A stretch of DNA of 64,000 nt from Pseudomonas tumuqii (GTDB lineage Bacteria; Pseudomonadota; Gammaproteobacteria; Pseudomonadales; Pseudomonadaceae). Both the position numbers and the translations under genes were made by a program. Shown in pieces: positions 1 to 64,000 of the stretch (positions within the stretch are counted from its first letter, which is position 1; every line of letters begins with the position of its first letter). The notes under the pieces are model-generated. The model saw nothing but the letters and a program-made list of their open reading frames with translations. It was not told where the DNA came from and ran no database searches. The DNA is taken from NCBI RefSeq assembly GCF_013184545.1, contig NZ_JAAOJA010000002.1:372001-436000 (forward strand), in the 5' to 3' direction.

Positions 1-873
1 GGCTTGAGCCATGTCCAGCGCGGTGCGCCTTGCCTGTTCCAGCTCCTGATTGGATTCGAGCAGGCGCGCGTTGGTGGCCTTCAATTCGGTGGTGCGGGCA
101 GAGACGATGTTCTCCAGTTCGCCGAGGTACTGGGTGAGGCGGTTCTCCGCTTCGCGACGTTGCTCGATCTCCATGGCTATGCTGGACAGTTGTTGGTTGG
201 TGACGTCGACCAGGATGCCGATTTCGTCGCGCTCATGACCGCGCGGGCAGGGCAGTCGGTTGCGGTTCGGGGCGTGCAGGTCGCGCCCGCTGAGCGCACG
301 AATCACCTCGATCAGCGGCTTGGTCAGCATGAAATAGAACAGCACCAGCAGGATCAACGAGAGCAGCAGGCTGCGGGCGAAGCCGGTCAGCAAGGTAAGC
401 ATGGCGCGCCGCAGGAAGTGACTGCCGAACGCATAGGTGTCGACTTCCAGGCGCAGCAGGCCGAGGGCTTCCTCGGGCGCGTGACTGACGAACAACTGCG
501 TTTCGAACTGACGCCGTTCGCCGAAGAGGAAATCGCTGAACAGCCGGTAGCGGTTTGTGCTGGGCGGGCGGCTGACCCTGGCCAGGGTCATGTTGCTGTT
601 GTCTATGATCTCTGCACGAATCACCGCCGGTGAGCGCAACAGGCCCAGTACCAGTTCCTGGGCCAGTTCGGCGTCGATGTTGTAGGCGATGCGCGCGGCG
701 GGATTGTGGCTGATCTCCATCAGTGCGCTAATCTCGCGGTTGATGGAGGCATCCTCGCTGGCATAATCGATGCCCACTTGAATCAAGCTGAGCGCAGTGC
801 CGAGGATAAACGCCACCAGTACGGTCAAACTGGCCTGTTTGAACGACAGGCGTTGGGTGAGCGATATATCCAT
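1..873 (-). CDS. Membrane sensor protein, C-terminal part outside window (probable hybrid histidine kinase)
   Basis: An open frame of 291 codons begins with ATG at 873 and runs off the left edge without a stop. The visible part has a membrane helix at about residues 12-35, an extracytoplasmic domain to about 165, a second helix (SLLLSLILLVLFYFML), a HAMP-like stretch containing ERDEIG, and a coiled coil ending in LEQARRTALDMAQA. That ending normally leads straight into a histidine-kinase dimerisation domain, so a (hybrid) histidine kinase is the best guess. A GGDEF or other output domain cannot be excluded because the catalytic half is not in the window. The ribosome-binding site is weak. Confidence 0.7.
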   Translation of the reverse strand, partial: MDISLTQRLSFKQASLTVLVAFILGTALSLIQVGIDYASEDASINREISALMEISHNPAARIAYNIDAELAQELVLGLLRSPAVIRAEIIDNSNMTLARVSRPPSTNRYRLFSDFLFGERRQFETQLFVSHAPEEALGLLRLEVDTYAFGSHFLRRAMLTLLTGFARSLLLSLILLVLFYFMLTKPLIEVIRALSGRDLHAPNRNRLPCPRGHERDEIGILVDVTNQQLSSIAMEIEQRREAENRLTQYLGELENIVSARTTELKATNARLLESNQELEQARRTALDMAQA

Positions 874-986
874 GGGTGGCAATAATCTCGGGTCCGTGCG
901 CTTGCCAAGCATAGCCCATCCGTTCCTCCTTTCGGCAGGCGCAGTTGGCAGGCTGTAACATCAAGGCGTACACCAAGGAGCACGTC

Positions 987-1877
987 GTGGATTCCCGTTT
1001 AAATGCTTTTCTACAGCGCGCCGAGAGCGTGCTGGCGCGGCTCGAACCGCTGCTGCCGGCCCAGCGTGGCGACATCGACTGGCAGCACAGCCTGGCTGCG
1101 CGCTGGCATCGTGAGGGGCGCAGCGGTTACTTGCAGCCGTTGAGCATCGACCTCGACCTGAATCTGAGTGACCTGATCGGAGTGGATACTCAGCGTGAGC
1201 AGCTGGCGCGCAACACCCGACAATTCATTCAGGGCCTGCCGGCCAATCACGCTTTGCTCTGGGGCGCGCGCGGCACCGGAAAGTCATCGCTGGTGCGCGC
1301 GTTGTTGGCCGAACATGCCACCGCCGGGCTGCGCCTGATCGAGATCGAGCGCGATCATCTGGCGGATCTGCCGCGAGTGGTCGAGCAACTGAGTCGCTTG
1401 TCACAGCGCTTTGTGCTGTTTTGCGACGATCTGTCCTTCGAGGCCGGTGAGGGTGATTACCGGGTGCTGAAAAGCGTGCTGGATGGCTCGCTGGAGCGCT
1501 CGCCAGACAATGTGCTGCTCTATGCCACCTCCAATCGCCGCCATTTGTTGCCGGAGAAGCACAGCGACAACGAGACCTCACAGATGGTCGATGGCGAACT
1601 GCACCCCAGCGAGGCGGTGGAGGACAAAATCGCGCTGTCTGATCGTTTCGGCCTGTGGTTGTCTTTCTACCCATTCACCCAGGATCACTTCCTCGATGTA
1701 GTGCGGCATTGGATCGAGGTACAGGCGGCGCAGGCCGGCTTGAACTGGCAGTGGAGCGAGGCGCTGGAAAAAGCGGCGATTCGCTGGGCCCTGGGGCGCG
1801 GTAATCGCAATGGTCGCTGTGCCTATCAATTCGCCCGGCACTGGGTCGGGCTGCAACTCCTGGAAAGCCAATCATGA
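987..1877 (+). CDS. DUF815-type P-loop ATPase
   Basis: This 296-residue protein has a Walker A loop (GARGTGKSS) and a Walker B segment (FVLFCDDLSFE), followed by LLYATSNRRHL, a typical sensor-1 region of AAA proteins. The overall order matches the DUF815 (PF05673) family, whose cellular role is not established. GTG at 987 is preferred over upstream TTG at 945 because AAGGAG lies six bases before it. The stop overlaps the ATG of the sulfoxide reductase gene (ATGA), so the two are translationally coupled. Confidence 0.85.
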   Translation: MDSRLNAFLQRAESVLARLEPLLPAQRGDIDWQHSLAARWHREGRSGYLQPLSIDLDLNLSDLIGVDTQREQLARNTRQFIQGLPANHALLWGARGTGKSSLVRALLAEHATAGLRLIEIERDHLADLPRVVEQLSRLSQRFVLFCDDLSFEAGEGDYRVLKSVLDGSLERSPDNVLLYATSNRRHLLPEKHSDNETSQMVDGELHPSEAVEDKIALSDRFGLWLSFYPFTQDHFLDVVRHWIEVQAAQAGLNWQWSEALEKAAIRWALGRGNRNGRCAYQFARHWVGLQLLESQS

Positions 1878-2356
1878 TCGACCTTGCACAAGCTGACTCC
1901 GGGTCCGATGACTATTCACTACTGGCCGCGCAACTGCAGGCACTGTTGGCCGATGAGCGGGATTTCATTGCCAACGCCGCGCAGTTCTGCGCCTTGCTGT
2001 TCCAGGAGCTGAGCGAACTCAATTGGGCTGGCTTCTACCTGACGCGGGGCGATGAGCTGGTGCTGGGGCCATTCCAGGGGCGGGTGGCCTGCGTGCGAAT
2101 ACCCATGGGGCGTGGGGTGTGCGGGGTGGCGGCGGCGACCCGACAAACGCAGCGGGTGGAGGATGTGCACAGCTTTGCCGGGCATATCGCCTGCGACAGT
2201 GCCTCGCGCAGCGAGCTGGTGGTGCCGCTGCTGAAGGCCGGGCGGCTGATTGGCGTGCTGGATCTGGATAGTCCACAGTTGGCCCGCTTTACTGCAGCGG
2301 ATCGGGTCGGGATCGAACGGCTGGTCGAGATTTTCTTGCAGCTTAGTGATTGTTGA
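1874..2356 (+). CDS. msrC: Free methionine-(R)-sulfoxide reductase, GAF domain
   Basis: This 160-residue single GAF-domain protein reduces free methionine-(R)-sulfoxide in the cytoplasm. The three cysteines characteristic of the fRMsr family are present at C73 (RVACVR), C83 (GRGVCG) and C107 (HIACDS). Their spacings of 10 and 24 equal those of the E. coli enzyme (C84, C94, C118). Other supporting sequence is NWAGFY near the N-terminus and GVLDLDSP near the C-terminus. The gene overlaps the DUF815 ATPase gene by four bases, so the two form one transcription unit. Confidence 0.9.
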   Translation: MIDLAQADSGSDDYSLLAAQLQALLADERDFIANAAQFCALLFQELSELNWAGFYLTRGDELVLGPFQGRVACVRIPMGRGVCGVAAATRQTQRVEDVHSFAGHIACDSASRSELVVPLLKAGRLIGVLDLDSPQLARFTAADRVGIERLVEIFLQLSDC

Positions 2357-2379
2357 CCCCGCTGGGGGCCGCCTGATGA

Positions 2380-2514
2380 GTACCGCACCGATCAACCATG
2401 GTGCACAGCCTGCGGCGAGTGTCACCCTGCGGGTCAAGGTTTGCTCGAGGTGATTGGTCGGAGCGTAGGGCGTCTGGAGGTGGCCTCGCTAGGCGAGCGT
2501 TTTTTCACAACCTC
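2380..2514 (+). repeat. Dispersed intergenic element, copy A
   Basis: This stretch matches, almost end to end, the reverse complement of about 59253-59395. Shared blocks are GCCTGCGGCGAGTG, GGTTGCTCGAGGT-like, and the TTCACAA(C/G)CTCTCA end. A shorter piece of it occurs near 23733. It fills the space between the msrC stop and the convergent gene stop at 2515. Confidence 0.6.
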
Positions 2515-3285
2515 TCAGTCGTAAATATTCTTCTTCTTCCAGTCTTCATCGCCTTCCAGGCTTTTCAGGCCCTCGGTCAGCTCGCTGGTATCGTCGGCGG
2601 CATGCTTGCCCATGTCCACCACCATGGCATTGGCGCGGGCGAGTTGGTTTTCGAATTTTTGCAGCGGCGCCTGGTAACGCGCGCCGTCGGCTTGCTTGCG
2701 CAGGAACTGCACGCCGCGCTCGAACGCCAGGCGCGCCTGGCCGGGCTGGTTCTGTTGCAGGGCCTGGTGGCCGAGGTTGCCGAACAGCTCGATATGCAGT
2801 TGCACCAGCATGTGGCGAATTTCATTGACCCAGTGCTTGGCTTCATTGGCAGGCAGGATGCCATCCTGGGTGCAGCGGGTGATTTGGCCGTGCAGGTTTT
2901 CCAGTTGAAAGCGTACTTCCTTGGCTTTGACTTCGCTGGTGATCTGCTGCAATGGATTCTGTACGGGTATCGCGTCGCCTTGGGCAATCAACTGGCGCAG
3001 CGCTTCCAGTTGCGCTTTGCTGTCGGCATTGCCTGGCTGCAATTGCACCAGGCGCTGGGTAAAGTGCATCTGCAGGCGGCTGAGCATGAGTTTCAGCTGG
3101 GGTGTCATCAGCTGTCCGGGCAAGGACTCGGATACAGTGGCGCAACGGCGGATACGGTCATTGAGCTCGGTCCTGAGGCGGGCCTTTTCCAGCTTGTTGT
3201 TCTCGACCATGTGATTGACGTAGGCAATGGCGATCAATAGGGCTATGCCGCCGACAATCAGCAGGGTAATTACCAGTGGGGACAT
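2515..3285 (-). CDS. Membrane-anchored coiled-coil protein of unknown function
   Basis: I do not recognise this 256-residue protein. It has one N-terminal membrane helix (residues 3-22, LVITLLIVGGIALLIAIAYV), then a charged, mostly helical cytoplasmic part with no catalytic motif, and a lysine/aspartate-rich C-terminus. The topology suggests a bitopic inner-membrane protein. ATG at 3285 has a GAGGCGG ribosome-binding site. The gene stands alone, convergent with msrC and divergent from the tRNA operon. Confidence 0.75.
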   Translation of the reverse strand: MSPLVITLLIVGGIALLIAIAYVNHMVENNKLEKARLRTELNDRIRRCATVSESLPGQLMTPQLKLMLSRLQMHFTQRLVQLQPGNADSKAQLEALRQLIAQGDAIPVQNPLQQITSEVKAKEVRFQLENLHGQITRCTQDGILPANEAKHWVNEIRHMLVQLHIELFGNLGHQALQQNQPGQARLAFERGVQFLRKQADGARYQAPLQKFENQLARANAMVVDMGKHAADDTSELTEGLKSLEGDEDWKKKNIYD

Positions 3286-3404
3286 CGGTACCGCCTCGCG
3301 AATGCTGGTTTTCGTCGGAGTGTAGTGCCTTAGCCACGGTGCTGATAGAGCGGCCTGGTAATCTGGCTTGAAGTCGTTGATTTTAAAAAAAAATTATAGA
3401 GAGG

Positions 3405-3433
3405 TTGACGACTCTGCGCAGGATCCATAGAAT
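3405..3433 (+). promoter_or_regulatory. Sigma70 promoter of the tRNA operon
   Basis: A -35 box TTGACG (3405-3410) and a -10 box TAGAAT (3428-3433) are separated by exactly 17 bases. They are followed by the GC-rich discriminator GCGCGCC typical of stringently controlled stable-RNA promoters. An A/T-rich tract at about 3380-3400 upstream could act as an UP element. The first tRNA begins 75 bases downstream of the -10 box. Confidence 0.85.
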
Positions 3434-3507
3434 GCGCGCCACTTCCAGCGCAATGCTTTATTGCAGCGAGCGGGGAGCCGGAAAGTATATTTCAGGTTCC
3501 GGGTTGC

Positions 3508-3583
3508 GTCCCCTTCGTCTAGTGGCCTAGGACACCGCCCTTTCACGGCGGTAACAGGGGTTCGAGTCCCCTAGGGGACGCCA
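3508..3583 (+). tRNA. tRNA-Glu (anticodon TTC), copy 1
   Basis: This is a full 76-base cloverleaf: acceptor GTCCCC/GGGGAC, anticodon loop CTTTCAC giving TTC, T-arm GGTTCGAGTCC, and encoded CCA. It is the first of four tRNAs in a Glu-Gly-Glu-Gly transcript. Confidence 0.97.
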
Positions 3584-3610
3584 TTATCGTTGTAGATTTC
3601 TGTTGTATAT

Positions 3611-3686
<76 letters not shown>

Positions 3687-3759
3687 GATTTTCCAGTCGT
3701 GCGTCCAGAGCGCTGTCTGGGTCAGCCGATAAACAGTCGGCTGAAGCAATAAGTTCAAG

Positions 3760-3835
3760 GTCCCCTTCGTCTAGTGGCCTAGGACACCGCCCTTTCACGG
3801 CGGTAACAGGGGTTCGAGTCCCCTAGGGGACGCCA
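3760..3835 (+). tRNA. tRNA-Glu (anticodon TTC), copy 2
   Basis: This copy is identical in sequence to the tRNA-Glu at 3508. The spacers differ between the two Glu-Gly pairs, so the tRNA bodies are kept identical while the spacers have drifted. Confidence 0.97.
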
Positions 3836-3854
3836 TTTTTGCTGTAGATACACT

Positions 3855-3930
<76 letters not shown>

Positions 3931-3940
3931 AATAAACAAA

Positions 3941-3966
3941 AACGCCGCTCACTGAGCGGCGTTTTT
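3941..3966 (+). terminator. Rho-independent terminator of the tRNA operon
   Basis: A ten-pair stem AACGCCGCTC / GAGCGGCGTT with an ACT loop is followed by a T run. It directly follows the last tRNA. Confidence 0.92.
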
Positions 3967-3992
3967 GTAGCTGCATGATTTTACCGCTCAAT

Positions 3993-4026
3993 AAAAAGCC
4001 CGCCGGTGATGCCGTGCGGGCTTTTT
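3993..4026 (-). terminator. Terminator downstream of the small gene at 4045
   Basis: The stem AAAAAGCCCGC / GCGGGCTTTTT, with T runs on either strand, lies between the tRNA operon and the stop of the minus-strand gene. It can act in both directions and separates the two units. Confidence 0.85.
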
Positions 4027-4044
4027 CGTTTAACTGCTGAGCTA

Positions 4045-4455
4045 TTAGTGCCTGCTGCCTTGGGTGGGCATGGCCAGCAACTGCTTTTCCTGATTCCAGT
4101 CGAATGGATCGTCGTTTTCCAGGGCCTCGAAGCGACGTTCTTCCAGGGTCTGGTACATCTCGATTTCTTCGTCGGGCATGAAGTGCAGGCAGTCGCCACC
4201 GAAGAACCACAACAGGTCGCGCGGGACCAGATGAGCGATCTGCGGGTAGCGCTGGAAGATCTGGCTGATCAGATCCTGGCCGAGGTAGAGGCTGGCTTCC
4301 GGATCGTTTGGCAGATCGGCCAGCAGTTCGTCATAGCGCTCCAGGTACATGGCGTGGCTGTCATCGAGAATCTGCTCGGCTTCGCCCAAGGCAACCAGAA
4401 TGGTGCGCAGATGGGCGAGCAGGGCGAGGTGATGATCGAGGTGGGCGTTGGCCAT
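4045..4455 (-). CDS. Conserved Pseudomonas protein of unknown function
   Basis: This 136-residue acidic, soluble protein (MANAHLDHH start) belongs to a small family that in Pseudomonas sits between fadE and Glu/Gly tRNAs, as here. No catalytic motif or signal peptide is visible. ATG at 4455, with AGGA eight bases upstream, is preferred over a non-ATG codon at 4488. The gene follows fadE on the same strand with an 82-base gap and may be co-transcribed with it, ending at the terminator at 3993. Confidence 0.8.
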   Translation of the reverse strand: MANAHLDHHLALLAHLRTILVALGEAEQILDDSHAMYLERYDELLADLPNDPEASLYLGQDLISQIFQRYPQIAHLVPRDLLWFFGGDCLHFMPDEEIEMYQTLEERRFEALENDDPFDWNQEKQLLAMPTQGSRH

Positions 4456-4537
4456 GAGAGAAATCCTGTAGGTAAAACGGGCGCGCAAGTATAAGGCTCT
4501 GCGTGCTCACTGTCCCTGGCCGTGTACAACAACTGCG

Positions 4538-6985
4538 CTAGCGCACCTTGCCGCGGCCGAGTTTCAGTTCTTCCTTGGCGAAGTCGTCGACGTCGATCAC
4601 CACGCGCCGCGCTGTTTCGGCCTGTTGCAGGCTCTGTGCTTCTTCTGCAGTGAGGATGCCGGCACCGACTGCGAGGTCGATCAGGCTCTGGCCCGGTGCT
4701 TCCTGCACCAGACCTTGCTTGAGCGCCTTGTCCAGTTTCTTCTGCAGGGGTTGCGCGCTTTGCAGCAGATCCATCGCCTGCTGCAGGGCGGCCACCGGGT
4801 CGTTTTTCGCCTGTGGTCGGTAGCAACCGGCGAGCAACTCTTCCAGGGCCGGATCGCCGCTGTTGCGTCCGATGATCTCGGCGACCTGGGCATCCTGTGC
4901 ATCGCTTGGGCCTTTGTGCCGGCGGCCGAAGGGGAAAACCAGTACGCGCAGGGCATAACCGAGCAGTTTGCTCGGGAAGTTGCCGAGCAGTTCATCGAGT
5001 GCCTGTTCGGCGTGGCCCAGGCTTTCTTCCATGGCCCAGCACAGCAGCGGGCGCGAATGCGCCGGGTAATCCAGGTCGTGGTAGCGCTTGAGCGCCGCCG
5101 AGGCCAGATACAGGTGGCTGAGCACATCGCCCAGGCGGGCGGACAGCCGCTCGCGGCGTTTCAGTTCGCCGCCCAGCAGCATCATGCTCAGGTCGGCAAG
5201 CAGGGCGAAGGCGGCAGCCAGGCGATTGAGGGCGCGGAAGTAGGGGCGGCTGAGGTTGTCGCCCGGTACCTCGCTGAATCCGCCCAGACCGAGGCTGAGG
5301 ATCAGGCTGCTGGCCGCGTTGCTCACGGCAAAGCCGATGTGCTGCAGCAGCAGTTGATCGAATTCCAGCAGCGCTTGCTCCTTGTCTTCGCGACCGGCCA
5401 GGGCCATTTCCTTGAGTACGTAGGGGTGGCAGCGGATCGCGCCCTGGCCAAAGATCATCAGGTTGCGCGAGAGGATGTTGGCGCCTTCCACGGTGATGAA
5501 GATCGGTGCGCCTTGCCAGGAGCGCGCCAGGTAGTTGTTGGGGCCCATGATGATGCCCTTGCCGCCATGCACGTCCATGGCGTGGCTGATGCACTCGCGG
5601 CCACGCTCGGTCAGGTGGTACTTGAGAATCGCCGAAAGCACCGAGGGTTTTTCGCCCAGATCTACCGCGTTGGCAGTAAGGATGCGTGCGCTGTCCATCA
5701 GCCAGGCATTGCCGCCGATACGTGCGAGGGCCTCCTGGATACCTTCGAAGGCCGCCAGCGGCACATTGAATTGCTCGCGTATCTGGCTGTACTGGCCAGT
5801 GACCAGGCTGGTGAATTTGGCCGCGCCCGTGCCTACTGCCGGCAGGGAGATGGAGCGGCCGACCGAGAGGCAGTTCATCAGCATCATCCAGCCTTTGCCG
5901 AGCATGTCCTGGCCGCCGATCAGGTAGCCCAGCGGGATGAACACGTCTTTCCCCGCGTTCGGTCCGTTCATGAAGGCGGCGCCGAGTGGCAGGTGACGGC
6001 GGCCGATTTCCACGCCGGGCGTGTCGGTCGGCACCAGGGCCAGGCTGATGCCGAGGTCCTCCTGCTCGCCGAGCAAATGATCCGGGTCGTAGGCCTTGAA
6101 TGCCAGGCCGAGCAGGGTCGCGACCGGGCCCAGGGTGATATAGCGCTTTTCCCAGGTCAGGCGCAGACCGAGCACTTCCTCGCCTTGCCACTGACCTCTG
6201 CAGATGATGCCGCTGTCCGGCATGGCGCCGGCGTCCGAACCGGCCAGCGGGCCGGTGAGGGCGAAGCAGGGGATGTCATCGCCGCGGGCCAGGCGCGGCA
6301 GGTAGTGCTGGCGCTGCTCGTCGGTGCCGTAATGCAGCAGCAACTCTGCCGGGCCGAGGGAGTTGGGCACCATCACGGTGGAGGCCAGGTCGCCGCTGCG
6401 GGTGGCCAGTTTCATCGCCACCTGGGAGTGGGCGTAGGCGGAAAAGCCCTTGCCGCCATATTCCTTGGGGATGATCAGGGCGAAAAAACCGTGCTGCTTG
6501 ATGTGTTCCCAGGCCTTGGCGGGCAAGTCCATTTGCTGGCCGATCTGCCAGTCGCTGACCATGGCGCAGAGTTCTTCGGTGGGGCCGTCGAGAAAGGCCT
6601 GTTCCTCCTCGCTCAGTTGCGCCTTGGGGTAGGCCAGCAGCTTGTCCCAGTCCGGACGGCCGCTGAACAGTTCGCCGTCCCACCAGACTGTGCCGGCTTC
6701 GATGGCATCGCGTTCGGTATCCGACATGGGCGGCAGCACCCGCTGAAACCAGGCGAACATGGGCGCGCTGAACAGTTTTCGCCGTTGTTCCGGCAGCACC
6801 AGCGGGAGTGCCACCGCCAGGAGCAATAGCCAGAAGACCAGCAGAAGCCAACCGGGAGCGTGACTGAACAGGCCCATCAGGACTAGGTAGGCGGCCACCC
6901 CGCCGAGAGCGGGCAGCGGGGCAGTGCGGCGGTGGGCCAGGTAGGCCGTGCCAACCAGCAGAACGAGTAACCAGACAACGAGCAT
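4538..6985 (-). CDS. fadE: FadE-type acyl-CoA dehydrogenase
   Basis: This 815-residue membrane-associated acyl-CoA dehydrogenase catalyses the first step of fatty-acid beta-oxidation, with FAD as cofactor. Two to three N-terminal hydrophobic segments (residues 1-65) precede the acyl-CoA dehydrogenase N, middle and C domains. A long C-terminal extension typical of FadE (about 815 residues in E. coli too) follows. The catalytic-base motif ITVEGANIL has its Glu at residue 500. ATG at 6985 is supported by GGAGG seven bases upstream; an earlier in-frame codon at 7048 has no such site. Confidence 0.93.
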   Translation of the reverse strand: MLVVWLLVLLVGTAYLAHRRTAPLPALGGVAAYLVLMGLFSHAPGWLLLVFWLLLLAVALPLVLPEQRRKLFSAPMFAWFQRVLPPMSDTERDAIEAGTVWWDGELFSGRPDWDKLLAYPKAQLSEEEQAFLDGPTEELCAMVSDWQIGQQMDLPAKAWEHIKQHGFFALIIPKEYGGKGFSAYAHSQVAMKLATRSGDLASTVMVPNSLGPAELLLHYGTDEQRQHYLPRLARGDDIPCFALTGPLAGSDAGAMPDSGIICRGQWQGEEVLGLRLTWEKRYITLGPVATLLGLAFKAYDPDHLLGEQEDLGISLALVPTDTPGVEIGRRHLPLGAAFMNGPNAGKDVFIPLGYLIGGQDMLGKGWMMLMNCLSVGRSISLPAVGTGAAKFTSLVTGQYSQIREQFNVPLAAFEGIQEALARIGGNAWLMDSARILTANAVDLGEKPSVLSAILKYHLTERGRECISHAMDVHGGKGIIMGPNNYLARSWQGAPIFITVEGANILSRNLMIFGQGAIRCHPYVLKEMALAGREDKEQALLEFDQLLLQHIGFAVSNAASSLILSLGLGGFSEVPGDNLSRPYFRALNRLAAAFALLADLSMMLLGGELKRRERLSARLGDVLSHLYLASAALKRYHDLDYPAHSRPLLCWAMEESLGHAEQALDELLGNFPSKLLGYALRVLVFPFGRRHKGPSDAQDAQVAEIIGRNSGDPALEELLAGCYRPQAKNDPVAALQQAMDLLQSAQPLQKKLDKALKQGLVQEAPGQSLIDLAVGAGILTAEEAQSLQQAETARRVVIDVDDFAKEELKLGRGKVR

Positions 6986-7142
6986 GCAAAATCCTCCATG
7001 ACGACGGGCTGCAAAGAACAGTGGTGAGTTTAGTCGGCATCCATACAAAGATGACCGCTAGGGCGCCGAGCTTGGCCGGAGTGTCGTGACACGCGCTCGC
7101 GCGGCGCCGTTAGACTGGGTGCTCTATCACGGAGAACCGCCA

Positions 7143-7844
7143 ATGCGTGAATACCTGGAGCCCGGCCGCTGCATCGATAGTGACCACCCGGCGCTGGTGG
7201 AGTTCGCTGAAAAGTCGTGCGGCAGCAGTCGCGATCCGGTTGAGCAGGCGGTCAGGCTGTATTACGCAGTGCGCGATGGTATTCGCTACAACCCTTATAC
7301 ATTCAGTCGTGATCCGCAAACGCTGAAAGGCAGCCATGCGCTGCTCAGTGGCGAAAGTTACTGCGTGCCGAAGGCCACGCTGCTGGCGGCCTGTGCGCGG
7401 CATTGCGGGATTCCCGCGCGAATCGGTCTGGCCGATGTGCGCAACCATCTGGCCACTCCGCGGCTGCTGGAACTGCTGCGCAGCGAGGTGTTCGCCATGC
7501 ACGGCTATACCGAGTTGTATCTGCAGGGGCGCTGGGTCAAGGCCACCCCCGCGTTCAATCTGGAGCTGTGCCGGCTATTCAAGGTGGCGCCGCTGGAGTT
7601 CGATGGGCTTGTCGACAGCGTGTTCCATCCATTCAACCAGCAGGGCCAGCGTTACATGGAGTATCTGGCCGACCATGGCCACTTCGTCGACGTGCCGCAA
7701 GCGCTGTTCTTCAGTCATTTGGCGGCGGTCTATCCGCACTTGTTCGCCGAAGCTGCGCCGTTGTTGATGGGGGGACTTTCAGAGCGAAGCCGCGCACTAG
7801 GCCCGACCCATCCTGCACAAGACGGGTCGTCAGCAGCTGGCTGA
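7143..7844 (+). CDS. Transglutaminase-like domain protein
   Basis: This 233-residue protein has the papain-like transglutaminase core: the cysteine segment GESYCVPKATLLAACAR, then IPARIGLADVRNH, then the histidine segment FAMHGYTELYLQGRW. The usual aspartate after the Trp strand appears replaced (KATPAFN), so the third catalytic residue is uncertain. No signal peptide is seen, so it is probably cytoplasmic; the substrate is unknown. ATG at 7143 has GGAGAA upstream. It is divergent from fadE. Confidence 0.8.
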   Translation: MREYLEPGRCIDSDHPALVEFAEKSCGSSRDPVEQAVRLYYAVRDGIRYNPYTFSRDPQTLKGSHALLSGESYCVPKATLLAACARHCGIPARIGLADVRNHLATPRLLELLRSEVFAMHGYTELYLQGRWVKATPAFNLELCRLFKVAPLEFDGLVDSVFHPFNQQGQRYMEYLADHGHFVDVPQALFFSHLAAVYPHLFAEAAPLLMGGLSERSRALGPTHPAQDGSSAAG

Positions 7845-7884
7845 AGATTGTCGTTAGCCAGGTTTGCTCATGGCGTGGAACTGA

Positions 7885-8433
7885 TCAGTTATTGATCAGG
7901 CTGAGAAATTCGCTGCGGGTGGCGGCGTTGTCGCGGAATTCACCGAGCATCACCGAGGTGACCATCGAGGAATTCTGCTTTTCCACGCCGCGCATCATCA
8001 TGCACATGTGCTGGGCTTCGATCACCACAGCCACGCCAAGGGCGCCGGTCACTTGCTGGATGGCTTCGGCGATCTGCCGGCTGAGGTTTTCCTGGATCTG
8101 CAGGCGGCGGGCGTACATGTCGACGATCCGCGCGACCTTGGACAGGCCGAGCACCTTGCCATTGGGGATGTAGGCGACGTGGGCCTTGCCGATGAACGGC
8201 AGCAGGTGGTGCTCGCACAGCGAATACAGTTCGATGTGCTTGACCAGCACCATTTCGCTGTTGTCGGAGCTGAACAGCGCGTCGTTGGTGACTTCTTCCA
8301 GGGTCTGCTGATAACCGCGGCAGAGGTACTGCATGGCTTTGGCGGCACGCTTGGGGGTGTCGAGCAGGCCTTCGCGGGATGCGTCTTCGCCAAGTTGACC
8401 GAGGATTGCGGTGTAGTTTTGTTCCAGGGACAT
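7885..8433 (-). CDS. folE: GTP cyclohydrolase I
   Basis: This 182-residue type I enzyme converts GTP to 7,8-dihydroneopterin triphosphate, the entry step of folate/pterin synthesis. The zinc ligands are visible in LCEHHLLPF and in the later [26 protein letters not shown] and the C-terminal [10 protein letters not shown] are family signatures. ATG at 8433 is preceded by AGGAAG. Pseudomonas carries several folE paralogues; the neighbouring Smr, isochorismatase-fold and prmB genes match one of those loci. Confidence 0.95.
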
Positions 8434-8665
8434 GGGTCTTCCTGTGAGCCTTCTTAAAGGAGGAGAGCAGAGGCGCAGGGTAGGGCGCAGCCGCCGCGCT
8501 GGCAAGAGCGCGCGCGACAGACTGCCACAGCGGTGTCAGCGTTTCGAAGATTTTCGCGGATAAAGCGGGGTGCCGCCCAGCGAAACGTCGGCCCTGCTGC
8601 TCGTACAAGGTCGCGGTCTGGCTCAGCAGCTAACGGCTGCAGAGCCTTATAAGAGCCTGCGCCGC

Positions 8666-9238
8666 CTATTCGTCGCGGCCATCCATCATGGTGCGCTTGA
8701 GCATCACGTAAACCGCACCGGTGCCGCCATGCTTGGCCACGCAGGAGGTGAACCCCAGCACCTGGGGATGCTGGCGCAGCCAGGTGTTGACATGGCTTTT
8801 GATCATCGGTTTGCGCCCATCCATGCGCACGGCCTTGCCGTGGGTGATGCGCACGCAGCGCACTTCCAGCTTGGTGGCTTCGGCGAGGAACTCCCACAGG
8901 GTGTCGCGGGCTTTTTCCACGGTCATGCCATGCAGGTCAAGGCTGCCATCGAAGCTGATCTGGCCGAGTTTAAGCTTGCGCATCTGGCCTTCCTGCACGC
9001 CATTGGCGGCCCAGTACAGCGGGTCTTCGGCGCCTACGTCGATGACGAACTGATCGGACAGGCCATCGACCTTGAGCGTATCCATGCGCACGGTCGCCGC
9101 CTGGCGCAGGCTGGCCAGCTGTTTGCGGTCGGGCTTGGCTTTGCCGGTATCGGCGCGGTCGTGCTTGATCGGCTTGACGCCGCGCAACTCGGCCTTGAAC
9201 AGGGCGCTGTCGTTATCGTCTCTGCTGTCGTCTTGCAT
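8666..9238 (-). CDS. Smr domain protein (DUF1315/SmrA-like)
   Basis: This 190-residue protein ends in a Smr domain, known from MutS2 C-termini and stand-alone bacterial nucleases. The LDLHGM motif, ITHGKA and TGAVYVMLKR are present, together with a charged N-terminal region of about 85 residues. Members of the family cleave nucleic acids; the substrate here is not known. ATG at 9238 (MQDDSRDD) fits the family better than an upstream non-ATG start at 9271. It lies on the same strand as folE, 232 bases upstream of it. Confidence 0.85.
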   Translation of the reverse strand: MQDDSRDDNDSALFKAELRGVKPIKHDRADTGKAKPDRKQLASLRQAATVRMDTLKVDGLSDQFVIDVGAEDPLYWAANGVQEGQMRKLKLGQISFDGSLDLHGMTVEKARDTLWEFLAEATKLEVRCVRITHGKAVRMDGRKPMIKSHVNTWLRQHPQVLGFTSCVAKHGGTGAVYVMLKRTMMDGRDE

Positions 9239-9279
9239 CTGGGCCTCCGCGAAGGCCGCTAGTGTAACCAAGGCTGGGC

Positions 9280-9390
9280 GCTTGTGAAAAAACTCTCACC
9301 TACTGCGGCCGCCTGCAAACGCCGTAACGCGCCTTACGGCGAAGACCTGGAGACGGCCTGGCTACGACGCTCGATATTTTCACAACCTCT
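9280..9390. repeat. Small element with inverted ends related to copies A and C
   Basis: The left end reads GCTTGTGAAAAAACTCTCAC and the right end, reversed, reads AGGTTGTGAAAAT. The left end resembles the forward copy at 59253 (GCTTGTGAAGAATTCTCGC) and the right end resembles copy A at 2500. A non-coding palindromic unit, perhaps a MITE- or REPIN-like element, is the simplest reading. Confidence 0.45.
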
Positions 9391-9423
9391 GAGGCTTTCG
9401 TGCTGCCTTGATCGAAGGAAGGT

Positions 9424-9744
9424 TCAGTCGCGTTTCTTCATCAGGTGGGGGGCCATGCTCAAGTTGCTGGGACGACGCAGGCGGCGTCGACACAGGCGCC
9501 ACACCGCGATGCCGGCCCACAGCAGGAACAAACCGAATACCAGCAGTACCGCGGCTGCGCCGGTCGAATCGTTCAGCGCGCCAAGCGCTGGCGCCCGGCC
9601 GAGCAGGCTGGCTGCACCGGCCATCGCCAACAGCACGCCGAAGGCGGCAAACAGGGCTGCCAGTATGGCTGCGAGGCGCATGCGCCAGTTACCCGGGCCG
9701 CGTGGGCGCAGGCGGCGAGCATCGAAACCATCGGATAATTTCAT
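9424..9744 (-). CDS. Small two-helix membrane protein
   Basis: I cannot assign this 106-residue protein. It has two strong membrane helices (around LAAILAALFAAFGVLLAMAGAA and AAAVLLVFGLFLLWAGIAVW) and arginine-rich cytoplasmic flanks, including a C-terminus rich in Arg/Lys. ATG at 9744 has GAGGAAAT upstream and is preferred over the in-frame codon at 9816. Confidence 0.65.
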   Translation of the reverse strand: MKLSDGFDARRLRPRGPGNWRMRLAAILAALFAAFGVLLAMAGAASLLGRAPALGALNDSTGAAAVLLVFGLFLLWAGIAVWRLCRRRLRRPSNLSMAPHLMKKRD

Positions 9745-9843
9745 TCCGATTTCCTCAGTGGGTATCGGCGGTATGACCGGTAGATGGTGTGGTGGTTCCG
9801 GCGGCATGCCAGGCATGGCCGCAGGTTGTGACCTGGTCTGGGT

Positions 9844-10440
9844 TCAGATCAGGGAGCTGGCTTGCGCCACCACCGCCGCGAAGTTGTCAGCCAGGGCAAT
9901 GATCTCTGCGCGGTGCATGTCGGCGGCGCTGATGACCTTGCCGTCCAGTGTCGGTAGGTCGCGGGTGGCGCAGGCGGCATCGACCACCGTGCAGCGATAG
10001 CCATAGTCCTTGGCCGCGCGCACCGTGGTGCTGATGCTCGAGTGGGTCATGAAGCCACAGACGATCAGGTCGAGGTGACCAAGCGCTTGCAGCTGGTCAT
10101 GTAAATCGGTCCCGGAGAAGGCGTTGGGCATGCGTTTCTCCACCACGATCTCACCGGGCAGCGGTGCGACTTCAGGCAGGTGGTGGCCGCGAGGGCCGCG
10201 GGGGTCGAGCAGGCCGTCGGGAATGCCCAGGTGCTTGACGTGGACGATAGAGGCGCCGGTGTTACGCGCGGCGGTCAGCAGTTTGGCGATCTCCGCGAGC
10301 GCCGGATCGAGCCCTGGCAGTTGCAGCACGCCGCTGCGGTACTCCTCCTGGGCGTCGATGATCAGCAGGGTCGCATTGCCCAGGGTGGCGGGGGCATGGC
10401 TGCGCCCTGTGAGCTGAAACAGTGTTTGCGGATGAGACAT
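9844..10440 (-). CDS. Isochorismatase-fold hydrolase with Ser at the nucleophile position
   Basis: This 198-residue protein belongs to the isochorismatase/cysteine-hydrolase superfamily. Catalytic D29 (LLIIDAQEEY) and K102 (VVEKRMPNAF) are in place. In the third motif (CGFMTHSSISTTVRAA) the usual nucleophilic Cys, as in THMCVSTTAR, is Ser135. This resembles true isochorismatases, which also lack that Cys, more than amidase-type nicotinamidases. The substrate is unknown. It is monocistronic on the minus strand. Confidence 0.82.
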   Translation of the reverse strand: MSHPQTLFQLTGRSHAPATLGNATLLIIDAQEEYRSGVLQLPGLDPALAEIAKLLTAARNTGASIVHVKHLGIPDGLLDPRGPRGHHLPEVAPLPGEIVVEKRMPNAFSGTDLHDQLQALGHLDLIVCGFMTHSSISTTVRAAKDYGYRCTVVDAACATRDLPTLDGKVISAADMHRAEIIALADNFAAVVAQASSLI

Positions 10441-10597
10441 GACCTAACTCCTCGCTGGCGCGGACGACAGTGTCCATTGTCCGCCTGTGTGACGCTGCTG
10501 TGAACCTCTTCGGCGCGCAGCCTTGCGCGCTAACGCGGCGACGAACAGAATCGAACCTATCCAGAGGGGCTGGAGTCTTACGCAAAAGGAGTTGCTT

Positions 10598-10735
10598 ATG
10601 GATTTGTTGTCACTATTTTCCGCACATTTCTGGTTGTTGTTCGCTCTGGCGATTTCCATCGCGGTGTTTCGCGAGCTCAAGCGCGAGCCGAATGAGCCAT
10701 CCGCGCGCGCGCCGCGGCGCAAGAAAACCGAGTGA
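10598..10735 (+). CDS. 45-residue single-helix membrane protein
   Basis: The protein starts MDLLSLFSAHFW, has one membrane helix (about residues 8-25) and a basic Arg/Lys tail (APRRKKTE). ATG at 10598 has a strong AAGGAG ribosome-binding site seven bases upstream, which supports real expression. It resembles small Pseudomonas inner-membrane peptides, but I do not know a function. A stable hairpin follows the stop. Confidence 0.65.
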   Translation: MDLLSLFSAHFWLLFALAISIAVFRELKREPNEPSARAPRRKKTE

Positions 10736-10749
10736 GCGCCCGGGAGTGA

Positions 10750-10778
10750 GCGCCCGGCAGGTCGCCGGGCGCGGTTTG
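10750..10778 (+). terminator. GC-rich hairpin between the convergent small ORF and nhaD
   Basis: A nine-pair stem GCGCCCGGC / GCCGGGCGC with an AGGTC loop is followed only by GGTTT. It lies between two convergent stops and probably serves both, but the T run is short. Confidence 0.55.
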
Positions 10779-10779
10779 G

Positions 10780-12069
10780 TCAATAGAGGCCGAATAGCTG
10801 GAACTGCAGGTACCAGATGCCCAGTGAACCGAGGAAGTTGACCAGGATGGCCGGCAGGAACTTCAGGTGCACGCCGAAGCTGTAGCTCTTGTCCAGCGAC
10901 ATGGCCATGACCCCGGCGGCCGAGCCGACCACGGTCAACGAGCCGCCAATCCCGACCATCAAGGCGTTAAGTGCCCACTGATCGAGACCCAGTTGCGGGT
11001 TGGACATCAGGGCCGCGGCTTCGACCGGCACGTTATCCATGACCCCGGAGGCCATGCCGAGAATCACGTTGACCCCGGTTGGGCTCATGACCTCGAACAG
11101 TTGCGAGATATAGGTCAGCCAGCCGACATGGTTGAGGCAGGCAACCGAGGTGATGATGCCGATAAAGAACAGCAGGGCGTTCCATTCGACCTTTTGCAGT
11201 TGATCCTGCCAGGGCAGTTCGATACCGCGGCGCATCAGCAACCAGGCATAGAGTGCGACCAGGCCCAGGCCGATACCGATGGCGAATTCGATGCTGACCT
11301 TGAGTAGGATGTTGCATAGCACCGCACCGACCACCGCGAAGAAGCCGACGATGGCCAGCCCTGCGCCTCCGGGCTTGAGGCCGGTTTCCGAGGGGTCGGC
11401 CAGGTGGATCAGATCCTTGCCATCAAGCTTGCGCAAATAGAAGAAATGCAGGGTGGCGGCGCACAGCAGCCAGCCGATCAGTGCCGAGGGAATCAACAGC
11501 AACAGCCCGGCGATGCTGATCTTGCCCGCCAGCACCACCATCAGGCTGGTCGAGGTGCCGAGAAACCACACGCCACTGTTGGACGCCACGACGATGTTGC
11601 ACAGCGCCACATGGGTGTAACGCTGGTTGGTGGAGATGCTTTTCACCGTTTTACCGAAGATCATCGCGGTGGTGATGTTGTTGAGAAACGGCGAGAGCAG
11701 CGCCGATAGGGCACCAGTGGCCCAGAACATGCCTTTGGCACCCAGGCCCTTGCGCATGAGGTAGCCATTGAGCGCGGTAAACACGTTCCGCTCGTTGAGC
11801 AGTTCGACCACCATCCACATGAATGCCATGAAGGCGATCAGGCCGAACAGTTCTTCCTTGGTCTCGCTTTGCGCGTGGAGGAAATACTGGAAACCGTTGG
11901 GGTCGTTGATGGCGTAGTGGGCGCCGATTACGATCAAGCCGGACAGCATGAACATGGCCGGTTTGAATTTATCCATCTCCAATTGTGCTTCAAAAACGAT
12001 AAGCGTCATGCCAAGCAGGAATATCGCCAGCACGAGCAAGCCCGTGAGCGAGAAGGGTTCTATGACCAT
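10780..12069 (-). CDS. nhaD: NhaD-type Na+/H+ antiporter
   Basis: This 429-residue polytopic inner-membrane protein of the NhaD family exchanges Na+ (or Li+) for protons. Family features include SPFLNNITTAMIFGKT in the first half, SGVWFLGTSTSLM, and SGVMDNVPVEAAALMSNP in the second. The asparagine- and aspartate-containing re-entrant motifs are in the expected order. ATG at 12069 (MVIEPFSL) is chosen because sequence upstream is not conserved-looking, although the ribosome-binding site is weak. It is divergent from prmB. Confidence 0.88.
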   Translation of the reverse strand: MVIEPFSLTGLLVLAIFLLGMTLIVFEAQLEMDKFKPAMFMLSGLIVIGAHYAINDPNGFQYFLHAQSETKEELFGLIAFMAFMWMVVELLNERNVFTALNGYLMRKGLGAKGMFWATGALSALLSPFLNNITTAMIFGKTVKSISTNQRYTHVALCNIVVASNSGVWFLGTSTSLMVVLAGKISIAGLLLLIPSALIGWLLCAATLHFFYLRKLDGKDLIHLADPSETGLKPGGAGLAIVGFFAVVGAVLCNILLKVSIEFAIGIGLGLVALYAWLLMRRGIELPWQDQLQKVEWNALLFFIGIITSVACLNHVGWLTYISQLFEVMSPTGVNVILGMASGVMDNVPVEAAALMSNPQLGLDQWALNALMVGIGGSLTVVGSAAGVMAMSLDKSYSFGVHLKFLPAILVNFLGSLGIWYLQFQLFGLY

Positions 12070-12246
12070 TTGGGGTGGATCTCGGAAGGAAGGGTAGGGA
12101 AGGGTTAAGAAGTCGTTACAAATTATATCGAAGCCCCTGGCGCGCAGGCAGTGGCTGGAACTCGGCTCGACAGATTTATTTTCGTCCCCGCGTGCAGTGC
12201 GGGCGGTTCGGCTAAACTGCGCCAACTTTTGCCAGGAGAGACTCTT

Positions 12247-13167
12247 GTGACTGCAGTGCCTACCCGTTTACGGACCCTGCGTGATTACATCCGCTGGGCT
12301 GTCAGCTGTTTCAATCGCGAAGAACTGTTCTTCGGTCACGGCAGCGACAATGCTTGGGACGAGGCCCGCCAGTTGGTGCTGGGTGCGGTGCATCTGCCCT
12401 GGGAGATCGCCGACAGCTACCTCGACTGCCGCCTGGAGGACGACGAGCAGGCGCATCTGCAAGCCTTGCTCAAGCGGCGCATCGAGGAGCGCGTACCGAC
12501 TGCCTACCTGCTGGGCGAGGCCTGGTTCTGTGGCCTGCCATTCATCGTCGATGAGCGCGTGCTGATCCCCCGCTCACCGATTGCCGAGCTGATCGCGCAA
12601 CATTTCTATCCCTGGCTCCCCGAGGAACCTGCGCGGATTCTCGACCTGTGCAGCGGCTCCGGCTGCATCGGCATCGCCTGTGCCTACGAATTTCCCGAGG
12701 CCGAGGTGGTACTGGCTGACCTGTCGTATGAGGCGCTGGAGGTGGCCAACCAGAATATCGAGCGGCACCAGCTGGATGAGCGTGTCTACACCGTGCAGGG
12801 TGATGGCTTTGACGGTTTGCCGGGGCAGCGTTTCGATTTGATCGTATCCAACCCGCCCTACGTCGATGCCGAGGATTTCGCCGATATGCCGGCCGAATAC
12901 CAGCACGAGCCGGCCCTGGGCCTGGCCTGCGGCGAGGATGGACTGAATCTGGTACGGCGCATGCTGGCCGAGGCGGCCGATCATCTGACTGACAAGGGCT
13001 TGCTGATCGTCGAAGTCGGCAATAGCCAGGTGCATGTCAGCGCCCTGTACCCGGAAGTCGACTTCACCTGGCTGGAGTTCGAGCGCGGCGGCCATGGCGT
13101 GTTCCTGCTGGCGGCCCAGCAGTGCCGTGAGCATCAGGCGTTGTTTCGCCAGCGTCTTGCCGGTTGA
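12247..13167 (+). CDS. prmB: Ribosomal protein uL3 glutamine N5-methyltransferase
   Basis: This 306-residue SAM-dependent methyltransferase has an N-terminal helical domain ([12 protein letters not shown]), the link [11 protein letters not shown], the SAM-binding stretch [14 protein letters not shown], and the NPPY motif ([11 protein letters not shown]) that binds the target glutamine. The [10 protein letters not shown] segment is typical of PrmB rather than PrmC. GTG at 12247 is used, with AGGAGA seven bases upstream. Confidence 0.93.
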
Positions 13168-13261
13168 TGGCGCTGCTTCGACGGTAGTGCGGTTGGTTCC
13201 AGCAGCGTTGCTGGGTAACACGGGGGCAGAAGGTGCGCTGTGCGCCGCTACACGTTTGGCA

Positions 13262-13888
13262 TCAGCGACTCAGCAACGAGGCCGCACCAGCACCGCCAAA
13301 CAGGGCCGCGCTGACCCGGTTGAACCATACCTGGCCTTTGCCCGAACGCAGGTAGCGCGCCGCGCCATGGGCGCTGAGGCCATAGAACAGTTTGCAGCTC
13401 AGATCGAGCACCGCCCAGGTGGCGATCATCACCAGCAGCTGGGTCAGCATCGGCCGCTCGGCGCTCATGAATTGCGGCAGGAAGGCGGCGAAGAACAGGA
13501 TGTCCTTGGGGTTGCTGGCGCCCAGGCCGAAAGCCTTCCAGAACATGGCGACAAAGCCCGGATTGACCGCTTGCTCCTCGCTGCTGACCGGCTTGGCGGC
13601 CTGGCGCGAGGCCTGCCAGCTCTGCCAGGCGAGGTAGAACAGGTAGAGCGCGCCGACGATCTTCAGGGCGCTGAACAACTGCTCCGAGGCCAGCAGCAGG
13701 GCGCCGAGGCCAAGCGCCGAGGCGCTGAGCAGGCAGATCGAGGCCGATACCCCGCCGAGAAACGCCGGCAGCGAGCGGCGCAGGCCATAGTTCAGGCTGT
13801 TGCTGACCATCAGCAGCGACAGGGGCCCGGGGATCAGGATCACGATCAGCGCGGCGCTGCTGAACAGCAGCCAGGTTTCCAGACTCAT
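13262..13888 (-). CDS. LysE/RhtB family amino-acid exporter
   Basis: This 208-residue inner-membrane protein has about six helices and the RhtB-family features: the IPGPLSLLMVSNSL region near the N-terminus, GLRRSLPAFLGG, and NPKDILFFAAFLPQF in the middle. Family members export amino acids or related small molecules; the substrate here is not predictable. ATG at 13888 has GGAG upstream. A GTG three codons earlier is possible but would use the ribosome-binding site as its own codon. Confidence 0.87.
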   Translation of the reverse strand: MSLETWLLFSSAALIVILIPGPLSLLMVSNSLNYGLRRSLPAFLGGVSASICLLSASALGLGALLLASEQLFSALKIVGALYLFYLAWQSWQASRQAAKPVSSEEQAVNPGFVAMFWKAFGLGASNPKDILFFAAFLPQFMSAERPMLTQLLVMIATWAVLDLSCKLFYGLSAHGAARYLRSGKGQVWFNRVSAALFGGAGAASLLSR

Positions 13889-13911
13889 TGCACTCACTCC
13901 AGATACGGGAA

Positions 13912-13939
13912 AGCCCCGGTCTATTGCGCCGGGGCTCGT
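13912..13939 (-). terminator. Hairpin downstream of the purine permease
   Basis: The eight-pair stem AGCCCCGG / CCGGGGCT is followed, on the minus strand, by TTT. It lies beyond the REPIN that follows the permease stop. Confidence 0.55.
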
Positions 13940-13998
13940 TGCTGCCTAATTTGCCTTAAAGGAAGGCTATGGTTACCTGTTGCATGCAGCAATCCCTT

Positions 13999-14070
13999 GT
14001 AGGAGCCAGCTTGCTGGCGATCTGGTTCGGCAAGCAGCGCAAAAGCATCGCCAGCAAGCTGGCTCCTACA
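13999..14070. repeat. REPIN (paired REP hairpins)
   Basis: GTAGGAGCCAGCTTGCTGGC and its exact inverse bracket a 26-base centre. The same REP pair recurs at 47847-47935. This is the familiar Pseudomonas REP family found between genes. Confidence 0.85.
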
Positions 14071-14084
14071 GATTGGGGCATAGC

Positions 14085-15434
14085 CTAAAGGAAGGCGAAC
14101 TTGGCGATAAAGATCATGCACAACACATACAGGCTGACGGAAACCTTGTCACGCTGGCCGGTCAGCAGCTTCAGCGTGGCATAGGTCAAGAAGCCCAGGG
14201 CAATGCCGTTGGCGATGGAGAAGGTCAGCGGCATCATCACCACGGTCACGATCGCCGGGATGGTATCGGTCTGGTCTTTCCAGTCGATATGCGCCATGCC
14301 GCTCATCATCAGCATCGCCACATAGATCAGCGCGCCGGCGGTGGCGAAGGCCGGAATCATGCCGGCCAGTGGGGCGAAGAACATCGCCGCAAGGAACAGT
14401 ATGCCGACGGTGACCGCGGTCAGCCCGGTACGTCCACCGGCGGCAACGCCCGAGGCGCTTTCCACATAGCTGGTCACCGGCGGGCAACCGACCATGGCGC
14501 CGATCACGCTGGAGGTGCTGTCGGCCTTCAATGCTTTCGACAGGTTCTGGATCTTGCCGTCCTCGTCGACCAGGTTGGCGCGGTGCGCCACCCCCATCAG
14601 GGTACCGGCGGTGTCGAACATGTTGACGAAGAGGAAGGCCAGAATCACGCTGATCATCGCCACGTTGAAGGCGCCGGCGATGTCCATGGCCAGGAAGGTC
14701 GGCGCCAGGCTTGGCGGCATCGACACCAGACCGTTGTACTCGACCAGGCCCATGGCCCAGCCCACGGCGGTGACGCCGAGCATGCTGAACAGAATGGCGC
14801 CGAACACGTTGCGGTGGCTGAGCGCCGCGATCAGCAGAAAACACACAGCGGCCAGCAGTGCGGTCGGTTCGCCGAACGAGCCCATGGTCAGCAGGGTGGC
14901 CGGGCTGTCGACGACGATGCCGGCGGTTTTCAGGCCGATCAGCCCGAGGAACAAGCCGACCCCGGCGCCCATGGCAAAGCGCAAGCTCGTGGGGATGCTG
15001 TTGAGCAACCATTCGCGAATGCGTGACAGGCTCATGATCATGAACAGCACGCCGGAGATGAACACGGCGCCCAGCGCAATCTGCCAGCTATAGCCCATCT
15101 CGCCTACCACGGTATAGGTGAAGAAGGCATTCAGGCCCATGCCGGGGGCCAGGCCGACCGGCCAGTTGGCGTAGAGGCCCATGAGGAAGCAACCCAGGGC
15201 CGCGCCGATGCAGGTGGCGACGAAGGCCGCACCGTGATCGATACCCGCGCTGGCCATGATGCTGGGGTTGACGAAGATGATGTAGGCCATGGTGACGAAG
15301 GTCGTCAGGCCGGCGAGCAGTTCGGTCTTGATCGTGGTGCGGTGCTCGCTCAGCTTGAAAAACCGTTCGAGCAGGCCAGGGTTGACCAACCCCTGGACGT
15401 GAGTCGCCTGTTGTTCTTGTTTAGCGCTTTCCAC
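14085..15434 (-). CDS. NCS2-family purine permease (AzgA/PbuG-like)
   Basis: This 449-residue protein with about twelve membrane helices belongs to the AzgA-like branch of NCS2 and likely imports hypoxanthine/guanine or related purines. Signatures include TTFVTMAYIIFVNP near residue 45, GLAPGMGLNAFFTY, and the NMFDTAGTLMGV segment in the middle. The start is GTG at 15434 with AGGAG nine bases upstream. It is divergent from a GntR gene and near guaD-xdh, which fits purine uptake for catabolism. A dyad shared with xdhA lies 110 bases upstream of the start. Confidence 0.9.
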   Translation of the reverse strand: MESAKQEQQATHVQGLVNPGLLERFFKLSEHRTTIKTELLAGLTTFVTMAYIIFVNPSIMASAGIDHGAAFVATCIGAALGCFLMGLYANWPVGLAPGMGLNAFFTYTVVGEMGYSWQIALGAVFISGVLFMIMSLSRIREWLLNSIPTSLRFAMGAGVGLFLGLIGLKTAGIVVDSPATLLTMGSFGEPTALLAAVCFLLIAALSHRNVFGAILFSMLGVTAVGWAMGLVEYNGLVSMPPSLAPTFLAMDIAGAFNVAMISVILAFLFVNMFDTAGTLMGVAHRANLVDEDGKIQNLSKALKADSTSSVIGAMVGCPPVTSYVESASGVAAGGRTGLTAVTVGILFLAAMFFAPLAGMIPAFATAGALIYVAMLMMSGMAHIDWKDQTDTIPAIVTVVMMPLTFSIANGIALGFLTYATLKLLTGQRDKVSVSLYVLCMIFIAKFAFL

Positions 15435-15543
15435 AGTGGGTACTCCTCATCTCTCTTGTTGTGTACCACCCAGAGTCGTTATTGCGCACGCTTCGGCTCT
15501 CTGAGGTAGGTGGTGCGTTTAGGTGCGCTCACTGGCTCATTTG

Positions 15544-15559
15544 TTGACCATAAGGTCAG
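15544..15559. promoter_or_regulatory. Purine-associated dyad, permease copy
   Basis: TTGACCATAAGGTCAG is of the form TTGAC-N6-GTCAG. It lies exactly 110 bases from the permease start codon. Two further copies lie in the xdhA promoter at the same distance. A common regulator is inferred, identity unknown. Confidence 0.55.
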
Positions 15560-15585
15560 AAAGCTACACTGGCGCGATTATGAGG

Positions 15586-15595
15586 TTGTATACAA
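15586..15595. promoter_or_regulatory. Palindrome TTGTATACAA, possible GntR operator
   Basis: This is a perfect ten-base palindrome. FCD-type GntR regulators of the FadR branch commonly bind short palindromes with GT-N(x)-AC ends, and a gntR gene starts downstream. Related palindromes follow at 15937 and 15957. Confidence 0.4.
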
Positions 15596-15936
15596 AAAAA
15601 GCAAATAATGTTTTCTATTCTCGGTCGGATGCCAGATCAATGTCATACCAGGCAGTGCTGCACTGCTTTGAGTGCGGCACTTGCAGCCTTGGTATATTTA
15701 AAAATCTATTAAAAACATCCAGATAAAGTTCCTGGCCGAGATTTTTCGGCAGCTCGCGGCGAGTGTTTTCAGCGCGACTACAAGTGCGATCAATGGCGCC
15801 TTAAGCTGATTTTTCTGCAGCAATATCGTTTTTTATAAGAAATAAATTTAGTGGTATCAGGCCGCGTTGGCTGCGCAGGCAACATTCGGCAGGGCTGGTC
15901 GCGCATTGCTGCGCGGCATCGCGATGGTCGTACATG

Positions 15937-15966
15937 TCGTATACGAATTGATCAAATTGTGTACAA
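15937..15966. promoter_or_regulatory. Pair of GTRTAC palindromes before gntR
   Basis: TCGTATACGA (15937-15946) and TTGTGTACAA (15957-15966) are exact or near palindromes with starts 20 bases apart. They lie about 106 bases before the GntR start codon. The two-turn spacing suits binding on one face of the helix; autoregulation is an inference. Confidence 0.4.
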
Positions 15967-16071
15967 TGCGCCGGTATTTTTTCTGTTTTTCGCCACATAC
16001 TGCTTGCCAGTCACCGGGTGAACAGCAGTAGAGTCTGGGAAACAGGCCGAACCTCTTTAACGCGAGCCAGA

Positions 16072-16842
16072 ATGAACGAGCAATTGCAGCCTCTCAAGAA
16101 ACAGCCGGGTACCGGAAAAAGCAGCCATAGCGGGACTCAGGACGATGTCGTCTACGCGCATATCTTCGACGCCATTCTCGAACAGCGCCTGGCGCCTGGT
16201 ACCAAGCTGAGCGAAGAGGCCTTGGGCGAAATCTTCGGCGTTAGTCGCACCATCATCCGCCGCGCATTGTCGCGCCTGGGCCATGAAAGCGTCGTGCTGC
16301 TACGACCCAATCGTGGTGCGGTGGTCGCCAGCCCCAGCGTCGAAGAAGCCCGGCAGATCTTCTACGCGCGGCGCATGGTCGAGCGTGCGATTACCGAATT
16401 GGCGGTGGTGCATGCCACGCCCGAGCAACTGGCCGAACTGCGGCAGATGGTCAAGGACGAGCAAGCCTGCTTCTCCCGTGGTGACCGTGGTGCGGGTATC
16501 CGCCTGTCCGGCGAGTTCCACCTGAAACTGGCCGAGGCGGCGAAGAATGCGCCGCTGATCAGCTTCCAGCGCAGTCTGGTGTCACAGACTTCCTTGATCA
16601 TCGCCCAATACGAAAGCGGCAGCCGTTCGCATTGCTCCTACGACGAGCACAACCAGCTGATCGATGCCATCGAGGCTCGCGATGCGACCAAGGCCGTGAG
16701 CCTGATGATGCATCACATGGATCATATCGACAGCAAGCTCAACCTCGACGAGGAGAGCGCCTCCGACGACCTGCACGCGGTGTTCTCGCACCTGTTGCAG
16801 ACCGGCAAGAAAAAGCCGGGCCGCGGCGCTGCCAATCGCTGA
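16072..16842 (+). CDS. GntR-family (FCD-domain) transcriptional regulator
   Basis: This 256-residue regulator has a winged helix-turn-helix at about residues 25-95 (LAPGTKLSEEALGEIFGVSRTI) and a C-terminal helical FCD effector domain (residues 100-245). The EFHLKLAEAAKN and YDEHNQLIDAIEARD motifs contain the usual metal/effector ligands. It sits between a purine permease and guaD-xdh, so control of purine catabolism is likely; the effector is unknown. ATG at 16072 starts the family-like N-terminus after a disordered 40-residue lead. Confidence 0.9.
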   Translation: MNEQLQPLKKQPGTGKSSHSGTQDDVVYAHIFDAILEQRLAPGTKLSEEALGEIFGVSRTIIRRALSRLGHESVVLLRPNRGAVVASPSVEEARQIFYARRMVERAITELAVVHATPEQLAELRQMVKDEQACFSRGDRGAGIRLSGEFHLKLAEAAKNAPLISFQRSLVSQTSLIIAQYESGSRSHCSYDEHNQLIDAIEARDATKAVSLMMHHMDHIDSKLNLDEESASDDLHAVFSHLLQTGKKKPGRGAANR

Positions 16843-16861
16843 TTTCCGGCTTGGACAAGAG

Positions 16862-16892
16862 AAGCTCCGATGCGTGAGCCTCGGGGCTTTTC
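16862..16892 (+). terminator. Terminator of the gntR gene
   Basis: The stem AAGCTCCGA / TCGGGGCTT has one G-T pair, a ten-base loop and a following TTTTC run. It begins 20 bases after the stop. Confidence 0.75.
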
Positions 16893-16950
16893 ATTGGCGG
16901 CGAGTGACGCCTGAGCAGTAGCCCGAAGTCAGGGGAGCGTTGCCGATCTT

Positions 16951-17040
16951 GCCCCGGATTGCATCCGGACTACGCGGGTAGGGCGCGTCGCTGTGGGAGG
17001 GGCTTTAGCCGCGACAGTCGCCGCTGAAGCGCCTCCCACG
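16951..17040. repeat. Two repeat types between gntR and guaD
   Basis: A CCGGATTGCATCCGG palindrome (16954-16968) belongs to the same family as copies at 42940 and 49699-49855. It is followed by the inverted pair GTGGGAGGGGCTT...GCGCCTCCCAC (16993-17039), another known Pseudomonas REP type. Confidence 0.7.
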
Positions 17041-17047
17041 GGTTGTC

Positions 17048-18352
17048 TCAATCGCGTGCGTGGACCGACACGCCCGCGGCGAAGGTTTCCTTGATCGCGC
17101 GGTCGTCGCCGAGCATGCACAGGGCGAACAGCTTCTCGGCCAGGCTCTTGGCCTGTTGCATGCGGTAGCTGATCAGCGGCGTGGCGTTGTAGTCGAGCAC
17201 CACGAAGTCCGCATCCTTGCCACTTTTGAAGTTGCCGATCTGGTCGTCCAGGTACAGCGCCTCGGCGCCGCCCAGGGTGGCCAGGTACAGCGACTTGAAC
17301 GGGTCGAGCTTCCTGCCCTGCAACTGCATGATCTTGTACGCCTCGTTCAGCGACTGCAGCTGGCTGAAGCTGGTGCCCGCGCCGACGTCGGTGCCCAGGC
17401 CGACGCGCACGCCGTGCTGCTCCAGCTTGTTCAGGTCGAACAGGCCGCTGCCGAGGAACAGGTTGGAGGTCGGGCAGAAGGCCACAGCCGAGCCGGTTTC
17501 GGCCAGGCGCCGGCACTCCTCGTCGCACAGGTGCACGCCATGGGCGAACACCGCGCGCGGGCCGATCAGTTTGAAGTGGTCGTAGACATCCAGGTAGCCC
17601 TTGCGCTCGGGGAACAACTGCTTGACCCATTCGATCTCCTGACGGTTCTCCGACAGGTGGGTGTGCATATACAGATCCGGATACTCACCGAGCAGCTTGC
17701 CGGCCAGGCGCAGTTGTTCCGGGCTGCTGGTCGGGGCGAAGCGTGGGGTGACGGCATAGTGCAGGCGGCCCTTGCCGTGCCAGCGCTCGATCAGCTCCTT
17801 GCTCTCGGAGTAGCCGGATTCCGGGGTGTCGGTCAGGTAGTCCGGGGCGTTGCGGTCCATCAGCACCTTGCCGGCGATCATCCGCAGGTTCAGCGCCTGG
17901 GCGGCTTCGAAGAAGGCGTCCACCGATTGCTTGTGCACGCTGCCGAACACCAGGGCGGTGGTGGTGCCGTTGCGCAGCAATTCCTTGAGGAAGATGCCGG
18001 CCACGTCCGCGGCGTGGGCCTTGTCGGCGAACTGCTGCTCGGTGGGGAAGGTGTAGGTATTCAGCCAATCCAGCAGCTGCTCGCCGTAGGAGGCGATCAT
18101 CCCGGTCTGCGGGTAGTGGATATGGGTGTCGATAAAGCCGGGGGTGATCAGGGCGTCGCGGTATTCGCTGATCTCGACGCCCTTGAGCGTCGGCAGCAAC
18201 TCGGCGGCATGGCCGACGCGGGCGATCTGGCCATCTTCGACGAGCAGCACACCATCCTCGAAATATTCATAGGACTGCTCGACGCCGACCACGGCGGGGT
18301 CGGCGAGGCTGTGCAGGATGGCGGCGCGGTAGGCTTTGAGGGTGTTGGTCAT
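17048..18352 (-). CDS. guaD: Guanine deaminase
   Basis: This 434-residue amidohydrolase converts guanine to xanthine in the cytoplasm. Metal ligands are visible in FIDTHIHYPQ (HxH), MHTHLSENRQEIEW and FAHGVHL, and the catalytic/metal Asp is in GLGTDVGAGTSFS. The stretch AFCPTSNLFLGSGLF is diagnostic of GuaD within the superfamily. ATG at 18352 gives the family length. It is the last gene of the xdhA-xdhB-xdhC-guaD row, and its product xanthine is the XdhAB substrate. Confidence 0.95.
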   Translation of the reverse strand: MTNTLKAYRAAILHSLADPAVVGVEQSYEYFEDGVLLVEDGQIARVGHAAELLPTLKGVEISEYRDALITPGFIDTHIHYPQTGMIASYGEQLLDWLNTYTFPTEQQFADKAHAADVAGIFLKELLRNGTTTALVFGSVHKQSVDAFFEAAQALNLRMIAGKVLMDRNAPDYLTDTPESGYSESKELIERWHGKGRLHYAVTPRFAPTSSPEQLRLAGKLLGEYPDLYMHTHLSENRQEIEWVKQLFPERKGYLDVYDHFKLIGPRAVFAHGVHLCDEECRRLAETGSAVAFCPTSNLFLGSGLFDLNKLEQHGVRVGLGTDVGAGTSFSQLQSLNEAYKIMQLQGRKLDPFKSLYLATLGGAEALYLDDQIGNFKSGKDADFVVLDYNATPLISYRMQQAKSLAEKLFALCMLGDDRAIKETFAAGVSVHARD

Positions 18353-18410
18353 GTTTGTCGTGTCTCGATTTCGTGATCCTGGCGTAAGGAACGCTGCGCG
18401 GGTAACTCTC

Positions 18411-18464
18411 GGTGCGCACGGCGCACCCTACGGAGATGGTCGTGTAGGGTGCGCCGTGCGCACC
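18411..18464. repeat. Large inverted repeat between xdhC and guaD
   Basis: GGTGCGCACGGCGCACCCTAC and its exact inverse flank a 12-base loop. The 21-pair stem lies in the 127-base xdhC-guaD space and could attenuate transcription into guaD. Confidence 0.8.
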
Positions 18465-18479
18465 ACGGGTAATGCGGTG

Positions 18480-19313
18480 TTATTGGGCGCGGCGCGAATG
18501 GGGCAGCAGCTTGGCCACGCTGGTCTCGCCTTTTTTCACGTCCTGGCCAAAGGCGACGTTGTAGGTGGCGATCACCTCACCGGCGATGGACACGGCGATT
18601 TCGATCGGCAGCTTGCCTTTCACCTCAGGCAAACCCATGGGGCAGCGCATGCGTTGCACTACCTCCGGTTGGAAACCGCGATCGCGCAGGCGGTGTTCGA
18701 ACTTGGCGCGTTTGCTCTTCGAGCCGATCAGCCCGTAGTAGGCGAAATCGTTGCGCTTGAGGATCGCCGCGGTCAGCTCCAGGTCGAGCTGGTGGTTATG
18801 GGTCATGACGATGAAGTAGCTGCCGGCCGGCATGCGCCCGACCTCGTCGATCACCTCTTCCTCGACCACCTTGTCCACCCCGGCGGGGATCTGCTCGGGA
18901 AACTCGTTTTCCCGCGAGTCGATCCAGCGCACCTTGCACGGCAGGCTGGCGAGCAGCGGCACCAGGGCGCGGCCGACATGGCCGGCGCCGAACACGGCGA
19001 TCTGCGCCTGGGGTTGGCCCATGGGCTCGAACAGCAACACGGTGGCGCCGCCGCAGCATTGGCCGAGGCTGGCACCGAGGTTGAAACGCTCCAGGCGGGT
19101 GTCCTGGCTGCGCGTGGCAAGCATTTCGCGGGCCAGCTCCATCGCCTTGTATTCCAGGTGACCGCCGCCGATGGTTTCGTAGATGCGGTCGCTGGTGACC
19201 ACCATCTTCGAGCCGGCGTTGCGCGGGGTCGAGCCGCGCTCTTCGATGATAGTCACCAGCACGCAAGGCAGGCCTTGCTGCTGCAGCTCGGCGAGGGCGC
19301 TGATCCAGCTCAT
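18480..19313 (-). CDS. xdhC: Xanthine dehydrogenase accessory protein XdhC
   Basis: This 277-residue protein of the XdhC/CoxI family binds molybdenum cofactor and helps insert its sulfurated form into XdhB. The N-terminal VLVTIIEERGSTPRNAGSKM motif and the Rossmann-like VFGAGHVGRALVPLLA followed by WIDSRENEFP are the family marks. Its place behind xdhAB and before guaD fits the standard Pseudomonas xdh cluster. Confidence 0.94.
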   Translation of the reverse strand: MSWISALAELQQQGLPCVLVTIIEERGSTPRNAGSKMVVTSDRIYETIGGGHLEYKAMELAREMLATRSQDTRLERFNLGASLGQCCGGATVLLFEPMGQPQAQIAVFGAGHVGRALVPLLASLPCKVRWIDSRENEFPEQIPAGVDKVVEEEVIDEVGRMPAGSYFIVMTHNHQLDLELTAAILKRNDFAYYGLIGSKSKRAKFEHRLRDRGFQPEVVQRMRCPMGLPEVKGKLPIEIAVSIAGEVIATYNVAFGQDVKKGETSVAKLLPHSRRAQ

Positions 19314-19477
19314 TTGCTCAGCCTCCAGGTTGGCGGCAGTTGTCCCGGGCGCGGTAGGCGCCAGTTGCTTGGCGACGGGTCCAGTATCGGAACCGGTACC
19401 GACGGGGTCGGTTGGCTATTCGGTTCGGTGTGTTTTGTCATTGTTCTACACCTGCTTTGTTCTTCATTCGCGACCCT

Positions 19478-19549
19478 GGTGGAAAACGCTTCGCGGTTTT
19501 CCACCCTACGGAGCGGCCCGTAGGGTGGATGTCGCGCAGCACATCCACC
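19478..19549. repeat. Nested inverted repeats between xdhB and xdhC
   Basis: Three hairpins overlap in series: GGTGGAAAAC/GTTTTCCACC (19478-19505), CCACCCTAC/GTAGGGTGG (19501-19528) and GGTGGATGT/ACATCCACC (19525-19549). The 249-base gap suggests a repeat insertion inside the operon. Confidence 0.7.
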
Positions 19550-19562
19550 AAGGTGGTTGGCG

Positions 19563-21962
19563 TTACGCCGGTTCGATCTCGACTGCCGCCGCGGCCTTGG
19601 CCGTTTGCTGCAATTTCTTCATTTGCTCCACGCCCCAGAGCACCCGCTCGGGGGTGGCGGGGGCATCGATGTTCGGCTGCACTTTGTAGTCGGCCAGGCT
19701 GGCCACCGCGTCCTTGATCGCGCACCACACGGCGATGCCGAGCATGAACGGCGGCTCGCCCACGGCCTTGGAGTGGAACACCGTGTCTTCCGGATTCTTG
19801 CGGTTCTCCACCAGCTTGACCCGCAGATCCAGCGGCATGTCGGCGATGGCCGGGATCTTGTAGCTGGCCGGACCATTGGTCATCAGCTTGCCTTTGCCGT
19901 TCCACACCAGCTCTTCCATGGTCAGCCAGCCCATGCCCTGGACGAAGGCGCCTTCGACCTGGCCGGTGTCGATGGCAGGGTTCAGCGAGGCGCCGACGTC
20001 GTGCAGGATGTCGGTGCGCAGCATTTTGTATTCGCCGGTCAGGGTGTCGACTATCACCTCGGCGCAAGCCGCACCGTAGGCGAAGTAATAGAAGGGGCGG
20101 CCGGCGGCCTTGTCACGGTCGTAGAAGATCTTCGGCGTGCGGTAGAAACCGGTGGAAGACAGCGAGACCTGGGCGAAGTAGGCCTTCTGGATCACTTCCT
20201 CGAAGGACAGGAACAGCCCGCGCACGCGCACCTGGCCGTTACGGAACTCGACGTCTTCCGCGGTGACCTTGTATTCGCGTACCAGGAAATCGACCAGGCG
20301 CTGCTTGATGGTCTCGGCGGCGTTCTGCGCGGCCTTGCCGTTAAGGTCGGCACCGCTGCTTGCCGCGGTCGGCGAGGTGTTCGGCACCTTGTCGGTGTTG
20401 GTCGCGGTGATCTGGATGCGCGAGATGTCCACCTGCAGCACCTCGGCGACCACCTGGGCGACCTTGGTGTTGAGGCCCTGGCCCATCTCGGTGCCGCCGT
20501 GATTCAGGTGGATGCTGCCGTCGGTGTAGATGTGGATCAGCGCGCCGGCCTGGTTGAGGAAGGTGGCGGTGAAGCTGATGCCGAATTTAACCGGGGTCAG
20601 TGCCAGACCTTTCTTCAATACAGGGCTCTTGGCATTGAAGGCACGGATTTCCTCGCGGCGCTTGGCGTACTCGCTGCTGGCCTCCAGCTCGGCGGTCATC
20701 TCGGCGAGCATGTTGTGCTCGACGGTCTGGTGGTAATGGGTGACGTTGCGCTCGGTCTTGCCGTAGTAGTTGAGCTTGCGCACCTGCAGCGGGTCCTTGC
20801 CCAGTTTGCGCGCCACCGCGTCCATGATTTCCTCGATGGCGACCATCCCTTGCGGGCCGCCGAAGCCGCGGTAGGCGGTGTTCGACGCGGTGTTGGTCTT
20901 GCAGCGATGGCCGTTGATGGTGGCGTTGCCGAGGTAGTAGGCATTGTCGGCGTGGAACATCGCGCGGTCGACGATCGAGCCAGACAGATCCGGCGAGTAG
21001 CCGCAGTTACCGGCCAGTTCGATCTGGATGCCGTGCAGCAGGCCGTCGTCGTCGAAGCCGACGTCGTATTCGACATAGAAGGGGTGACGCTTGCCGGTGA
21101 TGCTCATGTCTTCCATGCGCGGCAGGCGCATCTTGGTCGGCCGCCCGGTGAGGTGGGCGATCACTGCACAGAGGCACGCCGGGCCTGCGGCCTGGGTTTC
21201 CTTGCCGCCGAAACCGCCGCCCATGCGGCGCATGTCGATGACGATCTTGTGCATCGGCACGCCGAGCACTTCGGCCACCAATTTCTGCACTTCGGTGGCG
21301 TTCTGCGTGGAGGTGTAGACGATCATGCCGCCGTCTTCGCTGGGCATCACCGAGGAAATCTGGGTCTCCAGGTAGAAATGTTCTTGGCCGCCGATATGCA
21401 GGCTGCCTTGCAGGCGCTGCGGCGCAGTCGCCAATTCGGCAGCGGCATCGCCGATCTTGTGCTGATGGCTGTCGAGGACGAAATGCTTCTTGTGCAGCGC
21501 ATCGACCACGTCCAGCACCGGCTCCAGGTCTTCGTATTCGATGATCGCCGCCATGGCCGCCTTGCGCGCGGTTTCCAGGCTGTCGGCGCCGACCGCCAGC
21601 ACTACCTGGCCGACGTATTCCACCTTGCCGTCGGCCAGCAGCGGGTCGCCGGCGACCACCGGGCCGATGTCCAGCTGGCCGGGCACATCCTTGCTGGTGA
21701 TGGCGATGGCCACGCCGGGAATCGCATAGCAGGGCGCGGTGTCGATACTGACAATGCGCGCATGGGCGCGGTCGCTCATGCGGGCATAGACGTGCAACTG
21801 GTTGGGGAATTCCAGGCGGTCGTCGACATACACGGCTTCGCCGGATACGTGTTTGTCCGCGCTCTCGTGCTTGACGCTGCGGCCGACGCCGGTGGTGATG
21901 TCGGCGCGGAACAGTTCGGCCAGTTCGGCCTGGGTTTTCGGTGTGTTGTGGTGGTTAGACAT
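19563..21962 (-). CDS. xdhB: Xanthine dehydrogenase, molybdenum-binding subunit
   Basis: This 799-residue large subunit carries the molybdopterin active site that hydroxylates hypoxanthine/xanthine to urate. Visible marks are the aldehyde oxidase-like N-domain (VYVDDRLEFPNQLHVYAR), GGGFGGKETQAA, AYRGFGGPQGM (substrate-binding Arg), NHGGTEMGQGLNTK, and the catalytic-glutamate motif KAVGEPPFMLG near the C-terminus. The start overlaps the xdhA stop by eight bases, so expression of the subunits is coupled. Confidence 0.95.
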   Translation of the reverse strand: MSNHHNTPKTQAELAELFRADITTGVGRSVKHESADKHVSGEAVYVDDRLEFPNQLHVYARMSDRAHARIVSIDTAPCYAIPGVAIAITSKDVPGQLDIGPVVAGDPLLADGKVEYVGQVVLAVGADSLETARKAAMAAIIEYEDLEPVLDVVDALHKKHFVLDSHQHKIGDAAAELATAPQRLQGSLHIGGQEHFYLETQISSVMPSEDGGMIVYTSTQNATEVQKLVAEVLGVPMHKIVIDMRRMGGGFGGKETQAAGPACLCAVIAHLTGRPTKMRLPRMEDMSITGKRHPFYVEYDVGFDDDGLLHGIQIELAGNCGYSPDLSGSIVDRAMFHADNAYYLGNATINGHRCKTNTASNTAYRGFGGPQGMVAIEEIMDAVARKLGKDPLQVRKLNYYGKTERNVTHYHQTVEHNMLAEMTAELEASSEYAKRREEIRAFNAKSPVLKKGLALTPVKFGISFTATFLNQAGALIHIYTDGSIHLNHGGTEMGQGLNTKVAQVVAEVLQVDISRIQITATNTDKVPNTSPTAASSGADLNGKAAQNAAETIKQRLVDFLVREYKVTAEDVEFRNGQVRVRGLFLSFEEVIQKAYFAQVSLSSTGFYRTPKIFYDRDKAAGRPFYYFAYGAACAEVIVDTLTGEYKMLRTDILHDVGASLNPAIDTGQVEGAFVQGMGWLTMEELVWNGKGKLMTNGPASYKIPAIADMPLDLRVKLVENRKNPEDTVFHSKAVGEPPFMLGIAVWCAIKDAVASLADYKVQPNIDAPATPERVLWGVEQMKKLQQTAKAAAAVEIEPA

Positions 21963-23394
21963 AGGCGGTCACCCGGGTTTCGACTTCGGGAGCTTGCAGC
22001 TCGAGGAAGAATTTACGCAGCAGGTTCTGTGCGGTGAGCAGGCGGTATTCCTTGCTGGCGCGGAAGTCGCTGAGCGGGGTGAAGTCCTCGGCCAGGGCGG
22101 CGCAGGCGCGCTCGATCACCCCCGGATACCAGGCGGCGCCGGTCAGCGCGGCTTCGCAGGCGGCGGCGCGTTTGGGAATAGCGGCCATGCCGCCGAAGGC
22201 GATGCGCGCGCTTTGCACCACGCCATCCTCGATACGCAGGTTGAAGGCGGCGCAGACCGCGGAAATGTCGTCATCCAGGCGTTTGGAGACTTTGTAGGCG
22301 CGGAACGCCTGATTATGTTGGGCGCGCGGCACCAGGATCTTCTCGATGAATTCGGCTTCCTGGCGAGCGGTCACCTTGTAGTCGAGGAAATAATCCTCGA
22401 TCGCCAGGCTGCGCGTGTCGTTGCCCTTGCGCAGGACGATCTGCGCGCCGAGGGCGATCAGCAGCGGCGGGGCGTCGCCGATCGGCGAGGCGTTGCCGAT
22501 ATTGCCGCCGAGGGTGCCCTGGTTGCGGATCTGCAAGGAGGCGAAACGGTGCAGCAGCTCGTCGAAGTCCGGGTAGTCCTGGGCTAGGGCGGCGTAGCAA
22601 TCGGACAGCGCGGTGGCGGCGCCGATCTCGATGTGCTCGGCGGTCACTTCCACGCGCTTCATCGCTTCAATATGGCCAACGTAGATCATCACCGGCAGCT
22701 CGCGGTGGAACTGGGTAACTTCCAGCGCCAGGTCGGTGCCGCCAGCGAGCAGGCGCGCCTCGGGATTGGCGGCGTAGAGGTCGGCCAGGTCGGCGACGGT
22801 CAGCGGCAGCAGGCAACGCTTGTCGCCGCTATTGAGTTCGGCGGTTTCGCGCGGGGCGATGGCCTTCAGCTGGGCCACGGTCTGTGCTTCGGCGGCATCG
22901 AATTGATCAGGTTGCTTTTGGCAGCAGGCCTGCTCGGCGGCATCGATAATCGGTCGGTAGCCGGTGCAGCGACAGAGGTTACCGGCCAGGGCTTCCAGGG
23001 TGTCGGCCTTGTCGAAGCCATTGCTGTTCTTCTGCAGGGCGAACAGCGACATGACGAAGCCCGGGGTGCAGAAGCCGCACTGCGAACCATGGCAGTCGAC
23101 CATCGCCTGTTGCACGCTGTGCAGTTGGCCCTGGTGCTTGAGGTCTTCGACGCTGATCAGCTGCTTGCCGTGCAGGGCGGAGACGAAGGTCAGGCAGGAG
23201 TTCAGCGTGCGATAACGCACGCGTTCGCCATCCAGTTCGCCGACCACCACGGTGCAGGCACCGCAATCGCCGGAGGCGCAGCCTTCTTTGGTGCCAGGTT
23301 TGCCGACATGCTCGCGCAGGTACTGGAGCACGGTGACGTTGGGGTCCAGGGCATGCTCGGTGCGCAGCTCCCGGTTGAGTAAAAACTGGATCAA
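21955..23394 (-). CDS. xdhA: Xanthine dehydrogenase, FeS/FAD subunit
   Basis: This 479-residue subunit has an N-terminal plant-type [2Fe-2S] domain (CASGDCGACTVV), a second [2Fe-2S] domain (QCGFCTPGF and NLCRCTGYRPI), an FAD-binding domain (LLAGGTDLALE, GTLGGNIGNASPIGD) and a CO-dehydrogenase flavoprotein C-domain. Electrons pass from XdhB through these to NAD+. The start codon is a rare TTG at 23394, chosen because GGAGG lies at the correct distance and MIQFLLN matches the family start. Confidence 0.95.
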   Translation of the reverse strand: MIQFLLNRELRTEHALDPNVTVLQYLREHVGKPGTKEGCASGDCGACTVVVGELDGERVRYRTLNSCLTFVSALHGKQLISVEDLKHQGQLHSVQQAMVDCHGSQCGFCTPGFVMSLFALQKNSNGFDKADTLEALAGNLCRCTGYRPIIDAAEQACCQKQPDQFDAAEAQTVAQLKAIAPRETAELNSGDKRCLLPLTVADLADLYAANPEARLLAGGTDLALEVTQFHRELPVMIYVGHIEAMKRVEVTAEHIEIGAATALSDCYAALAQDYPDFDELLHRFASLQIRNQGTLGGNIGNASPIGDAPPLLIALGAQIVLRKGNDTRSLAIEDYFLDYKVTARQEAEFIEKILVPRAQHNQAFRAYKVSKRLDDDISAVCAAFNLRIEDGVVQSARIAFGGMAAIPKRAAACEAALTGAAWYPGVIERACAALAEDFTPLSDFRASKEYRLLTAQNLLRKFFLELQAPEVETRVTAYV

Positions 23395-23490
23395 GGACGA
23401 CCTCCAGGCACTTTATTGTTCTCGTATCAGGCTTTAGCAAAACGACATTGCAGGTGAGTGCGGCGTTTTGACGCGGCTTGGCATGGGCTA

Positions 23491-23519
23491 AATCTAGAGA
23501 TTTCTGACTTTTCGGTCAA
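23491..23519 (-). promoter_or_regulatory. Candidate sigma70 promoter of xdhA
   Basis: On the minus strand, TTGACC (-35) and TAGATT (-10) are separated by 17 bases. The -35 box is the first half of the proximal TTGAC-N6-GTCAG dyad, so a bound regulator would cover the promoter. The leader to the TTG start is about 90 bases. Confidence 0.55.
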
Positions 23520-23542
23520 CAAATATTTGACCTGGCAGTCAG
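23504..23542. promoter_or_regulatory. Double purine-associated dyad upstream of xdhA
   Basis: Two copies of TTGAC-N6-GTCAG in opposite orientation (23504-23519 and 23527-23542) form one large inverted repeat. The proximal edge is 110 bases from the xdhA start codon, as at the permease. Confidence 0.6.
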
Positions 23543-23870
23543 GTGGTTGTCATGCGATTCGGTTATGAGTTCGACAAAGGCAAAGGGATATGGGTAAAGG
23601 CTAGCCGGTTTCATGCCAGCAACTCCTCTGGCGCGCGCTTTGGCGAGCTGAATCTACCGCAGGGCTGACGTAGGACGGTCCGGGCGGTTGCTTAGGAGCG
23701 CAGCGATAGTCAGCTTTGTGCCGCGCCGATGAACCCATGGTGCACTGCCTGCGGCGAGTGACACCCTACGGACCGCGGATTGCACCAGATCGAGCGGCTC
23801 GCTCGCTCGGTCGGTAGGGCGGCTTCGGAGCGAAGCGACAACCCGCCTTTATTTAACGCCGCACCGTCTA
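23543..23870. repeat. Intergenic space with dispersed element copy B
   Basis: No gene is supported here. From about 23724 to 23790 the sequence matches dispersed copies A (2380) and C (59253), sharing GGTGCACTGCCTGCGGCGAG and the following block, after which it diverges. The rest, beside the convergent protease stop, shows nothing recognisable. Confidence 0.5.
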
Positions 23871-25790
23871 TCACTTGTTGGGCTTGCCGCCGCCTTTGCC
23901 ACCGCCGCCACCGTCACTCACAGCCAGTGCAGCGGACATGGCGCTCCAGGCTGACGCCTGCTCGCCATTGCGCGCGCGGACACGGTAGCTGTAGCGGCCG
24001 GTGCCCACATCGTCGGTATAGCTGCGTGTTGCGCCGCTGCTCACTGGTATGACGGTAGTCGAGGTGATTCTTCCACTCTTGTGCAGGCTGTTGCGCTCGA
24101 TATCGAAACCGGTGACGTCCACGCCATCATGGCTCCAGTCCAGCTGCAGCGCCTGGTTGCCTTGCGCCAGGGTCACCAGCTGTACGCCGAGCGCCGCTGG
24201 CGCAGCGGGGATCACGGGCTCCGGCGGTGGCGCCAGGTCGCCTGTGGTCAGCGCGCCGTGCAGATTCAGCCGACCATGGCGGGTCCATTCCTGCATGTTC
24301 TGGCCCTGGGCGCCGGTCTTGTCGGCCCCGTTTTCCAGGCGCTGGCGCACCACCTGGTTGCAGGGCAGACCGTCCCACAGGCAAGTGTCTGGCTTCAGGT
24401 CCTGTTCGGATGAAAGCCCGCTGGCGTTCAGTGCCGCGTAGAGGTCCGTCCACACCAATGCCGCGCCGCCGGCCACCAGAGGCGCCGCCATCGAGGTGCC
24501 GTCCCACCAGTCGACGCAGCTGTCCACGCCGGATGCCAGGCCGCAGTGGGCATCCGGCAGAATGCCGATGATGCTCTGGCCCGGCGCGGCAAGTGACACC
24601 CAGGGATCGTTGATCTGGCTGTAGGTGGAGAAACTGGCGCGGTAATCGTTGTGGTCCGAGGCGGCCACGGCGATCACCGTCGATTCGCCGTTGGCATCGG
24701 TACAGGCGGCCGGGTACAGCCGCTGAGTGTCGCCATTGTTGCCCGCGCCGGCCACCACGACCACGCCCTGCTGATTGGCAAATAGCACGGCATCGCATTC
24801 GGCATTGGACGGAGTTGTGGGGCTGACCCCGCCATTTTCATCGATCCAGTCGCTGCCGTAGCTCATGCTGATCACGTGGTACTGGCTTCTGACCCGCGCA
24901 CCGTCCGCCATGCGGTCGCTGGACGCCTCGATGATCGCGGCCGCCGAAGCCGAAACCGGGCAGAGGCCGACGAAGAACAGGTTCACGCCATCGGTCAGCA
25001 GTTCCATGTAACAGACCTTGAAGATACCCGCCGCGGTGTGCCAGCCGGCGCCGGCAATGCCCAGGCCGTTATTGGTGTTGGCGACGATTTCGGAAGCGGT
25101 GAAGGTGCCATGGCCCAGGTTGTCGCAGGCAGGCTCCGACGCGGGACAGCTATCCCAGGCCTGATTGCCGACGAAGTCGACTTTTTCCAGGCACTTGCCG
25201 TTCAGTTCCAGGGTCGCGCAGTCGGCGCCGCTGTCCAGCACCGCCACCTTGGGCGTGGCGTAACCGGCGGGATCGCTGGTGGCGAGTCCCCGGCTGATGT
25301 CCCAGGCTTCGGGCGCGTCGATATCGGCATCGGCGGTGCCGCGTGTGCTCTGCAGGCTGGCGCCGAACGGCGTGCGTTGCACGTAAGTGTGGGCTTGCCG
25401 GGTGTTATGCAGGTACCACTGTTCCTCGAAATAATTGCCGCCGCCGACGGGTGTCGGGCCGGGCTCCTCGTTGGGCACCACCAGCAGGCGGTGGTAGTCG
25501 GGCTCGGCGTAGAGCACGTTCGGATTGGCCTGGTAGGCCGCCACCTTGGCGATCACCGAGCCGGCGGCAACCCCCACGACCTGGACATCGATAGCGGCAA
25601 TGCTGTCGAGCACGATTGCGGAGGCGCGCCGATGGGCTTCGGCAATCTGCGCCGCGGCCGTACCGGGTTTGAACTTGACCAATACACGGTCCGGGGCATA
25701 GCGCTCAGGAGCGGAAGGCGCAGGTTGGGCCTGAACCATGGCGGGGCAGAACACCCAGAGCAACACGAACATGAAACAGATGGGGCGCAT
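23871..25790 (-). CDS. Secreted S8 (subtilisin-family) serine protease
   Basis: This 639-residue exported protease has a signal peptide at the N-terminus (MRPICFMFVLLWVFCPAMVQA), an inhibitor-like pro-region (APDRVLVKFKPGT... to about residue 115), and a catalytic domain with D186 (VAVLDSGAD), H227 (NLGHGTFTAS) and S433 (GTSMAAP). A fibronectin-III-like domain follows (about 540-620), then a glycine/lysine tail. ATG at 25790 has GGGAGG eight bases upstream; earlier codons would bury the signal peptide. It is monocistronic. Many cysteines in the catalytic domain suggest disulfides. Confidence 0.9.
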   Translation of the reverse strand: MRPICFMFVLLWVFCPAMVQAQPAPSAPERYAPDRVLVKFKPGTAAAQIAEAHRRASAIVLDSIAAIDVQVVGVAAGSVIAKVAAYQANPNVLYAEPDYHRLLVVPNEEPGPTPVGGGNYFEEQWYLHNTRQAHTYVQRTPFGASLQSTRGTADADIDAPEAWDISRGLATSDPAGYATPKVAVLDSGADCATLELNGKCLEKVDFVGNQAWDSCPASEPACDNLGHGTFTASEIVANTNNGLGIAGAGWHTAAGIFKVCYMELLTDGVNLFFVGLCPVSASAAAIIEASSDRMADGARVRSQYHVISMSYGSDWIDENGGVSPTTPSNAECDAVLFANQQGVVVVAGAGNNGDTQRLYPAACTDANGESTVIAVAASDHNDYRASFSTYSQINDPWVSLAAPGQSIIGILPDAHCGLASGVDSCVDWWDGTSMAAPLVAGGAALVWTDLYAALNASGLSSEQDLKPDTCLWDGLPCNQVVRQRLENGADKTGAQGQNMQEWTRHGRLNLHGALTTGDLAPPPEPVIPAAPAALGVQLVTLAQGNQALQLDWSHDGVDVTGFDIERNSLHKSGRITSTTVIPVSSGATRSYTDDVGTGRYSYRVRARNGEQASAWSAMSAALAVSDGGGGGKGGGKPNK

Positions 25791-26227
25791 GGAAATTGCC
25801 TCCCTGATGCACTGCAACGACAGGTAGTGATACACCGTCAACCACAGGCAATGATGCGCCGCCCAACAGGCATGAATGCACCATACGACAGACAATAACG
25901 GTCAGCTTTGAAATCAGCGTAGAAGCTTTTCCGGGGCAAGGCCGAGGCCGTTGCGTCGCCTGAGAAGCTATCCGCTGGCGACTGTTTCATCATTGTTACA
26001 GGTGCGCGCCGGGTTGTTACGTTGATAATGGCCGTTATCGTGTTCGTGACGATGACGGCCGCAGCTTTCGAGCGAGTGACAACGCCGTCAGGCCAAGGGG
26101 CAGCACCTGGGCCGGGTGCTGTGCGACTGCCTGGGCAGCGGCTGGTTGCACCAATCTGGGGCGAGCATGCCGCGGCGAAAGCTTTCCGACCAGCGGTCGC
26201 TGGGCGGGATCCTGCGGCCGATCCTCT
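25791..26227. other. Gene-free space between the protease and the fusion enzyme
   Basis: This 437-base stretch has only short unsupported frames on either strand. It must contain the promoter of the minus-strand protease. I see no clear terminator for the fusion gene. Confidence 0.5.
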
Positions 26228-29200
26228 TCAGGGGGCGATCCACGCCTCGGCCTCCTCGTAGCGCTGCAGCGTCACCGGCACCCCGTTCAGCACCGCATTG
26301 CCCGACAAGGTGTCGACCAGTTGCTCGTCGGTGATGTCGTTGATGCTGATGCCCGGATGGGCCTGGGCGATGCCGATGCGCATGCCGGGGCGGTGGTGGC
26401 CCCAGCCGTGGGGCAGGCTGACCACGCCGGGCATGATGTCCTCGGTGATCTTCACCGTCACCAGCAACTCGCCCTTGGCCGATGCCAGCCGCGCCTGGTC
26501 GCGGTTGCCCAGGCCGTGGGTGGCGGCATCCTGCGGGTGGAGGAACAGCGCGCAGCGGTCCTTGCCCTTCACCAGCCGGTAGCTGTTGTGCATCCAGGAG
26601 TTGTTGGTGCGCAGGTCGCGCCGGCCGATCAGCAGCAGGCCGGGCTTGGCCGCCTGCTCGGCGAAGCGCTGGCACAGCCGGTCGAGATCGGCCACCAGCA
26701 GCGCCGGCGCCAGGTCGATCTTCTGGTCTTTGGTGAACAGCCGGCCGGGCAGCGATGGCTGCAACGGTCCCAGGTCGAGGCCATGGGGGTGCTTTTTCAG
26801 CTGCGCCAGGGACAGGCCCTTGCGGGCGAAGGGGTTGAGCCGCTGCAGCCAGCCGCCGCCGCTGCCGTAGGGCCCCGTGCGCAAGCCCCGGTCGAGGATG
26901 CGCTGGGGCGTGAGGAACTCGCCCAGTCGCGCGTTGACTTCATATTTGAGGCGCTGCTGCAGCGGCTTGTTGGCCATCTTGCGCCGTTCGATGCGTTTGC
27001 TCAGCTCGCTGAAGATGTCCCAGTCGGAGCGGGTGCCCGGCGGGTGGGCGAACAGCGGCTCGGCGTACTTGGCCATGTTGTGCACGGAGAACAGATTGAA
27101 CACCAGGTCGTACTGCTCGTGCTCGAACGGCCCGGTCGGCGGCAGGATGATATGGGCGTGGCGGGTGGTCTCGTTGAGGTAGAAGTCCACCGAGACCATG
27201 AACTCCAGCTGCTCCAGGGCCTGTTCCAGTTGTCGGCCGTTGGGCGAGGACAGCACCGGGTTGCCGGCGACGCTGACGAAGGCGCGCACCTGGCCCTTGC
27301 CGGGCACCAGCATTTCCTCGGCCAGCGCCGCGGCGGGTAGTTCGCGGCTGAATTCGGGCAGGCCGCGGACCCGGCTGCGATAGCGGTCGAAGCCGCCGCG
27401 GCCGGTGATTTTCAGCATGTCCACCGCCGGGGTGCTGAACATCATGCCGCCGGCGCTGTCGAGGTTGCCGGTGAGGATATTCAGCAGGTTGATCAGCCAG
27501 TGGTTGAGGGCGCCGAATTCCTGGGTAGAGATGCCCATGCGCCCGTAGCACACGGCCTTGTCGGCGCTGGCGTAGTCCACGGCGATGCGCTCGATGTCGG
27601 CGGCGGCGATGCCGGTCCGTTCGGCGATGCGCGCCAGCGGCATGCGCTCGAGCAGGACGCTCAGCGTCTCCCAGCCCTTGGCCAGTTCCAGCAGCCGCCC
27701 CGGCTTGCCCAGGCGGCGTTCGATGATCACCTGCAGCAGGCCGAGCAGGAACAGCGCGTCGGTGCCGGGCTGGATGAACTGGTGTTCGCTGACGTAGAGC
27801 GCGGTTTCCGTGCGCCGCGGGTCGATCAGCACGATCTTGCCGCCGCGGCCAGTGATGGCCTGCAGGCGGCCGAGCACATCCCCCGCCGACATCAGGCTGC
27901 CGTTGGAGGCCGCCGGGTTGGCGCCGAGCATCAGCATGTAGTCGGTGCGGTCGATGTCGGGGATGGTGAACAGCTGGCTGTGCCCGAACATCAGGTAGGA
28001 CACCAGCTGGTGCGGCATCTGGTCGAGGCTGGAGGCGGAGAACTGGTTGCGCGTGCCGAGCGCCTGGCGGAAGCGCCCCATGCTCAGCAGGATGCCCAGG
28101 TTGTGGGCGATGGGATTGCCCGAGTAGGCCGCCAGCGCATCGTTGCCGTGGCTGGCCTGGATATCCGTCAGGCGGCTGGCGACTTCCTCCAGGGCGTCGT
28201 CCCAGGAGATCGGCAGCCACTGCTCGCCGACGCGCTTGAGCGGCGTCTTCAGGCGCTCCGGATCGTTGTGCAGGTCCTGCATGGCGTAGCCTTTGGGGCA
28301 GATATGGCCGTGGCTGTGCGGGTCGTCCGGGTCGCCGGCGATGGAGAGGATCTTGTCGCCCTGGTATTCGATCTTGATGCCGCACATGGCCTCGCACAGG
28401 GTGCAGGTGCGCAAGTGGGTCTTGACCTCGATGCCGGCAATGCTCGCGCCTTGCTCGTTGGCGGCGCTCTCTACAGAAGCCGCCGCGGCTGGCTGCGCCT
28501 GGTCGGCCTGCTGCCGCCGATCGCGGATGATCTCCAGCATATGCGCGACTTCCACCACCTTGCGCCGCGGCCGGCCCTGGGGCTCGCCCTGTTCGCGCTC
28601 GTGCGCGTCGAGCAGGGTCCAGTCGGCGAAGGAGACGAACTCGATGCCGCGCGCCTCGAGCAGCGCCAGCACATCCGGGGTCTGTCCCGGCGCCAGCGGC
28701 GCGGGCGCCTCGGCCAGGTCCGCCACCAGGCGGTCGACGGAATCCACCGCGCACTGCTTGTTGCTGCCGATCACGCCGCTGGCGCCGCGCTTGATCCAGC
28801 CCGCCGCATATTCCCTGCTGGACCCACCCTGGTCGGCGAGGACCCGGCCGTTGTCGTTGGCGATCACCCCACGGCGCTCGTCGAAGGCCACTCCGCTAAT
28901 GGCTACGCCTTGATAGCCGGTGGCGTTCAGCACCAGGCCGGCGTCGAAGCGAAATTGCCGGTCGCTGGCCTGGGCGCTGACCGAACCGCGGCCGTCGTCC
29001 TGCAGGCTGTTGTGCACGCCCTGCATGGCGACGACGCGGTTGTCCTCGCCCGCGAAGCCGCTGGGCGAAGCCTTGAAGACGAAGCGGATAGCCCGGTCAG
29101 CCAGGAGTGGCCGGGCCTGGGCTTCCTGCAGCAGGGCCATATTGTGTCGGGCTTCGGTGTTCAGCGGCTCGGCCAGCTCCGCGGCGCTGACGGCGTCCAG

Positions 29201-30187
29201 CCGCAGGTCGTCGGCCTCCACCAGGATGTCCACGCCCGGGGTGTCCAGCAGTTGGCGCAGCTCCTTGGGAGTGAAGGCCGCCTGCACCGGTCCGCGCCGG
29301 GCGACCAGGCAGACCTCGCGGATATTGCTCTGGCGCAGGGCCTCCAGGGCATAGTCGGCGATGTCGGTGCGCTCCAGCTCCGCCACCGGCATGGCGAGGA
29401 TGCGCGCGATATCCAGCGCCACGTTGCCCATGCCGATCACCACCGCAGTGTCGCCGGACAGGTCGACCTGCAGTTCGCGATAGTCCGGGTGGCCGTTGTA
29501 CCAGCCGACGAAGGCCGAGGCCCCCTGGATATTGCCCAGCTCGGCGCCGGGCAGGGCCAGCGGCCGGCTGGCCGAGCCGCCGGTGGCGTAGAGCACCGCG
29601 TCGTAGTGCGCGAGCAGTTCGTCACGGCTCAGGTCGCGACCCAGTTCGACGTTGCCGAAGAAGCGCACCTTGGGCGAGCGGGCGATCTTGTCGAAACTGG
29701 CGGCCACCGACTTGATCTTCGGATGATCCGGGGCGACCCCGTAGCGCACCAGGCCGAAGGGTGTGGGCAGGCGCTCGAAGATATCCACGGTCGATCCCGG
29801 CAGCTGCCGGAGCATTTCGTCGGCGGCATAAAAGCCCGAGGGGCCGGCACCGATCACCGCCAGGCGGCGGGCCGGGCCGGCAGCGCGCGGCACCTTGGCC
29901 GTCATGCCGGCCTGGCTGTCGTCGACATCCAGGCTCTCGGTGATCGGCGGGTACTCCTTAGCCATGCGCGCGTTGAGTTCGATGTAGTCCTGCATCGGCG
30001 CCGGCACGGCGGAATCCGGGTAGATGGCGCGCACCGGGCATTCGGTCAGGCAGGCGTTGCAGTCGATGCACACCAGAGGGTCGATATAGAGCATCTGCGG
30101 GCCTTCGCGGAAGGCTTCCACCGGGCACACGTCCACACACTTGGTGTATCGGTCGCCCAAACAGCTTGCGGTTACGACGTATGCCAT
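26228..30187 (-). CDS. Three-part fusion: 7Fe-type ferredoxin, NADPH-ferredoxin reductase-like flavoprotein, bis-MGD molybdoenzyme
   Basis: This single 1319-residue frame starts at ATG 30187 with AGGAGAG seven bases upstream. Residues 1-60 are a ferredoxin whose cysteines (9, 17, 21, 40, 43, 46, 50) follow the Azotobacter FdI 7Fe pattern. Residues of about 105-560 resemble FprA/adrenodoxin-reductase flavoproteins: FAD loop VIGAGPSGFYAA, NADPH loop VVIGMGNVALDIAR, and ATGYQG. After a linker rich in Ala/Gln, residues 590-1319 form a molybdopterin oxidoreductase with a [4Fe-4S] motif beginning C595 (CTLCEAMC...HICPKG) and a C-terminal dinucleotide-binding domain (PHGWGHHRPG). The expected Mo-ligand region reads NQFSASSLDQMPH, so Cys/Sec is not obvious. 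Electron flow NADPH-FAD-FeS-Mo within one chain is inferred; the substrate is unknown. No signal peptide is seen, so it is cytoplasmic. Confidence 0.88.
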   Translation of the reverse strand: MAYVVTASCLGDRYTKCVDVCPVEAFREGPQMLYIDPLVCIDCNACLTECPVRAIYPDSAVPAPMQDYIELNARMAKEYPPITESLDVDDSQAGMTAKVPRAAGPARRLAVIGAGPSGFYAADEMLRQLPGSTVDIFERLPTPFGLVRYGVAPDHPKIKSVAASFDKIARSPKVRFFGNVELGRDLSRDELLAHYDAVLYATGGSASRPLALPGAELGNIQGASAFVGWYNGHPDYRELQVDLSGDTAVVIGMGNVALDIARILAMPVAELERTDIADYALEALRQSNIREVCLVARRGPVQAAFTPKELRQLLDTPGVDILVEADDLRLDAVSAAELAEPLNTEARHNMALLQEAQARPLLADRAIRFVFKASPSGFAGEDNRVVAMQGVHNSLQDDGRGSVSAQASDRQFRFDAGLVLNATGYQGVAISGVAFDERRGVIANDNGRVLADQGGSSREYAAGWIKRGASGVIGSNKQCAVDSVDRLVADLAEAPAPLAPGQTPDVLALLEARGIEFVSFADWTLLDAHEREQGEPQGRPRRKVVEVAHMLEIIRDRRQQADQAQPAAAASVESAANEQGASIAGIEVKTHLRTCTLCEAMCGIKIEYQGDKILSIAGDPDDPHSHGHICPKGYAMQDLHNDPERLKTPLKRVGEQWLPISWDDALEEVASRLTDIQASHGNDALAAYSGNPIAHNLGILLSMGRFRQALGTRNQFSASSLDQMPHQLVSYLMFGHSQLFTIPDIDRTDYMLMLGANPAASNGSLMSAGDVLGRLQAITGRGGKIVLIDPRRTETALYVSEHQFIQPGTDALFLLGLLQVIIERRLGKPGRLLELAKGWETLSVLLERMPLARIAERTGIAAADIERIAVDYASADKAVCYGRMGISTQEFGALNHWLINLLNILTGNLDSAGGMMFSTPAVDMLKITGRGGFDRYRSRVRGLPEFSRELPAAALAEEMLVPGKGQVRAFVSVAGNPVLSSPNGRQLEQALEQLEFMVSVDFYLNETTRHAHIILPPTGPFEHEQYDLVFNLFSVHNMAKYAEPLFAHPPGTRSDWDIFSELSKRIERRKMANKPLQQRLKYEVNARLGEFLTPQRILDRGLRTGPYGSGGGWLQRLNPFARKGLSLAQLKKHPHGLDLGPLQPSLPGRLFTKDQKIDLAPALLVADLDRLCQRFAEQAAKPGLLLIGRRDLRTNNSWMHNSYRLVKGKDRCALFLHPQDAATHGLGNRDQARLASAKGELLVTVKITEDIMPGVVSLPHGWGHHRPGMRIGIAQAHPGISINDITDEQLVDTLSGNAVLNGVPVTLQRYEEAEAWIAP

Positions 30188-30244
30188 TTTTTACTCTCCT
30201 GCCCGTGACCTGTAGGCCGCCCCGGTAATCCCCGGGTTGCAGCA

Positions 30245-30310
30245 TTGACTGCTGGCAATCTAGGGCCTTCGGGTTCTGCCGTCTTGACACCAGGGCACCC
30301 TGTTTGACAT
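30245..30310. promoter_or_regulatory. TTGACW direct repeats in the divergent fusion/araC promoter
   Basis: TTGACT (30245), TTGACA (30284) and TTGACA (30304) lie in the same orientation, 39 and 20 bases apart. Each is followed within 5-7 bases by GGCA-, GCAC- or GCCA-like sequence. AraC-family activators bind such direct repeats at two-turn spacing. The 155-base region is shared by the two divergent genes. Confidence 0.5.
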
Positions 30311-30342
30311 TTTGTGCCATACCCTGGAAATCCGGAATCCGC

Positions 30343-31356
30343 ATGTCGAAGGACGTCTATATCTCCTGCGCCCTGGCCGAAACCCTGCGCGACTACATCG
30401 ACAAGAACCAGTTGACCGCACCCGACGTGCTCGAGGCCCTCGCGCCTTACTCCAGTAGTCAGCGCATGCCGATCCTGCCGTTCTGGGGCGCGCTGGAGCG
30501 GCTGCAGGCCCTGCACCCGGTGCCGGCGCTGGGCCTGCGTATCGGTCGCTGCGCCAAACCACAGCATTTTGGCGTGGTCGGTTATCTGGCTGCGTCCTGC
30601 AGCGGCCTGGGCCAGGCGCTGATGCGCTACCGGCGCTTCCAGACCCTGCTGGTGAGCGATCTCGATATCCAGGTGAGTCGGCGGGGCGAGGTTATCCGCT
30701 ACAGCTGGGGGGACGGCGAGCATCACACCACGCCACTGGCCAGCGAGTTCGGGGTGGCGGCCTTCGTCAACCTGTACCAGGCGCTGATCGGCCAGGCCAT
30801 TGCGCCAAGCGCCATCGAAATTCCCTATGCGCGGCCAGCCGAGCCCGCCATCTATGAAGCGCTGATGGGCTGTCCGGTGCGTTTCGAGGCGCGCTGTCAC
30901 GCCCTGGAGATACCCGCCAGCCTGCTGGCCATGCACATCACCAGCAGCGACCCCTATATGCGCGGCCTGTTCGACCAGCAGGCCCAGGCCATGCTGGCGC
31001 AACAGCCCGGGCCCGATCAGTTCATCGAGCAATTGCAGCAGCACCTGATGGTCGCGCTGCAGGAGGGCGAGCCTTCCGCGGCCACCCTGGCCGGCCGCAT
31101 GAACTGTTCCCTGCGCTCGTTCTATCGGCAGTTGGCGCTGCATGGCTTGCGTTACCGCACCTTGCTCGGCGATGTGCGCTTCAAGCTGGCGCGCATGTAC
31201 CTCGCCGATCCCCGCCTGTCGCTGGCGGAGATTGCCCTGTTGCTGGGCTATTCCGAGCAGAGCGCCTTTACCCGCGCCTTCCGCGCCTGGAGCGGCAGCA
31301 CCCCGCAGGGCCACCGGCGCCACTTGCAATCAGCGTCCTCCGCTGCCTCGCCCTGA
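30343..31356 (+). CDS. AraC-family regulator with arabinose-binding-like N-domain
   Basis: This 337-residue regulator belongs to the OruR-like group: an N-terminal PF12625-type domain (residues 15-205, with HFGVVGYLAASCSGLGQAL) and a C-terminal AraC double helix-turn-helix (residues 235-330, with AEIALLLGYSEQSAFTRAFRAWSG). ATG at 30343 is preferred to TTG at 30304, which would fall in the repeat region. Being divergent from the fusion enzyme, it is the obvious candidate for its control; the inducer is unknown. Confidence 0.88.
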   Translation: MSKDVYISCALAETLRDYIDKNQLTAPDVLEALAPYSSSQRMPILPFWGALERLQALHPVPALGLRIGRCAKPQHFGVVGYLAASCSGLGQALMRYRRFQTLLVSDLDIQVSRRGEVIRYSWGDGEHHTTPLASEFGVAAFVNLYQALIGQAIAPSAIEIPYARPAEPAIYEALMGCPVRFEARCHALEIPASLLAMHITSSDPYMRGLFDQQAQAMLAQQPGPDQFIEQLQQHLMVALQEGEPSAATLAGRMNCSLRSFYRQLALHGLRYRTLLGDVRFKLARMYLADPRLSLAEIALLLGYSEQSAFTRAFRAWSGSTPQGHRRHLQSASSAASP

Positions 31357-31490
31357 CCCGGCCGCCAGCCCCTTGGCCCGCTAACGCCCTGTGTTACACT
31401 CGCCGCTGATTTTTTGCCCCGCGCCAGCCCTGGCGGGGGCCGCAGCCCAGTCCGCCCGCCCCGATAGATCAGTAGAGTCGAAGGATAATC

Positions 31491-32156
31491 ATGACGTTGC
31501 CGGCGCCGGACAGCCTCTCGGAACAGATCGCTCATCACCTCGCGGAACGCATCATTCGTGGTGAATTGAAGGCGCGTGAGCGTATTCAGGAACAGAAAGT
31601 CACCCAGGCGCTCAATGTCAGCCGTGGTTCGGTGCGCGAGGCGCTGCTGATCCTTGAGCGTCGCCACCTGATCGTGATCCTGCCGCGCCGCGGCGCTCAG
31701 GTGACCGAACTGACCCCGCACAACGTCAAGAGCCTCTACGACCTGGTCATCGAGCTGTACATCCTGCTGGCGCGGGCGGTGGCCGACGGTTGGCGGGTCG
31801 AGGCCGATCTGGCACCGTTTCGGGTCATCCAGCAGCGTCTGTTCGGCAGTCTGCAGCACGAAGACATCAATGCGTTCGTCGAGGACAGTTTCAACATCAT
31901 GCGCGCGGCCTATCCATTCTCGAACAACCCCTACCTGCAGGAAACCGTCGAGAACCTGTTGCCGGCGATCAGCCGTACCTATCATCTGGCGCTGGAACGG
32001 CGCAAAAGCGAGATGGGCCAGTTCCTCAACGCCTTCGGCGAGTTGCTCCAGGCGATCATCGCCCGCGATCACCCGCGCGCCCGTGAAGTGCTGCTGGCCT
32101 ATGGCGCGCACAACTGCCAACTGGTCCTGGCAAGCCTGGACGAGCGCCAAGGATGA
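31491..32156 (+). CDS. GntR-family (FCD-domain) regulator upstream of smc
   Basis: This 221-residue regulator has a winged helix (residues 15-75, with RIQEQKVTQALNVSRGSVREAL) and an FCD effector domain (about 85-215). In Pseudomonas a GntR gene commonly precedes smc, as here. Only six bases separate its stop from the smc start, so both are probably on one transcript. AAGGA precedes ATG 31491. The target genes are unknown. Confidence 0.88.
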   Translation: MTLPAPDSLSEQIAHHLAERIIRGELKARERIQEQKVTQALNVSRGSVREALLILERRHLIVILPRRGAQVTELTPHNVKSLYDLVIELYILLARAVADGWRVEADLAPFRVIQQRLFGSLQHEDINAFVEDSFNIMRAAYPFSNNPYLQETVENLLPAISRTYHLALERRKSEMGQFLNAFGELLQAIIARDHPRAREVLLAYGAHNCQLVLASLDERQG

Positions 32157-32162
32157 CTGCAC

Positions 32163-35100
32163 ATGCGGCTTAAATGCATCAAGCTGGCCGGCTTCAAGTC
32201 CTTCGTCGACCCGACCACGGTGAGCTTTCCGAGCAACATGGCGGCGGTGGTCGGGCCCAACGGTTGCGGCAAGTCCAACATCATCGACGCCGTACGCTGG
32301 GTAATGGGCGAAAGTTCGGCGAAGAACCTCCGCGGCGAGTCGATGACCGACGTCATCTTCAACGGCTCCAACACGCGCAAGCCGGTGACCCAGGCGTCCA
32401 TCGAACTGATCTTCGACAACTCCGATGGCACCCTGACCGGCGAGTACGCCGGCTACAACGAAATCTCCATCCGCCGCCGGGTGACCCGCGACAGCCAGAA
32501 CAGCTATTTCCTCAACGGCACCAAGTGCCGCCGGCGCGACATCACCGACATCTTCCTCGGCACCGGCCTGGGCCCGCGCAGCTACTCGATCATCGAGCAG
32601 GGCATGATCAGCAAGCTGATCGAGGCCAAGCCCGAGGATCTGCGCAACTTCATCGAGGAAGCCGCCGGCATCTCCAAGTACAAGGAGCGCCGCCGCGAGA
32701 CCGAGAACCGCATCCGCCGCACCCACGAGAACCTGGCGCGCCTGAGTGATCTGCGTGAAGAATTGGAACGCCAGTTGGAGCGCCTGCAGCGCCAGGCCCA
32801 GGCGGCGGAGAAATACCAGGAATACAAGGCCGAAGAGCGCCAACTCAAGGCTCAGCTGACGGCCCTGCGCTGGCAGGCGCTGAACGAGCAGGTCGGCCAG
32901 CGCGAGGCGGTGATCGGCAATCAGGAAGTCAGCTTCGAGGCGCTGGTCGCCGAGCAGCGCAATGCCGATGCCAGCATCGAGCGCCTGCGCGATGGCCATC
33001 ATGAACTGAGCGAGCGCTTCAACCTGGTACAGGGGCGCTTCTATTCGGTCGGCGGCGATATCGCCCGGGTCGAGCAGAGCATCCAGCACGGCCAGCAGCG
33101 TTTGCGCCAATTGCAGGACGACCTGCGCGAGTCGGAACGCGCGCGCCTGGAAACCGAATCGCACCTGGGCCACGACCGCACCCTGCTGGCGACCCTCGGC
33201 GAAGAGCTGGCCATGCTCGAACCCGAACAGGAGCTGACCGCCGCCGCTGCCGAAGAGGCTGCAGTCGCGCTGGAACAATCCGAAAGCGCCATGCATGGCT
33301 GGCAGGAGCAGTGGGACGCGTTCAATCAGCGTTCGGCCGAGCCGCGCCGCCAGGCCGAGGTGGAGCAATCGCGCATTCAGCAACTGGAGCAGAGCCTGGA
33401 GCGTCTGGCCGAGCGCCAACGCCGCCTGGCGGACGAGCTGCAGCAACTGGCCGCCGATCCGGAAGACGCCGCCATTGTCGACCTTGGCGAGCAGATCGCC
33501 GCCAGCGAACTGAGCCTGGAAGACCTGCAACTCGCCGAAGAACAGCAAGCCGAGCGCCTGCAACAACTGCGCAACGACCTGCAGCAAGCCGGCCAGGCCC
33601 AGCAACAGGCGCAAGGCGAACTGCAACGGCTGAACGGCCGCCTGGCCTCGCTGGAAGCCCTGCAGCAGGCGGCGCTCGATCCTGGCAAGGGCGCCGGTGA
33701 CTGGCTGTGCGAGCAGCAACTCAGCGAGCGCCCGCGCCTGGCCGAAGGGCTGCGGGTCGAGGCCGGCTGGGAGTTGGCGGTGGAAACCGTGCTCGGCGCC
33801 GACCTGCAGGCGGTGCTGCTGGACGATTTCAATGGCCTGGACTTCGCCAGCCTGGCCCAGGGTGACCTGCGCCTGGCCAGCCCGGATCGGGGCGGCGTGC
33901 GGGTCGCCGGCAGCCTGCTGGACAAGGTCGAGGCCAGCGTCGACCTGGCGCCCTGGCTGGCCAGGGTCAAGCCGGTGGCCAGCTTGGACGATGCCTTGGC
34001 GGCGCGCACCAGCCTGGGTGAAGGCGAAAGCCTGATCAGCCGCGACGGTTACTGGGTTGGCCGGCATTTTCTCCGTGTGCGCCGTGCCAGCGAAGCGGAA
34101 AGCGGCGTGCTGGCGCGTGGTCAGGAGCTCGAACGCCTGGAGCTGGAGCGCGAAGAACGCGAAGCGGCGCTGGCGCTGCTCGAGGAGCGCTTGCTGCACT
34201 TGCGTGAAAGCCAGGGGCAGCAGGAGGAGGTGCGCGAACAGCAGCGCCGCCAGTTGCAGGACCGCGCCCGTACTTTAGGTGAATTGAAAGCGCAGCTGTC
34301 GGCCGGGCAAGCCAAGCTCGAGCAACTGACCCTGCGCCGTCGTCGCCTCGACAGCGAGCTGCTGGAATTGGCCGAACAGCGCGAGATCGAGCACGAGCAA
34401 CTGGGCGAATCACGCCTGCAGCTGCAAGACGCCCTGGACGCCATGGCCAGCGACAATCAACAGCGCGAAGGCTTGCTGGCCAGCCGCGATGCCCTGCGTG
34501 AAAAACTCGACCGGGTGCGTCAGGACGCCCGTCAGCACAAGGATCACGCCCACCAGCTGGCCGTGCGCCTGGGCTCGCTCAAGGCCCAGCATGATTCCAC
34601 CCGCCAGGCGCTGGAGCGTCTCGAAGCGCAGGCCGAGCGCCTGCACGAGAAGCGCGAACAGCTCAGTCTCAATCTGGAAGAGGGCGAAGCGCCGCTGGAA
34701 GAGCTGCGCCTGAAACTCGAAGAGCTGCTCGACAAGCGCATGGCCGTCGATGACGAACTCAGACTGGCGCGTCTGGCCCTGGAAGATGCCGACCGTGAAC
34801 TGCGCGATGCGGAGAAGCGCCGCACCCAGGCCGAGCAGCAATCCCAGCTGTTGCGTGGCCAGCTGGAACAGCAGCGCATGGAGTGGCAAGCGCTGACGGT
34901 ACGGCGCAAGGCCCTGCAGGATCAGCTGCTGGAAGACAACTACGACCTGCACGGCGTGCTCGCGAGCTTGCCCGGCGAGGCCAACGAGAAAGCCTGGGAA
35001 GAGGAGCTGGAGCGCCTGGCCGCGCGGATCCAGCGGCTCGGCCCGATCAACCTGGCGGCCATCGACGAATACCAGCAGCAATCCGAGCGCAAACGCTATC

Positions 35101-35651
35101 TGGATGCACAGAACGCCGACCTGGTCGAGGCGCTGGATACCCTGGAAAACGTCATCCGCAAGATCGACAAGGAAACCCGCAACCGCTTCAAGGAGACCTT
35201 CGATCAGATCAACGGCGGTTTACAGGCCTTGTTTCCCAAGGTTTTCGGCGGCGGCAACGCTTATTTGGAACTCACCGGCGAAGATCTACTCGATACAGGG
35301 GTAACCATCATGGCGCGCCCGCCGGGCAAGAAGAACAGCACCATCCATCTGCTCTCGGGCGGTGAGAAGGCGCTGACCGCGCTGGCCCTGGTGTTCGCCA
35401 TCTTTCAGCTCAACCCGGCGCCGTTCTGCATGCTCGACGAGGTCGACGCGCCGCTGGACGACGCCAACGTCGGGCGTTATGCCCGCTTGGTCAAGGAAAT
35501 GTCGGAAAAAGTGCAGTTCATCTATATCACCCACAACAAGATCGCCATGGAAATGGCCGATCAACTGATGGGCGTGACCATGCATGAACCGGGTTGCTCG
35601 CGGCTGGTGGCCGTGGATGTGGAAGAGGCGCTGGCGATGGTGGAAGCGTGA
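32163..35651 (+). CDS. smc: Chromosome partition protein Smc
   Basis: This 1162-residue SMC ATPase organises and segregates the chromosome as a V-shaped dimer. The N-terminal ATPase lobe has GPNGCGKSN (Walker A, residues 32-40); two long coiled coils (about 170-500 and 660-1000) flank a hinge (about 515-650). The C-terminal lobe holds the signature LLSGGEKALTALAL and Walker B PAPFCMLDEVDAPLDD. Length and domain order are standard for Pseudomonas Smc. zipA follows after a 411-base gap. Confidence 0.96.
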   Translation: MRLKCIKLAGFKSFVDPTTVSFPSNMAAVVGPNGCGKSNIIDAVRWVMGESSAKNLRGESMTDVIFNGSNTRKPVTQASIELIFDNSDGTLTGEYAGYNEISIRRRVTRDSQNSYFLNGTKCRRRDITDIFLGTGLGPRSYSIIEQGMISKLIEAKPEDLRNFIEEAAGISKYKERRRETENRIRRTHENLARLSDLREELERQLERLQRQAQAAEKYQEYKAEERQLKAQLTALRWQALNEQVGQREAVIGNQEVSFEALVAEQRNADASIERLRDGHHELSERFNLVQGRFYSVGGDIARVEQSIQHGQQRLRQLQDDLRESERARLETESHLGHDRTLLATLGEELAMLEPEQELTAAAAEEAAVALEQSESAMHGWQEQWDAFNQRSAEPRRQAEVEQSRIQQLEQSLERLAERQRRLADELQQLAADPEDAAIVDLGEQIAASELSLEDLQLAEEQQAERLQQLRNDLQQAGQAQQQAQGELQRLNGRLASLEALQQAALDPGKGAGDWLCEQQLSERPRLAEGLRVEAGWELAVETVLGADLQAVLLDDFNGLDFASLAQGDLRLASPDRGGVRVAGSLLDKVEASVDLAPWLARVKPVASLDDALAARTSLGEGESLISRDGYWVGRHFLRVRRASEAESGVLARGQELERLELEREEREAALALLEERLLHLRESQGQQEEVREQQRRQLQDRARTLGELKAQLSAGQAKLEQLTLRRRRLDSELLELAEQREIEHEQLGESRLQLQDALDAMASDNQQREGLLASRDALREKLDRVRQDARQHKDHAHQLAVRLGSLKAQHDSTRQALERLEAQAERLHEKREQLSLNLEEGEAPLEELRLKLEELLDKRMAVDDELRLARLALEDADRELRDAEKRRTQAEQQSQLLRGQLEQQRMEWQALTVRRKALQDQLLEDNYDLHGVLASLPGEANEKAWEEELERLAARIQRLGPINLAAIDEYQQQSERKRYLDAQNADLVEALDTLENVIRKIDKETRNRFKETFDQINGGLQALFPKVFGGGNAYLELTGEDLLDTGVTIMARPPGKKNSTIHLLSGGEKALTALALVFAIFQLNPAPFCMLDEVDAPLDDANVGRYARLVKEMSEKVQFIYITHNKIAMEMADQLMGVTMHEPGCSRLVAVDVEEALAMVEA

Positions 35652-36062
35652 GGCCGCTGTTCGTCGCTCGCTGTCGCGCAGCAGACCGGGGTACTCAAGG
35701 ATCAAGACCGTAGGATGGGTCGGGCCGCGTAGGTGGGGCCGCGTAGGTTAGGCGCCCGCAGATTGACCTGCTGTCAGCAAAACAAGCGCGGCGTAACCCA
35801 TCATCGATATTCGTCCTGCCCGCGGGGACAGGCATAAACCGCCCGACCACTCCGTTTTGCAACTGCCAGGAGGAGACATAGCGTTTTAACGGCCTGTTGG
35901 CTGTGTAAAGTTACCTTTCGTCGTGCTAGCTTATCGTCCAACTTTTGTTACACGTGGGAAACGCCCGTCAGAACATGGAGTTGGCGCCACGGTTTACAGT
36001 TGACGTAGTAGGGGCAGGACGCCTTTTTTCATAAAATTTTCAATCAGGGGTCAAGGTATTTC
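35652..36062. repeat. smc-zipA space with an inverted repeat
   Basis: About 35710-35803 contains GTAGGATGGG...GCGGCGTAACCCATC, related to the inverted repeats near 56751, 57247 and 59512. TTGAC-N5-GTCAG at 35763-35777 is one base shorter than the purine dyad and probably unrelated. The zipA promoter must lie in the A/T-richer part after 35880. No gene is supported. Confidence 0.5.
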
Positions 36063-36890
36063 ATGGAATTCGGTCTGCGCGAATGGCTGATAGTCATCGG
36101 CATTATTGTGATCGCCGGCATCTTGTTCGATGGTTGGCGGCGCATGCGCGGTGGCAAGGGTAAATTGAAGTTCAAACTCGATCGCAGTTTTGCCGATCTG
36201 CCGGAAGTCGATGGCGACCCAGGCTTGCTCAGCCCGCCACGGGTTATCGATCGCCACCAGGAACCGTCGCTGGACGAACACGATCTGCCTTCGATGAGCG
36301 CCCGCGAGTTGAACCGTCGCCGCGGTGGTGAGCCACAACAGGGTGACCTCAATCTGGGCCTGGACGAGCCGGTGCCGACGCTGCTCAATCCGGTGGATGA
36401 AGGCACAGCCGAATCGCGCAAGGACAAGGCGCACAACGCTGGCAAAGAGCTGCCACCAGTCGAAGAAGTGCTGGTGATCAATGTGGTTGCCCGCGACGAC
36501 GACGGCTTCAAGGGCCCGGCGTTGCTGCAGAACATTCTGGAAAGTGGCCTGCGTTTCGGCGAGATGGACATTTTCCATCGCCACGAAAGCATGGCCGGTA
36601 ACGGCGAAGTGCTGTTCTCCATGGCCAACGCGCTCAAGCCGGGCACTTTCGACCTCGACGATATAGAAGGCTTCAACACCCGCGCAGTGAGTTTTTTCCT
36701 CGGCCTGCCGGGGCCGCGCCATCCCAAACAGGCGTTCGACGTGATGGTCGCTGCCGCGCGCAAACTGGCCCACGAACTCAACGGCGAGCTCAAGGACGAC
36801 CAGCGCAGCGTGATGACCGCGCAAACCATCGAGCATTACCGCCAGCGGATCGTCGAATATGAGCGCAAGCAGTTGACCAGCAAGCGCTAA
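36063..36890 (+). CDS. zipA: Cell division protein ZipA
   Basis: This 275-residue bitopic inner-membrane protein tethers FtsZ at the division site. The N-terminal membrane anchor ([25 protein letters not shown]) is followed by a charged flexible linker (35-135) and a C-terminal FtsZ-binding ZipA_C domain ([22 protein letters not shown] onward). The smc-zipA-ligA order is conserved in Pseudomonas. AAGGT precedes ATG 36063. Confidence 0.95.
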
Positions 36891-36906
36891 ACCGGCTGCA
36901 AACGAC

Positions 36907-36955
36907 AAGCCCCAAACTACAAGCCGCGCGCTTGGTTTGGGGCTTTGCTTTTTCT
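36907..36955 (+). terminator. Terminator of zipA
   Basis: An eleven-pair stem AAGCCCCAAAC / GTTTGGGGCTT and a T-rich tail (TTTGCTTTTTC) lie 16 bases after the zipA stop. Confidence 0.9.
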
Positions 36956-36959
36956 GCAG

Positions 36960-37290
36960 TCCGCTATCGCCCCGAGGTCGGGCCTCCTACAGGGGAATGC
37001 GGTGTCTGCTGCTCTTTGTAGGAGGGCCCGGGCGGCGTTCCGTGACCCGGCGCGATGCCGTTGCTTGTTGAGCGGACTGCGTCCGCTATCGCCCCGAGGT
37101 CGGGCCTCCTACAGGGGATCGCGCTGCCTGCTGCTCTTGTAGGAGGGTCTGGGCGGCGTTCCGTGACCTGGCGCGATGCTGTTGCTTGTTGAGCGAACGC
37201 GTCTGCTATCGCCGCGAGGTCGGGCCTCCTACAGGGGAATGCGCTGCCTGCTGCTCTTGTAGGAGGGCCGCCCCGGCGCGATGCTTTGGC
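36960..37290. repeat. Tandem 120-base repeat, about 2.7 copies
   Basis: Units start at 36960, 37082 and 37202 with TCYGCTATCGCC and CGAGGTCGGGCCTCCTACAG, giving periods of 122 and 120. Each unit holds an inverted pair CCTCCTACA / TGTAGGAGG. The third unit is shortened after GTAGGAGGGCC. No ORF spans it; it separates zipA from ligA. Confidence 0.85.
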
Positions 37291-37476
37291 TTTTGGCTCT
37301 CGCTTACCAAAACTCTATTCAGCGGCAGCAGCCTTGCGCCCACATAGCCAAGGCAGGCCCGCCTGCAAACGGCTAGAATCCTGCGCCTGAATATCAACCA
37401 AAGGTTGAACTGGACGCCAGGGCCGGAAATACCCGGCAGCCGCCTCCAGCTTCACGCCTGCAGCTACGGCTTGTGA

Positions 37477-39858
<2,382 letters not shown>

Positions 39859-39991
39859 GGGCCTGACATACTGGCGGACTGTTCGCTTCGGAGTGGTTGC
39901 CGCTGCGCTCCGCGCTACCCAGTTCCCGTAGCCCGTATATGGACTCCGGGGGGCTTTGCGGCGATCTTCCCGGATTGCCTCCAGGGATTGT

Positions 39992-40060
39992 GTAGGGTGG
40001 ATGACGCCTTTTTCATCCACCATCGCAGCTGGTGGATGGGTGAAGCGTCATCCACCCTAC
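39992..40060. repeat. Inverted repeat after ligA
   Basis: GTAGGGTGGATGACGC and its inverse form the outer stem; ATCCACCA/GGTGGAT pair inside. Together they make a long cruciform in the ligA-araC convergent space. It is of the same style as the repeats at 19501 and 56561. Confidence 0.8.
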
Positions 40061-40083
40061 GAGGTCGCAGGTCTTGGGGCGGC

Positions 40084-40959
40084 TCAGCAGATCAACTCAA
40101 TTTCCCGGTGAGAGGGCTGCTCGATGATCGGAAGTTCAAGGCAGACCTGCTCAGGGCTTGGTTCTTTATGACGGTAATCACTGGGGCTGCAGCCGAAATG
40201 CAGTTTGAAGGTTCGCGCGAAATAGGAGGGATCCAGGAACCCTACGGCGTAGGCGATGCTGGTGATCGGCATCTCGCTGTTATTCAGTAGCTCCCCGGCT
40301 TTTTCCATGCGTTTGCGCTGGACGAATTCGAGAAAACCTACCCCATAAGTCTGTTTGAACAGTCGGCTAAAGCGAAAAGGCGTCATGCCGCAGCGCTTGG
40401 CCAGTTCCTTTTGTTCGATGTGTTCCTTGAAGTGCAGATCGATGTACAGGATGGCATCTTGCAGGGGGCGTTGCTTCTGGTGATCGGCGGTGAGCCGTAC
40501 GCTTTCCGGCAAGTCGTTGATGCGTGTCAGTAGTTTTTTCTGTTTTGGTATTTCGCTGTCGCGGCGCAGGCTGCAAAGCTCTCGCAGCGCCTTGAGGTAG
40601 CGATTGCGCTCTGCTTGTACCAGCGGTAACACCAGATAATCCCAGACGCCAGAGCGGAAAGCCCAGACCGCCAGCTCCTCCGAATGGTGCATGGTCAGCA
40701 TGGTGATCGGGATAGAGGGCGCCGCACGCTTGACCTCGATCAGCAGGTTGAGACTCAGGGTGTCCGGGCGATCGTAATGCATACAGATCATGTCCGGGCG
40801 CTGGTGTGCGTTCATCCCTGCAACACTCAGGTCGCGCACCAAATTGATTTGGCACGCGCTGGTGAACGCAACCGTGCAGTCCGGAGCCGATTGATCGTGC
40901 GTCAGGTCGAACCACAGCAGCCGCGGAGCGGTGAGAGCATGTGTATTCATATGCGCCAT
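40084..40959 (-). CDS. AraC-family regulator with degenerate receiver-like N-domain
   Basis: The 291-residue protein has a receiver-like fold at residues 10-120. The usual phospho-Asp site reads ICMHYDRPD (His where Asp is expected), the T/S site is kept (ITMLTMHH), and the conserved Lys site reads YLVLPL (Leu for Lys). A C-terminal AraC DNA-binding domain (about 175-275) has AKRCGMTPFRFSRLFKQTYG and ITSIAYAVGFLDPSYFARTFK. Phosphorylation-independent control is inferred. It lies at the left edge of the dsb-tad block and may regulate it. The start is uncertain: 40959 or 40950. Confidence 0.8.
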   Translation of the reverse strand: MAHMNTHALTAPRLLWFDLTHDQSAPDCTVAFTSACQINLVRDLSVAGMNAHQRPDMICMHYDRPDTLSLNLLIEVKRAAPSIPITMLTMHHSEELAVWAFRSGVWDYLVLPLVQAERNRYLKALRELCSLRRDSEIPKQKKLLTRINDLPESVRLTADHQKQRPLQDAILYIDLHFKEHIEQKELAKRCGMTPFRFSRLFKQTYGVGFLEFVQRKRMEKAGELLNNSEMPITSIAYAVGFLDPSYFARTFKLHFGCSPSDYRHKEPSPEQVCLELPIIEQPSHREIELIC

Positions 40960-41454
40960 GAAGCAGTTCGTTAGCAGAAATTTCTTATGTGTTACACGCA
41001 GCATCAAGTGCATCGTGCAGTTAACACTTAGAATTAGAACGCCATCGGCGCAAAGATCAAATCTTCATAAATGTTAGAGCGAAGTGTTTTAACTGCTCCA
41101 GTTCGGTAACGCTTGTGAGACCGCTGGCCTATGTTCCAAGCGCTTATTTTTTCGGAAGAAACATGGGTCACGACGAGTGTTCAGTTTGATTCACGGGTAG
41201 ATACATGGCGCATGTGAGCAGCATTTCGGCTTGTTGCAGTATGTGAACACCTCGCCCGCGACGAGGGCTGGAACAGTACATCCAGACGAACGGCAGCGCC
41301 GCCTTGTATCAAAAACCCGAATCCAGTGGTGTGCCGTTAGCCAAACCCCGGATGAGCTAAGCTTGCCGGTGACCTTTGAAGCAGTTCCCCTGCATCACCA
41401 TGAATGCCTGATAGGGCCTGAGTAAATCGAATTGCAGTGGATGGAAAATACTCC
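40960..41454. promoter_or_regulatory. A/T-rich divergent space before dsbB
   Basis: This stretch of about 495 bases between the AraC-type gene and dsbB is lower in G+C than the surroundings. No ORF in it has a credible start or composition. It should contain promoters for both flanking genes; I cannot place them with confidence. Confidence 0.45.
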
Positions 41455-42201
41455 GTGAATGAAATCAGTATTGCTTCTCGGGCACACGGCCTATGGGGAC
41501 TGTTGCTTCTGGCGTGGGCTATCGCGCTTCTCTCAACGCTTGGCGCGCTGTTTATCGGTGAGGTGATGGGTCAAGCGCCTTGTGTCCTCTGCTGGTTTCA
41601 ACGCGTATTCATGTTTCCGCTAGCAGTGGTGCTGGCGGTGGCTTGCTACCTTTCGGATTTTGGTGTCTGGCGCTATGCACTGCCTCTTGCCGTTTCGGGT
41701 TGGCTCATTGCCCTCCGGCATAGTTTTCTTTACGCGGGAGTGATTCCGCAAAGCATCGAACCCTGCGGGGCAGGGCCATCCTGTTCCAGCGCCGACATGA
41801 CCATTCTCGGTGGTATTCCACTGCCTCTGCTCTCGCTGAGCGCATTCACTCTAATCATCGCTATTCTTTTCTTGATTCGCCGGAGACCCGCCCATGAGAA
41901 GACGCATCGTTGTGCTCGGCATCAGCATCATCACTGCATTTGGCTTTGCTGCTGCAATTGTCTATCAGCAATTTTCTGCGGAGGGGGAAAGTGTTCTTCC
42001 TCCACCGGACCCCAATGCACTTGTTCGTGCTCACTCGCCAGTCATTGGCCCCGCGAATGCTCCAGTGACCATTGTCGAGTTCTTCGACCCGTCCTGTGGG
42101 GCATGCCGCGCCTTGCACCCAATCGTCAAGCAGATCATGGCGAAACACTTGGGGGATGTACGTTTGGTAATCCGCTATGTGCTGTTCCACAAGGCTTCTG
42201 A
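41455..42201 (+). CDS. DsbB-like disulfide oxidoreductase with anomalous C-terminal run-on
   Basis: The first ~145 residues form a four-helix DsbB/BdbC-type inner-membrane protein with the two required pairs, C43-C46 (APCVLCWFQR) and C104-C110 (PCGAGPSC). It would reoxidise a periplasmic thiol oxidase using quinone. The family normally ends shortly after the fourth helix, near RRRPAHEK, but here the frame continues about 100 residues through the dsbA-like gene in another phase, giving low-complexity His/Cys-rich sequence. A single-base change near 41880-41895 would let it stop at the TGA of ATGA (41894). A frameshift, or tolerance of the tail, is inferred. The start (GTG 41455 or 41437) is uncertain. 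Confidence 0.75.
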   Translation: MNEISIASRAHGLWGLLLLAWAIALLSTLGALFIGEVMGQAPCVLCWFQRVFMFPLAVVLAVACYLSDFGVWRYALPLAVSGWLIALRHSFLYAGVIPQSIEPCGAGPSCSSADMTILGGIPLPLLSLSAFTLIIAILFLIRRRPAHEKTHRCARHQHHHCIWLCCCNCLSAIFCGGGKCSSSTGPQCTCSCSLASHWPRECSSDHCRVLRPVLWGMPRLAPNRQADHGETLGGCTFGNPLCAVPQGF

Positions 42202-42538
42202 CGAAACGGCAAGAATTCTTGAAGCTGCGCATGGGCAGGGACTTTTCGAGCCGGTGCTGGAGGCGATTCTAGAGGCTCAAGCAGAATGGCATGCTGACCC
42301 GAAAGCCCAGAAGGCTTGGGAAGCTGCCGGCGCTGCGGGTTTGAATGTGGAGAAAGCCCGTCAGGCGAGTAGGTCGCCTGAAGTTGACGCGGTGCTAAGC
42401 AAGGACATGGCCGATGTGAAAACTATTGGGGTACGTAGGACGCCCACGTTATTCGTCAATGGGAAGCCCCTCACGAAGCTCGGAGCAGAGCCGCTTCAGG
42501 AGCTTGTACAAAGCGAAATAGATCGAGCGGCGCAATAG
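41894..42538 (+). CDS. DsbA/thioredoxin-fold periplasmic disulfide protein
   Basis: This 214-residue exported or membrane-anchored protein has an N-terminal hydrophobic segment (residues 4-26), then a DsbA-like thioredoxin fold with active site C68-G-A-C71 (FFDPSCGACRALHP) and cis-proline loop RRTPTLFVNG. It would donate or reshuffle disulfides in the periplasm, with the DsbB-like protein as its partner. The two genes overlap. It ends 727 bases before the flp pilin gene, whose product has two cysteines. Confidence 0.88.
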   Translation: MRRRIVVLGISIITAFGFAAAIVYQQFSAEGESVLPPPDPNALVRAHSPVIGPANAPVTIVEFFDPSCGACRALHPIVKQIMAKHLGDVRLVIRYVLFHKASDETARILEAAHGQGLFEPVLEAILEAQAEWHADPKAQKAWEAAGAAGLNVEKARQASRSPEVDAVLSKDMADVKTIGVRRTPTLFVNGKPLTKLGAEPLQELVQSEIDRAAQ

Positions 42539-42620
42539 AACGACACACTCGGGAATGTTTCACTGCCTCCTTCAAGTCCGGGGGAGTGGCCGGTTCAGAG
42601 AGAGTACTGTTTTATTCAAA

Positions 42621-42668
42621 AGTCCATTGTGGACTCCTTTTTAGCCGTCTTTGGGCGGCTCTGTTTTT
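42621..42668 (+). terminator. Two stacked terminators after the dsb pair
   Basis: AGTCC-ATTGT-GGACT followed by CCTTTTT (42621-42642) and AGCCG...CGGCT followed by CTGTTTTTG (42643-42668) lie back to back. They separate the dsb unit from the flp-tad operon. Confidence 0.75.
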
Positions 42669-43265
42669 GTGTCCATTCAACTACATTCGCCGATGTTTGC
42701 CAGGTACTTGCCAGGCCGTCCAGGGTGTCTTCGGGCAGTTGGCTTTCGAACTGCAGACGGCGGCCAATAACCGCACACATTTGGCGAATTCCCGGCCCCG
42801 TCTTCCGACAGGCTCAGCCGCGCGGAGCGTAGGAGCGATCAAGATGGCCGCGTCAGTGTGTTTATCCACGGCAATCGACGGCGCCTGCCGGATACTTTCG
42901 CGGACGGTCTACTCCCACAGGGGGGCGAGCTCATTCTCGTAGCCCGGATGCAATCCGGGACAATCGCGAGAGAGCCGCCGGACTGCATCCGTATGTGGAC
43001 TAGGAGGGTCGAATTGCGTGGCCCCACCTGTGCGGCCCGACCCCTACACAGGTTGCGGATTCTAATCCACGAGCCCGGCAGGCGGGCCGCCAAATCTGGC
43101 GCCTGCAAAAAACTACCAGTGATGTGCAAAAACCTCCTAACCCATCTGTTGGCCGGCAACTAGGGTTGAAGCAGGCGAAGCACCTACAGGGAGTTCATAC
43201 AGGGAGAACACCGCGACGCCTTCGCAGTCCTTCGCAGTAATGAAAACTCGAGTGAGGTGAACGAC
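42669..43265. other. Gene-poor leader before flp with a GGATGCAATCC repeat
   Basis: No protein gene is credible here. CCCGGATGCAATCCGGG with an inverse partner CGGACTGCATCCG lies at 42940-42991. A direct repeat CTTCGCAGTCCTTCGCAGT lies just before flp at about 43219-43238. The operon promoter is presumably in the last 150 bases but no consensus is clear. Confidence 0.45.
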
Positions 43266-43472
43266 ATGCTTATTCAAGCAATCAAGACTTCGGTGATGAA
43301 GTTCGTTAAAGACGAAGACGGCCTGACCATCGTGGAGTACGCGGTGGCGGGTGGGCTGGTAACGCTGGGCGCTGTTTTCGCGTTTACAACGTTGGGTGGT
43401 ACCGTGTGCGGCGCGATAACTTCCCTGGAATCGGCAATCAGGGGCGTCCCACTAGCCATTGCTCCCTGCTAA
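43266..43472 (+). CDS. flp: Flp-type major pilin, two cysteines
   Basis: This 68-residue prepilin has a basic leader, the class IVb cleavage site G19/L20 with Glu at +5 (DEDG-LTIVEYAVAG), and a hydrophobic helix to about residue 45. It is cleaved by the next gene product and assembled into the Tad/Flp pilus. It carries C48 and a C-terminal C68; many Flp pilins have no cysteine. ATG at 43266 has GAGGTG six bases upstream; GTG at 43257 overlaps that site. Confidence 0.92.
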   Translation: MLIQAIKTSVMKFVKDEDGLTIVEYAVAGGLVTLGAVFAFTTLGGTVCGAITSLESAIRGVPLAIAPC

Positions 43473-43490
43473 TAAGAAGGTGATGCAGCG

Positions 43491-44015
43491 ATGTCCATGG
43501 AGCAGATGTTCCCCGTCATTTTGCTACTAGGGCTGCTTGGTGTTGCGGTGGCGAGCGATCTTCGCCGCCACCGCATTCCCAACTTCCTGGTCGTGCTGGG
43601 CCTCGTCCTGGGGCTGGCCGGTCAGGCTTATTCCGGCGGGATCAGTGGTTTGGGCGATGGCGCGCTGGGTATGTTGATCGGCTTCGGGGTTTTCCTGCCC
43701 CTCTACGCCTTGGGCGGCATGGCCGCCGGCGACGTCAAGCTGATGGCCATGGTTGGCAGTTTTCTGACCCCGCATTTTGCCTTATGGACAGCTTTTTTCA
43801 GCCTGATTGCCGGTGGCCTGTGCGGCTTGCTGCTGGTGCTGGCACGCGGTCAGGTGCAGCAAACCCTGGGGCGTTACTGGCTGATGTTGAGAGAGCGGGC
43901 CTATTTGGCGCCTGCGGCGGATGAAGTGGCCGGCAAGCCCTTTCCTTATTCGGTAGCGATACTGCTGGGCACCCTGGCCAGCGGCTATTTCATGTTTACC
44001 AGTGCGGGAGTCTAG
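43491..44015 (+). CDS. fppA: Prepilin peptidase of the Tad system (A24 family)
   Basis: This 174-residue polytopic aspartyl protease lacks the methylase domain, as is typical of TadV/FppA/CpaA. The catalytic aspartates are D23 (VASDLRRHRIPN) and D81 (AAGDVKLMAMVG, the GxGD-like motif). It cleaves Flp and probably the TadE/TadF pseudopilins. It starts 18 bases after the flp stop. Confidence 0.93.
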   Translation: MSMEQMFPVILLLGLLGVAVASDLRRHRIPNFLVVLGLVLGLAGQAYSGGISGLGDGALGMLIGFGVFLPLYALGGMAAGDVKLMAMVGSFLTPHFALWTAFFSLIAGGLCGLLLVLARGQVQQTLGRYWLMLRERAYLAPAADEVAGKPFPYSVAILLGTLASGYFMFTSAGV

Positions 44016-44017
44016 CC

Positions 44018-45343
44018 ATGCATGCGTTGAGCCCTATAGGCAGTGACCAGCAAGACCTCGATCCGATTCAAGGCTTGGCACCGCAACCGCGCAGCGTGGC
44101 CGAGACAGGCCTGGCAGACACCTTTCTTGGCGACTTGATCTGCAAGCATTTGCACGACGCCGGCGTACTGGATATGCCGCAGTTGGTGGAGCGCCTGGCG
44201 CTGACCGGCTCGGTGCTGGAGGAAGTGCTCGGCTATCAACGCAAGGATGGCCGCATCGAGGTACTTGGCCAGAGCGGCGGGCAGGGCCTGCGCTATGGCC
44301 TCACCGAGCGAGGCAGAAGCGCGGCCAAGGATGCCCTGGCACGCAGCGGCTATATCGGCCCGGCGCCCTTCCCGGTGGAGCGTTATCGGCAACTGCTGGC
44401 AGCACAAACGGTGCACGGTAGCCAGATTAATGCCCAGGCCATGCGCGAGGCTTTCGCTGGCGTGGTGCTGAATGAAGAATTGCTCGATCAGCTCGGCCCG
44501 GCGATGAACTCGGGGCGGGCGATCATGATTTACGGGCCGGCCGGTACCGGCAAGACTTATATCAGCCAACGCCTGATCCGCCTTTTTCAACAGGCCGTCT
44601 GGATACCCCGCGCCATCGCTATCGGCGAGGCGGTGGTAGAAATCTTCGACCCTCAGGTGCACAAACCGCTGCCCATCGAGGTCAAGCAGCGCAGCCTGCG
44701 TATTGACCAGGGTATCGACCGCCGTCTGCTGCAGTGCCAGCGGCCGATCATCATCACCGGCGGCGAGCTGACCCTGGATATGCTGGATATCCGCTTCGAC
44801 CCATACAGCCGCCTGTACCAAGCGCCGCTGCAGCTCAAGGCCAGCAACGGCATCTTCATCATCGACGACCTCGGTCGGCAGCGGGTAGCGCCGGTGGATC
44901 TGTTCAACCGCTGGATCGTGCCGATGGAAGAAAAGAAGGACTACCTCAACCTGGGCGGTGGCCGCCACTGCGAGATCCCCTTCGACCTGATCCTGGTGTT
45001 CTCCACCAACCTCAACCCGCTGGAGCTGGCCGACGAGGCCTTCCTCCGCCGCATTGGCTACAAGCTGCATTTCGACCACCTGCAGCCCGATGAGTACCAA
45101 CGCATCTGGCAGCAGGAGTGCGCAAAACTCGGCATCCCTTACGACCCAGAACTGGTGATCTATGCCATCGAACAGCTACATCGCCTGGAGGCTCGGCCGT
45201 TACTGCCCTGCCACCCGCGCGATCTGCTCGGTATGGCCCTGGACCGCCAGCGCTACCAGGGCGTGGATGACGCGCAAGGCCTCGCCCCGCAGACGCTGAC
45301 CTGGGCTTGGCGCAACTACTTCGTCAGCCTCGAGCGCAGTTGA
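44018..45343 (+). CDS. AAA-type ATPase of unknown role in the tad locus
   Basis: The 441-residue cytoplasmic protein has a winged-helix-like N-terminal part (residues 25-110, LADTFLGDLICKHLHDAG) and an AAA core: Walker A GPAGTGKT at about 172-180, Walker B GIFIIDDLGRQR, and VFSTNLNPLELADEAFLRRI as sensor-1/box-VII-like sequence. It is not TadA (no secretion-ATPase motifs) and not TadZ. It starts two bases after fppA, so it is firmly in the operon. The best-studied tad operons (Aggregatibacter, Caulobacter, P. aeruginosa) do not, to my knowledge, describe such a component. Assembly or quality control is only a guess. Confidence 0.8.
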   Translation: MHALSPIGSDQQDLDPIQGLAPQPRSVAETGLADTFLGDLICKHLHDAGVLDMPQLVERLALTGSVLEEVLGYQRKDGRIEVLGQSGGQGLRYGLTERGRSAAKDALARSGYIGPAPFPVERYRQLLAAQTVHGSQINAQAMREAFAGVVLNEELLDQLGPAMNSGRAIMIYGPAGTGKTYISQRLIRLFQQAVWIPRAIAIGEAVVEIFDPQVHKPLPIEVKQRSLRIDQGIDRRLLQCQRPIIITGGELTLDMLDIRFDPYSRLYQAPLQLKASNGIFIIDDLGRQRVAPVDLFNRWIVPMEEKKDYLNLGGGRHCEIPFDLILVFSTNLNPLELADEAFLRRIGYKLHFDHLQPDEYQRIWQQECAKLGIPYDPELVIYAIEQLHRLEARPLLPCHPRDLLGMALDRQRYQGVDDAQGLAPQTLTWAWRNYFVSLERS

Positions 45344-45381
45344 CAATCGTACGACGCCAGTCGAATCAAGGAGACACCGTC

Positions 45382-46200
45382 ATGAAATCTCGCACGCTTT
45401 TGTTGATCGGTCTTTCACTCATTCTCGGCTTGGGCGCGGCCTTTATGGCCAATACCTGGCTGAGTGCACGGCTCAACGCCGCCCCTGACGACAACATGAA
45501 AAATGTGGTGGTGGCCACGCTGGAGATCGCCTTCGGCCAGATGGTCGAGGCCCAGCACGTGACCCTGGTGCGCATGCCCAAGGGCACCGTGCCGGACGAT
45601 GCCTTCGATGCCACCGACAAGGTGGTGGGCAAGATCGCCACCTTCACCATGCTGCGTGGTGACATCGTGCGTGGCGCGCGCCTGGCCGAGCACCTCGGCG
45701 GCAGCACCCTGGCCTCGCTGATCGACAAGGACAAACGCGCCATCTCGGTGCGAGTGGACGATGTGGTCGGCGTCGGTGGCTTCCTGCTGCCGGGCAACCG
45801 GGTCGATGTGTTGGCGACCAAGAAGACTGGCGGCAGCGGTAACGATGCCGAGGCAGAAACCATTCTCGAGGATCTGCGGGTACTGGCGGTGGACCAGACT
45901 GCCAGTACCGACAAGACCCAGCCGGTGGTGGTGCGTGCGGTGACCCTGGAAATGACCCCGGAAGAGACCGAGATCCTGGTCAAGGCACAGAGCGAAGGCA
46001 AGCTGCAACTGGCTCTGCGCAACCCGCTGGATAACCAGAAGAAACCTCTGCCGCCAGTGGAAGCGGTGGCCATGGTAGCGCCAGTGCCTGTACCACAAGC
46101 ACCCAAGCGAGTGGTCCGCCGCAGCGGTGGCGGTGGCGGCGGCGGTGGCATCACCATTATTCGCGGCATCGATGTGCAGGCGGCAAAGGTTCAGCTTTAA
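45382..46200 (+). CDS. rcpC: Flp pilus assembly protein RcpC/CpaB
   Basis: This 272-residue periplasmic, membrane-anchored protein has an N-terminal helix (residues 5-25), an SAF-like domain (about 45-110), and an RcpC/CpaB domain (DKRAISVRVDDVVGVGGFLLPGNRVDV). A glycine run precedes the C-terminal ITIIRGIDVQAAKVQL. The family works with the RcpA secretin in the outer-membrane channel. ATG at 45382 has AAGGAG nine bases upstream. Confidence 0.92.
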   Translation: MKSRTLLLIGLSLILGLGAAFMANTWLSARLNAAPDDNMKNVVVATLEIAFGQMVEAQHVTLVRMPKGTVPDDAFDATDKVVGKIATFTMLRGDIVRGARLAEHLGGSTLASLIDKDKRAISVRVDDVVGVGGFLLPGNRVDVLATKKTGGSGNDAEAETILEDLRVLAVDQTASTDKTQPVVVRAVTLEMTPEETEILVKAQSEGKLQLALRNPLDNQKKPLPPVEAVAMVAPVPVPQAPKRVVRRSGGGGGGGGITIIRGIDVQAAKVQL

Positions 46201-46292
46201 GCAGGGATGAGGTTGAGGCAACGGTAATTGCATCGGCAAGTCCGGTGCTCCTGATAAGCAGGTAAAGCGCAAAACCACGCAAGGAGTAGGGC

Positions 46293-47837
46293 ATGGATAT
46301 CATCCGGAGAGTCGGGGCATTCACGTTGTACGTTCTCTTCTTCACCGGCGGGGGCGCAGGGCTGCTGTCGAGCGCCGTGCTGCAGGCTGCCGAACCGGCG
46401 GTCAGTACCATGCCGGCGGCCAACGTCACCAACATTCAGGTGCCGATCTATAAGTCGCGGGTACTGACTACCCGCGCGCCGGTGAAGAAGGTCTCAGTGG
46501 GTAACCCGGAAATTGCAGACATCCTGGTCACTAGCCCGACCCAGTTGTATTTACTCGGGCGTGCTCTGGGCAGCACCAATGTGCTGCTCTGGGACAGTAG
46601 CAACCGTCTGATAGACAGTCTCGACTTGGAAGTGGTGCATGACCTCGGCGGGCTGAAGAGCAAGCTGCATGAACTGCTACCCAACGAAGAAATCTCGGTT
46701 TATAGCGCCCAGGGCGCCCTGGTGCTGCGCGGCCAGGTGAGCAGTGCAGCGGCTATGGATAGTGCAGTAAAACTGGCCAAGACCTATAGCGCACAAAGCG
46801 CCAGCATCGTGCAGGGTGAGGGCGAGGCCGCGGTAGCGGCGCCGACCCAGTCGCTGGAGGTGATCAACCTGCTCACAGTCGGCGGCAGCCAGCAGGTGAT
46901 GCTCGAGGTCAAGGTGGCGGAGATGCAGCGCAGTCTGGTCAAGAGCATCGATGTGCGCTTCAACGCCCTGGACTTCGGCTCTTCCAGCCGCTGGTCCACG
47001 GGGGGCTTCAATGGTGGACTTGGGGCAAATGGGATCCCGATAGGATTTGTTCCTGATCCTGATAACGCCGGGAGGATTATCCTGGAACCGACCAGCCTGA
47101 TTGGCAGCGGCAAGGGCTTCCTGGGTCAGTTTATCTCGGACAACTTCTTGTTCAACCTGGTGCTGGAGGCGGCCAAGGACAACGGTACGGCCAAGGTGCT
47201 GGCAGAGCCGACCCTGACCACCCTGACCGGGCAGCAGGCCGAGTTCATCTCCGGTGGCGAATTCCCCATCCCGGTCAGAGACGAGGATGGCATCACCATC
47301 GAGTTCAAGGAATTCGGTGTCGGGGTGAAATTCCTGCCGGTGGTGCTCGACTCGGGGCGGATCAACCTCAACCTGAATGTCTCGGTCAGCGAGTTGGTGG
47401 CGGCCAATAGCCTGGTGGTGAGTACCGGCGACCAGGTGGTGGGTACTGCCTTGCTGGTGCCTGCGCTGACCAAACGCAGCGCCCAGTCCACTGTCGAGTT
47501 GGGCAATGGCCAGACCATCGCCATCGCCGGCTTGATCAGCGAGAACACCCGCGATTTCGTCAGCCGCTTCCCCGGCTTGGGCGATATACCGGTGCTTGGC
47601 CATCTGTTCCGCAGCCAGGAGTTCGTCAACGGCGAAACTGAGCTGGTGATCCTGGTGACGCCGCACCTGGCTAAGCCAATAGATGCCAGAAGCGTACGCC
47701 TGCCCACCGAGAAATTCGTCGAGCCGAGCGATGTGGACTTCTACCTGCTCGGCAAGACCAAGGGCCGTGAAGTGGGCCGCCCGGTACCGGTCAGCCTAGG
47801 GACTAGCGAGGGCAGTTTTGGCCACGACCTGAATTAG
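46293..47837 (+). CDS. rcpA: Outer-membrane secretin RcpA/CpaC of the Flp pilus
   Basis: This 514-residue secretin has an N-terminal hydrophobic signal, a pilus-type N1 domain (KKVSVGNPEIADILVTSPTQLYLLGRALGSTNV), a BON-like segment, and a C-terminal secretin core (VLAEPTLTTLTGQQAEFISGG, FPGLGDIPVLGHLFRS, ELVILVTPHL). It forms the gated channel for the pilus. AAGGAG precedes ATG 46293. Confidence 0.94.
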   Translation: MDIIRRVGAFTLYVLFFTGGGAGLLSSAVLQAAEPAVSTMPAANVTNIQVPIYKSRVLTTRAPVKKVSVGNPEIADILVTSPTQLYLLGRALGSTNVLLWDSSNRLIDSLDLEVVHDLGGLKSKLHELLPNEEISVYSAQGALVLRGQVSSAAAMDSAVKLAKTYSAQSASIVQGEGEAAVAAPTQSLEVINLLTVGGSQQVMLEVKVAEMQRSLVKSIDVRFNALDFGSSSRWSTGGFNGGLGANGIPIGFVPDPDNAGRIILEPTSLIGSGKGFLGQFISDNFLFNLVLEAAKDNGTAKVLAEPTLTTLTGQQAEFISGGEFPIPVRDEDGITIEFKEFGVGVKFLPVVLDSGRINLNLNVSVSELVAANSLVVSTGDQVVGTALLVPALTKRSAQSTVELGNGQTIAIAGLISENTRDFVSRFPGLGDIPVLGHLFRSQEFVNGETELVILVTPHLAKPIDARSVRLPTEKFVEPSDVDFYLLGKTKGREVGRPVPVSLGTSEGSFGHDLN

Positions 47838-47846
47838 GTGCGGTGT

Positions 47847-47935
47847 AGGAGCCAGCTTGCTGGCGATCTGGCGTACTAACAATGAATTGGCTGGAACGCG
47901 GGATCGCAGGATCGCCAGCAAGCTGGCTCCTACAA
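47847..47935. repeat. REPIN inside the tad operon
   Basis: The same inverted GTAGGAGCCAGCTTGCTGGC pair as at 13999 flanks a 43-base centre. It occupies the space between rcpA and the lipoprotein gene. Confidence 0.85.
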
Positions 47936-48016
47936 AGGCAACGACCGACCGGGTCAAATTTGCAAGGGTGGCTCGCCTGGCGAGCCGCACAGGATCAACC
48001 AGTGGAGGCGACTACC

Positions 48017-48304
48017 ATGAAACGCACGATCATGAAACGCACGATCGTTCTGACGCTGCTGTTGCTCGGGCCAAGCGGTTGCATGACCTACGACGAAGGG
48101 CGGGTCGGGCAACTGGGTTACAGCGTGTACGAGACCCACTACCAGCAGATCGCCGATAAGGAGCTGGCTGCCAACCCGGGCACGGATGTATCGCCCACCG
48201 GCACCGACGGCCCGCTGACCGAAAACGTCATGGACGGCTACCGCGGCGTCACCGGCGATGCGGCCCAGGTCGCCCAGCCGATCCAGATCAATATCGGTAA
48301 TTGA
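48017..48304 (+). CDS. Small putative lipoprotein of the tad locus
   Basis: This 95-residue protein has a short signal ending in LLLLGPSGC, an acceptable lipobox with Cys22, then a polar mature part. It may be a pilotin or outer-membrane component next to the secretin; I cannot match it to RcpB or CpaD with confidence. The first 30 bases are a perfect 15-base duplication (MKRTI-MKRTI), giving two possible ATG starts; only 48017 has the GGAGG site at eight bases. Confidence 0.75.
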   Translation: MKRTIMKRTIVLTLLLLGPSGCMTYDEGRVGQLGYSVYETHYQQIADKELAANPGTDVSPTGTDGPLTENVMDGYRGVTGDAAQVAQPIQINIGN

Positions 48305-48315
48305 GGGTTACACCC

Positions 48316-49671
48316 ATGAAACCCCATATGCAACGGCCATTCACCGCGACGCCAGCGCGCCAGCGCGGGGCGGTGCTGGTGATGATCGTGATTGCCCTGG
48401 CTTCCATACTGTTGATGGGCGCCTTGGCCCTGGACGGCAGTCATATGTTGCTGAACAAGACGCGCCTGCAGAATGCCGTGGATGCCGCGGCCCTAAGCGG
48501 TGCCAAGACCTTGCAACTGGTGGCGGACAGCGGCAGTGCCTCCACGCTGACGCGGGATGCGGCGCTGGCCACGCTGACGCTTAACGCTGACCCCGACACG
48601 GGCAACGGTGAGCTGGCGACGGCCATCACGGCTGCGGGTGGCGTCGGCGACTTCGCCATAGTGGAGCTGTCGAGCAGCGTGTATGGACCTTTCTCCTACC
48701 CCTTCGCCGGACTTGGAGAGGCAAGCTATGTGCGGGTGACGGTGCCGGACTATCCGCTGGCCGGGTTCTTCTGGGGCGCCGCCCAGTCGCTGCCGGAGTG
48801 GCTTGGCGGCAATCTCGAGTTGCCTGACAAGGCGGTGGCAGCCATCGCTACTGCGGGGCCGAGTCCAACGGCTTCGACCTGTAAGATCGATCCTATTGTG
48901 GTATGCGGCGATCCGGCGCAATACGACCCGGAGAATGGCAATTTCTGGGGGTATAGGTATGGCGACTTGCAAACGCTGACCTGCGGTACACCGGGTAGTC
49001 CAAGCGCGGGTAATTGTCAGTTGCTACGGCTCGGCGATAGTACCGGCGGCGCGGATATCCGCCAGGCGTTCTGCGCCGGAACCGAGCAATGCCTCGAAGA
49101 CACGGGATCGGTGGATACCGAACCAGGCATCACCTGGGGGCCGGTGGCCCAGGGCTTGAATACCCGCTTGGGGATATATAACGGTCCCGTCAATCCCGCG
49201 GAATGCCCACCGGACTGGTATACCAATTACAGCGAGCCACTGGTCGCAATGGACGGTGGCGTGCCTAAACAGAATGGGGCCGAGGTCGTTTCCACCGATG
49301 GTGATCTGTCGGCCGGTGGTAACGCGTTAGAAGATGTGAACGATTGGAAGGATGCCTATCTAGGCTGCGCCGCAAGTGATGGCTCCTGCTCAGGTGTCGC
49401 CGAGCGCCGCGTCCTCAATGTTGTGATCGGCAATTGTGCCGAAGTGGCGGGAGGGGGGGCGACCTCGGTGCCAGTGCTGGGGTTCGGCTGCTTCTATTTA
49501 CTGCAGAAGGTCGAGCAAAGCGGTGAGAAAGAGGTCTTCGGCCAGTTCATGCAGGAGTGCGAAGGAAGTGGTTACGCCGGGCCAACGCCGGCCGACGATG
49601 CCGGTCCGCAGATCATCCAGTTGTACAAGACCTACTTTAGCGACGTTTCGACACCGAGCCCCGATTCCTAG
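48316..49671 (+). CDS. tadG: TadG-like pilus assembly protein, cysteine-rich
   Basis: This 451-residue protein has the Tad N-terminal domain (RQRGAVLVMIVIALASILLMGALALDG region, then LLNKTRLQNAVDAAALSGAK), which anchors it in the inner membrane. A long periplasmic part carries twelve cysteines after residue 185 and no obvious von Willebrand metal site. The family helps stabilise or present the pilus. The cysteine content points to disulfides. ATG at 48316 has GAGGG eight bases upstream. Alternative in-frame ATG starts are close by. Confidence 0.85.
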   Translation: MKPHMQRPFTATPARQRGAVLVMIVIALASILLMGALALDGSHMLLNKTRLQNAVDAAALSGAKTLQLVADSGSASTLTRDAALATLTLNADPDTGNGELATAITAAGGVGDFAIVELSSSVYGPFSYPFAGLGEASYVRVTVPDYPLAGFFWGAAQSLPEWLGGNLELPDKAVAAIATAGPSPTASTCKIDPIVVCGDPAQYDPENGNFWGYRYGDLQTLTCGTPGSPSAGNCQLLRLGDSTGGADIRQAFCAGTEQCLEDTGSVDTEPGITWGPVAQGLNTRLGIYNGPVNPAECPPDWYTNYSEPLVAMDGGVPKQNGAEVVSTDGDLSAGGNALEDVNDWKDAYLGCAASDGSCSGVAERRVLNVVIGNCAEVAGGGATSVPVLGFGCFYLLQKVEQSGEKEVFGQFMQECEGSGYAGPTPADDAGPQIIQLYKTYFSDVSTPSPDS

Positions 49672-49698
49672 GCCGTTGCGCCGGGGGAGATTGAGCGA

Positions 49699-49855
49699 TG
49701 TGGTCCGGATGAAATCCGGGAGAGGCAGGAGCCTCGTACAACGCTATTCCCGGATTGCATCCGGGCCACGGGGTCTCAACAAGGTAGCCCGGATGCAATC
49801 CGGGGGAGGCGCAAGCCTCGTGCAACCACGATTCCGGATTGCATCCGGTTACGTG
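49699..49855. repeat. Two tandem units of GGATTGCATCC hairpins
   Basis: Unit 1 (49699-49770) and unit 2 (49784-49855) each consist of CCGGATG-A-ATCCGG, a GAGGC-GGAGCCTCGT-like centre, and CCGGATTGCATCCGG. They lie between tadG and tadE. The same palindrome occurs at 16954 and 42940. Confidence 0.8.
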
Positions 49856-49883
49856 GTAAGCCCAGTTACTGGGGAGGTGTTCC

Positions 49884-50369
49884 ATGCACAGTCATTCATT
49901 CAAACCGGGCCAGGCGCAGCAGGGCGTCGCCATGGTCGAGTTCGCCATCGCGCTGCCGTTATTGCTCTTGCTGCTCCTGGGCATCGCCGAGTTAGGGCGC
50001 ATGCTGTACCAGTACAACAGCTTGCTGCAGGCCAGCCGCGATGCAGGGCGCTTTGTCGCAGGGAAAGCCTGGAACGCTACCCTCGGGCAGGTCGTATTGA
50101 GCAGCAACCTACAGACGGAGGCCAAGAACCTCGCCGTCTACGGATTGCCAAACGATCCCGGCTGCGACGTCGAAGCAGCGGGTTGTGCCGCGGTCACGGG
50201 GCTGAAACCCGCGGATGTCCAGGTTACCTCGGTGGGTGCCGAGCATGTGCAGGTGAGCATTAACTTCACGTTTCGCCCGGTAATCGGCACAGGCCTGCCG
50301 GCGCTGATCGGCGACGCCATCCCGCTGAATATCCCGCTGGTGGCCACCACCGTGATGAGGGGGTTGTGA
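49884..50369 (+). CDS. tadE: TadE-type pseudopilin
   Basis: This 161-residue pseudopilin has the prepilin-like N-terminus QQGVAMVEFAIALPLLLLLLLG (cleavage expected after Gly14, Glu at +5) and a soluble C-terminal part with two cysteines (PGCDVEAAGC). It is processed by FppA and needed for pilus assembly. GGGGAGG precedes ATG 49884. The stop overlaps the start of the next gene. Confidence 0.92.
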   Translation: MHSHSFKPGQAQQGVAMVEFAIALPLLLLLLLGIAELGRMLYQYNSLLQASRDAGRFVAGKAWNATLGQVVLSSNLQTEAKNLAVYGLPNDPGCDVEAAGCAAVTGLKPADVQVTSVGAEHVQVSINFTFRPVIGTGLPALIGDAIPLNIPLVATTVMRGL

Positions 50370-50884
50370 TGAACAGGCAGCGCATGCGTGGGGTTTATGT
50401 GGTGGAGTTCGCCATTATCGGCCTGCTGTTGTTCACCCTGCTGTTCGGTGTGGTGGAGATGGGGCGTTTGTATTTCACGGTCAATACCCTGGACGAGGTG
50501 GTACGGCGTGGCGCGCGGCTGGCGGCGGTGTGCGATCCCAGCGATCCGGTAGAAGTGGAAAAAATACTGCGCCGGGCGATTTTCAAGGCGGCCACGGACA
50601 GCGGTGCGAGCGACCTGATCGGTGGGCTGGAAACGGCCGACCTGAACTTGGTCTACCTGAACGAGGCCGGAGCTACTGTGGCCAATCCTGACGACCTCGT
50701 CAGCGCCACTGGCTTCCGAGCCATCCGCTATGTGCAGCTGCGGGTGGAAGGTTTCCCCTTCGAGTTACTGATTCCTGGGTTTGGCGGGGAGTTCACCCTG
50801 CCGACATTCAGGTCGACCATTCCCCGCGAAAGTCTCGGCAGGCATGCCGAGGCGGGCGTATTTCCGGAGATCACGCCATGTTAA
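50369..50884 (+). CDS. tadF: TadF/TadE-like second pseudopilin
   Basis: This 171-residue pseudopilin-like protein has MRGVYVVEFAIIGLLLFTLLFG at the N-terminus (Gly then +5 Glu) and a periplasmic domain with two cysteines, one being the last residue. It pairs with TadE in most tad loci. The ATG shares one base with the tadE stop (TGATG). Confidence 0.9.
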   Translation: MNRQRMRGVYVVEFAIIGLLLFTLLFGVVEMGRLYFTVNTLDEVVRRGARLAAVCDPSDPVEVEKILRRAIFKAATDSGASDLIGGLETADLNLVYLNEAGATVANPDDLVSATGFRAIRYVQLRVEGFPFELLIPGFGGEFTLPTFRSTIPRESLGRHAEAGVFPEITPC

Positions 50885-52116
50885 AGCTCAAAGAAGCCCC
50901 CGTGCCATCCCTCTCTCCCGGCAAGCAGGGTTTTCACCTGCTGATCAGCAGTCGCGATGCGGATGCGCTGCAGCACCTAAATGGCATCTGCCGGCGTGCT
51001 CCTGGTATGCAGGTGAATACCCGCCTGGTCAGCAACGGGCATACCGACCCGCTCTATGGGCTGGAGCACAAACCGGATTTCCTCTTGCTACGGGTCAGCC
51101 ATCTGTGGCGCGAGGAGTTGGCCGCGCTGTTGCAACACCCGATCCAGGATCGCCCGCCATTGCTGGTCTGCGGCCCGCTGGAAGAACGGGAGGGTATACG
51201 CCTGGCGATGCAGGCCGGCGCCCGCGATTTTCTGCCGGAGCCGGTGGCCGCTGAGGAGTTGCTGGCGGCCCTGGGCCGCATGGTCACGGAGACACGTTCC
51301 AGCAGTGGCTCGACCGGCAAACTGGTGGCGGTGATGAACGCCAAGGGCGGTTCCGGTGCGACCTTGCTGGCCTGCAACCTGGCCCATCAACTCAGTGCCA
51401 AGGGCGGCAGCGTCCTGCTGCTGGACCTCGACCTGCAATTCGGCAGCGTCGCCCATTACCTGGATGTACAGCCTAACCACAGTCATGTCGAGGTGCTGCA
51501 GCAGATCGGCGAGATGGACGGTGTGGCGCTGCGCGGCTTCTGCAGTCATTTCAGTCCGAATCTGCACGTACTCGGTGGTCGCGAAAACGAACTGTGCCTG
51601 CCGCAGGACGTGCATATCGAACATCTCGAGGCCCTGCTGCAACTGGCGCGCAGCACCTACGACTGGGTGGTGGTGGACCTGCCGCGGCAGATCGATCACC
51701 TCACTGGCATCACCCTGGAGCAGGCCGATCGGGTCTATATCGTGGTACAGCAAAGCCTCAGCCACCTCAAGGATGCCAGTCGTCTGGCGCGTATCCTGCG
51801 CGATGAGCTGGGCGTGCGCGGTGAGAGTTTGCAGGTGGTGGTCAACCGCTACGACAAGGCCAACCCCATCACCCTGCGCGATATCGCCACGGCCTTGCGC
51901 TGTAGCGAACTGCAAAAGTTGCCCAACGACTTCGCGCTGGTCAGCCAGAGCCAGAACACCGGCGTGCCGCTGGACCTGCACGCACCGCGCGCGCCTATCA
52001 CCCTGGCGCTGCAAGAGCTGAGCAGGGAGCTGCTCGGCAAGCAGGCAGGTGTCGAACAGGGTGTGTTCAAGCGCACCTTCAACCGTTTTTTCGGGGGAGT
52101 GAGCCATGCTCAGTGA
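50878..52116 (+). CDS. tadZ: TadZ/CpaE polar localisation ATPase
   Basis: This 412-residue protein has an atypical receiver-like N-domain (residues 20-130) and a MinD/ParA-type ATPase domain (from about 150). The deviant Walker A reads KGGSGAT: signature Lys156 is kept, but the second Lys of KGGxGKT is Ala161, a variation known in TadZ proteins. Walker B is WVVVDLPRQ. TadZ marks the pole where the pilus machine assembles. It overlaps tadF by seven bases. Confidence 0.93.
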
Positions 52117-53542
52117 ATTTCGTAATCGCTTGCGTCAGCAGCCAATCAAGGCTGTTGCAACGCCACCCGTCGAGAGCAAGAAGCAGGGCGAGCCTGACAA
52201 GGTAATGATGGCCTGGGAGCACGTCACCCCGTCTGAACTCTATGAAACCAAGAGCCATCTCAGCCCGGTGGAGACCGAGTGGCGGGAGAAGATCTACCAG
52301 CAGTTGCTCAAGGTCATGGATCTGTCCCTGCTCGACTCGCTGGAACAGGTCGATGCGGTGCGGCAGATTCGTGAGATCTGCCTGCGCCTGCTGGATGATC
52401 ATAATGCGCCGGTGAGCGCCACCAGCCGTCAGTTGATCATCAAGCAGATCACCGACGAGGTGCTCGGTTTGGGGCCGTTGGAGCCGTTGCTGGCCGACCA
52501 CAGCGTGTCCGACATCCTGGTCAACGGCCATGACTCGGTATACGTCGAGCGCTTCGGCAAGCTGCAGCAAACCGATGTGCGTTTTCGTGACAATCAGCAC
52601 CTGTTGAACATCATCGACCGTATCGTTTCCAGCCTGGGCCGGCGCATAGACGAGTCCTCACCGCTGGTCGATGCACGCCTCAAGGATGGCTCACGGGTCA
52701 ATGCAATCATCCCGCCGCTGGCCATCGACGGGCCGAGCGTGTCGATCCGCCGCTTCGCCGTGGATTTGCTCAACACCGAGAGCCTGGTGCAGATGGGCAC
52801 CCTGACCCCGGCCATCGCCCTGATGCTCAAGGCCATCGTCCGCGGGCGGTTGAATGTATTGATCTCCGGCGGTACCGGCAGCGGCAAGACCACCATGCTC
52901 AATGTGCTGTCCAGCTTCATTCCGCATAACGAGCGCATTGTCACCATCGAGGACTCGGCCGAGCTGCAACTGCAGCAACCGCATGTGGTGCGCCTGGAAA
53001 CCCGGCCGTCGAACATCGAGGGCCGTGGTGAGGTCGGCCAGCGTGAGCTGGTGCGCAACAGCCTGCGCATGCGCCCGGATCGCATCGTCATCGGCGAGGT
53101 GCGTGGCGCCGAGGCGCTGGACATGCTCACCGCGATGAATACCGGCCATGACGGCTCGCTGACCACCATCCACGCCAATACCGCGCGCGATGCCCTGGGC
53201 CGGATTGAGAACATGGTATCGATGACCGGCGCGACCTTCCCGATCAAGGCCATGCGTCAGCAGATCGCTTCGGCCATCGATGTGGTGATCCAGCTCGAGC
53301 GCCAGGAGGATGGCAAGCGCCGTCTGATCAGCGTGCAGGAGATCAATGGTATGGAGGGTGAAATCATCACCATGACCGAGATATTCGCCTTCGTTCGCCG
53401 CGGCATGGGCGAGCACGGCGAAGTGCTCGGCGACTACCGGCCGACCGGCATGGTGCCGGCTTTCCGCGATGTGATGAGTAAGCGGGGCATCGAACTGCCG
53501 CTGGAGATGTTCCGGCCGGAGTGGATGGAGGGGCAGTCATGA
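52106..53542 (+). CDS. tadA: Tad secretion ATPase TadA/CpaF
   Basis: This 478-residue GSPII_E hexameric ATPase powers pilus assembly. It has Walker A GGTGSGKT (about 254-261), an Asp box around [11 protein letters not shown], Walker B-like [15 protein letters not shown] and the His box [19 protein letters not shown]. The N-terminal 100 residues are the usual variable linker. It overlaps tadZ by 11 bases and tadB by four. Confidence 0.95.
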
Positions 53543-54525
53543 ATCAGATTCCTGGCGAATTTATCCTGGCGTTTCTTGGCATGGTATTCACTGCGGTGTT
53601 CCTGCTCAGCCAGGGCCTGGTGGTGCCGGTATTCGGCGAGGCGGGTAAGGTGCGCAAGCGCATCCGCGGGCGTCTGCAGGTACTGGAGCGGGCCAGCAAC
53701 CTGCCGAATATGCAGACGGTGCTGCGGCAGAAGTACCTCAGGCGTCTGTCGCCGCTGGAGGCCTGGCTCGAGCAATTGCCGGCGATGGAGGCCCTGGCGC
53801 AGATGATCGAACAGGCCGGGCATGACTACCGCGCCTATCGGGTGCTGCTGCTCGGTCTGATTCTCGGCGTAGTGACGGGTATCGCGTTGTGGCTATTCAC
53901 CCAGGTCTGGTGGCTGGCGCTGCCGCTGGCCCTGGCGGTGTGCTGGCTGCCGGTGCTCAAGGTCGCCCGCGACCGCGGCAAACGCTTCGCCCAATTTGAG
54001 GAAGATTTGCCGGATGCGCTCGATGCGATGTGCCGGGCCCTGCGTGCCGGCCATCCGTTCAACGAGACCCTGCAACTGGTGGCCGAGGAACACAAGGGGC
54101 CGGTGGCCCACGAGTTCGGCCTGACCTTCGCCGATATCAACTACGGCAATGACGTGCGCCGGGCCATGCTCGGTTTGCTGGAGCGCATGCCGAGCATGAC
54201 GGTGATGATGCTGGTGACCTCGGTGCTGATCCACCGCGACACCGGCGGCAACCTGACCGAGGTGCTGGAGCGCTTGAGCAGCTTGATTCGTGGGCGCTTT
54301 CGCTTTCAGCGCAAGGTCAAGACCTTGTCGGCCGAGGGGCGCATGTCGGGCTGGATATTGGTCGCTGTACCCTTCGTGTTAGCGGCGAGCATCGTGCTCT
54401 CAAGCCCTACCTATTTGCCCCTGCTGCTCAAGGAGCCTATCGGGCAGAAGATGGTGATGGCGGCCTTTGTCGCCATGCTGCTGGGAATTTTCTGGATTCG
54501 TAAAATCATCCGCATCCAGGTTTAA
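53539..54525 (+). CDS. tadB: Inner-membrane platform protein TadB
   Basis: This 328-residue T2SSF-domain protein has an N-terminal helix, a helix pair near residues 95-135, the conserved cytoplasmic region [23 protein letters not shown], and two C-terminal helices. With TadC it forms the platform that contacts TadA. ATG 53539 overlaps the tadA stop (ATGA) and has GGAGGGG upstream. Confidence 0.94.
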
Positions 54526-54549
54526 GCACAGGCAGGGGAGGTATATGTC

Positions 54550-55518
54550 ATGGACTATCTGCTGAGTTTGCTCAATCGCGTGGTGGGTAACGAGGAGCTG
54601 GCGCGGTTGTTATTCGTCGGCGCCATTGGTCTGAGTGCGGTACTGGCCGTGGTCACCCTGGCAATGCTGGCGCTGGGCTTGCGTGACCCGGTGCAGCGGC
54701 GCCTGACCCTGATCAAGCGCGGGCATGGCGGCGTGGTGGTTGGCCAGGAGCCACCGAGCAATCTGCAACTGATGCTCGAGCAGGTCGGGCAGCGTTTCAA
54801 TACCGGCGAGGAGGGGCAGGAGTCTGCCACGCGCACCCTGCTGACCCATGCTGGTTATCGCTCGCCGGCGGCGGTGCAGATATATTGGGCGGTGCGCCTG
54901 CTGGCGCCGCTGGTATTGGTCGGCCTTAGCCTGTTGGCAATGCCGCTGATCCCCAAGTTGTCGCTGGCCGTGGGCATTCTGCTGGTGCTTGCGGCAGCCG
55001 CTGCTGGTTGGTTGGTACCGGCCATCTATGTCGACAAACGCAAGCAGGCGCGTATGCGGCGGCTGCTGGTGGCCTTCCCCGATGCCCTGGACCTGATGGT
55101 GGTGTGCGTCGAGTCGGGGTTGGCCTTGCCCCAGGCGATCGAGCGGGTGGCCGACGAGATGGCGGTCAGTCAGCCGGAGCTGGCGCTGGAGCTGGCCTTG
55201 GTCAATGCCGAGATCCGTGCCGGCGTCCCCAGTACCGAGGCGCTCAAGCATCTGGCCGAACGCACCGGGCTGGAAGACATTCGCGGCCTGGTCAGCCTGC
55301 TGGCACAGAGCATCCGCTTCGGCACCAGCGTGGCCGACACCCTGCGCATCTATGCCGAGGAGTTTCGCGACCGGCGCACCCAGGCCGCCGAAGAAATGGC
55401 GGCGAAAATCGGTACCAAGCTGATATTCCCACTAATCTTGTGCCTGTGGCCGAGCTTTTTCCTGGTGGCCATCGGTCCCGCCATCATTGGGGTATTCAAA
55501 GTTTTCGGGAAGGTATGA
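54550..55518 (+). CDS. tadC: Inner-membrane platform protein TadC
   Basis: This 322-residue T2SSF-domain protein has helices near residues 20-40 and 115-155, the conserved FPDALDLMVVCVESGLALPQAIERVA, and a C-terminal helix pair ending KLIFPLILCLWPSFFLVAIGPAII. It is the partner of TadB. GGGAGG lies about nine bases before ATG 54550. Confidence 0.94.
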   Translation: MDYLLSLLNRVVGNEELARLLFVGAIGLSAVLAVVTLAMLALGLRDPVQRRLTLIKRGHGGVVVGQEPPSNLQLMLEQVGQRFNTGEEGQESATRTLLTHAGYRSPAAVQIYWAVRLLAPLVLVGLSLLAMPLIPKLSLAVGILLVLAAAAAGWLVPAIYVDKRKQARMRRLLVAFPDALDLMVVCVESGLALPQAIERVADEMAVSQPELALELALVNAEIRAGVPSTEALKHLAERTGLEDIRGLVSLLAQSIRFGTSVADTLRIYAEEFRDRRTQAAEEMAAKIGTKLIFPLILCLWPSFFLVAIGPAIIGVFKVFGKV

Positions 55519-55519
55519 G

Positions 55520-56563
55520 ATGAAAAGGATCAGTCTGCTGTTGGCCATGACGGCCGTGTTGTCAGGATGTCAGACCATGGGCCCGGAGCCGGTGCTCGAA
55601 ACTCGCTCGGTTTATAGCGGCGACAATTCGCTGTTGCACAAGGTACGCAAACAGGCCAGTTCGTCCGACCAGGCCATGCAGATGGCTGCGATGGCCTACC
55701 AGGCCGGCGACCTGGATCAGTCGCTGTATCAGTATCTGCGCGCCATCGAACTGGAGCCGGAACGCTACGAGGCCATGGTCTGGATCGGGCGCATCCACCG
55801 CGACCGCGGCAACACCCAACTCGCGGCGATGGCCTTCGGCGATGTGCTGACGAACCAACCGGAGAACCCCGACGCCCTGGCGGAGATGGGCATGCTGCAC
55901 CTGGCCCAGCGTGACCACACGGCCGCGCAGAAGCTGCTGTTCAAGGCGGTAGCGCTGGACCAGCAGCGCCTGGGTAACGACCAGGGCGATGATCTGCCGG
56001 AGGTGGCTGCACTCGGGGTGGACGGCCTCAAGGTCGACAGCAAGTCACCGCTGAAGGTCTACAATGCCCTTGGCGTACTCGCCGACTTGAATAACGACTT
56101 CCCGTTGTCCGAGGCCTATTACCGTTTGGCCATGCTGATCGAACCGCGCTCGGTGCTGGTGCAGAACAGTCTGGGCTATTCCTACTACATGGCCGGTCAA
56201 TGGCCAGAAGCTGAGCGCACCTACCAGCGTGGCATCGGATATGACGCCAGCTACAAGCCGCTCTGGCGCAATTATGGGCTGTTGCTGGCACGCATGGAGC
56301 GTTACGAGGAAGCGCTCTCCGCATTCGAGCAGATCAGCGATCGTGCCCAGGCCAGTAATGATGTTGGTTACGTCTGCCTGGTGGAAGGCAAGCTGGATGT
56401 CGCCGAGCAGTTCTTTCGCAGCGCGATCGAACAATCCCCCGCGCATTACGACATGGCCTGGGACAACCTCAACCGGGTTCAGCAGATCCGGCGGGTTCGC
56501 CAGATGGGTGGCAACCCCACCTCGGCAGCCGCCGTCCCGCCGGATGAGCCGATGGTGCAGTAG
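55520..56563 (+). CDS. tadD: TadD-like TPR lipoprotein
   Basis: This 347-residue lipoprotein has a signal peptide ending in TAVLSGC (lipobox) and about five to six tetratricopeptide repeats between residues 50 and 320, such as DLDQSLYQYLRAIELEPERYEAM. TadD proteins aid secretin assembly. ATG 55520 lies one base after the tadC stop. It is the last gene of the flp-tad operon; a large inverted repeat begins at its stop codon. Confidence 0.92.
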   Translation: MKRISLLLAMTAVLSGCQTMGPEPVLETRSVYSGDNSLLHKVRKQASSSDQAMQMAAMAYQAGDLDQSLYQYLRAIELEPERYEAMVWIGRIHRDRGNTQLAAMAFGDVLTNQPENPDALAEMGMLHLAQRDHTAAQKLLFKAVALDQQRLGNDQGDDLPEVAALGVDGLKVDSKSPLKVYNALGVLADLNNDFPLSEAYYRLAMLIEPRSVLVQNSLGYSYYMAGQWPEAERTYQRGIGYDASYKPLWRNYGLLLARMERYEEALSAFEQISDRAQASNDVGYVCLVEGKLDVAEQFFRSAIEQSPAHYDMAWDNLNRVQQIRRVRQMGGNPTSAAAVPPDEPMVQ

Positions 56564-56657
56564 GGTGGGCTTCAGCCCACCATGTACCCTGTATATCGGT
56601 ATATCGGTGGGCTGAAGCCCACCCTACTGATTAAGCAAGTCCGGCGGTTTCGCCGGA
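56561..56657. repeat. Inverted repeat at the end of the tad operon and a second hairpin
   Basis: TAGGGTGGGCTTCAGCCCACC and its inverse (56561-56626) include the tadD stop codon. The hairpin TCCGGCG-GTTT-CGCCGGA follows at 56640-56657. No T run follows; together they may still end transcription or protect the mRNA 3' end. Confidence 0.75.
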
Positions 56658-56750
56658 TCGGCGGCAATTAATTCCCCCCGATACCTAACCCGGTTTCTTC
56701 AAGAATAGAGGCGAGTGGCGTTGAGCGTAGCGATACCTATCGGCGTCGTT

Positions 56751-56804
56751 GATGGGTTACGCGGCGCGCGGGGTTGAGCCTAGTGTTCCGCGCCGCTAAC
56801 CCAT
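56751..56804. repeat. Inverted repeat next to the HU gene
   Basis: GATGGGTTACGCGGCGCG and CGCCGCTAACCCATC form a stem. Related sequence occurs at about 35710, 57247 and 59512. Confidence 0.6.
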
Positions 56805-56819
56805 CCTACGGGGCGGCGA

Positions 56820-57098
56820 TCAGTTGATCGCGTCGGTCAGGGCTTTGGCCGGGACGTATTTGACTACTTTCTTCGCTGCGATTTCGATTGCCTTGCCGGT
56901 TTGCGGGTTGCGTCCGGTGCGGGCCGGGCGATCGCTGATTTTCAACTTGCCGATGCCGGGCAGGGTGATTTCGCTGCCGTTCTCCAGGGCATCGCTGACG
57001 ATTTCGCTGAGATGTTCAAGCGCTGCGCGGACGGTGGCCTTCGGCGTGTCGATGGCTTCGGCGATATCGCTGATCAGTTGGTCTTTGGTCATGGCCAT
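56820..57098 (-). CDS. HU-family DNA-binding protein
   Basis: This 92-residue histone-like protein has the HU/IHF fold: the N-terminal helices KDQLISDIAEAIDTPKATVR, the core GSEITLPGIGKLKISDRPAR, then GRNPQTGKAIEIAAKK, the conserved arm region. It is an HU paralogue rather than IHF. AAGGAG precedes ATG 57098. It converges on the tad operon from the right. Confidence 0.92.
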   Translation of the reverse strand: MAMTKDQLISDIAEAIDTPKATVRAALEHLSEIVSDALENGSEITLPGIGKLKISDRPARTGRNPQTGKAIEIAAKKVVKYVPAKALTDAIN

Positions 57099-57430
57099 TG
57101 TTGTTGCTCCTTGGAATGAGAGGGTGGCGCTGGAAATGCCTCGCGCAGAGTACTGCGATTTTGTGCTGCTGACATTGTCTCAGCGCAGATTTTGGGTGCT
57201 CGAGCCCCATTGTGACTCGCCGCCACGACGGAAATTCCGTGCTGCCGATGGGTATCGCTGCGCTCATCCTACAAAAGCCGGCGCAGACCAAACCGTAGGA
57301 TGGTGCGGGCGGCGATCCGTCGGGCCGCGTAGGATGAGCGTAGCGATACCCATCGCAACCGAACGCCAGCCCACACAAGGGTCAAGGCTGCAATAACTGC
57401 AGGCAGGCAGGACGGTTATTGCAATGGTCA
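57099..57430. repeat. Repeat-filled space between the HU and higB genes
   Basis: GATGGGTATCGCTGCGCTCA and its inverse flank 57247-57354. The same sequence recurs at 59512. No gene is supported here. The HU promoter lies near the left end. Confidence 0.6.
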
Positions 57431-57438
57431 GTCTGAGG

Positions 57439-57480
57439 TTGACAAAATAGCAACCCTGCAATTAAGGTTGCTAAAACATC
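57439..57480 (+). promoter_or_regulatory. higBA promoter with inverted-repeat operator
   Basis: TTGACA (57439-57444) starts a sigma70-like promoter. TAGCAACC and GGTTGCTA (57448-57473), separated by ten bases, form a perfect eight-base inverted repeat covering the spacer and -10 region. This is the usual place for a toxin-antitoxin operator bound by the antitoxin or complex. Confidence 0.65.
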
Positions 57481-57493
57481 AACAAGGATGTTC

Positions 57494-57820
57494 ATGCACG
57501 TTTTCAAGAAAAGGGCTTTTGTGGATGCCTGTCTGCTGTACCCGCTCAAGGCGTCGAGCATCATGGAAACCTACAAGGTGCTCGACCACTCGACGGCACA
57601 GTCATCCCTTGAGTTAAAGGCGGCGCTGTCTTCGTTGGACAATTTCACCCGCCGCAGCGGCTGGTGGGTGATCGACATAGGTGGCAATGAGATCCGCATG
57701 ATAGTGGCCATCGACTTTGCCAAGCAGCGGGTTTACGTGAAACACATTTTCAACCACAGCGAGTATGACAAGGCCAACAAGTGGTATCGCAATCCGAAGA
57801 ACACAGGAGTCATGCCATGA
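57494..57820 (+). CDS. higB: HigB-family toxin (mRNA interferase)
   Basis: This 108-residue protein belongs to the HigB_toxin family (PF09907), RelE-superfamily ribosome-dependent endoribonucleases. The conserved stretch GWWVIDIGGNEIRMIVAIDF and the terminal VYVKHIFNHSEYDK are typical. ATG at 57494 is preferred to 57488 because AAGG then falls six bases upstream. The stop overlaps the antitoxin start (ATGA), and toxin-first order is normal for higBA. It is slightly longer than many HigB at the N-terminus. Confidence 0.85.
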   Translation: MHVFKKRAFVDACLLYPLKASSIMETYKVLDHSTAQSSLELKAALSSLDNFTRRSGWWVIDIGGNEIRMIVAIDFAKQRVYVKHIFNHSEYDKANKWYRNPKNTGVMP

Positions 57821-58293
57821 GTACTGCATTAGCCGTACGCATCGAGCAGAGTGCCATCCATGAACTGGCTGAGCAGTTGAAAGAAATCCAGCGCTCGCTG
57901 GAGCGTGTGGACGGTACGCTTATCCAGGAGATCGGCAACGAGGCGGAGTACGACAAAGCATTGGCCCTGCTCGACGAACTCACCGACTCTGCAGACGACA
58001 GCCAGACCAGCCAGCGCTTGCTGGACATGCTGTGCGCCTCGATCAAACGTTATGAGGACAGCGCACCGCAATTTGCCGAGTTCAACGAAAAGGTCGAAGC
58101 CATCACCGGCGTGGAGTTGCTGAGATTCCTCATGAAGCAGAACGGGCTTACCGGGGCCGACCTACCCGAAATCGGCGACAAAACTGTCGTGTCGCGCACG
58201 CTCAATGGCAAGCGCACCCTGAGCAGCACCAATATTCAGGCTCTTGCTCGGCGCTTCCATCTGAACCCGGGGGCCTTCTACCCAATCGCCTGA
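57817..58293 (+). CDS. higA: HigA-family antitoxin with C-terminal helix-turn-helix
   Basis: This 158-residue protein has an N-terminal helical region (likely toxin-binding) and a C-terminal Xre-like DNA-binding part: FLMKQNGLTGADLPEIGDKTVVSRTLNGKR followed by IQALARRFHLNPGAFYP. This is the COG5499 type that pairs with HigB_toxin proteins. It probably binds the inverted repeat at 57448. It starts inside the higB stop. Confidence 0.88.
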   Translation: MSTALAVRIEQSAIHELAEQLKEIQRSLERVDGTLIQEIGNEAEYDKALALLDELTDSADDSQTSQRLLDMLCASIKRYEDSAPQFAEFNEKVEAITGVELLRFLMKQNGLTGADLPEIGDKTVVSRTLNGKRTLSSTNIQALARRFHLNPGAFYPIA

Positions 58294-58395
58294 TCACAGA
58301 CCTACGCGGCCCGATCCATTCATGTGCTGAAGCAGTTGTAAGTTCAAGACAAGCCGGTACAATGGCCCCGCTCGCTGCAAGGCGGGTAGCGTTAT

Positions 58396-58505
58396 GGTGG
58401 CCCTGCCGGTCCCTCCGCAACGATTAACCGTGAACCCGGTCAGGCCTGGAAGGGAGCAGCCGCAGCGGTGACATTGTGTGCCGGGGTGTGGCTGGTGGGG
58501 TCGCC
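58396..58505 (+). ncRNA. ffs: 4.5S signal recognition particle RNA
   Basis: This 110-base SRP RNA has the conserved domain IV core GTCAGGCCTGGAAGGGAGCA (symmetric and asymmetric loops with GGAA tetraloop). The terminal stem GGTGGCCCTGCC pairs fully with GGTGGGGTCGCC. It binds Ffh and targets nascent membrane proteins. Pseudomonas carries ffs at this position relative to ligA. Confidence 0.95.
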
Positions 58506-58514
58506 TCCATCTTT

Positions 58515-58537
58515 AAACCCGTTCGGGTTGTCTGTTC
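58515..58537 (+). terminator. Hairpin after ffs
   Basis: AACCCG-TT-CGGGTT lies ten bases past the SRP RNA 3' end. The T run is weak (GTCTGTT). Confidence 0.5.
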
Positions 58538-58539
58538 AT

Positions 58540-58883
58540 CCTCATCTGTTTATCTACAGCCTTTAGCGGGCCGTTGAAAAACTCAGCTCCAGCTGCCCAA
58601 AACCGGCAGGTGTGACGTTTTTAAGCGTCCAGAGCTGGCGTAATTTCTCGGCAAGCTTATTTCGGCTTTTCGCTAATTCCTGCGCGGGTTAAGCCCATTT
58701 TGCCGTTCTTTTGGCGTGGCACGACCTATCGGGCGGCGATCCCTACGCTTTGCCATCTGCGCATACCGGCTACTTAGTCATCTTTTTTCTGCTGGTTTAA
58801 TCGTGATGAGTCCGGGCTGTCGCTCGATGGTCGCGTCGGGGTTATCGTGACATAGGTTCAATGCGTTCAAGGTAGGGAAAACC
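58540..58883. other. Gene-free space with a possible transposase tail remnant
   Basis: On the minus strand, 58563-58688 reads as a 41-codon open tail ending in LELSFSTAR and a stop just before GGGCCGTTGAAAAAC-like sequence, a pattern seen at IS ends. It is closed upstream by a stop at 58689. The rest holds no recognisable feature. Confidence 0.3.
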
Positions 58884-59252
58884 ATGCACCTGCGTCTGGC
58901 TGCGGATGCTGTGTTGCTGCTGCATCTGCTGTTCATTGCCTTTGCGCTACTCGGTGGTTTGCTGGTGTTGCGCTGGGGCTGGCTTGCCTGGCTGCATCTA
59001 CCCGCAGTGTTCTGGGCCGTGACGGTCGAGGCATTGCAGCTGCTGTGCCCACTGACGCCTTTGGAAAATGACCTGCGTCACGCTGCGGGGCAAGCGGGTT
59101 ACAGCACTGGTTTTATCGAACACTACCTGTTGCCAATCATCTATCCGGCGGGGCTCACGCCCACTATCCAGCTGTGGCTGGCAGCGTTCGTGCTGCTACT
59201 GAACCTGCTGGTTTATGGCTTGTTGCTCTGGCGTTGGCGGCGTAACCGTTGA
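58884..59252 (+). CDS. DUF2784 membrane protein
   Basis: This 122-residue inner-membrane protein has four predicted helices and matches DUF2784: ADAVLLLHLLFIAFALLGG, then CPLTPLENDLRHAAGQAGYSTGFIEHYL, then the polar C-terminus RWRRNR. Its function is not known. It lies downstream of ffs, as in other Pseudomonas. Confidence 0.85.
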   Translation: MHLRLAADAVLLLHLLFIAFALLGGLLVLRWGWLAWLHLPAVFWAVTVEALQLLCPLTPLENDLRHAAGQAGYSTGFIEHYLLPIIYPAGLTPTIQLWLAAFVLLLNLLVYGLLLWRWRRNR

Positions 59253-59570
59253 GAGCTTGTGAAGAATTCTCGCCTGCTGCGAACGCCTCCAAAGTCCCAC
59301 GCGCCGACCGATTACCTCGAGCAACCCGCGATCCGTAGGGTGTCACTCGCCGCAGGCAGTGCACCGGGGTTGATCGGCACGACACAATAGCTGGCGGGCT
59401 GTCGCTGCGCTCCGAACGGATCGCCGCCCGGGCCGCCCTACGGTCCGAAGCGAACGCCTCCTGAGCTGCCTTACGTTCTGCTTCGCACTGATCTGCCGGC
59501 CGGTGATCTGTGATGGGTATCGCTGCGCTCAACCCTACGCGGCCCGCCACATCCTACAAATGCCCCGATC
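59253..59570 (-). repeat. Dispersed element copy C and a GATGGGTATCGC repeat
   Basis: 59253-59395 is the reverse complement of copy A (2380-2514) over nearly its full length. 59512-59562 matches the left arm of the repeat at 57247. No gene is seen in the 489 bases between the DUF2784 and SDR genes. Confidence 0.6.
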
Positions 59571-59741
59571 GCGCTGCTCCAACCAATTACTTCGAGCAAT
59601 TCGCGATCATTAGTGCGAGGTGGCAGTGGCGGCAGTTTGCCTTGGTCATTCAGCGGCATGATGGTGCATGGGGTTGAATATGTCCTTGGCTACACTGGGC
59701 CTTGTCTTCTCTTTCATCGCACAAAACAAGGCGACTTCCAT

Positions 59742-60551
59742 ATGCAAAATCGCATGATGATTACCGGCGCAGGTTCGGGGTTGGGTCGTGAAATCGCCCT
59801 GCGCTGGGCGCGCGAGGGCTGGCGTCTGGCGCTCGCCGATGTCAACGAGGCGGGTCTCGCCGAAACCCTGGACTTGGTCCGCGCAGCCGGTGGTGATGGC
59901 TTCACCCAGCGCTGCGACGTGCGCGACTACAGTCAGCTGACCGCTCTGGCGCAGTCCTGCGAGGAAAAGTTCGGCGGCATCGATGTGATCGTCAACAACG
60001 CCGGTGTGGCGTCGGGCGGTTTCTTCGACGAGCTGTCGCTGGAGGATTGGGATTGGCAGATCGCGATCAACCTGATGGGCGTGGTCAAGGGCTGCAAGGC
60101 GTTCCTGCCCTTGCTCGAGCGCAGCAAGGGCAAGATCGTCAACATCGCGTCGATGGCGGCGCTGATGCAGGGCCCGGCGATGAGCAACTACAACGTGGCC
60201 AAGGCCGGTGTGGTGGCGCTGTCGGAAAGCCTGCTGATCGAATTGAAACAACAGGAAATCGGCGTGCATGTGGTCTGCCCGTCGTTCTTCCAGACCAACC
60301 TGCTCGACTCCTTCCGTGGCCCGACGCCGGCGATGAAGGCCCAGGTTGGCAAACTGCTGGAAAGCTCGCCGATCAGCGCGGCGGACATCGCCGACTACAT
60401 CTATGCCGAGATGGCCAAAGGCGAATTCATGATTCTGCCCCATGAGCAGGGCCGCATGGCCTGGGCGTTGAAGCAGAAGAACCCGCAATTGCTCTATGAC
60501 GAAATGATCAGCATGGCCGACAGGATGCGCGCCAAGGGCAAGCAGGCGTAA
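59742..60551 (+). CDS. Short-chain dehydrogenase/reductase
   Basis: This 269-residue SDR has the NAD(P)-binding motif TGAGSGLG (residues 7-14), the structural NNAG motif (VIVNNAGVAS) and the catalytic IASMAAL...YNVAKAG (Ser and Tyr-x3-Lys). The substrate cannot be told from sequence. ATG at 59742 directly starts the Rossmann fold with AAGGCG upstream; codons from 59613 would add an unrelated lead. Confidence 0.9.
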   Translation: MQNRMMITGAGSGLGREIALRWAREGWRLALADVNEAGLAETLDLVRAAGGDGFTQRCDVRDYSQLTALAQSCEEKFGGIDVIVNNAGVASGGFFDELSLEDWDWQIAINLMGVVKGCKAFLPLLERSKGKIVNIASMAALMQGPAMSNYNVAKAGVVALSESLLIELKQQEIGVHVVCPSFFQTNLLDSFRGPTPAMKAQVGKLLESSPISAADIADYIYAEMAKGEFMILPHEQGRMAWALKQKNPQLLYDEMISMADRMRAKGKQA

Positions 60552-60605
60552 TTCAGCCCGAGGTGCCGCGGCTGGCGACGTTTAACCCCTTCGCCAACCG
60601 GTTGC

Positions 60606-61457
60606 TCAACGCGCCATGCGCGCCGAGAAGAAAATCGCCAGGATGATCAGCGTGCCGCCGAGCAGCATGCGCAAGGTCGGTATCTCATTGAACAGCCACC
60701 AGGCGAAGGCGATGCCGTAGACCGGCTCCAGGGCGAAGATCACCGCGGCGCTACGCGCCTTGATCACGCGCAGGCTGGCGACGAACAGGCTGTGCGCCAG
60801 GCCGGTACAGAATACTCCGAGCATGGCCAGCCAGAACCAGTCGAGCAGCGCCAGGCTGGGCAGCAAGGGCCAGGCGAAAGGCAGGAAGCACAGCAGCACC
60901 GTGAGGTTCTGGCAGAGTGCCGCCTGCACCGGATCCAGGCCGCGAGTGCTGGCGCGGTTGAGCAGCGACAGCAGGGCGAACAGCAAGCCCGAGAGCACCG
61001 CCCAGAGCAGCCCGACGGTAGCCTGGTTGCCGAGGTCGAAATTCGGCGTGACCAGAATCAAGCCCAGACAGACCACAGCGACCATGGCGAATTCGCTGGG
61101 CCGCGTGCGTTCGCGAAACAGCAGGCCTTCGAGCAGCACGGTAAACGCCGGGAAGCTGGCGAAACCGAGGGTGGCGATGGCCACGCCGGAAACCTTCACC
61201 GCCTCGAAGAAGGTCAGCCAATGGCTGCCGAGCAGCAAGCCGCCGAGTGCCAGCATGGCCAGCTGCCGCGCGCTGGGGCGTTGGCTGTGGGTCTGGCTGA
61301 GAAGGCGGGCGAACAGGGCCAGCGCGACGACGGCGAAGATCGCCCGACCGCCGACGATGGCCATGGGCAGAGTATTCGCCAGTTTGCCGAAAATCCCCGA
61401 CAGGCCGAACAGCAGGGCGCCCAGGTGAATCGCCAGCAGTGCCTTGCGCTCGGTCAT
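60606..61457 (-). CDS. EamA/DMT-family transporter
   Basis: This 283-residue inner-membrane protein has about ten helices in two EamA repeats (GLSGIFGKLANTLPMAIVGGRAIFA in the first, VFALEPVYGIAFAWWLFNE in the second, here read as IFALEPVYGIA). It is a probable metabolite exporter; the substrate is unknown. ATG 61457 overlaps the csaA stop by four bases, so the two are coupled. Confidence 0.88.
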   Translation of the reverse strand: MTERKALLAIHLGALLFGLSGIFGKLANTLPMAIVGGRAIFAVVALALFARLLSQTHSQRPSARQLAMLALGGLLLGSHWLTFFEAVKVSGVAIATLGFASFPAFTVLLEGLLFRERTRPSEFAMVAVVCLGLILVTPNFDLGNQATVGLLWAVLSGLLFALLSLLNRASTRGLDPVQAALCQNLTVLLCFLPFAWPLLPSLALLDWFWLAMLGVFCTGLAHSLFVASLRVIKARSAAVIFALEPVYGIAFAWWLFNEIPTLRMLLGGTLIILAIFFSARMAR

Positions 61458-61789
61458 GCCAGGCGCGCGCCATTGGGCAGCGGTTTGTCGAAGCTGGCCA
61501 GTACCACCTTGTTGTCCGCGTCATAGACGCCGGTCACCAGCACCTCGGAGCGGATACCGGCGATGCGCTTGGGGGCGAAATTGCACACGCAGAGCACCTG
61601 GCGGCCAACCAGTTCGGCACATGGGTAGTGCTCGGTGAGTTGCGCGCTGGAGGTTTTCACCCCGAGTTCGCCGAGGTCGACCCGCAGTATGTAGGCCGGT
61701 TTGCGGGCTTTGTCGTTCGGCTCGGCGGACAGCAGCGTGCCCACGCGCAATTCCACCCGTTGAAAGTCTTCCCATTCGATCTGCTGCAT
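61454..61789 (-). CDS. csaA: CsaA-like tRNA-binding protein
   Basis: This 111-residue protein consists of one tRNA-binding OB fold: FQRVELRVGTLLSAE at the start, KPAYILRVDLGELG, and CVCNFAPKRIAGIRSEVLVTG. Family members bind tRNA and have been described as export-related chaperones. GAGGAAG precedes ATG 61789. It forms an operon with the EamA transporter. Confidence 0.9.
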   Translation of the reverse strand: MQQIEWEDFQRVELRVGTLLSAEPNDKARKPAYILRVDLGELGVKTSSAQLTEHYPCAELVGRQVLCVCNFAPKRIAGIRSEVLVTGVYDADNKVVLASFDKPLPNGARLA

Positions 61790-61875
61790 AACGCTTCCTC
61801 GGCTAGCTGATGCTGCATGCAGTCTAGGGAGAGAAGCGCGCCCTGTCTGTCGCGGGAGTCGCGGGTTTTGTCGCG

Positions 61876-62628
61876 TTACTCGTGGCGCTGACGCAGCGCG
61901 CGCGGGGTGCAGCCGAACTGCCGCAATAGCGCCGCGGTAAAGGCGCTTTGCGAACTGTAGCCGACCCGCGCAGCGATCTCGCCGACGGCCAGCTGGCTAG
62001 TGCGCAGCAGCTGTCGGCCCAGATGCAGGCGCCGGCTGCGTACATAGGCCATGGGCGTCTGTCCGGTCTCGTCGAGAAAACGCGCATGAAAACGCGCCGC
62101 CGACAAACCGGCCAGCCGCGCCAGATCGCCAACCTGCAGCGGGTAGGCGGCATGCCGGTCGATGTGCGCGTCCAGGGCTGCCAGCGGCAAGCCTGGCACG
62201 CCCGCTAATTCGATGCGCTCGCTCGCCAGGCTGGCCAGCAACAGCGCTGCGCCTTGCTGGGCGATCACCGGGTCATCGATCGGGCTGGCCGCCAGCCAAC
62301 TGACCAGCTGGCTTTGCGCCGGGTTGAGACTCCGGGCGCCGGGGCGCTCGAGCAGGCGGCGGCTGGCATCGGCATGCATGCCCAGGTGCTGGTGCAGCCA
62401 GTGCTCCGAGGGCACGTCGAGCACCAGGCACTGGCTGCCGCGGCTGCTGCCACAGGCGTGTTGCGCCGCCGCCGGCACCACGGCGAGGGTCTGGCGGATC
62501 ACCTGACTGCCCAGCCCGGCCACTTCGAAGTCCAGCTGGCCACTCAGGCCGAAGACCAACTGCGCATGGACATGGCTGTGGTTGAGCAGCTCATGGCTGT
62601 AGTGACGCAAAGAGAGCAGCGACGGCAT
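61876..62628 (-). CDS. AraC-family regulator with cupin-like sensor domain
   Basis: This 250-residue regulator has an N-terminal cupin-like domain (SHVHAQLVFGLSGQLDFEV, then VPAAAQHAC) and a C-terminal AraC DNA-binding domain (DLARLAGLSAARFHARFLDETG; IAARVGYSSQSAFTAALLRQFG). It may control the csaA-eamA pair downstream on the same strand. ATG 62628 has GAGGAA upstream. Confidence 0.88.
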   Translation of the reverse strand: MPSLLSLRHYSHELLNHSHVHAQLVFGLSGQLDFEVAGLGSQVIRQTLAVVPAAAQHACGSSRGSQCLVLDVPSEHWLHQHLGMHADASRRLLERPGARSLNPAQSQLVSWLAASPIDDPVIAQQGAALLLASLASERIELAGVPGLPLAALDAHIDRHAAYPLQVGDLARLAGLSAARFHARFLDETGQTPMAYVRSRRLHLGRQLLRTSQLAVGEIAARVGYSSQSAFTAALLRQFGCTPRALRQRHE

Positions 62629-62772
62629 GGCAGATTCCTCGTGGCAGGCGGCCAGTTTAGCAGGCTGTTGCGCATGCTCGTGGCGGGGCGCTGTCATTGA
62701 ACTGCCATGGCGCCGTCACAGTCGTTTCACCGCCGGCAGGCAAGCTCGTCAAAACCCAGCCGGAGGCCGCCC

Positions 62773-63597
62773 ATGACCAGCGCCCAGCTCGCCAAGCCGA
62801 GTCGCAAGCAACGAGTCCGCACCCTGTGGATTTCCGATGTCCACCTGGGTACCCGGGATTGCCAGGCCGAACACCTGGCGGCGTTCCTCAAACGCTATCA
62901 AACCGACCGGATTTACCTGGTGGGCGACATCATCGACGGCTGGCGGCTGCGCAGCGGCATCTACTGGCCGCAGGCGCACAGCAACGTGATCCGCCGCCTG
63001 CTGACCATGAGCAAGCGCGGCACCGAGGTGATCTATGTCACCGGCAACCACGACGAGTTCCTGCGCCGTTATTCGTCGCTGATGCTGGGCAATATCCAGT
63101 TGGTCGACGAGGCCGAGCACGTCACCGCCGATGGCCGCCGGCTGCTGGTGATCCATGGCGACCAGTTCGATGTGATCACCCGTTACCACCGCTGGCTGGC
63201 CTTTCTCGGCGACTCGGCCTACGAGATCACCCTGACGCTCAACCGCTGGCTCAATCATTGGCGCAGTCGTTACGGCTACGGTTATTGGTCGCTGTCGGCC
63301 TACCTCAAGCACAAGGTCAAGGGGGCGGTGAACTTCATCAGCGACTTCGAGCAGGCGATCGTCCACGAATGCGTCAAGCGCGGCTTCAATGGCGTGGTCT
63401 GCGGGCATATCCATCACGCCGAGATCCGCCCGATGGGCGAGGTGGAGTACATGAACTGCGGCGACTGGGTCGAGTCCTGCAGCGCCTTGATCGAGCACCT
63501 GGATGGCCGCATCGAGCTGTATCGGCTGGCCGACGACCAGGCTCGGCAAACCCTGGCGTTGGCCGAGCAACTGGCGGCTGTCGAGCCGGCGGCATGA
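62773..63597 (+). CDS. LpxH-like metallophosphoesterase
   Basis: This 274-residue calcineurin-like phosphoesterase of the UDP-2,3-diacylglucosamine diphosphatase type (COG2908) has all metal motifs: SDVHLG (D22, H24), VGDIIDGW, TGNHDEFL, VIHGDQFD and CGHIHHAE. It is probably a paralogue rather than the essential LpxH, because it is coupled to a glycosyltransferase. It may act on a lipid or glycolipid pyrophosphate. ATG 62773 has GGAGG upstream. Confidence 0.85.
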   Translation: MTSAQLAKPSRKQRVRTLWISDVHLGTRDCQAEHLAAFLKRYQTDRIYLVGDIIDGWRLRSGIYWPQAHSNVIRRLLTMSKRGTEVIYVTGNHDEFLRRYSSLMLGNIQLVDEAEHVTADGRRLLVIHGDQFDVITRYHRWLAFLGDSAYEITLTLNRWLNHWRSRYGYGYWSLSAYLKHKVKGAVNFISDFEQAIVHECVKRGFNGVVCGHIHHAEIRPMGEVEYMNCGDWVESCSALIEHLDGRIELYRLADDQARQTLALAEQLAAVEPAA

Positions 63598-64000
63598 GGA
63601 TACTGATCGTCTCGGATGCCTGGCTGCCCCAGGTCAACGGCGTGGTCACCAGCTTGCAGGCGCTGGTTGGTGAACTGGGCGATCTGGGCCATGAGGTCAA
63701 ACTGCTGTCGCCGCAGGATTTTCGCAGCTGGCCGTGCCCGACCTATCCGGAGATTCCGCTGGTGTGGAACCTCTGGCGGGTCGGCCCGGCGATCCGCGAG
63801 TTTCAGCCCGACTGCGTCCACCTGGCCACCGAAGGGCCGCTCGGTTGGGCCGCCAGGCGCTGGCTGTGCAAGCGTGGCCTGGCGTTTTCCAGCGCCATCC
63901 ATACGCGCTTTCCCGAGTACATCCAGGGTCGTTGGCCGTGGTTGCCGCTGCGCTGGGGCTATGCCTACCTGCGCATTTTCCATCGTCCGAGCGAGGCGGT
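63594..64000 (+). CDS. GT4-type glycosyltransferase, 3' end outside window
   Basis: ATG 63594 overlaps the phosphoesterase stop (ATGA); the frame stays open to the window end (135 codons). The N-terminal Rossmann sequence MRILIVSDAWLPQVNGVV, then GHEVKLLSP and DCVHLATEGPLGWAARRW, matches MgtA-like family 4 transferases that decorate lipids. It probably acts with the upstream phosphoesterase in glycolipid synthesis. Confidence 0.88.
   Translation, partial: MRILIVSDAWLPQVNGVVTSLQALVGELGDLGHEVKLLSPQDFRSWPCPTYPEIPLVWNLWRVGPAIREFQPDCVHLATEGPLGWAARRWLCKRGLAFSSAIHTRFPEYIQGRWPWLPLRWGYAYLRIFHRPSEA

Follow-up and report, generated by a model that had tools for sequence, protein, structure and literature searches.

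A single-chain ferredoxin, FprA-type reductase and molybdoenzyme of Pseudomonas tumuqii, predicted to be an NADPH-driven reductase with aspartate in the molybdenum-ligand column

What might a molybdoenzyme do with its own ferredoxin and its own NADPH reductase built into the same chain? This question is raised by a gene in a 64,000-nucleotide stretch of P. tumuqii DNA, the whole of which is called here the window. The gene runs on the minus strand from an ATG at 30187 to 26228 as one frame of 1,319 codons plus stop. The uninterrupted frame and good ribosome-binding site described in a previous sequence-only reading were confirmed, on a strand which that reading had left unstated. The features of the gene are:

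26228..30187, minus strand: ferredoxin-FprA-Mo fusion gene (frame, profile search, homologues)
30194..30200, minus strand: ribosome-binding-site-like AGGAGAG, 6 bases 5' of the ATG
29924..30187, minus strand: 7Fe-type ferredoxin domain, residues 1-88 (PDB match and kept cysteines)
28526..29866, minus strand: FprA/adrenodoxin-reductase-type FAD/NADPH domain, residues 108-554 (PDB match 1lqt and motifs)
28271..28408, minus strand: [4Fe-4S] motif of the Mo domain, C595-x2-C-x3-C-x27-C630, with K632 (Pfam and conservation)
26993..28255, minus strand: Molybdopterin oxidoreductase domain, residues 645-1065 (Pfam and fold comparison)
28022..28024, minus strand: codon of Asp722, the residue opposite Sec140 of FdhH and the Cys of Nas/NasN
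26282..26638, minus strand: Molydopterin dinucleotide-binding domain, residues 1184-1302 (Pfam)

Domain searches in Pfam and the PDB bore out that ferredoxin, FprA and molybdoenzyme parts share this frame. Pfam placed Molybdop_Fe4S4 at residues 594-639 (46.2 bits, curated cut-off 22.7), Molybdopterin at 645-1065 (114.7 bits, cut-off 24) and Molydop_binding, which contains R1189 R1190 and N1195-N-S-W-M-H-N1201, at 1184-1302 (71.2 bits, cut-off 26.8); Pyr_redox_2 and Fer4 were also found at or above their curated cut-offs. By domain content the protein belongs to the MopB/DMSO-reductase superfamily. PDB matches were ferredoxin I for residues 2-87, FprA 1lqt over residues 109-553 (E 7e-105) and FdhF of HDCR for residues 592-1071, and full-length similarity together with the FAD and NADPH motifs (G252-x-G-N-V-A; A296-R297-R298-G299) assigns the middle part to the FprA/adrenodoxin-reductase family. 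Cysteines 9, 17, 21, 40, 43, 46 and 50, and likewise 595, 598, 602 and 630, lie where they had been reported. The first seven form the 7Fe ferredoxin pattern, with Cys 9/17/50 in a 3Fe-4S and Cys 21/40/43/46 in a 4Fe-4S arrangement, a cluster assignment that we assume by analogy with ferredoxin I. Since the domain scored 104 bits (over model positions 1-89 of 104) where the NCBIfam FdxA_Protbact cut-off is 135, we describe it as ferredoxin-like by its pattern rather than as an FdxA equivalog. The predicted structure of the ferredoxin-FprA part (pLDDT 70.2) was built on 8 sequences only and is weak, and Rfam gave no match at gathering scores in 22000-34000. We infer that FAD, Fe-S clusters and bis-MGD molybdenum would be bound, and that electrons would pass from NADPH to molybdenum.

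Such a chain could be an artefact, either of separate genes misjoined in assembly or of a dead fusion, and its rarity in the genus (2 of 199 genomes) speaks for that explanation. Against it, 103 of the 120 homologues listed were full-length fusions of at least 1,200 aa (51-92% identity, mostly Gammaproteobacteria). The same fusion is present in genome G041 of the same genus (91% identity) and on contigs L009, L012, L013, L015 and L041; on L034 it is interrupted by a frameshift in that contig. Cys 40, 43, 46 and 50 are kept in all 103 fusions and Cys 9, 17 and 21 in 101, the other two having a gap. G-x-G-N-V-A, R297, the Mo-domain [4Fe-4S] motif and K632 are also kept in 103 of 103, and position 298 is Arg in 89 of them and Lys in the remaining 14. 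Because the fusion occurs on many independent contigs, with more than 100 homologues whose motifs are intact, the assembly error that the sequence-only reading had itself raised is rejected, and an artefact of either kind is extremely improbable. The statement that these parts are normally separate proteins held only in part: the fusion is rare per genome (8 of 390 genomes), but a full fusion with more than 100 members exists, as do two-domain ferredoxin-FprA proteins without a Mo domain on Rhodococcus, Mycobacterium and Streptomyces plasmids. These actinobacterial proteins, which we take to be FprB-type, resemble the fusion in having a 7Fe ferredoxin followed by FprA and differ in lacking the Mo domain; one match, to residues 1-558 at 41.5%, is a Rhodococcus FAD-dependent oxidoreductase. 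The majority of relatives fetched were stand-alone, without a fused reductase.

The stretch SASSLDQ (residues 717-723) had been singled out as the region where a Mo-ligating Cys or Sec is expected. The location was right, but the residue in the column is Asp722 and not a serine. In the alignment Asp722 stands in the place of FdhH Sec140 and Gln723 in that of His141, and the segment of FdhH that contains Arg333 lies opposite a gap; in FdhH, Sec140 is the ligand, His141 its neighbour and Arg333 catalytic. The formate dehydrogenase signature of a Sec/Cys ligand, adjacent His and catalytic Arg is absent, and Asp was found in every ungapped family row checked. Ser720 was rejected as ligand, being two columns off the Sec position and Thr in 11 of 103 fusions. 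Asp722 likely holds molybdenum; this contact is read from the alignment, the predicted Mo-domain model being free of cofactors. By this column the family may have an Asp Mo ligand, as Type II (NarG/EbdA) MopB proteins do; the NarG rows aligned uncleanly there.

A tree of 37 rows gathered those of Asp type into one clade (100/100), which grouped with the formate dehydrogenase/Nas rows (99/98) and apart from NarG; NarG-type rows and the Asp-type family were two separate clades with 100/100 each. The tree was midpoint-rooted, with a weak root branch (59/9), the long rows L156 and FdoG, and six NarG-type rows; with that sampling and an uncertain root, the family was not placed in the Type II clade. 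Its Asp column and its position outside the Nas/NasN rows likewise set it apart from assimilatory nitrate reductases. The fold nearest to the predicted Mo domain was NapA, tied with FDH and ArrA (VIA-align); no NarG-like or EbdA-like enzyme was among the 50 VIA-align rows, which carries no weight. The same genome encodes a stand-alone Asp-type MopB paralogue, L002 (C2:85398-87488), with Asp in the ligand column (53% identity over residues 589-1308), but without a fused donor. Of the 199 sampled genus genomes, 181 contain a close relative, matching with E below 1e-180, whereas the full fusion occurs in two. We know of no function for L002 or these relatives. Of 120 listed matches, 83 were full-length diflavin-fused Asp-type proteins of more than 1,150 aa. 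They fall in a different clade and carry a CysJ-type module at the C-terminus; one of them, L033, resembles the fusion in its Mo family (46% identity), single chain and NADPH-type module. By comparison, the second NADPH module is best read as gained separately by the Asp-type family.

The genes around the fusion were compared as well, and a divergent AraC-type regulator proved to be a constant partner, facing the fusion gene in 15 of 16 loci with the 16-mer TGGCACAAAATGTCAA in between (exact in 13). No other constant neighbour was seen in the fusion loci examined. In the window, this region contains:

30343..31356, plus strand: AraC-family regulator, 337 aa from MSKDV (PF12625 and HTH_18)
30304..30319, minus strand: conserved 16-mer TGGCACAAAATGTCAA, predicted AraC-family operator (comparison)
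30281..30289, minus strand: second box TGTCAAGAC, predicted second AraC half-site near -35 (comparison)
30257..30262, minus strand: predicted -10-like TAGATT, 27 bases past the start of the second box (comparison)

The exact 16-mer occurs five times among 390 genomes, each time before a fusion gene. Sites with up to two mismatches are not taken as evidence, since the genome has three of them and one for the reversed control. The second box and -10-like hexamer, found by comparing 15 regions and described by a pattern that was adjusted to them by eye, recur in 14 of 15 (box absent in L011) and in 13 of those 14 (TANNNT at offset 27-28, absent in L096), and a sigma-70 scan of 25880-30420 gave no promoter-like site. 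L098 has an intact fusion without adjoining regulator or 16-mer.

Taking these data together, we consider it rather probable that the fusion is a soluble, regulator-controlled reductase passing electrons from NADPH to a Mo centre likely held by Asp722. The comparison thus favours the self-contained NADPH-linked molybdoenzyme of the sequence-only reading, and of the two directions offered there, the reductive one. The latter is favoured by the presence, in this Mo family, of a further NADPH module unrelated to the first, and by operons with separate ferredoxin and FprA genes beside Mo genes; as the Mo proteins that these operons encode are mostly of the Cys type and about 23% identical, they support the module and not this exact enzyme. 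In the proposed mechanism, electrons would move within the single chain from NADPH to FAD, the ferredoxin clusters, the [4Fe-4S] cluster and the Mo centre, which would strip an oxygen atom in the manner of other reductases in the superfamily (XO + NADPH + H+ -> X + NADP+ + H2O), a Mo counterpart of a self-sufficient P450 with enzyme and redox partners in one chain. The AraC-type protein would bind TGGCACAAAATGTCAA and the predicted second box near -35 and activate the enzyme gene in response to a small organic molecule that is likely to be the substrate itself. For the substrate, an oxygenated organic compound is favoured over nitrate or formate.

An NADP+-reducing dehydrogenase, formate-like for example, in which the Mo domain oxidises and FprA passes the electrons to NADP+, would agree with the Mo domain having its top PDB and NCBIfam matches among formate dehydrogenases, and FprA-type reductases can run backwards. 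However, the residues opposite Sec140, His141 and Arg333 described above, an Fdh-alpha score of 207 bits (cut-off 666), and the alternative CysJ-like fusion partner, a flavoprotein that by family knowledge is an electron donor, make this reading unlikely. Still less probable is a NasN-kind assimilatory nitrate reductase with a different NADPH module. NasN too is a single chain using NADPH via flavins, and NapA is among the tied nearest folds; but the NasN-type L134 and L135 and the same-genome Nas-like L005 carry Cys and lie in another clade, the NasC score was 195 bits (cut-off 1,100), and L135 is adjoined by nirBD, which was not noticed in the fusion loci listed. That the chemistry differs from both enzymes, as had been suspected, is favoured by comparison. 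Somewhat less remote, though doubtful, is a lipid or hydrocarbon enzyme of acyl-CoA, ketone or sterol metabolism that would hydroxylate, hydrate or reduce its substrate. It is suggested by the L104 cluster (FMO-like monooxygenase, FprA-like, Asp-type Mo, WS/DGAT, and an SDR and AMP-ligase assigned by cluster membership) and by Deinococcus QL22, where genes for SDR, MaoC, acyl-CoA dehydrogenase and thioesterase lie upstream and one for a fatty-acid CoA ligase lies downstream. Yet both relatives are stand-alone (31% and 52% identity), other Deinococcus plasmids have different neighbours, and no constant neighbour other than the regulator was seen at the fusion loci. SDR in 15 and AMP-ligase in 14 of 112 loci are raw counts without a background set, so no enrichment is shown. 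Most likely the protein is an inducible, soluble, NADPH-driven oxygen-removing reductase whose sequence is that of neither a known formate dehydrogenase nor a known nitrate reductase.

Among the closest described systems is NasN, the diflavin-containing monomeric assimilatory nitrate reductase of Mycobacterium smegmatis (MSMEG_4206; Tan et al., 2020, as reported in PMC7816997 and PMC9687028), in which one chain likewise joins an NADPH-flavin reductase to a MopB domain with [4Fe-4S]. It differs in its diflavin module in place of ferredoxin-FprA, in its clade and in its sequence (about 24% identity), and L134 and L135, typed as NasN by annotation and architecture, have Cys in the ligand column where the fusion has Asp. 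In the reviews consulted, PMC10100899 among them, Asp-ligated molybdoenzymes form one branch, whereas the formate dehydrogenase/Nas branch uses Cys/Sec. A table in PMC10100899 lists NarG, PcrA, EbdA, DdhA and others as Asp-coordinating; their Asp ligand is shown there and inferred here, and they are respiratory or anaerobic-degradation subunits, mostly periplasmic, unlike the predicted-soluble fusion. The same source mentions Asp-coordinating homologues from Asgard archaea to which no function has been assigned; the comparison also drew on PMC7759655, PMC7331816 and PMC11574389. No description of a ferredoxin-FprA-Mo fusion was found in the literature searched, which left out most subscription journals.

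It is quite possible, if short of probable, that the family is a new Mo lineage in which an Asp ligand arose inside the Cys/Sec branch independently of NarG: soluble, NADPH-driven, self-sufficient at least twice through redox partners of unrelated kinds (ferredoxin-FprA and CysJ-type diflavin), and with its own AraC sensor and operator. If true, an NADPH-powered Asp lineage beside the Cys/Sec branch would make accessible a large family of unstudied enzymes. In an assay, NADPH should suffice as donor for the single-chain form, and one regulator with one operator would offer a direct route to the substrate. A larger tree was made by a quick method, with 32 of its 111 inner branches open. In it, a 1,380-aa 'fusion' in L045 was mislabelled, the first 640 codons having a non-coding GC pattern, and L014 and L016 were rejected as stand-alone rows inside the fusion clade, as both begin at a contig end. 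P0107, another stand-alone row inside that clade, is an 856-aa protein.

The sequence-only reading had claimed a single 1319-codon frame joining three modules, and this was borne out: the frame is present on the minus strand, and its ferredoxin (Fd), FprA-type and molybdoenzyme (Mo, MopB domain) modules are supported by Pfam, NCBIfam and PDB comparisons. The features of the locus, in window coordinates or residues of the protein, are:

26228-30187, minus: fusion frame of 1,319 codons, ATG at 30187, TGA at 26230-26228
6 bases 5' of the ATG, minus: AGGAGAG upstream of the fusion start, from sequence reading
residues 1-88, minus: 7Fe-type ferredoxin module (Pfam, NCBIfam and PDB comparisons)
residues 108-554, minus: FprA-type FAD/NADPH domain (PDB match 1lqt, E 7e-105)
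residues 594-1302, minus: MopB domain with N-terminal [4Fe-4S] motif (Pfam, NCBIfam and PDB comparisons)
30343-31356, opposite to the fusion: divergent AraC-family gene (domain matches PF12625 and HTH_18)

All NCBIfam matches listed for the Mo domain (25 of 27) score far under their cut-offs, including Fdh-alpha (207 bits, cut-off 666), NasC (195, 1,100) and PhsA (191, 694), and therefore none of those names is applicable to it. The predicted structure of the Fd-FprA part is a weak model (pLDDT 70.2). Opposite the fusion (GC3 0.91) runs a 902-codon open frame (27500-30208, plus); long antisense open frames are common in GC-rich DNA, and this one is taken as non-coding. Nearby, two putative genes for subunits of xanthine dehydrogenase, another molybdoenzyme (19563-23394, minus), are separated from the fusion by a putative subtilisin-like protease gene (23871-25895), all named by reading.

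Three lines of evidence point to NADPH as the electron donor of the fusion: a second NADPH-type module on the same Mo family, FprA and Fd genes adjoining Mo genes, and the parallel with NasN. The second module, a C-terminal flavodoxin + FAD_binding_1 + NAD_binding_1, differs from that of the fusion and is carried by Mo proteins of the same Asp-type family (Asp in the Mo-ligand column) at five loci (L033:8010-11744, L037, L038, L044 and L086; 1,241-1,256 aa; three of the five domain-scanned), on contigs labelled Woeseia, Woeseiaceae and Hellea. It is CysJ-like (501 bits vs a cut-off of 668), and 83 among the 120 L033 homologues listed have it (P0121-P0203). In a 114-row tree, L033, L037 and L038 fall outside a 55-row clade (support 100) holding 50 of the 51 fusion-labelled rows; the label of the remaining one, L045, is wrong.

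As to separate genes, Rhizobium CB3090 shows the order Fd-FprA-Mo-moaA, as within the fusion, while Mo-Fd-FprA followed by moaA or glp is found in Allorhizobium ampelinum S4, Agrobacterium vitis, Thioclava and Methylophaga, with an AraC gene flanking the other side in all of these save Methylophaga. The Mo proteins of these operons are Cys-type, so use of the Fd-FprA module is not confined to a single Mo family. At locus L104, an FprA-like gene (44% identity) immediately precedes an Asp-type Mo gene. NasN, as described in two papers, is a single-chain MopB reductase driven by NADPH (PMC7816997, PMC9687028), and resembles the fusion in its single chain, MopB domain and NADPH-type module. Operons of this kind, in which a Cys-type Mo gene is accompanied by genes for a ferredoxin, an FprA-like protein and MoaA or Glp, lie on plasmids at five loci (L132, L133, L136, L137, L139), three of them with a divergent AraC gene (L132, L133, L139).

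The homologue search scored 7,996 candidates and found 3,400, and among the best 120, which were listed, 103 are fusions of at least 1,200 aa (1,238-1,341 aa, 51-92% identity). Source names among those listed include Halopseudomonas, Microbulbifer, Marinospirillum, Alteromonas, Acinetobacter, Alkalilimnicola and Shewanella woodyi, and an Oligoflexia-labelled contig (L010) also carries the fusion. Among whole genomes sampled, the full fusion is present in 2 of the 199 from the genus and 8 of the 390 from the order; of the 369 sampled from the class, only the genome of the window has it. Within the genus sample, 181 of 199 genomes have a Mo-domain relative (E below 1e-180), and these relatives, among the matches listed, are stand-alone, the two fusions excepted. 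The window's genome itself also has a stand-alone relative (L002, 53% identity), adjoining a putative argF named by reading. Identity of 90% to a contig of Pseudomonas sp. SJZ079 makes Pseudomonas the probable host genus.

Of the 16 distinct fusion loci that include upstream DNA, 15 have a divergent AraC-family gene facing the fusion, the exception being L098; this count excludes L014 and L016, whose contigs begin within the gene, and L100, which by its length and layout appears to be the same contig as L011. Of these 15 loci, 13 have the intergenic 16-mer TGGCACAAAATGTCAA in exact form, while L097 has it with a single mismatch and L103 with two; it is not seen within the 200 bases upstream of the L098 fusion gene. 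By eye-fitted patterns, 14 of 15 have a second box (TGTCAAGAC, TGTCAATAC or a variant) 11-14 bases past TGGCACAAAATGTCAA, and in 13 of these 14 a TANNNT hexamer lies 27-28 bases past the second-box start. Exact TGGCACAAAATGTCAA is a single site in the window's genome; up to two mismatches add two more sites, vs one for the reversed control. Across the order sample it is exact in 5 of 390 genomes (G000, G643, G705, G787, G806), one site each, directly 5' of the fusion gene; the other three of the eight fusion genomes lack the exact sequence, and the 382 genomes without a full-length fusion match gave none, as did the reversed control. We infer that the AraC-type protein binds TGGCACAAAATGTCAA as its predicted operator. 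Since the AraC gene and TGGCACAAAATGTCAA co-occur with the fusion, regulator, predicted operator and enzyme behave as one cassette.

The simplest reading is a predicted inducible NADPH-driven reductase, probably cytoplasmic and soluble, that would take oxygen off an organic compound, which the AraC-type protein would sense. We know of no activity for any Asp-type family member, and none was found in the literature, within limited coverage. Lipid-type genes adjoin some stand-alone relatives and not others, and the fusion has no constant lipid-type neighbour. The L104 cluster (L104:1223-13930) comprises AraC-like, FMO-like monooxygenase, FprA-like, Asp-type Mo, WS/DGAT, two SDR and AMP-ligase genes, and is reminiscent of the mymA operon. 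Directly 3' of family Mo genes in L017, L022, L031 and L033 lies a DUF1330-like gene, a weak Pfam match below cut-off in L033 (E 7e-4) and assigned by reading alone in the others. One paper reports that MSMEG_6816 of M. smegmatis, a stand-alone molybdopterin oxidoreductase of 720 aa, is not needed for nitrate assimilation and is induced 30-fold under nitrogen starvation (PMC7816997). On two Streptomyces plasmids (L130, L131), Mo genes of the fusion's family (43-45% identity) stand near genes for tyrosine 2,3-aminomutase, AMP-binding or NRPS proteins and a flavin hydroxylase, in or adjoining what looks like a natural-product cluster.
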